A stretch of DNA of 40,737 nt, taken from Candidatus Zixiibacteriota bacterium. Its GTDB lineage: Bacteria > Zixibacteria > MSB-5A5 > JAABVY01 > JAHJOQ01. Under the pieces are notes generated by a model, which worked only from the letters and a program-made list of their open reading frames with translations, was not told the DNA's origin and made no database searches. The translations under genes were made by a program, and so were the position numbers. The stretch spans positions 1-40,737 of the forward strand of contig JAHJOQ010000088.1 of the NCBI GenBank assembly GCA_018820315.1. The letters run 5' to 3'. Shown here in pieces: positions 1-40,737 of this stretch (position 1 is its first letter; every line of letters starts with the position of its first letter).

Positions 1-98
1 CACAGCGAAATGAAATAGAGGCAAAGGTAGATTGGCGCTTCACCAATGAAGATGCCAGGATTAAACTAAAGAGATTGTATCCTACATTATGTGGTTGA
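1..98 (+). CDS. IS630-family transposase, C-terminal end only (cut by window edge)
   Basis: Reading frame 3 is open from the window edge to the TGA at 96-98 and ends VDWRFTNEDARIKLKRLYP plus a few residues. This is the conserved tail of IS630-family DDE transposases (consensus roughly NWQFTT-DARIKLKRLYP). Only about 31 residues are visible, so the catalytic residues lie outside the window. The frame overlaps antisense with the last codons of the secreted-protein gene on the minus strand. The family assignment rests on this tail motif alone, but the motif is very characteristic. Confidence 0.82.
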   Translation, partial: QRNEIEAKVDWRFTNEDARIKLKRLYPTLCG

Positions 99-108
99 CG
101 GGACAGTA
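1..108 (+). mobile_element. Right end of an IS630-family insertion sequence
   Basis: The transposase stop is at 98, and IS630 elements usually end within a few tens of bases of it. The minus-strand secreted-protein gene keeps homology to its paralogue up to the codons for YPNPYY (106-123) and then loses it, so the element boundary is probably near 106-108. A TA dinucleotide lies at 107-108, and IS630 elements target TA. The terminal inverted repeat cannot be confirmed because the other end is outside the window. Confidence 0.6.
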
Positions 109-2427
109 GTACGGATTCGGGTAGAGCTCTACCTTGAGCTGCTGCCCGATCACTTCTGATGCTTCATGAATAGCCCAGACCTCAACCGAGTTCGCCAGCG
201 GCGATGTCTCCTGCGGCTCAATCCCATAGATCGCATCACCAAAATCAAACGCTGACACAGCAAAATGCCACGACACCGATGCGAGCAAATTGCCCGTCGT
301 GAATTCGTATTCGTAGTACTTGTGATAGTAAATCGAATCACCCGTCAGTGGATTGATGGCTTTGATCCAGTTGTTGCTCGTGAGTGTATCCTCGATATCG
401 ATCTCGCTTGTGACAGTTCCCGCCGCGATCTCATCAGCATAGACTTTGCTGAACTCAGTGCTACTCATGATGTCAGCGCCGTCACCCCATCCCTCCACTG
501 ACTGGTTCCAGTCAGCCGGTTCGAAGCAATATGTTAGCGAATCGACAATGAGACCGGAGCCGTCTGACGTCTTCGGATAATCTCCCGACTGGAAATAATC
601 GCCATATATCTTGCGAATAGAGTCGAGGGTCATCGGATTTTCGTTCTTATCCCAGCGGAGACGGTCCGGATTCCAGACTAATCGCCAATAATCCTCGAAG
701 TCCTGCGATGCGACCATCGCCAGATCATCGAGACGATTCAGCCTGCCCATGTAGACACGGTAGCCCTCGAAATCACGCACCCGCGTGAACGGATCAATAT
801 GAGATTCGGAGATCAAACCGTTCCATTTGATCCGAACAGTCTCAAACTGTGTGTTGTACCTGACTACCGGCGGAGGAGGCGGCACTGCCGGTTTGAAATC
901 GGGTACGCCATCTCCGGCGTAATAATACCTGTCGAAGACGACTTCGCCGTTCGGCAGAGTGTCCGCAATCTCCCAATACGGTCCGGCATATCCATCGTTG
1001 TCGGTGTCATAACCGGGATTGTCGTAGACCCAACCGGCGCGGAGAGCATTATCAACTAGATCGCTGAAGTCAAGCTGCCGGTAGAACTGGTCAGGGTCAT
1101 AAGTGTCCAGAACATAGTTCCTGTGAGCTTGTGGATCGTGATGGAAGTCCTCGCCTCCAATGTACGCGATTGTCAATGGCACCGATTCCCCTGCCGGGAT
1201 GTCAAACGGACCCAGCGACATGACATAGGCACTTCCGCCGCGAGTTGCCAACAGTGTGCAGAACGGCTGCCTCGGTGGCAACCAGCCCTCGTCGGTGTAG
1301 GAACGCGCAGCGAATAACTGATCATAGTCTCGCTCTCCGTTCGCCATCAAGAAATATTTATCTCCGTCAGTCAACGGGTGTCCCTGACCGCCCGTATACA
1401 TCCGCCGCCTGCCCCCCTCTCTCATCGGCCCCCATGACCAGTCGGGGTCTTCGAAGCCTGAGAACCAGTTGAACGAGACCTTGAGATCATCAGCAGGCTT
1501 TCTCAGGATTCTAAGACCGGTCGTGCTCGCCACGCTTGTATAGTCGTACAGATCAGAGGCATTCGGATCGCCGTCATTGTCGGCGGCCCATGCCAATTCT
1601 ATCGTATCCTGATATCCCTGCCCGATTCTTGATGTATATGTTTCCACAAAGCCAGTGTACCATGCATACGAATTTACCGGTTTGGTGGGATAATGCCCGA
1701 TATACGGTTGGACAAATATACCGACATAGACGTCTTCAATAGCATCGTTACCGAAGTTCTTGATGTCATAATCGATCATTACGAAATCCTCTGCGAAAGC
1801 AGTGGACCATGAGTAGCTCTTCTGAGTCACCTCGACGTTTAGTGGTATATGGGGCCTGCCATCACGGTCGGGAAATACGAGCTTCGGATCATCAAGCGTA
1901 TCGGTATACTCTGCAATCATGTCGAGATCAGACAAGGCGCTGACACTATAGTCCGGATACGAAAATCGGTTAGTCCGCTTCTCAATCATGCAGTCCGGAT
2001 CTGAACATGGCAATAGCTCCCATCCCAAAACGGCATATCCTTGAGAGACTATTCTCATTCCAAAGCCGGTGGACACCAGCGTGTCCGATCCGACAATTGC
2101 TCCAATCCACATAGCACCTACATAAAGATGCTCGTGCCCGCTGCCCGCCGGGAATTCGCATGATGGTGCATCCAGGTTGGTCTCGCAGTCACGGAAACCA
2201 ATACCGAGATGACTTCCGAAGCAACCGTAATTCGTGACGGCTAAATACATGTTGTTCGCACGATGTGTGCAGACTTGATTCATCGGAAATGGAGAATCAG
2301 CTGGTTTCAGCGGAATCTGGCTGGAATGCGAAACAACTCCTGGTGCGAGACTCAACCCTTGACCGGATACCAACGATGTGGTCAGCAGCACAACAGATAT
2401 TGACGAAGTGAGGAATCCGCGGATCAT
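82..2427 (-). CDS. Large secreted protein of unknown function, C-terminus truncated by IS630
   Basis: This is a 781-residue exported protein. I chose the ATG at 2427 because AAGGGAAG lies at ribosome-binding distance and a clean signal peptide follows (MIRGFLTSSISVVLL...). An upstream in-frame start at 2475 has no such support. It is a paralogue of the protein encoded at 3323-5914. Both share, in order, an N-terminal block with CTHRANNM and RDCETN-(L/M)-APSCEFP, a DNDGDP-type Asp-rich loop, GGQG, GVPDF followed by a Pro run, and DFEGY. The paralogue continues for 98 residues beyond YPNPYY into a FlgD/T9SS-like sorting domain. This copy has only eight unrelated residues and a stop, and those last codons lie in IS630 DNA. 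If secretion or anchoring needs that domain, the product is probably mislocalised. No enzymatic motif was recognised. Confidence 0.85.
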   Translation of the reverse strand: MIRGFLTSSISVVLLTTSLVSGQGLSLAPGVVSHSSQIPLKPADSPFPMNQVCTHRANNMYLAVTNYGCFGSHLGIGFRDCETNLDAPSCEFPAGSGHEHLYVGAMWIGAIVGSDTLVSTGFGMRIVSQGYAVLGWELLPCSDPDCMIEKRTNRFSYPDYSVSALSDLDMIAEYTDTLDDPKLVFPDRDGRPHIPLNVEVTQKSYSWSTAFAEDFVMIDYDIKNFGNDAIEDVYVGIFVQPYIGHYPTKPVNSYAWYTGFVETYTSRIGQGYQDTIELAWAADNDGDPNASDLYDYTSVASTTGLRILRKPADDLKVSFNWFSGFEDPDWSWGPMREGGRRRMYTGGQGHPLTDGDKYFLMANGERDYDQLFAARSYTDEGWLPPRQPFCTLLATRGGSAYVMSLGPFDIPAGESVPLTIAYIGGEDFHHDPQAHRNYVLDTYDPDQFYRQLDFSDLVDNALRAGWVYDNPGYDTDNDGYAGPYWEIADTLPNGEVVFDRYYYAGDGVPDFKPAVPPPPPVVRYNTQFETVRIKWNGLISESHIDPFTRVRDFEGYRVYMGRLNRLDDLAMVASQDFEDYWRLVWNPDRLRWDKNENPMTLDSIRKIYGDYFQSGDYPKTSDGSGLIVDSLTYCFEPADWNQSVEGWGDGADIMSSTEFSKVYADEIAAGTVTSEIDIEDTLTSNNWIKAINPLTGDSIYYHKYYEYEFTTGNLLASVSWHFAVSAFDFGDAIYGIEPQETSPLANSVEVWAIHEASEVIGQQLKVELYPNPYYCPVNHIM

Positions 2428-2510
2428 CAGATACTTCCCTTTGATGAAATATAGCAGCCTATAAACTTGTGTCAACGATAAACGGGCTTTTTGCGTAAGT
2501 GATTAATGTC

Positions 2511-2539
2511 TTGAATTGAATCATGCGAGCGACTATACT
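2511..2539 (+). promoter_or_regulatory. Possible sigma70-type promoter
   Basis: TTGAAT at 2511-2516 and TATACT at 2534-2539 are separated by 17 bp. No intact plus-strand gene follows. The only downstream coding remnant is the ABC-permease fragment at 2614-2745, so this may be a leftover or chance match. Confidence 0.3.
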
Positions 2540-2546
2540 CAGCCAA

Positions 2547-2615
2547 GTAGGGTAGGATTGCCCTCAAGCCTGCCGCCTCCATTCAGGAGGCAGGTTTCGG
2601 AGAAACCTGCCCTAC
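2547..2615. repeat. REP-like inverted repeat
   Basis: The element begins GTAGGGTAGGATTGCC and ends AAACCTGCCCTAC. Its centre is GCCGCCTCC-attca-GGAGGCAGG, so it can fold into a long hairpin. A related unit (AGTAGGGCAGGATTCCCCGA and following bases) occurs at the far end of the window near 40580-40610, indicating a dispersed family. Confidence 0.65.
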
Positions 2616-2745
2616 TATACTTGAAGGTGCGATCTGGCGAGGATTCTCATTCTCTGAGATGATGCAGCCATTCGGCATCCTGCTCGGCATCGGCGTCCTG
2701 TTCTTCGCAGTGGGAGCTATTGTAATGTCGCGGTCTGAAATGTAA
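2614..2745 (+). pseudogene. C-terminal remnant of an ABC-2-type transporter permease
   Basis: One frame is open for 43 codons to the TAA at 2743-2745, with no start codon in a suitable context. It reads ILEGAIWRGFSFSEM, then PFGILLGIGVLFFAVGAIVM and SRSEM. This has the look of the last transmembrane helix and cytoplasmic end of an ABC-2 family permease. The 5' part of the gene is missing, and the REP-like repeat abuts the break point. It is best read as a deletion relic. The family call is based only on the tail pattern. Confidence 0.5.
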
Positions 2746-2757
2746 TCCAGACAAATA

Positions 2758-2783
2758 CGGCAGGAGTGCGCTCACTCCTGCCG
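2758..2783 (-). terminator. Hairpin, possible terminator
   Basis: A perfect 11-bp stem CGGCAGGAGTG / CACTCCTGCCG encloses a CGCT loop. It lies about 55 bp beyond the stop of the minus-strand gene at 2837-3205. The minus-strand sequence after it is only moderately T-rich, so it may be a weak terminator or another REP-like hairpin. Confidence 0.5.
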
Positions 2784-2836
2784 ATATCACTATTCCCGCA
2801 GGTCTGCCTGAGACCAACTCAACCTTCTGCACTGTC

Positions 2837-3205
2837 TCAGTTCTTGAGATGAGCCATGATCGCATCGGCCAAGTCCGCAGGATCTACAAACTTGTACTTG
2901 AGATCATCCGATTTAACAGCTTTGGCTGCTTTCGCGTGCAATTCTTTCGGCACCACAAACAGGACCATGATATCGTACGCCTTCACAGTGGCCAGCATGG
3001 CGTTGAATATCGTTTCATCCTCAAGGCGCAGGAACTTGTGCAGATTTCCTACCACAACAGAGATATTGTCTGCGGGATTGAGAAGCGTCAGGTGTTTACC
3101 GTGATTGTCCCAACCGTTAGACAGTGGCAGTGTTTCGACGCCTTCAACAACAAGCTTGGTCAGGACTCCCGGGTCCGTACCTTCCATGTACCCTACTACT
3201 TTCAT
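2837..3205 (-). CDS. Conserved-looking small cytosolic protein, function unknown
   Basis: The 122-residue product has no signal peptide or membrane segment. A perfect AGGAGG lies just upstream of the ATG at 3205. The sequence alternates hydrophobic strands (NISVVVGNL, DIMVLFVVP) with Lys/Ala-rich helices (HAKAAKAVKS, DPADLADAIMAHLK), which suggests a compact alpha/beta fold such as a flavodoxin- or DsrE-like sulfur-relay protein. No diagnostic motif was found and there are no Cys residues. It stands alone between two paralogous secreted-protein genes transcribed in the same direction. A hairpin follows its stop, so it is probably its own transcription unit. Confidence 0.72.
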   Translation of the reverse strand: MKVVGYMEGTDPGVLTKLVVEGVETLPLSNGWDNHGKHLTLLNPADNISVVVGNLHKFLRLEDETIFNAMLATVKAYDIMVLFVVPKELHAKAAKAVKSDDLKYKFVDPADLADAIMAHLKN

Positions 3206-3322
3206 AATTCCTCCTCTTTTCAGCTTTCTTCCAACCTAATTATAATAATCACAAATTGAAACGCAATCAATCCATTTTCGCGCAATTGCTGGAAATCTCT
3301 CGACGCACCAGAACAGAACGTA

Positions 3323-5914
3323 CTATAATATTAAAACCAGCTTACCGATTTGGTTCCCAAGTTCCGATTCGACAACGAAGATATATATCCCGCTGGTGAC
3401 GATCTCGTTGTTTCTGGATCGGAGATCCCATTGAATCTTCGAATCGGCGTCACTGGCTATACCGGGGTGTTCGAGGGTTCTGACATGGTCTCCGTCGAGT
3501 GTGTATATCTTGATCGTGCATTGGGGCGGCAGATTGACAAAATGAACTCTTCGCGAGTGATCCACGAACCCCGTCCCCTCTCTATCCTCGTAACGGGATC
3601 GGATGTAGCGCCCGTCCCCGTAATACGGATTCGGATATACTACAACATCGAGGTCCTCGTCGATCACAGTGGCGGCATCATTTGTCGGCCAAACTTCGAT
3701 CATATTTGACAGGGGTGAGCTCGAAAGAGGAGCGATACCATTTTTGAAATCACCGAAATCAAATGCCGACACCGCAACATACCACGGCACCGATGAAAGG
3801 AGGTTGTCGATCACATATTCATATTCATAGAACTTGTGGTATTTGGTCGAATCACCGGTCAGCGGATCGTGATCCAAGGTCCAGTTACCAGCGATTGTGC
3901 TATCAGTATCCGGCGTAACCTCCCCCCTTGCAATCTCATCGGCGAATCTTTTCTTAATCCCGCATGGAATAACGGGCATGCCGCCGTCAAGCCATCCATC
4001 AATCGTCTGATTCCAACCAACTTTCCCGAAGCAGTATATCAGACCGTTATCTTCCAAGCCTATGCCATCATCGTTAGGGCCGTAATTGTCCGGATCGAAA
4101 TGGTCCCCATAAAGCACTCTCAGCGAATCGAGCTGGAGAGGAATCTCGTCAGCCAAAATCCATTCCATTTCATTGGCATCCCAGTACTTCCTTTTGAAGT
4201 TCAGCAAATCCCGCGATTCAAGGAGGCTGAGATTGGTTGCTCTGCGAAGCGAATTCAAACTGACCTGGTAGCCCTCGAAATCCTGGAGTTTCGTGAACGG
4301 ATCGACAAATGTCTCGGTCACAAGACCATTCCATTTGAGAGTAATCTGTCCTATGGCAGTCGAGGCACGCAGTCTAGGAGGGGGCGGGGCTGTCGCTGCT
4401 CGAAAGTCAGGAACCCCATCTCCGCTATAGTAGACGCTGTCGATGACAATTTCTCCATTGGGAAGAGTATCTTCGACTTCACAGAATTCCCCGGCATAGC
4501 CATTGCCATCGGTGTCCACTCCCGGATTGTCGTAGATCCAGCTCGCCCAAACGGCGTTCTCTGCGAGATCTGAGAAGTCGAGCATGCCGTAGAAACCATC
4601 CGGATCGTACTCATTAACCATGTTCATATTGAAGTTTGTCGGCGATGTATGGAGATTCTCTCCGGCAACATACGCTATCGTAAGGGGCAGCGAGTCGCCG
4701 GCTTGGATGTCGAAAGGCCCCATCGAGATAAGATAGCGCGTATCCCCTCCCTGAGCAACATCGATGCTGGCGGATTGGCTAGGCGGCAACCACCCTTCGT
4801 CGCTGAAATCGACTGCGGCGTGCGTTTGGTCATAGTCGTTCTCACCGTTTGACATCACGTAATACTTGTTGAAGTCCCCCATCGGCGTTCCCTGCCCCCC
4901 GGTGCCGAAATTTCGCCTCAACGCGGAACGCATCGGACCCCAGTCGAACCGCGGGGAGCTGTTGGATGTCCACCAGTTGAATGAGACTTTTACGTTCTTA
5001 TTTGGCTTTCGCATGATCTTGACACCACTCACTCCATTGGCGCTCCGGTCATCGAACGCATTATTCTCCTGGTCGCCATCGTTGTCAGCAATCCATGCGA
5101 CTGCGACTGTATCGTCGAGCCCGGGGCAGAGCCTCGACGGCCATGACTGCCTGAAACCACAAATATCATCCGTCCAGCCTCCGCGCTCTCGCCCGATGTG
5201 GCTCACATCACCATCGACCTGAATGCCGACATAGACTTTCTTCAGCTCGCTCGAACCGATGTTCCTGAAATTGTAGTCGAACAGGATGAAATCCTGAGCG
5301 TATTCTACTTCCCACGAATAGCTGGTCTGGATGACCTCCAGATTCAGAGGTGTGTGCGGCCGCCCGGTCCATCCGGTTCCGGTCCATCTCTGATCAACAA
5401 GTGTGTCTGTATAGACTGCAATATATTCGAAGTCGGACTTGGCATCTTCGCTATAGTAGTCGCTCAGCGGATTGCTTGATTGTCTGGACAACAGACATTC
5501 CGGACCGGAACAGGGCCACAGTTCATTCGTATATCCCCAGCCGTCCCATCCGGTAGTAACGAGCGTATCGGAACTGACAATAGCTCCCACCCAGAGTCCA
5601 GCCGCATACAGATAATCGAGTTGCGACCCCCCGGGAAACTCGCACGATGGTGCCGACATGTTCGTCTCACAATCGCGGTAGCTCTGATTCATGGAGCCGA
5701 GTGTCGCAAAATTCGATACCGTCAGCCACATGTTGTTGGCTCTGTGAGTACAGGTCTGAATGTTCGGAGGTTCGACGCGTTGTGGCTTGAAGAATCCATC
5801 AGAACCGGGAAGACCCTCGCCTTCCAGCGGCTCCCTGTTTCTCGACATTGCAGTCGAGGCTAACAGTAGCATGATATACACATATATGAACAATATTGAA
5901 AAAAGTCTCTTCAT
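3323..5914 (-). CDS. Large secreted protein with C-terminal T9SS/FlgD-like domain
   Basis: This is an 863-residue exported protein. The ATG at 5914 is preferred because GGGAG precedes it and a hydrophobic signal (MKRLFSILFIYVYIMLLLAS) follows. Residues up to about 760 match the truncated paralogue at 82-2427, including CTHRANNM, SAPSCEFPGGS, GGQGTPMGD and DNPGVDTDGNGYAGEF (an Asp-rich, possibly Ca-binding loop). The last ~105 residues start at VVYPNPYYGDG and include IKIYTLDGDHVRTL and VTSGIYIFVV, the pattern of FlgD-like Ig / type IX secretion sorting domains in FCB bacteria. That implies export across the outer membrane, if the host has T9SS. The substrate or role of the main body is unknown. 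It is probably a cell-surface protein. Confidence 0.88.
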   Translation of the reverse strand: MKRLFSILFIYVYIMLLLASTAMSRNREPLEGEGLPGSDGFFKPQRVEPPNIQTCTHRANNMWLTVSNFATLGSMNQSYRDCETNMSAPSCEFPGGSQLDYLYAAGLWVGAIVSSDTLVTTGWDGWGYTNELWPCSGPECLLSRQSSNPLSDYYSEDAKSDFEYIAVYTDTLVDQRWTGTGWTGRPHTPLNLEVIQTSYSWEVEYAQDFILFDYNFRNIGSSELKKVYVGIQVDGDVSHIGRERGGWTDDICGFRQSWPSRLCPGLDDTVAVAWIADNDGDQENNAFDDRSANGVSGVKIMRKPNKNVKVSFNWWTSNSSPRFDWGPMRSALRRNFGTGGQGTPMGDFNKYYVMSNGENDYDQTHAAVDFSDEGWLPPSQSASIDVAQGGDTRYLISMGPFDIQAGDSLPLTIAYVAGENLHTSPTNFNMNMVNEYDPDGFYGMLDFSDLAENAVWASWIYDNPGVDTDGNGYAGEFCEVEDTLPNGEIVIDSVYYSGDGVPDFRAATAPPPPRLRASTAIGQITLKWNGLVTETFVDPFTKLQDFEGYQVSLNSLRRATNLSLLESRDLLNFKRKYWDANEMEWILADEIPLQLDSLRVLYGDHFDPDNYGPNDDGIGLEDNGLIYCFGKVGWNQTIDGWLDGGMPVIPCGIKKRFADEIARGEVTPDTDSTIAGNWTLDHDPLTGDSTKYHKFYEYEYVIDNLLSSVPWYVAVSAFDFGDFKNGIAPLSSSPLSNMIEVWPTNDAATVIDEDLDVVVYPNPYYGDGRYIRSRYEDREGTGFVDHSRRVHFVNLPPQCTIKIYTLDGDHVRTLEHPGIASDADSKIQWDLRSRNNEIVTSGIYIFVVESELGNQIGKLVLIL

Positions 5915-6194
5915 CCTGCAGCTCCCGATGTAATTCAAGAATGTACCCGCCAACTCCAGCGGTAAGATAATCGATTTCGGTATTGACTGCTATGCTTTTC
6001 TGAGACCTCATGATACTGTGCACGTCAATCTGGACAACCATAAGGTTTCATTTCCGTCCGAAGCGTGTGGCACGTTTCGTTAAGAAAAAACTTGTTGGAG
6101 GATCGTCCGATTTGTCTTTATTCAGTCAGAGAATTGCTCTCTGCGATTGGCAGCAAACAGACTATTGCAGCACACTAGATGCACGGAGGATAAT

Positions 6195-7085
6195 ATGAAT
6201 AGCTTCAGAGGACCTGTTGCCTGTTTGTTGGCAGCGGCTTTCATGCTGGCAGGTTGTGGCGGCGGAGATGAAGCGAATGACGTGTCCGCCAGGGAGCTGC
6301 TCCCTCAGAAGTTCCAGGAGATCGCAGCCGAAAGAACGACCGAGGTGAGAACATTCGTTGGAGAATCGCTCTGGGAATACATCGACGGCGGAGCTGAGCA
6401 ATACCATGAGTATGGTTTCAAAGAAGTGAAGACTGCGGAGTACACGATGGGTGAAAAGGACATCGTGGTCGACGTATACGAGTTCAGCGATGCTACCAAC
6501 GCCTATGGGCTCTATTCGGTATTGCGCCCCGATGAACCGGAGATAATCAACATCGGCATCGAAGGCTACGTCGCGCCGTCGAGCGTTGAGTTCGTGAAAG
6601 GCAAGCAGGTCGTGAGGTTGATCGGGTTCGATGAATCTTCGGAGACAAAGGCTTTGCTTGTCGGTACCGCCAAATTGGTCGAACAATCGGTGCAGGGCAC
6701 ACTTGATCCACCTCCGGCATTCGGACTGTTCCCCATCAGTCTGAGGATCGCATTAACAGATAAGTATCTTGCGGAATCGTTTATAGGGCAAAAAGTCCTT
6801 ACAAAATTCTATAGCCAGGATTACGGGATTGAAGCGGAGACTGTGACACTGTTTCTCACTCTGGATAATGTTGCAGACAAGTTCCAGAAATGGTCTGAAT
6901 TAGCTGAAAACAAGAGCGATGCTCCGAGTGATCTGGCGTTTGATAACGGCAAGTCATTCCTGTATGAACAAAGTTGGCACGGGAGAATTCTGGTCGGAAT
7001 CAAGAATAGTAAACTTGTCGGGATGACTAATTATGATGACAGCCGGAAGGAGTTTTTCGCAGACTGGCTAAATTCGCTCAATTAG
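6195..7085 (+). CDS. DUF6599-type lipoprotein
   Basis: The product has 296 residues. ATG 6195 is chosen because CGGAGG lies at the right distance and a lipoprotein signal follows (MNSFRGPVACLLAAAFMLAGC, lipobox LAGC with Cys21). The mature part contains LWEYIDGGAEQYHEYGF followed by VDVYEFSDATNAYGLYSV, the hallmark of DUF6599 proteins (often in FCB and acidobacterial genomes). The family has no established biochemical role. The protein should be anchored in a membrane by its lipidated Cys. The gene is divergent from the secreted-protein gene at 5914, about 280 bp away. No operon partner is evident. The domain assignment is from pattern memory. Confidence 0.8.
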   Translation: MNSFRGPVACLLAAAFMLAGCGGGDEANDVSARELLPQKFQEIAAERTTEVRTFVGESLWEYIDGGAEQYHEYGFKEVKTAEYTMGEKDIVVDVYEFSDATNAYGLYSVLRPDEPEIINIGIEGYVAPSSVEFVKGKQVVRLIGFDESSETKALLVGTAKLVEQSVQGTLDPPPAFGLFPISLRIALTDKYLAESFIGQKVLTKFYSQDYGIEAETVTLFLTLDNVADKFQKWSELAENKSDAPSDLAFDNGKSFLYEQSWHGRILVGIKNSKLVGMTNYDDSRKEFFADWLNSLN

Positions 7086-7213
7086 CCTTCTATCTCTGCT
7101 GCATAATTTCGACTCAGCACTGGAGCATCTCGATTTATTCCATCATTCGCTTGAGGAATATCCGTATATATTCCAATGCTTCCTGATGACGCAAACTTGA
7201 AGGAACTACGTAG

Positions 7214-7624
7214 ATGAAGAAGAAAATACCTGTGATGTCGGTCTCTGCCTGCAATGGCTGCCCGTCGAAATGCTGCAATGATCTTTCTATGCTAATCGGT
7301 CCGCCGACTTCGAAGTCAGACTTCGAAGATCTGCACTGGCAATTGAGATATGACACTGTCCACATATATATTCGCAATCGACGATGGTATATTCTTGTCA
7401 AAGGCAGATGCATGTACCTCGACGACAACGACCGCTGCAAGATATATGAGACCCGCCCAGAGAAATGCAGAGTTCACAATCCTCCCGACTGTGAGAGATT
7501 CGGCGATTTTTGGGATGTCATGTTCGAAACTCCCGAGGAACTCGAAGCATACTTCAAGAAGAAGAGGCGGGCCGCCAAACGCCGTGCGAATGCGCGAGCA
7601 AAGAAGAAAAAGATGACGGCGTAG
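7214..7624 (+). CDS. YkgJ-family cysteine cluster protein (zinc/iron-chelating domain)
   Basis: The 136-residue product has the family's Cys pattern: ACNGCPSKCCNDLSM at residues 12-26, then GRCMYLDDNDRCKIYETRPEKCR at about 64-86. The middle segment with YxDxxxRCxIYexRPxxC is diagnostic for the UPF0153/YkgJ group, thought to chelate Fe or Zn. A very basic tail (KKKRRAAKRRANARAKKKK) could bind nucleic acid, but this is unproven. AAGGA lies about 12 nt before the ATG. It is the only gene between the DUF6599 lipoprotein and a repeat-rich spacer. Confidence 0.85.
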   Translation: MKKKIPVMSVSACNGCPSKCCNDLSMLIGPPTSKSDFEDLHWQLRYDTVHIYIRNRRWYILVKGRCMYLDDNDRCKIYETRPEKCRVHNPPDCERFGDFWDVMFETPEELEAYFKKKRRAAKRRANARAKKKKMTA

Positions 7625-7773
7625 CGGACAGGTTGCACCAGACATGGGTGGCTGCGATCTGTGATCGCGGGTTACGAAATGCTTCAACCATATGCAGACA
7701 TCACGTGAGCTGTCACGATTTGCTTTCTGACAGAGTCAAAGCGCTGCCGAGAATGGCTTACCGCCTTCGGGCA

Positions 7774-7916
7774 TGTTGAAAAACCCTAAATGACATCATT
7801 GCGAGCGAAGCGTGGCAATCTCCGCATTTCACAATAGACTTGATTGATGTAGAGATCGCCACGTCGCTCCGCTCCTCGCGATGACGCTGCTTTACAGCAT
7901 CGGGACTTTTTCAACA
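7774..7916 (+). repeat. 143-bp MITE-like repeat, copy A
   Basis: The element starts TGTTGAAAAA and ends TTTTTCAACA, a perfect 10-bp terminal inverted repeat. Just inside lie subterminal inverted segments (GCGAGCGAAGCGTGGCAATC against the complement of GATCGCCACGTCGCTCCGCTCCTCGC), so a long hairpin can form. It has no coding capacity. Copy B at 14364-14506 has the same length and near-identical sequence. The rest of the 7625-7987 gap shows no gene. Confidence 0.85.
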
Positions 7917-7983
7917 AGCCCCTCCGCGGCAATGACAGATTCCGGTGTCCGCGCCGTCAGGAATCCCCGCACTTACCGCTCGC

Positions 7984-8009
7984 GCCGTCAGGAATCCTTT
8001 CCTGACGGC
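7984..8009. repeat. Palindromic hairpin overlapping the glycosyltransferase stop
   Basis: GCCGTCAGGA and TCCTGACGGC form a perfect 10-bp stem around ATCCTT. A half-copy (GCCGTCAGGAATCC) lies about 26 bp upstream, and a variant hairpin (CTGTCAGGAA / TTCCTGACAG) lies at 14710-14733. The stop codon and last residues (SGKDS) of the minus-strand glycosyltransferase gene lie inside it. Confidence 0.7.
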
Positions 8010-9190
8010 TGGAACAATTGCTGCATTCTATCCAACAACCTCGCCGTCATATCTTCCCAGATGAACTTCCCCGCGAATTCGGCGCCGACTGATCTCGCGA
8101 CATCGTCATCCGACTCGAGATACGCCTGTATCGCTTCGATCCAATCATCCGGTCTATTCGGGACGATCTTGACAATCTCCGATGGATAGCTGCTCAGCTC
8201 TTCCATATTGGAAGAGACTGTTTTCAAGCCGGTTGCGGCGTACTCGTAGATTTTGAGAGGGTTCGAATATCGAAAGAAATCATTGTCACGATACGGCATG
8301 AACCCGACATCGAAACTCCTCAGCACCGACGGCATCTCCGAATGATCGAAAGCGCCGGTGAAATGGATGTTGTTTATGTTTGCGGTGCTGTTCAGGATCG
8401 ACTTATCGAACACCTTTCCCACGAAGACAAGATTCCAGTCAGGTCGTCTATCTGCAACGTCGTGGATCAGCTGCCAGTCGAGCCGTTGCGAGATCAGCCC
8501 GGTATATCCGATCCGGGGACTGGCAATGTTGTCGATAGCCGGATGCGGAGGATGATCGTGGCGGATCATTCTCTCGTAGGTCTCACGATCAATTCCGTTC
8601 CCGAATTCCCATGCGTGCTTGAAGCCGGGCGAGTACTTGTCGTGAAGCTTTCGTGAAGTGGTCAGTAGCAGATCGATCCTGTCTCTGAATTTGTCGATGC
8701 GCTTCTCGACAGCCTGAAGCGTGTTGCCGTGAATGTCTGCGAGATTGTCGTAGATCTCATACACATTGAAACTGCCGGGGAAGAGTCTCGTCACATACCC
8801 CTGCACCGGATGGTAGAACCAGATCAACGGCTTCTCTTCGACTATGCCGATTCTCTTGCACAGTTTCCGGTAACTGGATCGTAAAGCAGCAAGATTCAGC
8901 GATTCGAGAATTCCAAGCTCTTGCGCAATCGAATCGTGGATGAAATACCGGGGTGAATAGAGATATAGATTGCTCGCCAGTTTTTGCAGTCTGGCATCTC
9001 CCAGCAATTCACGGGCACGTTGCGGCTTTCTGACAATTGTGGATATCTGGCAAAGCGGACGGTTCACTGCGACTACTGTGCTCCCATACTTCTCAGCCGC
9101 TTCGGCAAGTGCATACAGCATCTTGCGCCGCATGAACAGTGGCCAATCGACCATCAGGAATCCAAGAATCACTTTCGGAAAGGAGCTCAT
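7988..9190 (-). CDS. Glycosyltransferase, GT4-like (GT-B fold)
   Basis: The 400-residue product begins at ATG 9190, preceded by AAGGA; the in-frame TTG 13 codons earlier lacks support. Family features are PLIWFYHPVQGYV and YEIYDNLADIHG in the N-terminal half, PRIGYTGLISQRLDW (start of the nucleotide-binding domain), WNLVFVGKV, and FRYSNPLKIYEYAATGLKTVSS, the typical donor-sugar site of GT4 enzymes with the Glu in KIYEY. It resembles TuaH/WcaC-like transferases used in polysaccharide synthesis, but donor and acceptor are unknown. There is no signal or membrane segment, so it acts in the cytoplasm. No polysaccharide cluster surrounds it. The last residues are encoded within a repeat hairpin, so the C-terminus may have been altered. 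Confidence 0.82.
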   Translation of the reverse strand: MSSFPKVILGFLMVDWPLFMRRKMLYALAEAAEKYGSTVVAVNRPLCQISTIVRKPQRARELLGDARLQKLASNLYLYSPRYFIHDSIAQELGILESLNLAALRSSYRKLCKRIGIVEEKPLIWFYHPVQGYVTRLFPGSFNVYEIYDNLADIHGNTLQAVEKRIDKFRDRIDLLLTTSRKLHDKYSPGFKHAWEFGNGIDRETYERMIRHDHPPHPAIDNIASPRIGYTGLISQRLDWQLIHDVADRRPDWNLVFVGKVFDKSILNSTANINNIHFTGAFDHSEMPSVLRSFDVGFMPYRDNDFFRYSNPLKIYEYAATGLKTVSSNMEELSSYPSEIVKIVPNRPDDWIEAIQAYLESDDDVARSVGAEFAGKFIWEDMTARLLDRMQQLFQPSGKDS

Positions 9191-9396
9191 GCAGGTTTCC
9201 TTGAGAATCTGATCGTTACGAATAGCCAAGCTATGCGGTTATGCCATTCAAGTCAAGCAAGCTCTCGGCGTAGATTTTCACGTTGACTTCTGAACTGGAC
9301 ATGATTTTTCTTGTTGTAAAGATGAGTTTTTCACTGCTATATCGGGTGAAACACCGACACAGAGATAATGATAATTGCACGCAATTGGAGTAGGCA

Positions 9397-10440
9397 ATGA
9401 GATATAAGCTTTTTGGACGTAGCGGCTTAAGAGTATCCGAACTCTGTCTGGGGACGATGACATTCGGCGAGGAATGGGGCTGGGGATCATCGAAAGATAA
9501 GAGCAAACAGGTGTTCGACGCATTCGTTGAAACAGGCGGCAACTTTATCGACACGGCAAACAGGTACACGGAGGGAACAAGCGAGAAATTCGTCGGCGAA
9601 TTCGTCGGTTCGGACCGCGAGCGATTTGTCATTGCCACCAAGTATACCTTGCGTGAGCGCGCGAACGATGTCAACTCGAGCGGCAATCACCGCAAGAACA
9701 TGGTTCAGTCTTTGGAAGCGAGCTTGAAACGCCTCGGCACCGACTACATCGATCTGTATTGGGTACACGCCTGGGATTATCTTACACCGGTGGAAGAGGT
9801 CATGCGCGCGCTCGACGATATGGTGCGGGCAGGCAAATTGCTGTATATCGGCGTGTCCGACACGCCTGCCTGGATAGTCTCTCAGGCCAATACACTTGCA
9901 TCGTGTCGTGGCTGGACGCCGTTTACCGGTTTGCAGATCGAATACAGCCTCGTCGAACGAACACCGGAACGTGAATTGCTTCCTATGGCGAAATCACTCG
10001 ACATCGCCGTCACACCGTGGTCAATTCTCGGTGCGGGAATTCTCTCCGGCAAATACAACGATAGAAACAAACAGACACTTCAATCGGCCGATGCGCGACT
10101 TTCGGAGAAGAGCATCAAACTCAACGAGAGAAATTTCGAGATTGCCGCAGAAGTCAAAACCATCGCAGATGAAATCGGCTGCACACCATCACAGGTTGCG
10201 ATCAAGTGGCTGCAGCAGCAGCCCGGTTTGATAATCCCGATCATTGGCGCGAGAACTCTGAAGCAGCTGAAAGACAACATCGGCTGTCTGGAGATTCAAC
10301 TCACAGGAGAGCATTTGAAGAGATTAGATGATGTCAGCATGATAGATCTCGGCTTCCCGCATGAGTTTCTCTCGAAAGACAATATCAGAGAGTTGGTGCA
10401 GGGGGACAGATTCAGAGATATCGACAATCACAGAGCATAG
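9397..10440 (+). CDS. Aldo/keto reductase
   Basis: The 347-residue product is an NADP(H)-dependent TIM-barrel oxidoreductase. The AKR catalytic tetrad is visible: Asp52 (FIDTANRY), Tyr57, Lys82 (IATKYTL) and His124 (DLYWVHAWD). Family features VSELCLGTMTFG near the N-terminus, LQIEYSLVER and AIKWLQQQPG with the downstream PIIGARTLKQL cofactor region are all present. Length is normal for the YajO/Tas-like group. The physiological substrate cannot be read from the sequence. The acetyl-CoA synthetase gene starts 27 bp after its stop on the same strand, so the two are probably cotranscribed, perhaps linking aldehyde reduction and acetate activation. Confidence 0.92.
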   Translation: MRYKLFGRSGLRVSELCLGTMTFGEEWGWGSSKDKSKQVFDAFVETGGNFIDTANRYTEGTSEKFVGEFVGSDRERFVIATKYTLRERANDVNSSGNHRKNMVQSLEASLKRLGTDYIDLYWVHAWDYLTPVEEVMRALDDMVRAGKLLYIGVSDTPAWIVSQANTLASCRGWTPFTGLQIEYSLVERTPERELLPMAKSLDIAVTPWSILGAGILSGKYNDRNKQTLQSADARLSEKSIKLNERNFEIAAEVKTIADEIGCTPSQVAIKWLQQQPGLIIPIIGARTLKQLKDNIGCLEIQLTGEHLKRLDDVSMIDLGFPHEFLSKDNIRELVQGDRFRDIDNHRA

Positions 10441-10467
10441 ACTTTTTCTGAGAGGCAGGATCAGAGT

Positions 10468-12426
10468 ATGAAGGAGCACGGAAACATCGAGACGCTTTTG
10501 CACGAAAGCAGATTGTTTTCACCATCCGATGAGTTTCGTCACGGAAGCCACATGGGATCGATTGATGAATTCGAGGCTAAATACAAACAGAGCATTGACG
10601 ACCCGGAGGGCTTCTGGGCTGAAGCGGCAGAGGAACTCCACTGGTTCAGGAGATGGGATAGAGTCTTGAATTCAGATGATGCTCCGTTCTTCAGATGGTT
10701 CGAGAATGGGAAGACGAACATTTCATTCAACTGTCTCGACCGCCATCTTACGTCGCCAACTCGCAACAAAGCAGCGATCATCTGGGAAGGCGAGCCGGGA
10801 GACAAGCGGGTGTTGACATACTGGGATATCTCACGAGAGGTAAACAAATTCGCGAATGCGCTAAAGTCGATAGGAATAAGAAAAGGCGATCGCGTTGCGA
10901 TTTATCTGCCGATGATCCCGGAACTCGCGATCAGCATGCTCGCCTGTGCGCGGATCGGAGCGATTCACTCGGTCATATTCGCAGGATTCTCGGCTGAGTC
11001 AATTCGTGACCGTATTCTCGATTGCCAAGCGAAGCTCGTCATCACCGCCGACGGCTCCTGGCGTCGTGGAAATGTGCTGCCCCTGAAGAACATCGTTGAT
11101 GACGCTGTGAATGAGTGCGATTGTGTCAGCGATGTCATCGTTGTGAGGCGATCCGAATCGACTACATTCCCATGCCACATCAAGGAAGGGCGTGATCACT
11201 GGTACCATCGGCTTGTGGATATGCAGTCGTACGATTGCCCAGCCGAAAAGATGGATTCCGAGGATATGCTGTTCCTGCTGTATACGAGCGGAACGACTGG
11301 CAAACCGAAGGGTGTTGTTCACACGACGGGCGGATACATGGTCTACACTCATTGCACGTCGAAATATGTGTTCGATCTTAAGCCTGAAGATGTTTTCTGG
11401 TGTACGGCTGACATTGGGTGGGTTACCGGCCACAGCTATGTAGTGTACGGTCCCCTCGCGAATGCGGCCACATGCCTGATGTATGAAGGCTCTCCCGACT
11501 GGCCAGACCGTGGAAGATTTTGGCAGTTGGTCGATCGGTATGGTGTCACCATTTTCTACACCGCACCTACTTTGATCCGGACATTCATGCGCTGGGGAGA
11601 TCACTGGCCAGCAAATGCGGATATCTCCACGCTCAGGCTCCTCGGTACTGTCGGCGAACCAATCAACCCCGAGGCGTGGATATGGTATCACAAAAACGTC
11701 GGCAAAGAGAAATGCCCGATCGTTGACACGTGGTGGCAGACAGAAACCGGTGGAATCCTGATCACTCCGCTGCCCGGATGTATCGAAACCAAACCGGGAA
11801 GCGCGACACGGCCATTCTTCGGCATCGATGCAGATGTCATAAACGAAGAAGGGGATTCGGTTGAAGCAGGTTTACTTGCGATCAAGAAACCTTGGCCCGG
11901 CATGTTGCGCGGAATTTATGGCGATCCTGAAAGATTCAAAGAGACTTACTGGTCAAAGTGGCCAGGGGTATATTTCCCCGGTGACGGTGCGCGAATGGAT
12001 GAGGACGGTTACTTCTGGATACTCGGACGTGTCGATGATGTTGTCAATGTCTCCGGTCACCGGATCGGGACAGCCGAACTCGAAAGCGTGTTTGTCGAGC
12101 ATGAAGCTGTCGCGGAATCAGCCGTGATCGGCATTCAGCATGATATTAAAGGTCAGGCGCTGGTGGCGTTTGTCAGCCTGCTGGATGGCCGTGAACCGAA
12201 CGCTGCACTCGAAGACGAACTCGCAGCTTGGGTCACCCAGAAAATCGGCAAGTTTGCTAAGCCGGAGCGGATCATATTCTCCGCCGAATTGCCGAAGACT
12301 CGATCGGGGAAGATTATGCGGAGGTTACTGCGTGATATTGCTGACGGCGGAGTGCTCGGTTCAGTGACGACACTTGCCGATCCGACAGTGCTCGATCATT
12401 TGAAGGCGAAGTATGAGGAGAATTGA
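10468..12426 (+). CDS. acs: Acetyl-CoA synthetase (AMP-forming)
   Basis: The 652-residue product activates acetate with ATP and CoA to acetyl-CoA through acetyl-AMP. It is full length for Acs. Visible motifs are the N-terminal ACS domain ([18 protein letters not shown]), the P-loop [15 protein letters not shown] around residue 272, [10 protein letters not shown] (adenine/acetate pocket), the hinge-region [15 protein letters not shown], and the C-terminal [17 protein letters not shown] with the lysine that in other Acs proteins is acetylated to inactivate the enzyme. The start has AGGCAGGATCAG upstream. It follows the aldo/keto reductase gene closely. No acetyltransferase (Pat) gene is nearby. 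Confidence 0.95.
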
Positions 12427-12440
12427 CACAGTCGAGGCAG

Positions 12441-12568
12441 GTCGAAACCCCTGAGCGACGCGCGCAACGCGGAGCGACGTTTCGACAGTTCTTTCCACAT
12501 TGAGAAGAAACCCAGGTAGATACTATTGCGGTTTCAGCACCCGGCATTCATGCTGCGCATGAATTGTC
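12441..12568. repeat. Two short inverted repeats after acs
   Basis: GTCGAAAC at 12441-12448 pairs with GTTTCGAC at 12479-12486 around a GC-rich loop. ATTCATG...CATGAAT at 12546-12564 is a second palindrome. A near copy of the second (GACAATCATGCGCAGCATGAA) occurs at 40637-40657. They may end acs transcription or be REP-like units. Nothing else is seen in this 177-bp gap between convergent genes. Confidence 0.5.
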
Positions 12569-12603
12569 GAAAGCGATCGCTGATTCATCCTGCCCGTAAC
12601 ACC

Positions 12604-14316
12604 TCAAGGATCACAAATGTCATCATACATGCGCCGGTATTCCGTAATCGCGCGCTCCCAACTGAAATTGCCGAGAATCCTGTAACCATTGTAGATCACT
12701 TCGGCATAAGCATTCTGATCATGCACATACATAGCAATAGCCTGGGCAATTGCCCCCGCTGCAGCCTCGACCATGCTGTCGAATAATCGGGTACCTTTGC
12801 GATCGGCAACGCGGTCGCCAATTGGAGTCTGTGTCAGATATGCGCAGTCAACAATTGTCTGCCATCCCTGAATCGCCCGTTTCGAAGATGGCTCCCGATA
12901 CAGAAATCCGGTCGGTGCAGCATTCTTGGCGTGATACCGCTCCACAAGTTGCTGTCCCTTCGGACTGAGGTGCTCCTCGCTGATCGGAACTGTCTGCTGT
13001 ACCAATCCACCGGTGGCGCGTGCCACGACCGGCATTCCGGCAAGGTACGCTTCATTCGCCCCGCCGAATGGCTCATAGAGCGAGCACATGACCATGAATG
13101 AACTTCCCTGTTGCAGCGCGATGAATGTCTCGAAATCGATCCTGAAAGGAAAGACGATCACTTCTCCCGGTCTATCTGCGGTCAGCTTCCTGAGAAAATT
13201 CAGCCCATCGAAGCCTTCATCTCCCGGCATAGGTGTGAAAATATATCTTGCCCGATTACGATGTATCTTTCGAATCGCCTCGCATGCGACATCATAGCCT
13301 TTCTGACGCGGATCATCGCGACCGAGAAAGAAAAAGACCGGTAGCTTCGGGTCGGAGAGATCGAAATCATTTCCCCATGTCTCAAATTCCGGATTGTTTT
13401 TTGTTTTCCGCAGGTAATCAGCGATCTTCTCTCCCAGCCTAATTCTCCGCTCCCACTTCTCTCTCTTGATCAGATGGAAACCACCCGATTCTGCCTCACG
13501 TTCGGCTTCTTCGGAAAACGGGAATTTCAATTCTCCAAATAGCCCGTTATCGATTCCAACGATTGTCTTCTCTTTGAATAATTGCTGAAGGTGATCCGCG
13601 AAAACATCGGTCTGCAATGGGTCGCTGGTCAACTCTTCGGCGAAGTTCTGCGAGACAGTTGTGAGGGGGCCATTCAGAAGCGGAATCATCTTGGTCAGTA
13701 CAGTCGGACCTGGAAGATCCTGAGCTGAAATGAGCGCTGAGTTATGTTCGGTCAAACCTCGATCATACGGGTTGTGCATCGTAAGAATACAGGCTGACCG
13801 TTTAATAGAATCTTCGAGAGTGATCGTGTGAGCAACCGATGCCGATTCCCAGTCCTGCAGGTGCAGAATCAGGTCATGAGTCTCGCGCAACGCTACAAGT
13901 GCTTTCGGCACAGCTGCGCATAAAAAGAGAGCATCCCGGAGGAGCTGATCGGGATTGCCCGGGTTTATGTATGGGTCACGCGGAGCATTGAAGAATCGCT
14001 CGGAATCGAGCAGATATGTCTTGAATCCGCTGTCGGTTTCGTGCTTCAAGATCTTGACAGTTTCAGTCTTGCCACCGAAGGAGACATTGAACGTGAGCTT
14101 TGTTTTGCGAATCTGCTTCGCTATGGCCTTGGGTCCAGTGATCTTGCCGAAGTACGGCGCAATTGTGAAGCACGATTCGGATCGCGCAAGTTCTTTGGGA
14201 AATATGCGCATCACTGCGGCAAGCCCGCCACATGGTGCGAATTCGGTTTCGAATGTCACAAAGACAATCTTGCGGCCGCTTTTTTTCGGCTTTGGACGCG
14301 ATGATACGCTGGTCAT
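12604..14316 (-). CDS. Glycogen/starch synthase-like glycosyltransferase (GT5)
   Basis: The 570-residue product starts at ATG 14316, where AAGGACCGGAG gives a ribosome site. The upstream in-frame TTG lies in a repeat. Features are FETEFAPCGGLAAVMR near the N-terminus (acceptor-side GGL loop), LHLQDWESASVAH, TVSQNFAEEL, VGIDNG, FFFLGRDDPRQKGYD, and the C-terminal EPFGGANEAYLAGMPVVARA with the E-x6-E donor-binding pair. This is the GlgA/starch synthase layout, but the protein is longer than classical GlgA (~480) and the N-terminal KxGGL loop is degenerate (CGGL). It may use ADP- or UDP-glucose for glycogen or a related glucan. No other glycogen gene is nearby, so I leave the symbol empty. A fragment of a similar gene lies on the other strand at 14777-14851. 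Confidence 0.82.
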   Translation of the reverse strand: MTSVSSRPKPKKSGRKIVFVTFETEFAPCGGLAAVMRIFPKELARSESCFTIAPYFGKITGPKAIAKQIRKTKLTFNVSFGGKTETVKILKHETDSGFKTYLLDSERFFNAPRDPYINPGNPDQLLRDALFLCAAVPKALVALRETHDLILHLQDWESASVAHTITLEDSIKRSACILTMHNPYDRGLTEHNSALISAQDLPGPTVLTKMIPLLNGPLTTVSQNFAEELTSDPLQTDVFADHLQQLFKEKTIVGIDNGLFGELKFPFSEEAEREAESGGFHLIKREKWERRIRLGEKIADYLRKTKNNPEFETWGNDFDLSDPKLPVFFFLGRDDPRQKGYDVACEAIRKIHRNRARYIFTPMPGDEGFDGLNFLRKLTADRPGEVIVFPFRIDFETFIALQQGSSFMVMCSLYEPFGGANEAYLAGMPVVARATGGLVQQTVPISEEHLSPKGQQLVERYHAKNAAPTGFLYREPSSKRAIQGWQTIVDCAYLTQTPIGDRVADRKGTRLFDSMVEAAAGAIAQAIAMYVHDQNAYAEVIYNGYRILGNFSWERAITEYRRMYDDICDP

Positions 14317-14363
14317 CTCCGGTCCTTTCAGAAAGACGTTCAGTTCATACCCACTCCAGGGAT

Positions 14364-14506
14364 TGTTGAAAAACCCCAAACGCCGTCATAGCGAGCGAAG
14401 CGTGGCAATCTCATTATCTCACTATTGGATTGATTGACATAGAGATCGCCACGTCGCTCCGCTCCTCGCGATGACGCTGCTTCACAGCATCGGGACTTTT
14501 TCAACA
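14364..14506 (+). repeat. 143-bp MITE-like repeat, copy B
   Basis: Like copy A it has the same perfect 10-bp ends (TGTTGAAAAA / TTTTTCAACA), the same length and the same orientation. It sits 48 bp upstream of the glycosyltransferase start, so it may affect that gene's promoter. Confidence 0.85.
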
Positions 14507-14636
14507 AGCCCTCCAACGGGTGGGCCGCCCGTCGCCTGCCTATTAAGATATCATATACGATATTGAACCAGATCGGTCAAGGTAAGTATATCGTTGTTAC
14601 AGATGCCGCAGGCATTGTCATTCCGTTGAGAAGGCG

Positions 14637-14700
14637 TGTTGAAAAAGTCCAAATACGCCCATCGTCGTCATCGAGAGGAGCGGAGCGACGCGGCGATCTC
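14637..14700 (-). repeat. Partial, inverted third copy of the 143-bp repeat
   Basis: TGTTGAAAAAGTCC, then a short divergent stretch, then GAGGAGCGGAGCGACGCGGC match the complement of the right half of copies A and B. The other half is missing. Between copies B and C (14507-14636) a frame reads QIGQGKYIVVTDAAGIVIP, which could be another coding remnant that I cannot name. Confidence 0.65.
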
Positions 14701-14709
14701 CGCCCCGCA

Positions 14710-14733
14710 CTGTCAGGAATCCGTTCCTGACAG
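14710..14733. repeat. Short palindromic hairpin
   Basis: CTGTCAGGAA-tccg-TTCCTGACAG is a perfect 10-bp stem related to the hairpin at 7984-8009. GGAAAGGATTCCTGCC at about 14751-14765 is a further partial match. Confidence 0.6.
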
Positions 14734-14776
14734 CCGAGTGAATCGTGCAGGAAAGGATTCCTGCCCGTTCGATGAA

Positions 14777-14851
14777 ATGCTTGATAACTTCAGTTGGGAT
14801 CGTGCGATATCAGAATATCGATGCCTCTATGATAATGTGTGCGAATCATAA
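14777..14851 (+). pseudogene. C-terminal fragment of a GT5-like glycosyltransferase
   Basis: The frame ending at the TAA at 14849-14851 reads MLDNFSWDRAISEYRCLYDN plus VCES. The last residues of the intact gene at 12604 are ILGNFSWERAITEYRRMYDD plus ICDP. The two align over 24 positions with mostly conservative changes. The fragment is on the opposite strand and has nothing upstream but repeats, so it is the 3' relic of a diverged second copy. The gene itself is dead. Confidence 0.65.
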
Positions 14852-14875
14852 CGAGATATATCGGGAGTCGTAGCA

Positions 14876-15144
14876 GTGATCGATTCCGGTAGGTTAGAAG
14901 TTCTCAGTTTTGATTGCTACGGCACATTGATCGATTGGGAGTGGGGTATTGCATGTCGCGCGGAGCTTGTTTCATGACATTTGCGCAGGCCAACAAGCTT
15001 GGAATGACGAGCGTGCGGGTGAATAGACGCAAGGGATTCGAGGTATCCGGTGCGACGCCCGAGGCGGCGGCAACACCCGATCTTGAGGTTGCCGATTTGA
15101 AGACGCTCGCTGACATGAGACCGGGATCTGAGATATATCGTTGA
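14876..15144 (+). pseudogene. HAD-family hydrolase with internal deletion
   Basis: From GTG 14876 one frame reads VIDSGRLEVLSFDCYGTLID and WEWG, the N-terminus of haloacid-dehalogenase type II proteins with motif I DxYGT. A second frame, shifted by +2 and ending at TGA 15142-15144, reads QANKLGMTSVRVNRRKG and then ATPEAAATPDLEVADLKTLA, the usual C-terminus of the same family. The roughly 150 residues normally between these, with motifs II and III (Lys and the acidic pair), are absent, and the join near 14955-14990 is out of frame. The enzyme cannot be functional. Confidence 0.75.
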
Positions 15145-15235
15145 GTAATTCAAGACATATTTCTTGCGTATTCATACCGGGGGGCGTAAATTCGGCATCA
15201 GAACGATTCACAGGTCTGTCCGAAAGGAGCATCAG

Positions 15236-15805
15236 GTGAACACACAGACAGTCTCAATCTACAACGTATGCAGGCCATCGAGCCGTCTGATGGAAATTCC
15301 GATTCTTCTTGGATTCAATCTGCTGCTGGTGACATCAGCATATATTTCGATCAATCTGCCATTCTCTCCGGTTCCAATCACAGGCCAGACATTCGGTGTG
15401 CTGTTGATCGCCATGATTCTGGGACGAGTGCGGGGTGCCGCTGTCGTCTGCGCTTACCTTCTCGAAGGTGCTGCGGGATTGCCGGTGTTCGCGGGCGGCA
15501 AGGCCGGTTTAGTAACGCTCTTCGGGCCAACCGGAGGGTATCTTCTCGGCTTCGCTGTGGCTGCATTCGTTGCCGGCTCTCTGGCAGATCGCGGATGGGA
15601 CCGAAGCTATCTGAAATCGATCATCGCAATGACAATAGGCACTGCGATCATATTCCTCTTTGGGCTTTCATGGCTCGCCAAATTCGTTCCGGAATTATCG
15701 CTTCTCACTGTAGGACTGACGCCATTTGTGCCGGGCGCAGTACTGAAGATCAGCCTTGCAGCGGTTATTCTGCCGTCACTTTGGAAGTTTATCGGCCAAC
15801 GGTAA
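15236..15805 (+). CDS. bioY: Biotin transporter BioY (ECF substrate-binding subunit)
   Basis: The 189-residue membrane protein starts at GTG 15236, with AAAGGAG at good spacing. It has six predicted helices and the family signatures LPFSPVPITGQTFGVLL, then GAAGLPVFAGGKAG and FGPTGGYLLGF, which form the biotin pocket in the ECF S-component. It captures biotin at the cytoplasmic membrane. Energy-coupling ATPases (EcfA) and EcfT are not adjacent, so it would either share a housekeeping ECF module or work alone as some BioY proteins do. It stands alone, downstream of the dead HAD gene. The C-terminus (GAVLKISLAAVILPSLWKFI) is complete. Confidence 0.93.
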   Translation: MNTQTVSIYNVCRPSSRLMEIPILLGFNLLLVTSAYISINLPFSPVPITGQTFGVLLIAMILGRVRGAAVVCAYLLEGAAGLPVFAGGKAGLVTLFGPTGGYLLGFAVAAFVAGSLADRGWDRSYLKSIIAMTIGTAIIFLFGLSWLAKFVPELSLLTVGLTPFVPGAVLKISLAAVILPSLWKFIGQR

Positions 15806-15944
15806 TCTCAGTGCGCTCACCATTGCCATTCCGCTGAAAACGGAATCCAGCAAGTAGGCAGAACCACTCCGCTCTGCTCCGGGATTCTTCCCTACCTTCA
15901 GAGCAGACCGGGAAGTCTGCCGCCCGCGGGAAAAAAGCGTCGAC

Positions 15945-16376
15945 TCACTCGCAATAGACCCGGACTTTTTCGTTGTCCGAACTGATGTCGATATTGAGGT
16001 CTCTCAGCGATTCGACGATCTGCTCGATTTGGGCGTCGTCGATATTTTCGAGATCGATGTTCAGCCCTTTCTCCTTAAGAGCGCCATCGATCTTCTCGCG
16101 AGCATGCGTCGGAATTACCGAACCCATCTTCACACCGGCTCTCACCAGAGCAAGCGGGACCCTGATATTGACATTCTCGCACTTGCCGTGGCGGCCTTCA
16201 TCCGCCTGTACCATCACGCATAGGTACTTCGCTCTGCCGCAACTCTCTGGTTTCGCCGCTGGCTCCGATGACTTCTCCGTGGTCTTGCCGAGAGCATCCA
16301 GCAGCTCTTCTGCTTCCGACACGCTGATCTTGCCCGATTTGAGCATACCCAGAATCTTGCTACGATCGTCACTCAT
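15945..16376 (-). CDS. SHOCT-like domain protein (YvlB-type N-terminus)
   Basis: The 143-residue product starts at ATG 16376, five bases after AAGGAGG; an in-frame ATG five codons earlier is less well placed. The N-terminus RSKILGMLKSGKISVSEAEELLDAL is the short helical SHOCT-like module found at the start of YvlB/DUF4097-type proteins. The rest (NVNIRVPLALVRAGVKMGS, then DAQIEQIVESLRDLNIDI) is the charged domain that usually accompanies it. It is the third gene of a same-strand set with a DUF2089 protein and a small membrane protein. A role in envelope-stress sensing is possible but inferred. Confidence 0.75.
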   Translation of the reverse strand: MSDDRSKILGMLKSGKISVSEAEELLDALGKTTEKSSEPAAKPESCGRAKYLCVMVQADEGRHGKCENVNIRVPLALVRAGVKMGSVIPTHAREKIDGALKEKGLNIDLENIDDAQIEQIVESLRDLNIDISSDNEKVRVYCE

Positions 16377-16387
16377 CGTTTCCTCCT

Positions 16388-16669
16388 TCATACTATTTGC
16401 AATCGAATTTCATCCTCTTCGTCTTCAAACTCAATGCGCAGTCCCCTTAGTGAGCAGGAAAGCATCACCAACCTGTGGAGCTTCCTCAAGAATCTCCTGA
16501 CCTCGGGGATGAACGGCTTGATAATGATCAGAAACAGCAGAAACGGGATCGCTGCAATCGCAACCAGCAGCAGCGGCGGCCAGAGAAGAAAGACTGGCAG
16601 CCAGAGTCGGATTTTTCTGCAGCCTCTCTCTATGATCCGTATCCTGATTATTGCCGGCGGGAACATCAT
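16388..16669 (-). CDS. Small membrane protein
   Basis: The 93-residue product has one long hydrophobic stretch (LWLPVFLLWPPLLLVAIAAI and the following PFLLFLIIIKPF), probably a two-helix hairpin, followed by a basic segment and an acidic tail (FEDEEDEIRLQ). Its ATG at 16669 overlaps the stop of the upstream DUF2089 gene by 4 bp (ATGA), and 11 bp separate it from the SHOCT-like gene. Both facts argue for one transcript and translational coupling. Function unknown. The membrane topology may connect the two cytosolic partners to the envelope. Confidence 0.75.
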   Translation of the reverse strand: MMFPPAIIRIRIIERGCRKIRLWLPVFLLWPPLLLVAIAAIPFLLFLIIIKPFIPEVRRFLRKLHRLVMLSCSLRGLRIEFEDEEDEIRLQIV

Positions 16670-17028
16670 TCCTTCATCCTTTCCAGAGCCTCTTTGACTG
16701 AGATATCCCCATGCTCCAACTGCTCGAGAACTTCTGCATTGCTTGCGATAGGCTTGATCTCAACAAAGCTGAGTTGCTCAGATATCCGATTGAGTCTGTT
16801 CTTGATCGTCGGATAGCTGACACCGAACAGCTCCTCCATCTGCTTAATAGACCCGTGGCTTCGTACAAAGGCTGCCACAAACACCTGGTCTTCCGGAGCG
16901 AGTCTGGCGAGGGGTGGCAGCTCGAATTCACCTTCAATGGCAATGTCCTTCCCGGTGATCCGTACGCTCTCAACAATTATAGGCTCATCGCCCGTAAGTC
17001 GAGTCAACTCTTGCCATTCTTTAACCAT
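16666..17028 (-). CDS. DUF2089-family putative transcription regulator
   Basis: The 120-residue product contains LPPLARLAPEDQVFVAAFVR and the helix-turn-helix-like GSIKQMEELFGVSYPTIKNRLNRI, the core of DUF2089 proteins (HTH related to sigma-70 region 4). Its C-terminus (LEQLEHGDISVKEALERMKE) repeats the SHOCT-like helix seen in the third gene of the operon. GGAGG lies 6 nt before the ATG. The usual N-terminal zinc ribbon of longer DUF2089 members is missing. It probably regulates its own operon. Confidence 0.82.
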   Translation of the reverse strand: MVKEWQELTRLTGDEPIIVESVRITGKDIAIEGEFELPPLARLAPEDQVFVAAFVRSHGSIKQMEELFGVSYPTIKNRLNRISEQLSFVEIKPIASNAEVLEQLEHGDISVKEALERMKE

Positions 17029-17389
17029 ATATCCTCCGATAATTGATTTTCTGAATTAATGTACGACTTATGATTAATAAAGTTGCGCGAAAAGTAGCAT
17101 GTAATTGATTTTTCCTTATGATGCAGCTTAGAACCTCCAACACTGAAATCCCTGCTTCTGAAGTCGTTGTCATGCAAATTGTTACATGATTGCAGGGGAA
17201 GAGATCGTCTTGACGCGACGCGATTACCGGGATGAGATATCGCTGGGAGAGAGATGGCAGCTGGTACGAGGCTCTCTACCACAATTGCAGCGTACGAAGT
17301 TGGATATACATCAGTCTCTACCTGGAGGACTATTTCAAGTAGGCACAGAAATACCTCTTGAGAAGATAAACACGGTCGACACTCGGCTG
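17029..17389. other. Non-coding gap, no confident gene
   Basis: This 361-bp stretch is AT-rich near the DUF2089 start, where the operon promoter should lie, but no clear -35/-10 pair stands out. A 37-codon plus-strand frame at about 17230-17340 (MRYRWERDGSWYEALYHNCS and so on) has protein-like composition but no ribosome site and may be a relic. Confidence 0.4.
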
Positions 17390-17542
17390 CTAATTGGCAA
17401 TCGAATTAAGTCTCTTGGCTGTCCGACCTCGCCCTTCATCCCGTATTCGTTTCACTTCGAGGAGTATCAGTCCAAGCAGGCCGACTACGGCGATTAATGA
17501 CACGCCGATGACGATGAAGAGCATCGAAACATAAGTACTCAT
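17390..17542 (-). CDS. Single-pass small membrane protein, 50 residues
   Basis: ATG 17542 is preceded by GAAGGATGG and the frame runs to TAG at 17390-17392. The product starts MSTYVSMLFIVIGVSLIAVV, continues GLLGLILLEVKRIRDEGRG and ends in a basic, polar tail. One strong transmembrane helix with an inside-positive flank is typical of small regulatory membrane proteins. It lies between the DUF2089 operon and the cytochrome module, transcribed away from the latter. No family recognised. Confidence 0.6.
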   Translation of the reverse strand: MSTYVSMLFIVIGVSLIAVVGLLGLILLEVKRIRDEGRGRTAKRLNSIAN

Positions 17543-17765
17543 TAGAACCATCCTTCGTTGGGTCGATTACCGACGGATAGATTGTGAATTGATTCCAGAA
17601 GCAAATTCCTCATGGATAGATTCAGTCGACATTCCGACACGTCCAACCATTTGACAGGTCTGCCATGAGAGAGCGCTTTCTGAAAATATATCTTGACTTT
17701 TATTATCCCGATTCAGTAAATACAAAATATTGAACTTTTATTGAAACGCAATCGGAAATATCAAG

Positions 17766-18512
17766 TTGAATTTTCGCAACATTCCTCAGCAGCTCATCCC
17801 CCTCGCTATCCTTTTCGCGGCAGCTCTTGCTGCCCTGATAGTGGCCCGCCAGCTTCTAGTGCCAGACTCCTTCGGAGAGTACAGCCATTACAGGGCAGAT
17901 GCTGTGGATGAGATTGCGTCACTTGATATATCGTACGCGGGCTCCAACGCCTGCTTTGATTGTCACGATGACATATTCGAGATCAAGCAGGAATCGAATC
18001 ACTCGGGGCTCACCTGCGAGGTCTGTCATGGCCCTGCTGCCGAACATGTTGATGCTCCCGATGAATTCACTCCGAGCGCCCCACGTGGTCGAGGTTACTG
18101 CCCGCTGTGTCACGGGTACAATCCGTCGAGACCGTCAGGATTTCCACAAATATTGGCTGAATTACACAATCCAGGCAGGGCATGCATGACATGCCATGAT
18201 CCTCACAACCCGGTACTTCCACACGCGCCGGAAGAATGCAGCGCATGCCACCGTGAAATCTCCAATCAGAAGATGGTATCGCACCACGCCACTCTCACAT
18301 GTACGACCTGCCATGTCGTTCCGGAGGATCACTGGATCAATCCAAGGTTCGTGCGAGCAGAGAAACCATCGACCAGAGAACTCTGTGGGGGTTGTCACTC
18401 TGAGGATGCCGACAGTCCGAGAGAAATACCGCGGATTGATCTCAATGCACACGGAGAACGATACCTTTGCTGGGACTGCCACTACCCGCACCATCCGGAG
18501 GCAAATCAATGA
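17766..18512 (+). CDS. Membrane-anchored octaheme c-type cytochrome
   Basis: The 248-residue product has an N-terminal transmembrane anchor or uncleaved signal (LIPLAILFAAALAALIVARQ) and eight CxxCH heme sites, with first Cys at residues 63, 84, 112, 140, 158, 179, 207 and 235. A TTG start is used; it directly precedes the hydrophobic segment and no ATG is available. The stop overlaps the ATG of the Fe-S gene (ATGA), so translation is coupled. With the following NrfC- and NrfD-like genes it forms a three-subunit complex of the Nrf/Psr type that would pass electrons between menaquinone and periplasmic acceptors. Several additional His residues (SHHA, YPHHPE) can serve as distal ligands. The direction of electron flow cannot be told. 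Confidence 0.88.
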   Translation: MNFRNIPQQLIPLAILFAAALAALIVARQLLVPDSFGEYSHYRADAVDEIASLDISYAGSNACFDCHDDIFEIKQESNHSGLTCEVCHGPAAEHVDAPDEFTPSAPRGRGYCPLCHGYNPSRPSGFPQILAELHNPGRACMTCHDPHNPVLPHAPEECSACHREISNQKMVSHHATLTCTTCHVVPEDHWINPRFVRAEKPSTRELCGGCHSEDADSPREIPRIDLNAHGERYLCWDCHYPHHPEANQ

Positions 18513-19282
18513 AAGACGACAAGCCGGGTATCTCTCGCAGAGAGTTTATTGCGAACACAACACGCAAGCTGCCAGGACTCCTGCTGATTTGCTCGACGAT
18601 TGGAGCAAAGCAGCTTCTGTCAGATACTGATGACACTCACTATGATCCCACCCAGCACAATTATGCGATGGGAATTGATATTCACAAGTGTATAGGCTGT
18701 GGCCGCTGCTCTGACGCGTGCAAGAAAGAGAACAAGGTCCCGACCGAGCCGTTCTTTTTCCGCACGTGGGTAGAAAGATATATTATAGCTGCCGATGGAG
18801 AGGCAATCGTGGACAGCCCGAATGGTGGAATCGACGGATTCCCTGAGGCGAAGCATGGCGCGGATGTATTGCGGTCGTTCTTTGTTCCAAAACTCTGTAA
18901 CCACTGTGCCAACCCGCCCTGCGTACAGGTCTGTCCGGTCGGTGCGACTTTTTCGAGCCGCGATGGTGTAGTGCTGGTCGACGACAACTACTGTGTCGGC
19001 TGCCGATACTGTATTCAAGCCTGCCCTTATGGAGCAAGATATTTGCACCCGACCAAGATGGTGGCCGACAAATGCACTTTCTGCTATCATCGCATTGTAA
19101 GGGGCCTTCTGCCTGCCTGTGTTGAGGTCTGTCCGACTCAGGCGCGGGTGTTCGGTGAGATCGGCAAGCAGAGCAGTCCGTTACGACGGTTCCTGAGGTT
19201 TAACGATGTTTCCGTTCTCAAGCCGGGGCTCAACACCAAGCCAAAGGTTTATTATGCAGGGGCAGACGGGGAGGTCAGATAG
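18509..19282 (+). CDS. Tat-exported ferredoxin subunit with four [4Fe-4S] motifs (NrfC/PsrB-like)
   Basis: The 257-residue product starts at ATG 18509, preceded by CGGAGG. SRREFIANTTRKLPG is a twin-arginine signal, so it folds in the cytoplasm and acts on the periplasmic side. Four cysteine groups are visible: CIGCGRCSDAC, CNHCANPPCVQVC, CVGCRYCIQACP and CTFCYHRIVRGLLPACVEVC, giving 16 Cys as in DmsB/NrfC/HybA. It should connect the octaheme cytochrome with the NrfD-type quinone protein. No catalytic molybdopterin subunit is encoded nearby, so the module looks like a pure electron conduit. Confidence 0.92.
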   Translation: MKDDKPGISRREFIANTTRKLPGLLLICSTIGAKQLLSDTDDTHYDPTQHNYAMGIDIHKCIGCGRCSDACKKENKVPTEPFFFRTWVERYIIAADGEAIVDSPNGGIDGFPEAKHGADVLRSFFVPKLCNHCANPPCVQVCPVGATFSSRDGVVLVDDNYCVGCRYCIQACPYGARYLHPTKMVADKCTFCYHRIVRGLLPACVEVCPTQARVFGEIGKQSSPLRRFLRFNDVSVLKPGLNTKPKVYYAGADGEVR

Positions 19283-19285
19283 ACA

Positions 19286-20515
19286 ATGCCAGCGAGTTTG
19301 ATTCATATTCTGGCCGATCTTCAGGGTACAGTGGGATATGTCTATCCAAACGAATTCGAGTTGCACTGGGAACTGTTGATCGTAGTTTATCCGTATCTTA
19401 CGGGACTTGTGGCCGGTGCGTTCATCCTTGCATCGCTCAAAGCCGTGTTCAACGTGAATGCTCTGCAGCCGGTTTACAGACTCTCTCTGTTGTCGGCCCT
19501 CTCTTTCATGATAATCGCACCGCTTCCGCTCCTGGCACACCTCGGGCATCCGGAAAGATCTTATGAGATGTTTCTGACCCCGCACACGCAATCGGCGATG
19601 GCAATGTTTGGGTTTGTGTATGCCTGGTATCTGATGGTGGTACTGCTGCTGGAAATCTGGTTCGATTATCGTGAAGACATTGTAGGATGGTCGAAGAAGA
19701 AGACTGGCCTGATGAAATACGTTTACCTTCTCTTAAGCCTCGGATCGAGGGATGTTTCGGAAAAGTCAGTCAGATTCGACCACAAAGCTGGCAAGTTCAT
19801 TACTATCATCGGGATTCCATCCGCGTTTCTGTTGCACGGGTATGTAGGCTTCATTTTCGGGTCAGTCAAGGCAAACCCATGGTGGAGCAGCGTTCTGATG
19901 CCGATAGTGTTTCTTTTCTCTGCAATAGTGTCAGGAATCGCTCTGATGCTTCTTATCTACATGATCACCACCATGTTCAGATGGAAGCCGCTGAACATGG
20001 CCTGCCTGAACAAGCTTGCTGAATTTCTGATTCTGGCGATGATCGTCGACTTCTCGCTGGAATTACTCGATTTCATTCACCGCCTCTATGAATCGGAAGA
20101 ATCAATCGATATTTTGTCGCAGATGATCTCCAGCAGACTGTTTATAAGTCTTATCATTACTCAGATCGTGCTCGGCACTCTCTTCCCGCTGATCGCAATA
20201 ATAGTGGCGAGATTCGGGAGAGTCCCCAACGAGCTAAAACGCATTCTATATTTCCTTGGAGGCATACTCGTCCAGGTCGGCATCTTCAGCACAAGATGGA
20301 ATGTCGTTATCGGCGGACAGCTCTTCTCGAAAAGCCTTCGCGGCCTCACAGTTTACAAACTCGAATTGTTCGGACTGGAAGGTATCCTGATGACAGGGTT
20401 ACTTCTAATCTTACCATTCATCATACTATTTGCGCTGATCAAAGTCCTTCCACCGTGGTCACAGACACAGTCGCCCCCGGCAGCAGACGGCGGTCCGATT
20501 TCAGCGGAAGGATAG
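19286..20515 (+). CDS. NrfD/PsrC-type membrane quinone-interacting protein
   Basis: The 409-residue polytopic protein has about ten hydrophobic helices. GHPERSYEMFLTPHTQSAM and the preceding APLPLLAHLG match the conserved helix-loop region of NrfD/PsrC proteins, where the quinone site lies. FSTRWNVVIGGQLFSKSLRG near residue 340 is the second conserved block. The start codon follows the Fe-S stop by 3 bp, and GGGAGG lies 13 nt upstream, so it is the third gene of the operon. It would oxidise or reduce menaquinone and exchange electrons with the Fe-S subunit. Confidence 0.92.
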   Translation: MPASLIHILADLQGTVGYVYPNEFELHWELLIVVYPYLTGLVAGAFILASLKAVFNVNALQPVYRLSLLSALSFMIIAPLPLLAHLGHPERSYEMFLTPHTQSAMAMFGFVYAWYLMVVLLLEIWFDYREDIVGWSKKKTGLMKYVYLLLSLGSRDVSEKSVRFDHKAGKFITIIGIPSAFLLHGYVGFIFGSVKANPWWSSVLMPIVFLFSAIVSGIALMLLIYMITTMFRWKPLNMACLNKLAEFLILAMIVDFSLELLDFIHRLYESEESIDILSQMISSRLFISLIITQIVLGTLFPLIAIIVARFGRVPNELKRILYFLGGILVQVGIFSTRWNVVIGGQLFSKSLRGLTVYKLELFGLEGILMTGLLLILPFIILFALIKVLPPWSQTQSPPAADGGPISAEG

Positions 20516-20593
20516 AATCGGCAGTTCGCGCGCATGATTCGATCTTCCCGGAGAAATACCTATCTTATCTGAGTCCAGGACAGTATTCCAAAC

Positions 20594-22522
20594 TCAGCAA
20601 TCGCATGGCGCCGGGCCGCCGGAGAATATGTACATCACCAGATAGACGATGTCATCAATATCGATGTCGCCTGAACAATCTACTTCGCCTGCATCAAATG
20701 GAATGGGTGCGGGCCCTCCGGTAAAAATATACGCGACCAGATAGACAACATCATCAATGTCGACTTCTTCGCTGTTGTTGGCATCCCCGCAAATGAAATC
20801 AGGCGGTGGCTCCTCTTCATATATGTCGATGAATACGCCAATCGTATCATATTTCGGCAATGTGTCTGAGTCAGCCAGCTCTATCATTATGAAGTAAAGA
20901 CCGGGCCACGATGGAGTGCCCGATATTGTGCCGACCGCACCACCGGTGAATATGCAACCGTAGGGGGGCTGCCCAAGAATGCGCGTCCAGTAGTAAGGCT
21001 CGATGCCGCCGATCGCTGAGAACTGGTAGAAATATGGCTCACCGATGATCCCGTAGGGGACATCGTAAGCCATAGCGTGTATCCTGCCATCGCAGTGATC
21101 ACCTACACCATCATGATCCTCGTCGTACTGCTCCGGGTTATATACATCTTGACAATTATCGCATGCGTTACCAACTAAGTCGCCGTCGTCATCTTCCTGA
21201 AGAGGATTGTTGGCATCCGGGCAGTTGTCTGCATCGTTGAGGATGTTGTCAAGATCTCTATCGTCAGAATTCAGAAATGCCACCAGAGCAGTCATTCCCT
21301 TTATCATACGAGTGAGATAATCGAAGTTGACGTGTGATGTGTTGTCGTAAGGCGAATGATAGACGCTCGAGAAATAGTACTCGTGCAAGTACGCTACCTC
21401 AAAACCATTCTGTTGAAACGGATGGTGATCCGACCCTCCCCCGGCCCAACCGTCAAGGATTCCGTATATTCCAACATACTGGTTTGCAAGATCCGCCCAT
21501 ACCTGAGCATACATTGAATTGGATGCATGATTCAGCCATGCGTAATCATAGTTATACTCGTCACCGATCATATCCATATTCAGCATCACAATTATGTCAT
21601 CTCCGCGAATAGCAGCGTTGTCCGCATAATGCCACGAGCCATGCAAGCCTAACTCTTCAGCATCAAACGTGGCATATATGAGAGTTACGGGTGTCTCGAT
21701 GTTCCGCATAACGCGAGCTATTTCGATGACAGCAGAAGTGCCGCTTCCGTTGTCATCAGCACCGGGAGAGCCGGGAACTGCATCATGATGCGCTCCGATT
21801 ACAACATGCTTGTCGGGATAGAGTGATCCGATTTTACGAGCTATGACATTGCGGCAGCCCGTAGGAATGCCGTCGATTTGAATAGTGAACTCATCAAATA
21901 TGACCTCATCGCAGCCGTAAGATTCGAGTTTCTGCTTGATCCATGCCGAAGCTTCGTAATTGGAGGAAGTGCCGGCAACTCTACCGCCAAAATCTTGCAG
22001 CACGTTCATATATGATGTGATCGAATCCTGCCGTACCAGCGATATTATCGAATCATAATCGATCTCAGCACTGAATTTTAGATCGGAGAGCGCGAACGGC
22101 TTCCTGTATGAAAACCGCATACTCTCCATATGTATCGGGACAAGATCGAGTGGTTCACGAGTCTGGCCGAGTTGAAGGATGTCGACTCTGAAGAGTCGAT
22201 AACCACTCTCATCAAAAAGCAACTCGTACTTGTCAACATTTTGGCGATCCATTCGCTTGTCAATGGCGAGGTTCGATTTGTCAACATCGCTCGCGACCAG
22301 TGATATGGTCAGCCCGGATTGAAGAAGCCTTGCGCTGGATGATGCATCTGCCAATACGAGGCAACCGTCGGAAAGCAGCAGCACTCCATCGACGCCTGTC
22401 GAAGTTAGAATCTGCGCATCCTGCGCGCTGTTGATGCTGACTTTGTAGAGGTCATCGGCAACTGCTGTTGATGCTATGCCCATCAACAGGATTAGTCCCA
22501 TTAAAGCTTTCTTCCAAAACAA
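20594..22522 (-). CDS. Secreted M28 metallopeptidase with TSP3 repeats, Ig-like and dockerin-like domains
   Basis: The 642-residue product uses a TTG start at 22522, with GAAGGAGG six bases upstream, followed by a signal peptide (ALMGLILLMGIASTAVA). The M28 domain spans about 165-415. The two-zinc site is complete: His245 and Asp247 (GAHHDAVPG), Asp256 (GADDNGSG), Glu289 catalytic and Glu290 (FDAEELG), Asp317 (NMDMIG) and His366 (SDHH). Then come two Asp-rich thrombospondin type-3 repeats at 430-480 (DADNCPDANNP, DEDHDGVGDHC), a putative-Ig (He_PIG-like) domain at 490-570, and a C-terminal dockerin-like pair at 578-642 (VDIDDVVYLVAYIFTGGPAP twice). It is an extracellular amino- or carboxypeptidase. 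It is convergent with the NrfD gene. Confidence 0.92.
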   Translation of the reverse strand: MFWKKALMGLILLMGIASTAVADDLYKVSINSAQDAQILTSTGVDGVLLLSDGCLVLADASSSARLLQSGLTISLVASDVDKSNLAIDKRMDRQNVDKYELLFDESGYRLFRVDILQLGQTREPLDLVPIHMESMRFSYRKPFALSDLKFSAEIDYDSIISLVRQDSITSYMNVLQDFGGRVAGTSSNYEASAWIKQKLESYGCDEVIFDEFTIQIDGIPTGCRNVIARKIGSLYPDKHVVIGAHHDAVPGSPGADDNGSGTSAVIEIARVMRNIETPVTLIYATFDAEELGLHGSWHYADNAAIRGDDIIVMLNMDMIGDEYNYDYAWLNHASNSMYAQVWADLANQYVGIYGILDGWAGGGSDHHPFQQNGFEVAYLHEYYFSSVYHSPYDNTSHVNFDYLTRMIKGMTALVAFLNSDDRDLDNILNDADNCPDANNPLQEDDDGDLVGNACDNCQDVYNPEQYDEDHDGVGDHCDGRIHAMAYDVPYGIIGEPYFYQFSAIGGIEPYYWTRILGQPPYGCIFTGGAVGTISGTPSWPGLYFIMIELADSDTLPKYDTIGVFIDIYEEEPPPDFICGDANNSEEVDIDDVVYLVAYIFTGGPAPIPFDAGEVDCSGDIDIDDIVYLVMYIFSGGPAPCDC

Positions 22523-22678
22523 AATAATCCTCCTTCGTACTCTATTGACGATACGAGGTCCCGAATGTCAAAGATGCAATAAACGAGAGATGCACACCTC
22601 CCGGACAACCCTGGTAGAACACGGGTAAGAACATCTCAGGATCGAGCGCGCGAGCGCACCCATCCTATAACTCATTAC

Positions 22679-22706
22679 AATATACTAAGATAGGCTAATC
22701 TGTCAA
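22679..22706 (-). promoter_or_regulatory. Sigma70-type promoter for the M28 peptidase gene
   Basis: On the minus strand TTGACA (22701-22706) and TATATT (22679-22684) are 16 bp apart. It points at the peptidase gene, giving a leader of about 150 nt before the TTG at 22522. The leader contains a GC-rich alternating stretch (GCGCGCGAGCG). Confidence 0.6.
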
Positions 22707-22783
22707 GGTGTAATTTGGAGCAACCAGCTAATACCGCAGCCCAGCGACACACCGTTAGAAAGGACTCCCCGGTGGCGTCGGTC

Positions 22784-23531
22784 ACAAAATGGGGTCTCTG
22801 TTGTAGGCAGTTTAGGGTAAAAACCAAGACTTTGTTTGAAGAAGCAAAATATCCTTGCGCAAATGGTTGTTGGCTGTTTATCTTATGAGTGTATTGAAAA
22901 AGGCAGTAGCAGCCATCAGTTGCATCGTAGTCAAAGTTTTACGCACAAGACTGCGTGGTTTATGACTCACAGGATCAAGGAAGCCATGAAAGACCCTGTG
23001 TTCACTCGACAGCTTGGCGGGGCTGGCAAGACGGTTGAGGCTGACGAAACCTTCTGGGGAAACCAGAAGCGAAGAAAAGGGACTCCCGGTCGCGGGTACG
23101 CGTACAAGGAGAAGATATTCTCCTTGATCGAGCGTGTCGGCGATGAATGTTCTTTTCATGTACCTGCGGTAACTGCCGCGACTCGTGGACCGATTATGCA
23201 AGAGCAGATACGTCAAGATACCCAAGTCTTTACCGATGATTTTGGTAGTTTTAGTGGTGTTGATGATGAATTCTTGAACCATCAAGTTGTCAACCATAGA
23301 CAGAAGGAATATACTCGCGGACCGATACATGCTACTACAGTGAAAAACTACGTCAGCATTCTGAAGAGTGGATTAGTTGGTGTTTATCAACATGTCGGTG
23401 CGCATCATTTGAAACGCTGTATTGGCGAATTTGATTTCGGCTTCAATAGCCGCAACGGGAGTGATGGGGAACGCGCTCAGTTGGCTTTGAAGGGGATTGA
23501 TGGAAGAAGATTATTGTACAGGGACTCATAA
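22784..23531 (+). pseudogene. IS1595-family (ISXO2-like) transposase, frameshifted
   Basis: The coding sequence is spread over three frames. KWGLCCRQFRVKTKTLFEEA (end of the zinc ribbon) lies in one frame, ISLRKWLLAVYLMSV in a second, and KGSSSHQLHRSQSFTHKTAW to the end in a third. Each change equals a one-base deletion, the first near 22846 (AAAA) and the second near 22895 (AAAAA). The DDE core shows VEADETFWG and FTDDFGSF, but the usual Glu before [NG]-Y/F-x-S is Lys (TVKNYVSILKSG). The C-terminus (VYQHVGAHHLKRCIGEFDF) is intact. It is dead unless the A-run shifts are sequencing errors. Flanking inverted repeats were not found. Confidence 0.82.
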
Positions 23532-23533
23532 AT

Positions 23534-24283
23534 ATGACCAAGAAAAAGAAAATCGAACCTCTTGTCCTGAAGATCGAGGGTAGTAGAATCACTACTGCCA
23601 AGTTCATGCGAATTGTCAAGAACTTCACGGCGATATTGCGCAATGTCGCAGACGAGTTGACCGAAGGGCAGGATTCCGTTACTTGGCTTATCAGTGCTGA
23701 GAAGGGGAGTCAAGTATTCAAGGCGAGTCCGGAAGCCGACGAGACGGTCGTGAGGAACCTGGAGTCGATACCCAAAACTATCTATGAGGGATTTGGATTG
23801 ATTGAAAGAGGCAGAAGGCGACCAAGAGGATTTTCTGACGCTGCACTAAAGAACGCAAATGAACTGGCCTCAGTGATTGGCAATGGTGACGGAGACATTT
23901 CGAGGGTGGCGATTAGGTACGTGGGGCAAACCAAAGACCTTTCCGTAAAGACTTCGCTGCACGTAAAGGACATTCTCGGTGTGAAAAGGACAGAGGACGG
24001 GTCTGTTGAGGGACGAGTGACAGTTCTTTCGGATAAGAGGCGTTTCAAAGTATACGTTGACGATGTGCTCACTGGTCACTCTGTACGCTGCACTGCGAGG
24101 GATGTGGACGAGGACGAACTCATCGCCACGTTCAGAAAGAGAATCGCTGTAACCGGTACTGTTCACTATCGCAGAGACAACACTCCTGTGAGGATTGAAG
24201 TAGACAACATTCGTATCCTTGGAAGGGGTGACAAGCTGCCCTCCTTTGATGATGTAAAAGGGATATTCAGGCAAGGTAATTGA
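23534..24283 (+). CDS. Unknown protein, first gene of the PIN-domain operon
   Basis: The 249-residue product is rich in Lys/Arg and acidic residues, has no signal or membrane helix, and contains no motif I recognise. The N-terminal third is mostly helical (ITTAKFMRIVKNFTAILRNV). The C-terminal part (GSVEGRVTVLSDKRRFKVYV, then RIAVTGTVHYRRDNTPVRIE) has the alternating pattern of a small beta-barrel such as an OB fold. It begins 2 bp after the transposase stop and its TGA overlaps the ATG of the PIN gene. Coupling with a PIN nuclease gene suggests an antitoxin or RNA-binding partner, but it is much larger than VapB antitoxins. No strong ribosome site is present, only AAGAAG further upstream within the transposase end. 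Confidence 0.75.
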   Translation: MTKKKKIEPLVLKIEGSRITTAKFMRIVKNFTAILRNVADELTEGQDSVTWLISAEKGSQVFKASPEADETVVRNLESIPKTIYEGFGLIERGRRRPRGFSDAALKNANELASVIGNGDGDISRVAIRYVGQTKDLSVKTSLHVKDILGVKRTEDGSVEGRVTVLSDKRRFKVYVDDVLTGHSVRCTARDVDEDELIATFRKRIAVTGTVHYRRDNTPVRIEVDNIRILGRGDKLPSFDDVKGIFRQGN

Positions 24284-24759
24284 TGATTAAACGCAGATAC
24301 TGGGACGCTTGCACGTTCCTAGGATGGTTCAACAACGAGAGCGAAAAGATTGGGAAATGTTTAGGTGTGAAGAAACTCGCCGAAGATGGCGAACTGATCA
24401 TCATTACATCTGCGATAACACTAACTGAAGTGGTCTGGCTAAAAGGCCATCCCAGACTCTCGAAAGAATCAGAAAACACTATCAGCGAATTTTTCGAGCA
24501 GCCATTCATTGCCGTTCGATCCGTTGATAGAACTATTGCTGAAGAAGCAAGAAAACTGATATGGAAACACAATGTGCAACCGAAAGATGCAATTCACGTT
24601 GCTACCGCCCTTCAATTGAAAGTGCCCGACTTCGATACGTTTGATGATGGATTGACAAAGCTTGATGGTAAGCTGGGGAATCCGAAACTTAGGATTGGAC
24701 ACCCCAATATCTCATACCAAGAATTGATTGATTTTCCAGATGAGGCGGAAGATGTCTAA
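24283..24759 (+). CDS. PIN-domain ribonuclease (VapC-like)
   Basis: The 158-residue product has the PIN acidic set: Asp in YWDACTFLGWF (residue 8), Glu in TLTEVVWLKG (about 49), Asp in QPKDAIHVATAL (about 106) and Asp in FDTFDDGL (about 124). It should cleave RNA with Mg or Mn. The ATG at 24283 shares its A with the TGA of the preceding gene, so the two proteins are made together. Likely a toxin or a processing nuclease partnered with the 249-residue protein. The C-terminal tail (NISYQELIDFPDEAEDV) is longer than in typical VapC. Confidence 0.85.
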   Translation: MIKRRYWDACTFLGWFNNESEKIGKCLGVKKLAEDGELIIITSAITLTEVVWLKGHPRLSKESENTISEFFEQPFIAVRSVDRTIAEEARKLIWKHNVQPKDAIHVATALQLKVPDFDTFDDGLTKLDGKLGNPKLRIGHPNISYQELIDFPDEAEDV

Positions 24760-24898
24760 GAGAGCAACGACGCGAAAAAAAGAGCATGACAACGGCGATT
24801 TTGATAAACTTATATCAGCCCCCCTCCAAATCCCCAAGGAAGACATCAAGAAGCCTAAGCCCGGGAAGAAATCGCGCAAGAGAGATAAGTCCTCATGA
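24752..24898 (+). CDS. Tiny basic protein, 48 residues, overlapping the PIN gene
   Basis: ATG 24752 lies 8 bp inside the end of the PIN gene in another frame, and the frame runs to TGA 24896-24898. The product starts MSKRATTRKKEHDNGDFDKL, then SAPLQIPKEDIKKPKPGKKS, and ends RKRDKSS. It has about 19 Lys/Arg and a central DFDKLISAPLQIP that could be a short binding helix. It is overlapped in turn by the next ATG. Such a small basic product beside a PIN nuclease could be an antitoxin or accessory factor. Function unknown. Confidence 0.65.
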   Translation: MSKRATTRKKEHDNGDFDKLISAPLQIPKEDIKKPKPGKKSRKRDKSS

Positions 24899-25200
24899 AT
24901 CGACTCCAGAGGATTATACTGATTGTCTATGTGGTTGCGATCTTCATTTCTTGTATCTACGTGCCTTGGGATTTACTTGTGATTGACGAAGGCGCAAGTG
25001 CGCGCATCCCCGCGGGCTATGGCCTTCTTTGGGGCGAAAGAGTTGATTTTCACAGCCAGACCAATGTCGCCTTTGGTGCCCTATTTAATAATCAAATCGC
25101 GGTCTCGATTGAGCGTTGGTTAGTCCAAATCGTGGGACTCACACTTATCGCCGCGGGTTTGCTCGCCGTCTTCAGCGACAAAAAGCATCTTACTGAATGA
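24895..25200 (+). CDS. Small two-helix membrane protein
   Basis: The 101-residue product overlaps the preceding stop (ATGA). It has hydrophobic helices at about residues 6-24 (RIILIVYVVAIFISCIYVPW) and 75-92 (IVGLTLIAAGLLAVF), with an outside loop containing GYGLLWGERVDF. I recognise no family. As the last of four coupled genes it may be the effector or membrane anchor of the PIN module, or simply cotranscribed. A strong terminator follows at 25261-25289. Confidence 0.7.
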   Translation: MNRLQRIILIVYVVAIFISCIYVPWDLLVIDEGASARIPAGYGLLWGERVDFHSQTNVAFGALFNNQIAVSIERWLVQIVGLTLIAAGLLAVFSDKKHLTE

Positions 25201-25260
25201 GCATTCTGCCCCTGCAGATAGATGACAAGAGCTGAGTTTGTTGAGTATACAATCGACACA

Positions 25261-25289
25261 AAAAAAGCACCTTCGTTTGAAGGTGCTTT
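25261..25289 (-). terminator. Rho-independent terminator between convergent genes
   Basis: AAAGCACCTTC-gttt-GAAGGTGCTTT forms a perfect 11-bp stem. On the minus strand it is followed by a T run (complement of the AAAAAA at 25261-25266), so it ends the small-cytochrome transcript. It may also stop the PIN operon from the other side. Confidence 0.85.
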
Positions 25290-25311
25290 CATATCGAGAT
25301 GAGATCAGGGA

Positions 25312-25860
25312 TTAGCCCTTCTTCTCTTCTACTTTCTCTTTCACCGGCATGGCATGAACGCCCTTCGCCTTCATCTTCTCGAAGTCAAACTTCTCTTTCG
25401 AGCGGAACTCTTCCGGTACGTTCTCGTTGTGGCATTTCAAGCAAGTCTTCTCATCGGGCATCATTAGACCATTTTCCATCGCCAGCTTCATGTCTTTCAT
25501 GACCTTCATAGTTTTGTAATCACTACCCGGACCGTGGCAGGCCTCGCACTGGATGCCTTCGAGCAACTCGCCTTTCGCGGTGGTGCCTGTGGTATGGCAA
25601 CCAACGCACTTGGCGTCTTTCTGCTGCTCAGGCTTGAGTGCAGCAAACGCCTTCGCGTGCTTTGTCTCGAGCCATGACGGATGGACGCCATCTTTGTTGT
25701 GGCAGGAACACTTCTTATCGCCGACATACTCGTGCTTGACAACTTCCTTCTCGACCTTTTCGGCCTTCGCAGTCTTTTCGCCCTCCTGGGCTGTCGCAAT
25801 CACGAAAGTCGCGGCGACGAAGAGGATCGCTGTGAGAATGAGAGTCAATTTCTTAGCCAT
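25312..25860 (-). CDS. Small periplasmic multiheme cytochrome (c554-like) with an atypical CxCH site
   Basis: The 182-residue product has AAGGAG upstream and a signal peptide (MAKKLTLILTAILFVAATFV). Three regular heme sites are visible: CVGCH (Cys85), CEACH (Cys105) and CLKCH (Cys140). The region GDKKCSCHNKDG at 47-58 stands where the first site of c554-like proteins is expected (KKCxxCH...W..SKHA), but only one residue lies between the cysteines (CSCH, Cys51 and Cys53). The following HPSWLETKHAKAFAAL is conserved, so His68 is probably an axial ligand. The protein likely shuttles electrons in the periplasm between the inner-membrane cytochromes of the neighbouring genes and terminal acceptors. 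Confidence 0.87.
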   Translation of the reverse strand: MAKKLTLILTAILFVAATFVIATAQEGEKTAKAEKVEKEVVKHEYVGDKKCSCHNKDGVHPSWLETKHAKAFAALKPEQQKDAKCVGCHTTGTTAKGELLEGIQCEACHGPGSDYKTMKVMKDMKLAMENGLMMPDEKTCLKCHNENVPEEFRSKEKFDFEKMKAKGVHAMPVKEKVEEKKG

Positions 25861-25953
25861 GTTTACTCCTTATTATCTGCTGCTCTTCCCTTATTTTCAT
25901 TTCCGCAAATTATACACTCTGGCAGCCGAAATGCAAACCATTTTCTTCCTGTT

Positions 25954-25986
25954 TGTGAAAAAAATACAAAATCTGATCTGGATCAA
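25954..25986. promoter_or_regulatory. Possible CRP/FNR-type sites upstream of the small cytochrome gene
   Basis: TGTGA-N6-TACAA (25954-25969) is a partial CRP-type site. CTGATCTGGATCAA (25973-25986) differs at one position from the FNR consensus TTGAT-N4-ATCAA. Both lie 95-125 bp upstream of the ATG at 25860, a spacing similar to the perfect sites near the large cytochrome genes. Confidence 0.5.
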
Positions 25987-26081
25987 AGAAAGCTGCAGGA
26001 GTGATCTAACACCTCCTGCAGCATGTAGTTGTGTTTAGCCAATATCGATCGAGATCATGAACAGAGACCGTAATCTCTGTC

Positions 26082-26240
26082 TTAGAAGTCGATCCTGAGA
26101 TCCGATCTCAACACGAAATACTGTCCACTTTCATCACCGTAGACATTGCCACCGGCATCGTCTTTAAGATCATAGTATGACGCCCCAGCTTCCCAAATCA
26201 GACCGTGTTTGAAGAGATAGGCAAATCCGAATTGACAACC
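26082..26240 (-). pseudogene. C-terminal remnant of an outer-membrane beta-barrel protein
   Basis: Reading on beyond the TGA of the 11-heme gene, the same frame continues FGFAYLFKHGLIWEAGASYY, then DLKDDAGGN, and ends GQYFVLRSDLRIDF with a stop at 26082-26084. Alternating aromatic and polar residues, turns and a terminal Phe are the signature of the last two strands of an outer-membrane barrel (the Bam recognition signal). Only about 50 residues remain and no start codon exists, so a porin gene has been lost here, right beside the cytochromes. Confidence 0.6.
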
Positions 26241-26261
26241 CACCGGGGGCTTCGCTACCGA

Positions 26262-28202
26262 TCAGTTTCGGTCCGGCTCGTCCTTCTTTACCGTCTCATT
26301 AGCAGGAGCTTTCCCTTTCAAGCCGGACAATTCCGTGTCGGCCGGATGGTGATGCTCATACATAGTCTGGGGCATTTTCCCATTTATCCACGCGGTGTTC
26401 ATCGGATAGACAGTCGGGTTGAAGATTGTCGAGTACATGTGCCAGACCAAAATTGCAAGCATCGCGAGCCATGCCTCGTAGTAATGGATGACCAGCATGA
26501 CATCCAGCACGCCCTTCGGGAATATCGCCACGATGTAGTTATCGAACCAGAGAAAGAACCCGGTGATAATCATGACGGCGGTGCCCCATACCAGCGCCCA
26601 GTACTCAGCCTTCTCCACATAATCGAAGCGACCGAACTTGGGTTTGTCCTTCTTCCATCCGAGGTTGTAGCCCACCATATGCAGAAAATCCTCGAAATCT
26701 CTCTTCACGGGAAAAATGTCTCTTAGAAACACCGTTCCTCGCTTGCCCATGAGGTAAAACAGGTGCCACAGGGTCGTGCCGACCAACACTACCGCTGCCA
26801 CTCTGTGAATGACTCCCCGCACAGGGAATCCGCCTTCCCATCCAAAAAACCATTGCACCCAGAAAGCGTTGGAGAATCTCAGTGCAAATCCGGATATTAC
26901 CAGCACCACGAAGGACACCATCAGGAAGTTGTGCTGCCAGACCTCATTGTAGTTCATTCGCCTGACCTGCGGCTTTCGGATTACATGCTGAATCTCTTTA
27001 CGCAGATCAATCAGCCAGTGAAATACCATGGTTCCGATTATAATAAATATTGCTATGATGTATACATGTCTCACTACACCGGCCACGGGAGTCTGAGTAA
27101 TTCCGGGAGTGCCATGGATAGGAGTTTGCGCCATTTCGGATGAGATACCGGGGTGGCAGTGACCACATGTCTCTTTAAGATTATCAAAATGAATGGATGA
27201 TGTCGGATCAGTGTGCGGAAGAATCCTGTGAGCCCCGTGACAGGACGAACAATTGGCCACAGTCATATCCCCTGCCTTGCTCTTCAATCCATGATAGCTG
27301 TCGACGTACGTCTGCAGTCGTCTCGACGGAATGCCATACTTCTCATTGAGAGATGCTGATTCATGACATGGAGAGCAGGTCGCTTCAGCCAGCCGTGACG
27401 CACTGACCGGGGAGCGAGGATCGCTGGGTGAGATGATTCCGTGTTCGCCGTGGCAGTGCGTACACACCGGAGCATCCACCTCGCCCCGCAGCACGAGTTT
27501 ACCGTGAATGCCTTCCCAGTAGTCGGCCTCAGTATTCCGATGGCACTTTCCGCAGGTCTTCGGAATATTGAAGTGACTGATTGTTGATTCAGTATCATTT
27601 GGAGCCAGAATTCGGTGCGCAGTCCCGCCGGTCGAATGGCAGTCATTGCAGGTCGCAGCGGAATAGACACCACCAAGTGACGCTTTACCGTGCACACTCG
27701 TTTGATACACCTCCACCGCATGACCGTAAAGAATCTCGTGCTTCTCGGTCAAGTCTATGTCCTCATGGCAGTGACCGCATGTCTTGGGCAGATTCTGAGG
27801 ATTTGTCGAAGAAGTCTTCTCCGTTGATGGCAGGATGTCATGAGAACCGTGACAATTGGCGCATGTCGGAATATCCTGTCCATCGGGGATTCTCAATCTT
27901 CCATGCCACTGGTAAGTGGCCGCCTCATCGCCATGACATGTGCCGCAATCTACACTGGGCAATGTCTCTTCGTGGGGAAGTTCCCCGATGCTCGCGTGAC
28001 AGTCGATGCATTCAAAATCCCGATGGATTGAAGACTTGAGCACCACATCAACAGTCTGTCCGCTCTCGCCGACAGACGCATCATGGCACTCAAGACAGGT
28101 CTCTTTGCCAAAATCCATAGCGTCCTGCGAATAGGCGATACCTGCGAAAACAGTGATGGAAATGAATGTTGCGGAAATTCTCGAGATGATTGTATTTCTC
28201 AT
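26262..28202 (-). CDS. 11-heme cytochrome c fused to a b-type membrane domain (CbcL-like layout)
   Basis: The 646-residue product has a signal peptide (1-26) and a periplasmic region with eleven CxxCH sites, first Cys at 36, 65, 86, 114, 142, 185, 217, 247, 276, 318 and 346. The C-terminal region (about 378-610) has four or more hydrophobic helices with His residues in HNFLMVSFVVLVISGFALRF, HRVAAVVLVGTTLWHLFYL and HYYEAWLAMLAILVWHMYS, as in cytochrome b561 / Ni-Fe hydrogenase b-type subunits. The combination resembles the Geobacter quinol oxidase CbcL, which sends electrons from menaquinol to the periplasm. GAGG lies 11 nt before the ATG. A perfect CRP-type palindrome lies about 106 bp upstream. 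The NapC-like gene lies upstream on the same strand. Confidence 0.9.
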   Translation of the reverse strand: MRNTIISRISATFISITVFAGIAYSQDAMDFGKETCLECHDASVGESGQTVDVVLKSSIHRDFECIDCHASIGELPHEETLPSVDCGTCHGDEAATYQWHGRLRIPDGQDIPTCANCHGSHDILPSTEKTSSTNPQNLPKTCGHCHEDIDLTEKHEILYGHAVEVYQTSVHGKASLGGVYSAATCNDCHSTGGTAHRILAPNDTESTISHFNIPKTCGKCHRNTEADYWEGIHGKLVLRGEVDAPVCTHCHGEHGIISPSDPRSPVSASRLAEATCSPCHESASLNEKYGIPSRRLQTYVDSYHGLKSKAGDMTVANCSSCHGAHRILPHTDPTSSIHFDNLKETCGHCHPGISSEMAQTPIHGTPGITQTPVAGVVRHVYIIAIFIIIGTMVFHWLIDLRKEIQHVIRKPQVRRMNYNEVWQHNFLMVSFVVLVISGFALRFSNAFWVQWFFGWEGGFPVRGVIHRVAAVVLVGTTLWHLFYLMGKRGTVFLRDIFPVKRDFEDFLHMVGYNLGWKKDKPKFGRFDYVEKAEYWALVWGTAVMIITGFFLWFDNYIVAIFPKGVLDVMLVIHYYEAWLAMLAILVWHMYSTIFNPTVYPMNTAWINGKMPQTMYEHHHPADTELSGLKGKAPANETVKKDEPDRN

Positions 28203-28300
28203 AACGTCTTATCCTCGAAGTGCTTCATCATCAGATATGCATCCGAGCTTCAACAAGCAAGACAAATATGACGTTTTTTCTCCTGCATGTCAACAGGAAT

Positions 28301-28316
28301 TGTGAAAAAGATCACA
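28301..28316. promoter_or_regulatory. Perfect CRP/FNR-family palindrome
   Basis: TGTGAAAAAGATCACA matches the TGTGA-N6-TCACA consensus at all ten fixed positions. Its centre is about 106 bp before the ATG of the 11-heme gene (28202), in the 178-bp gap behind the NapC-like gene. It suggests that this gene has its own regulated promoter. Confidence 0.75.
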
Positions 28317-28380
28317 TGTACAACTAGAGTGACATTGGCCACATTTAGATCGAGGCAATCAATTCGAGTACCGCAAAGCT

Positions 28381-29898
28381 CTAATAACCGGTATCAGGAG
28401 TGTGGCATTCTGTACATTTCACATCCCGCCACATCTCGTCTATATCTTCGGGGTGCTTGAAGTCGATGCCGGCGATGTCACTTGCGAGTTCCTCGACTTT
28501 CTCAGATGGTCCCTGAGCGATGATCAGGTGACAGGTCTCACACGAATGCGATATTGCCTTTCCCTCCGAGTTCTGCATCATGCCGTCGTGACATCGAAAA
28601 CAGCCATCATTGACGAAATGGCTCAGATTGTTTTCGCGCTGGCGGTAGTCTGTGCGCATTTCAGGGAAGAAGCTGGCGTCGTAGATTGTTTTCAACATAT
28701 CTGCCGCTTGCTCAATCGAAGTCTTCGCAGAATCTGCAAATGCAGGAAACTTTGACTTGTAGTATTCAAAAAGACCAGATTCAATTGCAGCGAGAGCCTC
28801 TTCCTTGGTCGAGTAGTCAGCGTTGAGAAGGCCCAGCCCCACCTGCCGGATGTAAGGAAGTCTCGTAGATATGCTTCCTGATGAAAGAGCCAGATTGATC
28901 GATTTGGCTGGGGGAAGGAAAGCATGGCTTGGCCTGTTGTGGCAGTCCATGCAGTCGAACTTCCTGATCTCAGTCGCCGGATCATTGATGTCCGGAATAT
29001 CTTCTGACGGATCAGTGTAGATTACAGTTTCGCCTTCCGAAGTGACGAGTCGTACCCACGGAATATTTTCGCGTTTGGGATCGGTAGCAATATATTCGAC
29101 ATTGTTCGCTGAGAGCATGTGCCAGTGAATACCTCCGACTTCCCCTGTACGCGGGTTTCCACCACCGATTTTCATGAGCAACTTAGTCGTCCATGGAGAG
29201 TTCTGCTCGTCCGTTTTGTAGTATGTATGCGTGATCATTTTCTCGCCATAGAACTGACGTGGCCAATGGCATCCCTCGCAGGTCTCTTGAGCCGGGCGAA
29301 GACTATGTACGGGTGTTTCAATTGGGCGAGAGAATGTATTAAGAGCGGTAGCAAACAACTGCCGTATGCCGTCAAACTTGTATTTTACCCGGAATGACGC
29401 TCCCGGACCTATGTGACACTTTGCGCATGCAACTCGCGCATGAGCCGAATTGTGATAGGTCACGTTCTGTGGGCCCATGACTTCATGACACGTTTCCCCA
29501 CAAAACTCAGTCGACTCGGTGGCGTCGTACGCCCTTGTGCCACCGTAAGCCGAGGCTATTATGAGAATTGCTGTTAACAGGAGAAACCGTCGGAGATTTC
29601 TGACATATGCCGGATCATATGGATCTATTGCAAGATTGAATTTGACTTTCTCGCCTCTTCGTCGCGCCGCTCTAACCTGAAGCCAGACAGAAATTAAGAA
29701 GAGCAGAACACCGACAACGCCTATAGATGGCACGATTATGAAGGTCAGAAGAGGAAGGTAGGGATTGTCTTCACTGCTGCCGACGTCAATAAGAAACAGC
29801 ATCACAAACAGGAAGCCCGAGACAAGAATCAATGAGCCACCGATCGCGGCGAGTGGGTGTCTGAACAGTGTCCGTCTTCGTATCATCACTTCAGCCAT
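28381..29898 (-). CDS. NapC/NrfH-like membrane cytochrome with seven heme sites
   Basis: The 505-residue product has three N-terminal hydrophobic helices (14-38, 48-74, 103-120), the last being the NapC-type anchor. Heme sites are CGETCH (Cys133, CxxxCH), CAKCH 158, CEGCH 207, CMDCH 316, CFRCH 433, CETCH 453 and CTECH 495. The opening FCGETCHEVMGPQNVTYHNSA and the following HARVACAKCHIGPG are characteristic of NapC/NirT-type quinol dehydrogenases, where the first site commonly has three spacer residues. It would accept electrons from menaquinol and feed soluble or outer-membrane cytochromes. AGGAG precedes the ATG. It lies upstream of, and on the same strand as, the 11-heme gene. Confidence 0.9.
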   Translation of the reverse strand: MAEVMIRRRTLFRHPLAAIGGSLILVSGFLFVMLFLIDVGSSEDNPYLPLLTFIIVPSIGVVGVLLFLISVWLQVRAARRRGEKVKFNLAIDPYDPAYVRNLRRFLLLTAILIIASAYGGTRAYDATESTEFCGETCHEVMGPQNVTYHNSAHARVACAKCHIGPGASFRVKYKFDGIRQLFATALNTFSRPIETPVHSLRPAQETCEGCHWPRQFYGEKMITHTYYKTDEQNSPWTTKLLMKIGGGNPRTGEVGGIHWHMLSANNVEYIATDPKRENIPWVRLVTSEGETVIYTDPSEDIPDINDPATEIRKFDCMDCHNRPSHAFLPPAKSINLALSSGSISTRLPYIRQVGLGLLNADYSTKEEALAAIESGLFEYYKSKFPAFADSAKTSIEQAADMLKTIYDASFFPEMRTDYRQRENNLSHFVNDGCFRCHDGMMQNSEGKAISHSCETCHLIIAQGPSEKVEELASDIAGIDFKHPEDIDEMWRDVKCTECHTPDTGY

Positions 29899-29920
29899 TA
29901 GCTCGCTCCTATAGCAAAAA

Positions 29921-29936
29921 AATGAAATGCCTCACA
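29921..29936. promoter_or_regulatory. Degenerate CRP/FNR-type half-palindrome
   Basis: On the minus strand TGTGA-GGCATT-TCATT matches eight of ten consensus positions. It lies only 23-38 bp before the ATG of the NapC-like gene, so if real it would act differently from the distal sites. The rest of the 29937-30189 gap shows no gene. Confidence 0.35.
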
Positions 29937-30189
29937 AGAATACAAGATCAGTCCGATTACTGCAAGCGGAAAACACGCCAATTGTCTCACCTAAGAACGA
30001 CATGTAACAAGTTTGCCGGAAGTTATCAGCATTAACAGGAGCACGGCTACAATAATCCCGGTAAACCGTTATAAATTAGAGACATAACACATGAATACGA
30101 TTGACACCAGAATCCATTGCCCTTAACAAGCAACCTGGCCGTGGATTCTCTAATTGAGGTCCTTAATGTACGATAAAATCAGTCTTTAT

Positions 30190-30205
30190 TGTGAAAAGTA
30201 TCACA
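30190..30205. promoter_or_regulatory. Perfect CRP/FNR-family palindrome
   Basis: TGTGAAAAGTATCACA matches all ten fixed positions of TGTGA-N6-TCACA. It lies about 118 bp upstream of the ATG at 30316, nearly the same distance as the site before the 11-heme gene. Confidence 0.75.
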
Positions 30206-30315
30206 TTTTCATTGACTAATACAGGAGATCATCTATTTTGTATCCCAATGTCGGCCGACCTGCTTTGCGACGCGAAATGAACCCTTGGAGCTTGTGTTGT
30301 GTCTGGAGATTTGAT

Positions 30316-33099
30316 ATGAGCACCTGTCTGAAATGGCTTCTGGCGGCGGTACTTGTTACGACCTTTGGATTTGCACCGGTGTTCGCGCAGTCTATCGAAG
30401 ACTGCATAATGTGCCATGAAGACGAGGAACTGACTAAGGAACGGAACGGCAAGGAGGTTTCACTATTCATAGACCTCAGTGTATACGAGAAGACGGTTCA
30501 TGGCGGGTTCGACTGCGTTGATTGTCACCAGGATCTATCAGGCGCAGATTTCCCTCATGACGAGGTGCTGGAACTTGTCGACTGCTCGATGTGCCACGAT
30601 GACATTGCATCCATTTATGACGGAAGCCTGCACGGAAAGAAAGTAAGAGAGGGGGAGCCGCTTGCCCCTCATTGCTGGGATTGTCATGGCGCCCACGACA
30701 TTTTTCCACCCAGTTCGCCAATTTCGAGAGTTACCAAATTCAACATTCCATATATGTGTGGATCGTGCCACAAAGAGGGCACTGCTGTCACCCAGAAATA
30801 CGATATTCCTAAAGACAGCATCCTCACGCACTACTCTGAGAGTATTCATGGAGTTGGCCTCTACCAGATGGGGCTGACGGTTACGGCGGTCTGTAGCGAT
30901 TGTCATACGGCTCACAATGTCCTTCCACACACCGATCCAAGATCGTCTATTTACAGAGAAAATGTTCCGAAGACGTGCGAGAAATGCCACGGGCAGATTG
31001 AGGAAGTTCACCGAAAGGTCATCCGTGGAGAAGTATGGAGAAAAGAGCCGGACAAAGTCCCGATCTGCGTCGACTGCCACTCTCCGCATGAAATCCGGCA
31101 AGTCTTCTACGATGAGGGAATCTCGAACAAAGACTGCTTGAATTGCCATCAGAAGAAGGATCTCGTGATGGTATCCGACGGGGACACAGTCTCACTCTAT
31201 GTAGAGTCTGAAGAGCTTTACGGCTCTATGCACAGAGGTGTAACATGTGCACAGTGTCATACCGGAGCGAGTCTTGAACATGACCGTCCCTGTGAAACAG
31301 TTGCTGATAAAGTGGACTGCTCCATTTGTCACGCCGAAGTTGAGGCGATGTACTTCAGCGGCATTCATGGATCGCTTGCGGAGCGAGGGGACAAGAAGGC
31401 GCCCGACTGCACCGACTGTCACGGTGTTCACGGCGTACTCGGAAAGACAGACGACAAATCCCCGACTTTCCCGATAAACGTGCCGCAGCTCTGCGGGAAT
31501 TGTCACCGTGAAGGCATGCAGGCTTCCGAGCGATATGCCAACGGCGAGCGGGATGTTGTGGAAGAATACTCCATGGGAATCCATGGCAAGGGGCTGCTCG
31601 AGAGTGGCCTGGTGGTGACAGCAATGTGCACCGACTGCCACACTGCACACATGGAGCTTCCGCCATCTGATCCGAGATCGACGGTTAATAGGGATAACAT
31701 CGCCGCGACCTGCGCAACGTGCCACAATGGCATTTATGAGCAGTTCTCGAAGAGTATTCACTCACCACTGGTCACTCACACGGAGGAACGTCTGCCCGTC
31801 TGCAACGATTGTCATCAGTCGCACACTATCATCCGCGCTGATCAGGTCGGATTCAGACTCAAAATAATGAATCAGTGTGGGAAGTGCCACGCGGATGTAA
31901 CGGAAACATATTTCGAGACATTCCACGGCAAGGTTTCGAAGCTCGGCTATGCTGCGGCAGCCAAGTGCTATGACTGTCACGGTGCGCACAACATCCTGCC
32001 ACCGGTGAATACCCATTCGACGTTGTCACGACAAAACATCGTGGCAACATGTGCGAAGTGTCATCCCGGATCGCACAGGCAGTTCGCGGGGTATCTTACA
32101 CATGCGACTCATCACGATCGCGCCAAGTATCCGATTCTATTCTATACATTCTGGTTCATGACCTCTCTCCTGCTCGGGACTCTCATTATCGCCGGCACGC
32201 ACACTCTCCTCTGGATGCCGAAGTCATTCCAGATGATGAGGGAGCATAAGGCTCTGCGCAGTAAATATCACGGCCACCTTGAATACAGACGGTTCAAACC
32301 GCTACATAGTGGGCTCCATTTCCTGGTCGTTATCAGTTTCCTGGGACTCGCAGTGACCGGCATGACCCTGAAATTCTCATATCTTGGATGGGCGCGATGG
32401 CTCTCTGGGATGCTCGGTGGCTTTGAATCAGCGGGCTATATTCACAGGATGTGTGCTATTATCACGTTCTTCTACTTCATAGCTCACATTGTCGATCGAA
32501 TAGTGACCAAGGTATCATCGAAGAAGAGCTGGAAAGATGTCCTCACAGGATCAAACTCGATGCTGCCTAACAAGAATGACTGGCGCGAGTTCAAGGCCAC
32601 TATCAAGTGGTTCTTCGGCGCGGGACCCCGTCCCAATTACGGCCGCTGGACCTATTGGGAAAAATTCGACTATTTCGCAGTCTTCTGGGGAGTCGCAATA
32701 ATCGGATCGACAGGGCTTGTACTCTGGTTCCCGGAGTTTTTCACACTGTTCCTGCCGGGATGGATCATCAATGTTGCGACAATCATCCACTCAGACGAGG
32801 CCCTGCTCGCGGTGGCATTCATATTCACCGTGCATTTCTTCAACACTCATTTCCGCCCCGACAAATTCCCGATGGATACGGTCATATTCACCGGCCGAGT
32901 ACCGCTTGAAGAACTCAAGCAGGATCGTCCCGGCGAATACCGCGAACTTGTCGAATCGCGTCAGATCAAAAAGCACCTTGTAGAACCGCTGCCGCCCGTG
33001 CTGGTGAAATTCATCAGAGTATTCGGATCCGTAGCGCTATTCATCGGACTGTCGCTAATCATTTTGATTATCTACGCAGAGATATTTGGATACAGATAG
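30316..33099 (+). CDS. 19-heme cytochrome c fused to a b-type membrane domain
   Basis: The 927-residue product starts at ATG 30316 (GGAG 9 nt upstream) with a signal peptide ending FAPVFAQS. A longer frame back to TTG 30238 lacks a ribosome site. The periplasmic part holds nineteen CxxCH sites over about 580 residues. Hemes 1-8 and 9-16 form two copies of one module with almost identical spacing, and hemes 17-19 look like part of a third. The membrane part has [50 protein letters not shown] and [21 protein letters not shown], matching the b-type domain of the 11-heme protein, plus a last helix ([20 protein letters not shown]). It is likely a menaquinol-linked conduit able to store many electrons. 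Divergent from the NapC-like gene. Confidence 0.9.
30397..31821 (+). repeat. Internal duplication of an 8-heme module
   Basis: Distances between successive heme cysteines in hemes 1-8 are 37, 23, 30, 28, 45, 28 and 30 residues. In hemes 9-16 they are 37, 24, 30, 28, 45, 28 and 30. Shared sequence blocks include YEKTVHGG / [17 protein letters not shown] / [17 protein letters not shown] / GNCHREG and [12 protein letters not shown] / [12 protein letters not shown]. The two halves (30397-31105 and 31129-31821) diverged after duplication. Confidence 0.9.
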
Positions 33100-33103
33100 A
33101 GAC

Positions 33104-33170
33104 GGGTAGGGTGGAACGCGTTCCACCGATTCATCCACGGGTAGGATGGTGGAACATGTTCCACCCTACT
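33104..33170. repeat. Paired REP-like palindromes
   Basis: GGTGGAACGCGTTCCACC (33110-33127) and GGTGGAACATGTTCCACC (33148-33165) are perfect 18-bp palindromes, flanked by GGGTAGG and CCTAC. They lie just after the 19-heme gene and may end or stabilise its transcript. Confidence 0.7.
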
Positions 33171-33202
33171 TGGCTATTTCGATAGGATTTTGTTTGTTGA
33201 GG

Positions 33203-33370
33203 ATGGACACTAATTTACTACAGCTTGGATATTGGAATTTTGTCTCTTTGGAATTGACTCCAGAGTTGGATACTGTATCTTATCCTCAAAACACAGCAGG
33301 CGGATTTTTCATCGGGATTACACTTCAGAAGGAAGGCGTGGTGCCGGTGATTTATGATCTTTGCTTCTGA
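33203..33370 (+). other. Doubtful 55-codon frame in AT-rich gap
   Basis: A frame from ATG 33203 gives MDTNLLQLGYWNFVSLELTP and ends GVVPVIYDLCF. Composition is protein-like, but there is no ribosome site and no recognised family. It may be the 3' relic of a gene. The rest of 33171-33403 holds nothing clear. Confidence 0.25.
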
Positions 33371-33403
33371 AGGAAAGAAACTCGGCCTAAAAGGAGAGTG
33401 ATA

Positions 33404-34189
33404 ATGTGCAGAGCTCTGATTTCCCTAATAATACTGCTGTTTATGTGTCCGAACGGCTTTTCACAGATTGAACCTGCAGAGCACGAACTCGACAACTACG
33501 TCCGTTCCAAACCCTCAGCGGATCTACATTTGTCCATTAATGATCTAAATATTACGACAATCGTAGCGAAAAGTAACGAGAATTTCTGTGGAGCCCTAAT
33601 GAATCCATATCCCGTGCCTAATGAGCACGCTCTGAGATCGGCTTTGTCGAGTCTACAGCCATTGCGTTCTGAACAGGAGCGTCTAATCCGCTTGACACAG
33701 AAACTCATGAAAGATAGTCTCAAGATTTCTGATCCTCCCTGCAATGCCACTATTCTCCTACTAAAATCTCGTGCAATGAACATCTTTGTTTTGCAGGAGT
33801 ATTTGAAGGGCAAGCTGGCGCAGAAGGAAATAGATGACACTGGGAAAGCGATATGGGACAGCTTAAGGCCGACAGTCGATCTTGTCGATGCTGACACTAA
33901 GTTAAGCTTATTTGGAAGTCTTGCAGATCTGACGATTGCAGGAGTGGCCTACAGTTACGGGAATGCGCGCTCTGCAACTGCTGTCTTGAGATCAGGATTG
34001 GTAATTGAGCAATTCTATTGGCAGGCCTTTCCCCAATACTATGGCACAGAATCGGACTACATTAGAACTGAAGTAGTTATTTCCGGCTTTGTGACGCTCC
34101 TCGAAAAAGAGGAGATTAGTGGAGTGGATATCATTTCTGAGCAGATTGACCAGTATACAGAAATTGTGCGCAAACTCATGAGTCGGTAG
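33404..34189 (+). CDS. Exported protein of unknown function
   Basis: The 261-residue product starts at ATG 33404, seven bases after AAGGAG. A signal peptide (MCRALISLIILLFMCPNGFSQ) is followed by a largely helical protein (HALRSALSSLQPLRSEQERL, EIDDTGKAIWDSLRPTVDLV). No known motif. Base composition is visibly richer in A/T and in TTA/ATA codons than the genes before 33.1 kb or after 37 kb. It shares overall size and export with the next two genes, which face it, but I see no clear sequence similarity. Confidence 0.72.
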   Translation: MCRALISLIILLFMCPNGFSQIEPAEHELDNYVRSKPSADLHLSINDLNITTIVAKSNENFCGALMNPYPVPNEHALRSALSSLQPLRSEQERLIRLTQKLMKDSLKISDPPCNATILLLKSRAMNIFVLQEYLKGKLAQKEIDDTGKAIWDSLRPTVDLVDADTKLSLFGSLADLTIAGVAYSYGNARSATAVLRSGLVIEQFYWQAFPQYYGTESDYIRTEVVISGFVTLLEKEEISGVDIISEQIDQYTEIVRKLMSR

Positions 34190-34466
34190 CGTATATCAAG
34201 CCCTTTTCGGAAACTGTCTGCCAACTGTACACTTTGGGGTGGATAATAAGCGTAAATCGCTTCATCCATATCCTTTTTACCATTTCAGCTTGATCATTGC
34301 TCACAGACCATCTGAGCGCCACAGCAGACTATTCTTCAAGCAATTACTGCCCCATCGATAGATTGACCAAATTGGTGTGGGAGTTTTATTGTGAGGCGAG
34401 GGATATAAGAGATAAGAAGATTCATCCCGCAACCTTTCCGATTTCTCTGGCCTGCAAAGTGGTGAT

Positions 34467-35252
34467 CTACTTTAATATCTGTGTCATATTCAGTTCAAAT
34501 TCCGCCAGCTGGCTATACACATCGAATTTCAATTCGAGTGTGACCATTACATAATTATGATAAGTCCCTTCAGGCCTAAAGGCCAACTCAACAATCCTTT
34601 TGACCCTTTTCAGGACAAATGCGAGATTACTGCATGCCTCACATGACTTGCCATTACAACTTTGCTGAATGACGGCCAAGAGAGATCCTACCTCCTCTAT
34701 CGGCTCGGCCAGATCATTTCTCTCCATAAGATTATCGGCTAAAGCCCAAACAGAGGAGCCAGCATGAGTGGAAGAATCCAGACCAGCATCAATCTCAGCT
34801 TGCCATACAGCAGTCATTGTTTCGCATACAGCTGATCCCAAAGTCTCGACCATATAGAGCTGCGTCACTGCCATCAACAGTGAGATATATTCGATCGTTC
34901 TTTTATGTTTTTCGAGATCAATTGAATAGGTGATAATTGTGTCTTGGACAGGGCCGTCCGGATATCGTTGTAATAGTGTGTCACAGAGTGCTTCTGCAGC
35001 GTAAATGGCTTCAAGTTTGGAAATCTGGTCCTGAAATATCTCTGAAATCTCTCGACTATCTTCGGAACTGCTAACTTCGCTGCCTTCAAATATAAGCAAA
35101 ACTTGCTCTGCAAAGCGACGGAAATCATAGTTGTCAGCTGTAGTGGCAGATGGGGAAAACACTTCTGCTCTAAGATCGACTCTGTCGCTGTTGATAAACA
35201 TAATGCACTCAAATGCCCACAGAACGATCATTAGCCACATAGATCTTTTCAT
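34467..35252 (-). CDS. Exported protein of unknown function
   Basis: The product has about 261 residues. ATG 35252 is preferred over 35258 because AAGGAAGG is then at better spacing. An N-terminal hydrophobic segment (MKRSMWLMIVLWAFECIMFI) is the export signal. The mature part is mostly helical (SREISEIFQDQISKLEAIYA, ISLLMAVTQLYMVETLGSAV) with a Cys cluster QQSCNGKSCEACSN near residue 210. No family recognised. It is convergent with the previous gene (277 bp apart, nothing seen between) and follows the lipoprotein gene on the same strand. Confidence 0.7.
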   Translation of the reverse strand: MKRSMWLMIVLWAFECIMFINSDRVDLRAEVFSPSATTADNYDFRRFAEQVLLIFEGSEVSSSEDSREISEIFQDQISKLEAIYAAEALCDTLLQRYPDGPVQDTIITYSIDLEKHKRTIEYISLLMAVTQLYMVETLGSAVCETMTAVWQAEIDAGLDSSTHAGSSVWALADNLMERNDLAEPIEEVGSLLAVIQQSCNGKSCEACSNLAFVLKRVKRIVELAFRPEGTYHNYVMVTLELKFDVYSQLAEFELNMTQILK

Positions 35253-35407
35253 TATCATTTCCTTCCTTTAGATGATACGTGTACGAAATTTCAGATTAAT
35301 CCATTGATTTCTGTCTGTCAGTACAATCGCCCTGACTTCGTGATTGATAATACTCCTGCTAATCCACATCACGATAGTCCACGCCACAAGGTATTTGCTG
35401 ATCGATT

Positions 35408-36313
35408 CTAATAGCCCTCACTCCCCAAGATTGAATCGTAATAGACTTCAAATTGTGCGAGTTCTTCATCTGCCCTTCTATCGAAATATTGCCAGTCGTT
35501 AAAAGGTATATTGATCCCTTTGGAGATCTGCCCAAGTATGAAGCTGTACCTTCCAAATGCGTTGTCTATGTGTATCAAGGCATCCCATGCCGCGTTACCA
35601 CTGCAGTTCTGACGGAGAAGCAGTATGTACTCCTCTATTAGCTTCTCTCTCGCAATTACCTTTGGATTTATCTTATGATCCTTTGAGTTCAGGCATGCAT
35701 CCTGTACCTCTAATCTATATTCGATCATCTCACGGTAGTAGAGATCCCTTAACGCTATATGCTCTGCCCATCGCTGCTCCTGTTCTAAAATGTTCGCATA
35801 GGATTCGATTGAATCAATGAGCGGAAAAAGGAACTCGCCCATTAAGATTGAGTCTTTGTACAACTCCGCAGCCCTAATAGCATCAAATCGCGCGATACTC
35901 ATTTGCAGTGGATATCCCATAGCGCCTGTGCCCCTGTAATCCTGAACTTGCCCGATAAGATCAATATAGCGGATAAATCGTTTGTCTCGGTTATTCTCTT
36001 CATTGAGCAGACTGATCTCAATTCGCCACTGGGCAATGTTTGGGGAATTCGAATCTAGCAAGATAAGTGAATCATACTTCGAAGTAATCACATTCCTGAT
36101 CTGCATCCGTCCATTGATGGAGAGGCAAGAGTCTGAATGTAGCTGCTCACTCAGAATCTCTATTGCTGTGATCATTCGATCTGATTCGGTCTGCGAGCAG
36201 GAAAGGCAAGCTGCGCAGAGTAGAGTAAGAATCAGTGCGCCTAAAGGCGCATTCAAGCTTTTCGCGACCGTGTCTAGTAGTATTAACCGCACCTGTGAAT
36301 AATCCCCTTTCAT
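35408..36313 (-). CDS. Putative lipoprotein of unknown function
   Basis: The product has about 301 residues from ATG 36313; the start is uncertain because no clear ribosome site precedes it, and a GTG 24 bases further downstream (36289) with GGGGA before it is an alternative. The segment GALILTLLCAACLSCSQTES holds possible lipobox cysteines (AAC or LSC). The rest is helical (MITAIEILSEQLHSDSCLSI, LIDSIESYANILEQEQRWAE) with no known domain. It ends just before a short gap to the gene at 34467 and lies beside the broken tRNA-Leu gene. Confidence 0.65.
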   Translation of the reverse strand: MKGDYSQVRLILLDTVAKSLNAPLGALILTLLCAACLSCSQTESDRMITAIEILSEQLHSDSCLSINGRMQIRNVITSKYDSLILLDSNSPNIAQWRIEISLLNEENNRDKRFIRYIDLIGQVQDYRGTGAMGYPLQMSIARFDAIRAAELYKDSILMGEFLFPLIDSIESYANILEQEQRWAEHIALRDLYYREMIEYRLEVQDACLNSKDHKINPKVIAREKLIEEYILLLRQNCSGNAAWDALIHIDNAFGRYSFILGQISKGINIPFNDWQYFDRRADEELAQFEVYYDSILGSEGY

Positions 36314-36605
36314 ATTCAGTATAGGCAACTCGGCATAACTAGTCAACACAAACCTAAACAAGACGTTTCGTGGTCAACCTGCCCCAACTGACTTATGATT
36401 ATCTGTGGCGAATCCGCAAAAGCACTGCCCCCAATTCCTGATGTGAGAGTGAGCCAGCTCATTTGAGCTTGTGTGTCCAAAATGTGACTACGGACCGTCC
36501 AGATGCATATAAAGTACTCCAAATGGGTTTGCGCGAATTCACCCTATATATCAAGGCTTGCAGAGGGATGCGGTTATTGACAGAGACTTACAAAAATGTT
36601 CAAAA

Positions 36606-36648
36606 TGGATTTTGAGTCCAGTGCGTCTACCAATTTCACCACTCCGGC
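36606..36648 (-). pseudogene. tRNA-Leu(CAA) gene cut off after the anticodon arm
   Basis: On the minus strand the sequence from 36648 runs GCCGGAGTGGTGAAATTGGT, then AGACGCACTGGACTCAAAAT and CCA. This is the acceptor 5' strand, the long D-arm of leucine tRNAs and the anticodon arm (TGGA-CTCAAAA-TCCA, anticodon CAA). After TCCA the sequence changes to TTTTGAACATTTTTG, and no variable arm, T-arm (GGTTCGA) or acceptor 3' strand follows within the next 300 bases. The gene is therefore broken, not merely interrupted by a short intron. Confidence 0.8.
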
Positions 36649-36825
36649 ATGTGAGCGTTCGAGACGCGAAGTCAAGTTTATTATGATTTTGCTGTGAAGT
36701 CAAGCGGAAAGGGGAAATGCTGTGGGAGCCTCGACAAACCTCATCTGATTGGTTTCAGATGGAATTGCGCATTGCGATGAAATCGTCTATGGTATGAAAA
36801 TGCCCATCCTAAGGCAAATCACTTG

Positions 36826-36853
36826 TTGACAAAGTTGTTTTATTGCTTATACT
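36826..36853 (+). promoter_or_regulatory. Sigma70-type promoter for the C25 peptidase gene
   Basis: TTGACA (36826-36831) and TATACT (36848-36853) are 16 bp apart. They match the consensus at six and five positions and point to the ATG at 37003, giving a leader of about 140 nt. Confidence 0.7.
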
Positions 36854-37002
36854 TAAAAGAATAACGGATTTTACCCGCCATTAATGTGGATTGAATAGGT
36901 TTATGTTTATTCGTGCGCATCCGAACAGAACTCTTCTTAGTGAAGTCGGATGCCGCAGCGAGGTCGGTGTTCGACCCTCGCAACTCGAAAGGCACATAGA
37001 AT

Positions 37003-40000
37003 ATGAGAACGACAGCATCGAAGATTAGTAATGACAACATGTCAGCCGCAACCCTGCGACTCTGTCTGGCTTGCCTGGCAATTGTCCTTGCGCTCGGAAT
37101 CTCTGACGTTAACGCAGGGCAAATGCAGTACACCTCCGAATTCTCACAATCTGATTTTCAACTCGACGAAGCTAATGGCTTCGATATCGTCCGTATGCGT
37201 CAGTGTGACTATCTCACCAATCTGGGGCAGCCGTGGCTTCCGTGCAAGGTATTAAGAATTGCCCTGCCGCAAGGATTGAATGTGCAATCACTCCGCGTAG
37301 TATCTTCGGATGAAGTGGTCTTGCCGGGGACATATTCCATCTTCCCCGCTCAGCCTCCACTGAGAATAAGCGAATCGACGGATGATGCAGTCTTCATCGA
37401 ACCGGATGTTTCAGTCTATGCATCGAGTGACCGCTATCCCTCTGAGATGGCTCGATTCGTATCACAATCTGACGTTGCTGGGCAGGCATTCGCGACAGTA
37501 AAAATTTGCCCGTTGCAATATGTTCCTTCAGAGAAGAAACTGATCCTGCAGACTTCGGTTACATTCATACTCGAAGGAACCGATGATTACGTCTGCGGCG
37601 ATTATCTCTCCCCTGCAGCTTCTCAGAAGAGCAGACTCGTTTACGAGAGACTGCTTAGCGAGATCGCATCCAATCCCGAGGACGCTAATCCAATCGTTGC
37701 GACTCCCGACAAGATGTCGACAACTATGCTCCCAACAGGACCGTTTGACCACGTGATCATAGCGAATTCGACCGATGCACCCTATTACTCCGATCTGGTC
37801 GACTGGCACAACAAGAAGGGTGTGAGAGATACGGTTGTCACTACGACATATATATACGGCACCTACAGCGGTAGCAATAATCAGGAGAAGATTCGCAATT
37901 TCGTTATCGATGCCCATGACAACTGGGGCACGATCTACTTCCTGATTGGTGGAGAGCATGGGGATGTGCCATTCAAATCGAAGATTTACGAGGGCGAGAC
38001 TATCCCAAGTGATCATTATTACGCGGACTATGACGACGACTGGGATGTCGAGGTCTTCGTCGGGCGAGTGACTGCAGATGATCCGACGCAGATACAGCGA
38101 TTCATCGACAAAGTCCTGAAATACGAAATCGATCCGGAGTTATCGAACTACATTCTTGATGCCACTATTCTCGGAATGGACCTTACAATCGCAACTGACC
38201 CGCCATACTACACATTGACTGCAGGTGAGGAACTTAAAGAACTGATCGACACCGCATATATTCCCTCGAACTTCGATGTAATCAAGATATATGACAGCCA
38301 GTCCAGCAATCATCTCTCTGATTTGATAAGCGCGATGAATGACGGGCAGAATCTCTTCAATCATTGCGATCACAGCAACTACAGCGTAATGGGCACGGGT
38401 GACCGGAATCACGGCCAGTATATCAGCAGCAACAATGTAGATGCATTCACGAATACAGGCAGAATGAGTGTAATCTTCTCGATAGGCTGTCATGCAAATG
38501 AAATGGATTATAATGACTGCATAGCCGAACACTTTGTAATCTACAACGACCTGAAGGGTGGCGTCGCCTTTACCGGCAACACGCGCAGCGGCTGGTTCTA
38601 TGTCGGCGATCCGCTTTCGCTGTCGTCGGCGATGGACATATACTGGTGGGAAGCGCTTTTCAGCGGGAGCATGTACCGATTGGGCGATGCAATGGCGTAT
38701 GCGAAGAACAGTTGCCCCGGCTCCGGTATCTGGCAGTATTGTCAATACACGCTCAGCCTTCTCGGAGAACCGGAAATGCCGGTTTGGACAGATTCTCCGG
38801 ACAGCTTCACTGTCTCGTATCCACCACTCCTGCCGACAGGATCATCGCAGTTTGCAGTGCATGTCGATGAATTCGGCGGCGGAGTGGTCGAAGCCGCTTA
38901 TGTCTGCTTGTGGATCGATGGCGAAGTCTTCGAGACCGGCTACACGAACAGCTTAGGAAATGTGACTCTCATACCCGCACCGGAGTCGCTCGGTGAGATG
39001 CATGTCACCGTCACGAAACACAATTTCTTGCCGTATCAGAACACTGCCGAGGTCACCGATGTCAATCTTCCTCCGCTGTGTCAATGCCCCGGTGATACGA
39101 GCATATTCCTCTGCGACCTTGCAGAGGTCTGCTTCCCGGTTGGCTGCTATGATCCGAACGGTAATCTCCAGTCGGGTCCGACACTGCTTTCCGGTCCCGG
39201 CGAAATCGCCAACGGTGAATGGTGCTATATGCCATCGGGCAGCGAGACGGTCGCACTGACTATCGAGTGTATCGATTCGGAAGGTCTGGAGTGTCAGAGC
39301 ACATTCGATGTCATGATCCGCGTTAATGTTGCGCCGACCTGCATTCCGCCAGCCGACACGACCTACGTCCAATGTGTTCCGGCTATGGTTTCACGAATGG
39401 TGTCGGTGTTCGATCCCGACGGCAATATAGTCGGGTGCGAAGTCATATCAGGACCGGGAGCCATGGTTCATGGCGCGTGGAAATATACACCTCCGATGGG
39501 TGTGGACACTGCCGATGTAACGGTGAGATGCACTGATGAATGCGGTGAATTCTGCGAGACGAGTTTTCAGGTCATTTTCGATATCAACTATGCGCCCGTC
39601 TGCGTGCAACCGACAGATACAACAGTCGTGCACTGCGGTGCACCGTCGGCAATAAGTTTGCCAGTCGTATCGTTCGATCCCGATGGTGGCACTCCTGATT
39701 GCGAGATCACTGTCGGACCGGGCTCGATAGTCGATGGATACTGGCAGTATACTCCATCGATGAGTGAGATTGTTTACGTGACTATTGCGTGCACCGATGA
39801 TTGCGGAGCTTTCTGCGAGAATACATTTACGGTAGGTTTCGATCTTAATGATCCTCCGGTCTGCTCGGATGAGAGAGATACCACCGTACTCGCCTGCTCG
39901 GAAGATCAGATGGATATTCAGCTGGCAACTGTAGATCCGAACGACAACATAGTCGATTGGGAGATTCTTGAGGGTCCCGGATCCGTTGCCGATGGATATT

Positions 40001-40572
40001 GGCAATATGCCCCGTCGATCGGCGATACGGTGGATGTAACGGTGCGCTGCACCGATGACTGCGGTGAATATTGTGATGAAAGTTTCCGAGCCATTTTTGA
40101 ATTCAACTCGCCGCCGGTCTGCGGATCGAGAGGCGATACAACAGTCTCGATGGTGTCCCTTGAGACGATATTCGTTCCGGTGTCGGCGACGGATCCAGAC
40201 GGCAACCTTGCCGGTTGCTCTGTGACCGAAGGTCCGGGTGAGGTTGTAGATGGCAACTGGCAATACACTCCGACCGGCCCGGACACTCTTGACATAACCG
40301 TCACATTCGTTGATGAATGCGCTGCGACCTGCGATCTCCAATTCACTGTCACGGTTCTCATGTTTGACTGCGGCGATGTCACCAGCGATGGTGCAACAGA
40401 CATTGATGATGTCGTCTACCTGATTGCGTATATCTTCACAGGTGGCCCCGCCCCCGACCCTGTGGAGGCAGGAGATGTTGACTGTTCCGGCGCTGTAGAT
40501 ATAGATGACGCGGTTTACCTGATAGCTTTCATCTTTTCGGGTGGTCCTGCGCCGTGTGAGGGCTGCCAGTAG
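37003..40572 (+). CDS. Secreted gingipain-like C25 cysteine peptidase with five repeats and a dockerin-like tail
   Basis: The 1189-residue product has an N-terminal signal (LRLCLACLAIVLALGISDVNA). The start at 37003 or the Met 12 codons later are both possible. Residues ~50-240 are a propeptide-like domain and ~245-595 the C25 catalytic domain: DHVIIANSTDAPYYSDLVDW (start of the fold), WGTIYFLIGGEHGDVP, LFNHCDHSNY with the likely catalytic His457, and VIFSIGCHANEMDY with the likely catalytic Cys495. A CarboxypepD-like domain follows (~610-687), then five ~86-residue repeats (688-1120) and a double dockerin-like module (DIDDVVYLIAYIFTGGPAP, DIDDAVYLIAFIFSGGPAP) ending in CEGCQ. It is an extracellular endopeptidase, probably surface-attached through its tail. 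Confidence 0.9.
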   Translation: MRTTASKISNDNMSAATLRLCLACLAIVLALGISDVNAGQMQYTSEFSQSDFQLDEANGFDIVRMRQCDYLTNLGQPWLPCKVLRIALPQGLNVQSLRVVSSDEVVLPGTYSIFPAQPPLRISESTDDAVFIEPDVSVYASSDRYPSEMARFVSQSDVAGQAFATVKICPLQYVPSEKKLILQTSVTFILEGTDDYVCGDYLSPAASQKSRLVYERLLSEIASNPEDANPIVATPDKMSTTMLPTGPFDHVIIANSTDAPYYSDLVDWHNKKGVRDTVVTTTYIYGTYSGSNNQEKIRNFVIDAHDNWGTIYFLIGGEHGDVPFKSKIYEGETIPSDHYYADYDDDWDVEVFVGRVTADDPTQIQRFIDKVLKYEIDPELSNYILDATILGMDLTIATDPPYYTLTAGEELKELIDTAYIPSNFDVIKIYDSQSSNHLSDLISAMNDGQNLFNHCDHSNYSVMGTGDRNHGQYISSNNVDAFTNTGRMSVIFSIGCHANEMDYNDCIAEHFVIYNDLKGGVAFTGNTRSGWFYVGDPLSLSSAMDIYWWEALFSGSMYRLGDAMAYAKNSCPGSGIWQYCQYTLSLLGEPEMPVWTDSPDSFTVSYPPLLPTGSSQFAVHVDEFGGGVVEAAYVCLWIDGEVFETGYTNSLGNVTLIPAPESLGEMHVTVTKHNFLPYQNTAEVTDVNLPPLCQCPGDTSIFLCDLAEVCFPVGCYDPNGNLQSGPTLLSGPGEIANGEWCYMPSGSETVALTIECIDSEGLECQSTFDVMIRVNVAPTCIPPADTTYVQCVPAMVSRMVSVFDPDGNIVGCEVISGPGAMVHGAWKYTPPMGVDTADVTVRCTDECGEFCETSFQVIFDINYAPVCVQPTDTTVVHCGAPSAISLPVVSFDPDGGTPDCEITVGPGSIVDGYWQYTPSMSEIVYVTIACTDDCGAFCENTFTVGFDLNDPPVCSDERDTTVLACSEDQMDIQLATVDPNDNIVDWEILEGPGSVADGYWQYAPSIGDTVDVTVRCTDDCGEYCDESFRAIFEFNSPPVCGSRGDTTVSMVSLETIFVPVSATDPDGNLAGCSVTEGPGEVVDGNWQYTPTGPDTLDITVTFVDECAATCDLQFTVTVLMFDCGDVTSDGATDIDDVVYLIAYIFTGGPAPDPVEAGDVDCSGAVDIDDAVYLIAFIFSGGPAPCEGCQ
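39064..40362 (+). repeat. Five tandem Cys-rich ~86-residue repeats in the C25 peptidase
   Basis: Each unit starts N-x-(P/A)-PxC, continues DTTV, then DPDGN, a GPG turn, W-x-Y-x-P and ends TDxCGxxC..F. Units begin at about residues 688, 775, 862, 949 and 1035. Cys pairs suggest disulfides. The units look like bacterial Ig-like domains. Confidence 0.8.
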
Positions 40573-40575
40573 CAG

Positions 40576-40660
40576 GGTAGTAGGGCAGGATTCCCCGAAG
40601 CCTGCCAGAAGCTGTAGGTCAAAGCCCTGCGCTTTTGACAATCATGCGCAGCATGAAATG
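40576..40660. repeat. REP-like repeats after the peptidase gene
   Basis: AGTAGGGCAGGATTCCCCGA and the following AGCCTGCC are related to the repeat at 2547-2615. TTTTGACAATCATGCGCAGC and following bases are related to the palindrome at 12546-12568. The last ~75 bases contain a further hairpin (CCACACG...CGTGGGG) and no gene. Confidence 0.55.
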
Positions 40661-40737
40661 GGACGTCAAAACAACGCCACACGTTCCGCGTGGGGACATG
40701 GCGGGCTTGGGTCAATCCTGCCCTGCGGTCCGGTCGA

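Follow-up and report, generated by a model that had tools for sequence, protein, structure and literature searches.

The two perfect TGTGA-N6-TCACA palindromes located upstream of an 11-heme and a 19-heme cytochrome c gene in a 40,737-nucleotide contig of a Candidatus Zixiibacteriota bacterium (hereafter the window, i.e., the whole stretch of DNA analysed) are, as judged from sequence, very probably Rex operators, Rex being a winged-helix repressor that binds NAD(H) and senses the NADH/NAD+ balance of the cell. This reading is favored because the palindromes match the known Rex operator, the genome encodes Rex with a perfect operator of its own, the companion targets are respiratory, and the sites are conserved before orthologous cytochrome genes.

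Cytochrome genes and palindromes of the window

The 11-heme gene (26262..28202, minus strand) and the 19-heme gene (30316..33099, plus strand; the start at 30316 was picked by signal peptide and ribosome-binding site) encode proteins of 646 and 927 amino acids, respectively, each with a C-terminal membrane domain similar to b561/formate dehydrogenase gamma; a count of CxxCH motifs yields the 11 and 19 hemes that had been claimed. The best named relatives of the 19-heme protein come from Candidatus Zixiibacteriota MAGs, the closest one compared being 73% identical. Two further cytochrome genes lie nearby on the minus strand, a NapC/NrfH-like gene with 6 CxxCH motifs (28381..29898) and a gene for a small multiheme cytochrome of 182 amino acids (25312..25860). 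Elsewhere in the window, a small ORF resembling a PIN-domain protein (24280-24759) and another small ORF just upstream of it (23534-24283) are a possible toxin-antitoxin pair, and a Peptidase C25 protein with weak PorU-like and dockerin matches is encoded at 37003-40572.

A pattern search of the window identifies only two perfect (10-of-10) copies of TGTGA-N6-TCACA, TGTGAAAAAGATCACA at 28301-28316 and TGTGAAAAGTATCACA at 30190-30205. The palindrome centres lie about 106 bp from the start codon of the 11-heme gene (28202, minus strand) and about 118 bp from that of the 19-heme gene (30316, plus strand), in agreement with the sequence-only reading, which had placed perfect sites at these distances. 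The 3.78 Mb genome contains 14 perfect copies, compared to 4 copies of the reversed control pattern. Given that 10 of the 14 are intergenic (the other 4 lie within long ORFs, as read from ORF maps) even though coding sequence makes up about 85% of the window, the equal frequency in coding DNA that the sequence-only reading had named as evidence against its claim is not observed. When two mismatches are allowed, 35 matches are found in the window vs 23 expected, an excess that is inflated because heme-motif codons (TGTCAT, TGTCAC and the like) account for several of the matches in the 19-heme gene; at 30757-31990, such codons resemble operator half-sites and raise the motif counts within cytochrome genes.

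Rex, its operator and its predicted targets

The Rex protein encoded in this genome (at C62) contains a winged helix and an NAD(H)-binding domain (PF06971 and PF02629, both above cut-off), scores 263 bits with the NCBIfam Rex models against a cut-off of 126, and has solved Rex structures as its best phmmer matches (2e-47). It carries the recognition helix AQVRKDLS, the wing TRGLGY and the nucleotide motif GVGNIG; Rex is present in 53 of the 58 genomes searched. The consensus of the Rex operator is TTGTGAA-N4-TTCACAA (PMC5317091; PMC2883068), and the only perfect 18-mer of this type in the genome, TTGTGAAACGTTTCACAA, is located about 36 bp before rex itself. When the regions upstream of rex are compared in 30 Zixibacteria, counting this genome, 28 contain a Rex-type site, and in 26 of these the site has one mismatch or none.

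Twenty-five sites upstream of rex, that of this genome among them, were combined into a matrix, with the cytochrome sites excluded. On the window, this matrix ranks the two palindromes second and first: the operator upstream of the 11-heme gene (TTGTGAAAAAGATCACAT, 28300..28317, unstranded) scores 16.0 bits and the one upstream of the 19-heme gene (TTGTGAAAAGTATCACAT, 30189..30206, unstranded) 17.9 bits, with the next match at 9.2. Each of them has two mismatches to the Rex consensus. Genome-wide, the consensus with at most two mismatches occurs 33 times vs 9 for the control.

That the palindromes arose by chance and have no function is exceedingly improbable. The 4 perfect genome copies inside coding regions, together with the 4 copies of the reversed control, are the observations in its favor, yet the coding copies have low scores on the Rex matrix (2.0-10.6 bits), 0.025 sites of at least 16.0 bits are expected per shuffled window whereas the window has two, both of them upstream of cytochrome genes, and the sites recur before orthologous genes. 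Thus, the two palindromes look like real control sites that stand out above the chance expectation.

Sites of at least 15 bits precede nuoA-D, a nuoE/nuoF-like pair and the genes for ETF-QO, HdrC/HdrB-like and HdrA-like proteins, as well as the genes for citrate synthase and an Rrf2-family regulator, and rex. The list includes the targets expected for Rex, i.e., genes of NADH oxidation and energy metabolism (nuoA-D, nuoE/F-like, ETF-QO, Hdr subunits, citrate synthase), along with some further sites whose downstream genes show no clear link to energy metabolism; having been compiled from pattern searches, it is incomplete. Both cytochromes are thereby placed in one predicted regulon with complex I, ETF-QO and Hdr subunits.

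The sites are conserved among relatives. At Zixibacteria loci containing the 19-heme gene, a site of at least 8 bits is present within 200 bp of the 11- or 19-heme gene start in 11 of 20 cases, compared to 1 of 34 for the non-heme ORFs of the same loci, some of which may not be genes; the Fisher p value of 1.7e-5 is only a guide because related genomes are not phylogenetically independent samples. In the remaining 9 of the 20 relatives, no site reaches 8 bits. Three orthologous sites are near-perfect (27.2 bits in G055, 23.0 in G030 and 17.4 in G016). In several relatives, the 11- and 19-heme genes are co-directional and a site precedes the 11-heme gene; the two genes of the window are separated, with one site for each. 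Together, the chance tests and the conservation in relatives support the common regulon that had been proposed for the 11- and 19-heme genes. Upstream of 19-heme homologs in other phyla, only scattered matches were found, and conservation beyond Zixibacteria is not claimed.

CRP/FNR-type regulators and the weaker sites

The sequence-only reading had taken the palindromes for CRP/FNR-type operators, shared by all four cytochrome genes, and had called for a search for the CRP/FNR homolog. The TGTGA-N6-TCACA core alone cannot separate CRP from Rex sites, and the ATCACA half of the window sites is equally CRP-like and Rex-like. Moreover, the 16-bp core is that of Escherichia coli CRP and of the Desulfovibrio HcpR motif wTGTGAnnnnnnTCACAw (PMC1274295), and a profile search does identify one CRP/FNR-family protein with a helix-turn-helix (HTH) domain, an HcpR-like protein that is the only one in the genome with an HTH_Crp_2 match above cut-off; a second match, in a 79-aa frame, is weak and falls below it. 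Binding of the palindromes by this single regulator in response to oxygen, NO or cAMP is nonetheless very doubtful. Its recognition helix, GTASETLSR, has Ser in place of CRP Arg180, the residue that recognizes TGTGA. As reported by Rodionov et al. (PMC1274295), Arg180 goes with G, and Ser or Pro with T, at the third motif position, and by this correlation a TTGAC-type box is predicted for the HcpR-like protein. A perfect TTGACCCAGGTCAA does stand immediately after its gene and ahead of a ferredoxin gene (G000:C14:9191-9204; L101 near 5190, L220). The Ser at position 180 and this adjoining box, as for HcpR1-type regulators, make it unlikely that the palindromes are sites of this protein; boxes of the FNR/HcpR1 type (TTGAC/T-N4-G/ATCAA) are absent from both palindromes, being perfect at C14:9191 and one letter off at 25973. 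PF00325 has no match in the genome, and no HTH was found in the frames of the other three cNMP-binding ORFs. The rex-derived matrix, by contrast, accounts for the palindromes, and its best site stands at rex itself. Thus, a CRP/FNR-family homolog exists, but with a residue 180 that does not fit TGTGA; with no regulator that has a matching recognition helix, and with the HcpR-like protein having a box of its own, both the CRP/FNR and the HcpR readings were rejected in favor of Rex.

The TTGACCCAGGTCAA site beside the genes for the HcpR-like protein and ferredoxin looks like an HcpR1 circuit. As for the cNMP-binding ORFs, one (G000:C103, L102 2063-4039) has an N-terminal cyclic-nucleotide-binding domain and runs on into aspartase/fumarase-like sequence, and two stand-alone ORFs without HTH (L103 1366-1833 and L104 1514-1999) are found beside hydrogenase-type genes.

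Of the four cytochrome genes, only those for the 11- and 19-heme proteins are preceded by a supported site. The weak match AAATGAAATGCCTCACAA claimed at 29920 for the NapC-like gene (29920..29937, unstranded) scores 5.2 bits on the Rex matrix, a score that shuffled windows yield about 3.7 times each, i.e., a chance level; this gene has no supported Rex site of its own and shares an intergenic region with the operator at 30189. The box claimed at 25972 before the small cytochrome gene (CTGATCTGGATCAA, 25973..25986, unstranded) is one letter off TTGAT-N4-ATCAA and is indeed FNR/HcpR-like on comparison with the HcpR-type sites of PMC545781, but it is an operator of a different type from the palindromes, with -9.0 bits on the Rex matrix. 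Both weaker sites thus fail on this matrix, the small cytochrome gene has no Rex site, and the claim that all four genes carry the site is rejected. The box at 25973-25986 may put the small cytochrome in a separate regulon. No strong Rex site is found near the module of an Fe-S protein and an NrfD membrane subunit (18467-20515).

Direction of control and related systems

Characterized Rex binds DNA with NAD+ and is released by NADH (PMC2883068), and the known Rex proteins are repressors (PMC2883068; PMC13077300). By analogy, we infer Rex binding, the response to NADH and the direction of control at the two promoters. At low NADH, Rex would bind the site beside the -35 box and keep the expression of both large cytochromes low, along with that of complex I, ETF-QO and Hdr subunits; NADH accumulation would displace Rex from DNA, and more electron-disposal machinery would be made. 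The sign of the effect at the two cytochrome promoters is the least certain step of this mechanism. The predicted sigma-70-like promoters, TTGACA-17-CATATT (28265..28293, minus strand) and TTGACT-16-TATTTT (30212..30239, plus strand), are consensus matches only; their -35 boxes start 6 bp and 5 bp, respectively, downstream of the operators. Because the operators thus immediately precede the predicted -35 boxes instead of overlapping or following the promoter, which is the arrangement at rex, repression is not certain and is taken here as the default reading. Such a position would suit contact with RNA polymerase, so that Rex could bind both sites and activate the cytochrome promoters at low NADH, and in relatives G006, G004 and G016 the distance to a TTGCCA/TTGCTA/TTGACT box is similar. 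This possibility is unlikely given that known Rex proteins repress, that promoter matches in this region occur at chance frequency and that operator positions vary among the other relatives. It is similarly improbable, if slightly more so, that Zixibacteria have a conserved wiring in which Rex ties both of these very large multiheme cytochromes, with their fused b-type membrane domains, directly to the cytoplasmic NADH/NAD+ ratio and acts positively at their promoters. Repression by Rex remains the preferred reading, under which the NADH/NAD+ ratio would be a testable signal for two very large multiheme cytochromes of a little-studied phylum.

Rex-like sites before multiheme cytochromes have already been predicted, and the window is a further case in another phylum. 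In Calderihabitans maritimus, a carboxydotrophic thermophile, Rex-like TTGTGA-N6-TCACAA motifs found through CO-induced transcripts are predicted before three multiheme cytochrome (mhc) genes (PMC7306483); these genes resemble those of the window in being multiheme cytochrome genes with Rex-like sites. The Rex regulon of Ravcheev et al. 2012, as presented in PMC5317091 and other papers, shares with the present one the consensus TTGTGAA-N4-TTCACAA, the autoregulation of rex and, according to PMC5317091, targets in NADH oxidation and energy metabolism; compared to what is relayed there, the host here belongs to Zixibacteria, the window sites have two mismatches each, and among the targets are 11- and 19-heme cytochromes to which b-type membrane domains are fused. 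In Caldithrix abyssi, likewise a member of an uncommon phylum, a Rex-like site is located 38 bp before rex and controls a hydrogenase operon, with no cytochrome target reported there (PMC5317091). HcpR of Desulfovibrio shares the TTGTGA-N6-TCACAA consensus and energy-metabolism targets (PMC545781; PMC1274295); its motif, however, depends on Arg180, whereas in the present genome the HcpR-like protein carries Ser, and the site next to its gene is TTGACC-N2-GGTCAA. The same confusion arose in Staphylococcus aureus, where a CRP/FNR-like motif of ArcR proved to be a Rex target (PMC2883068); that overlap was settled by experiment, whereas the case of the window is known from sequence.
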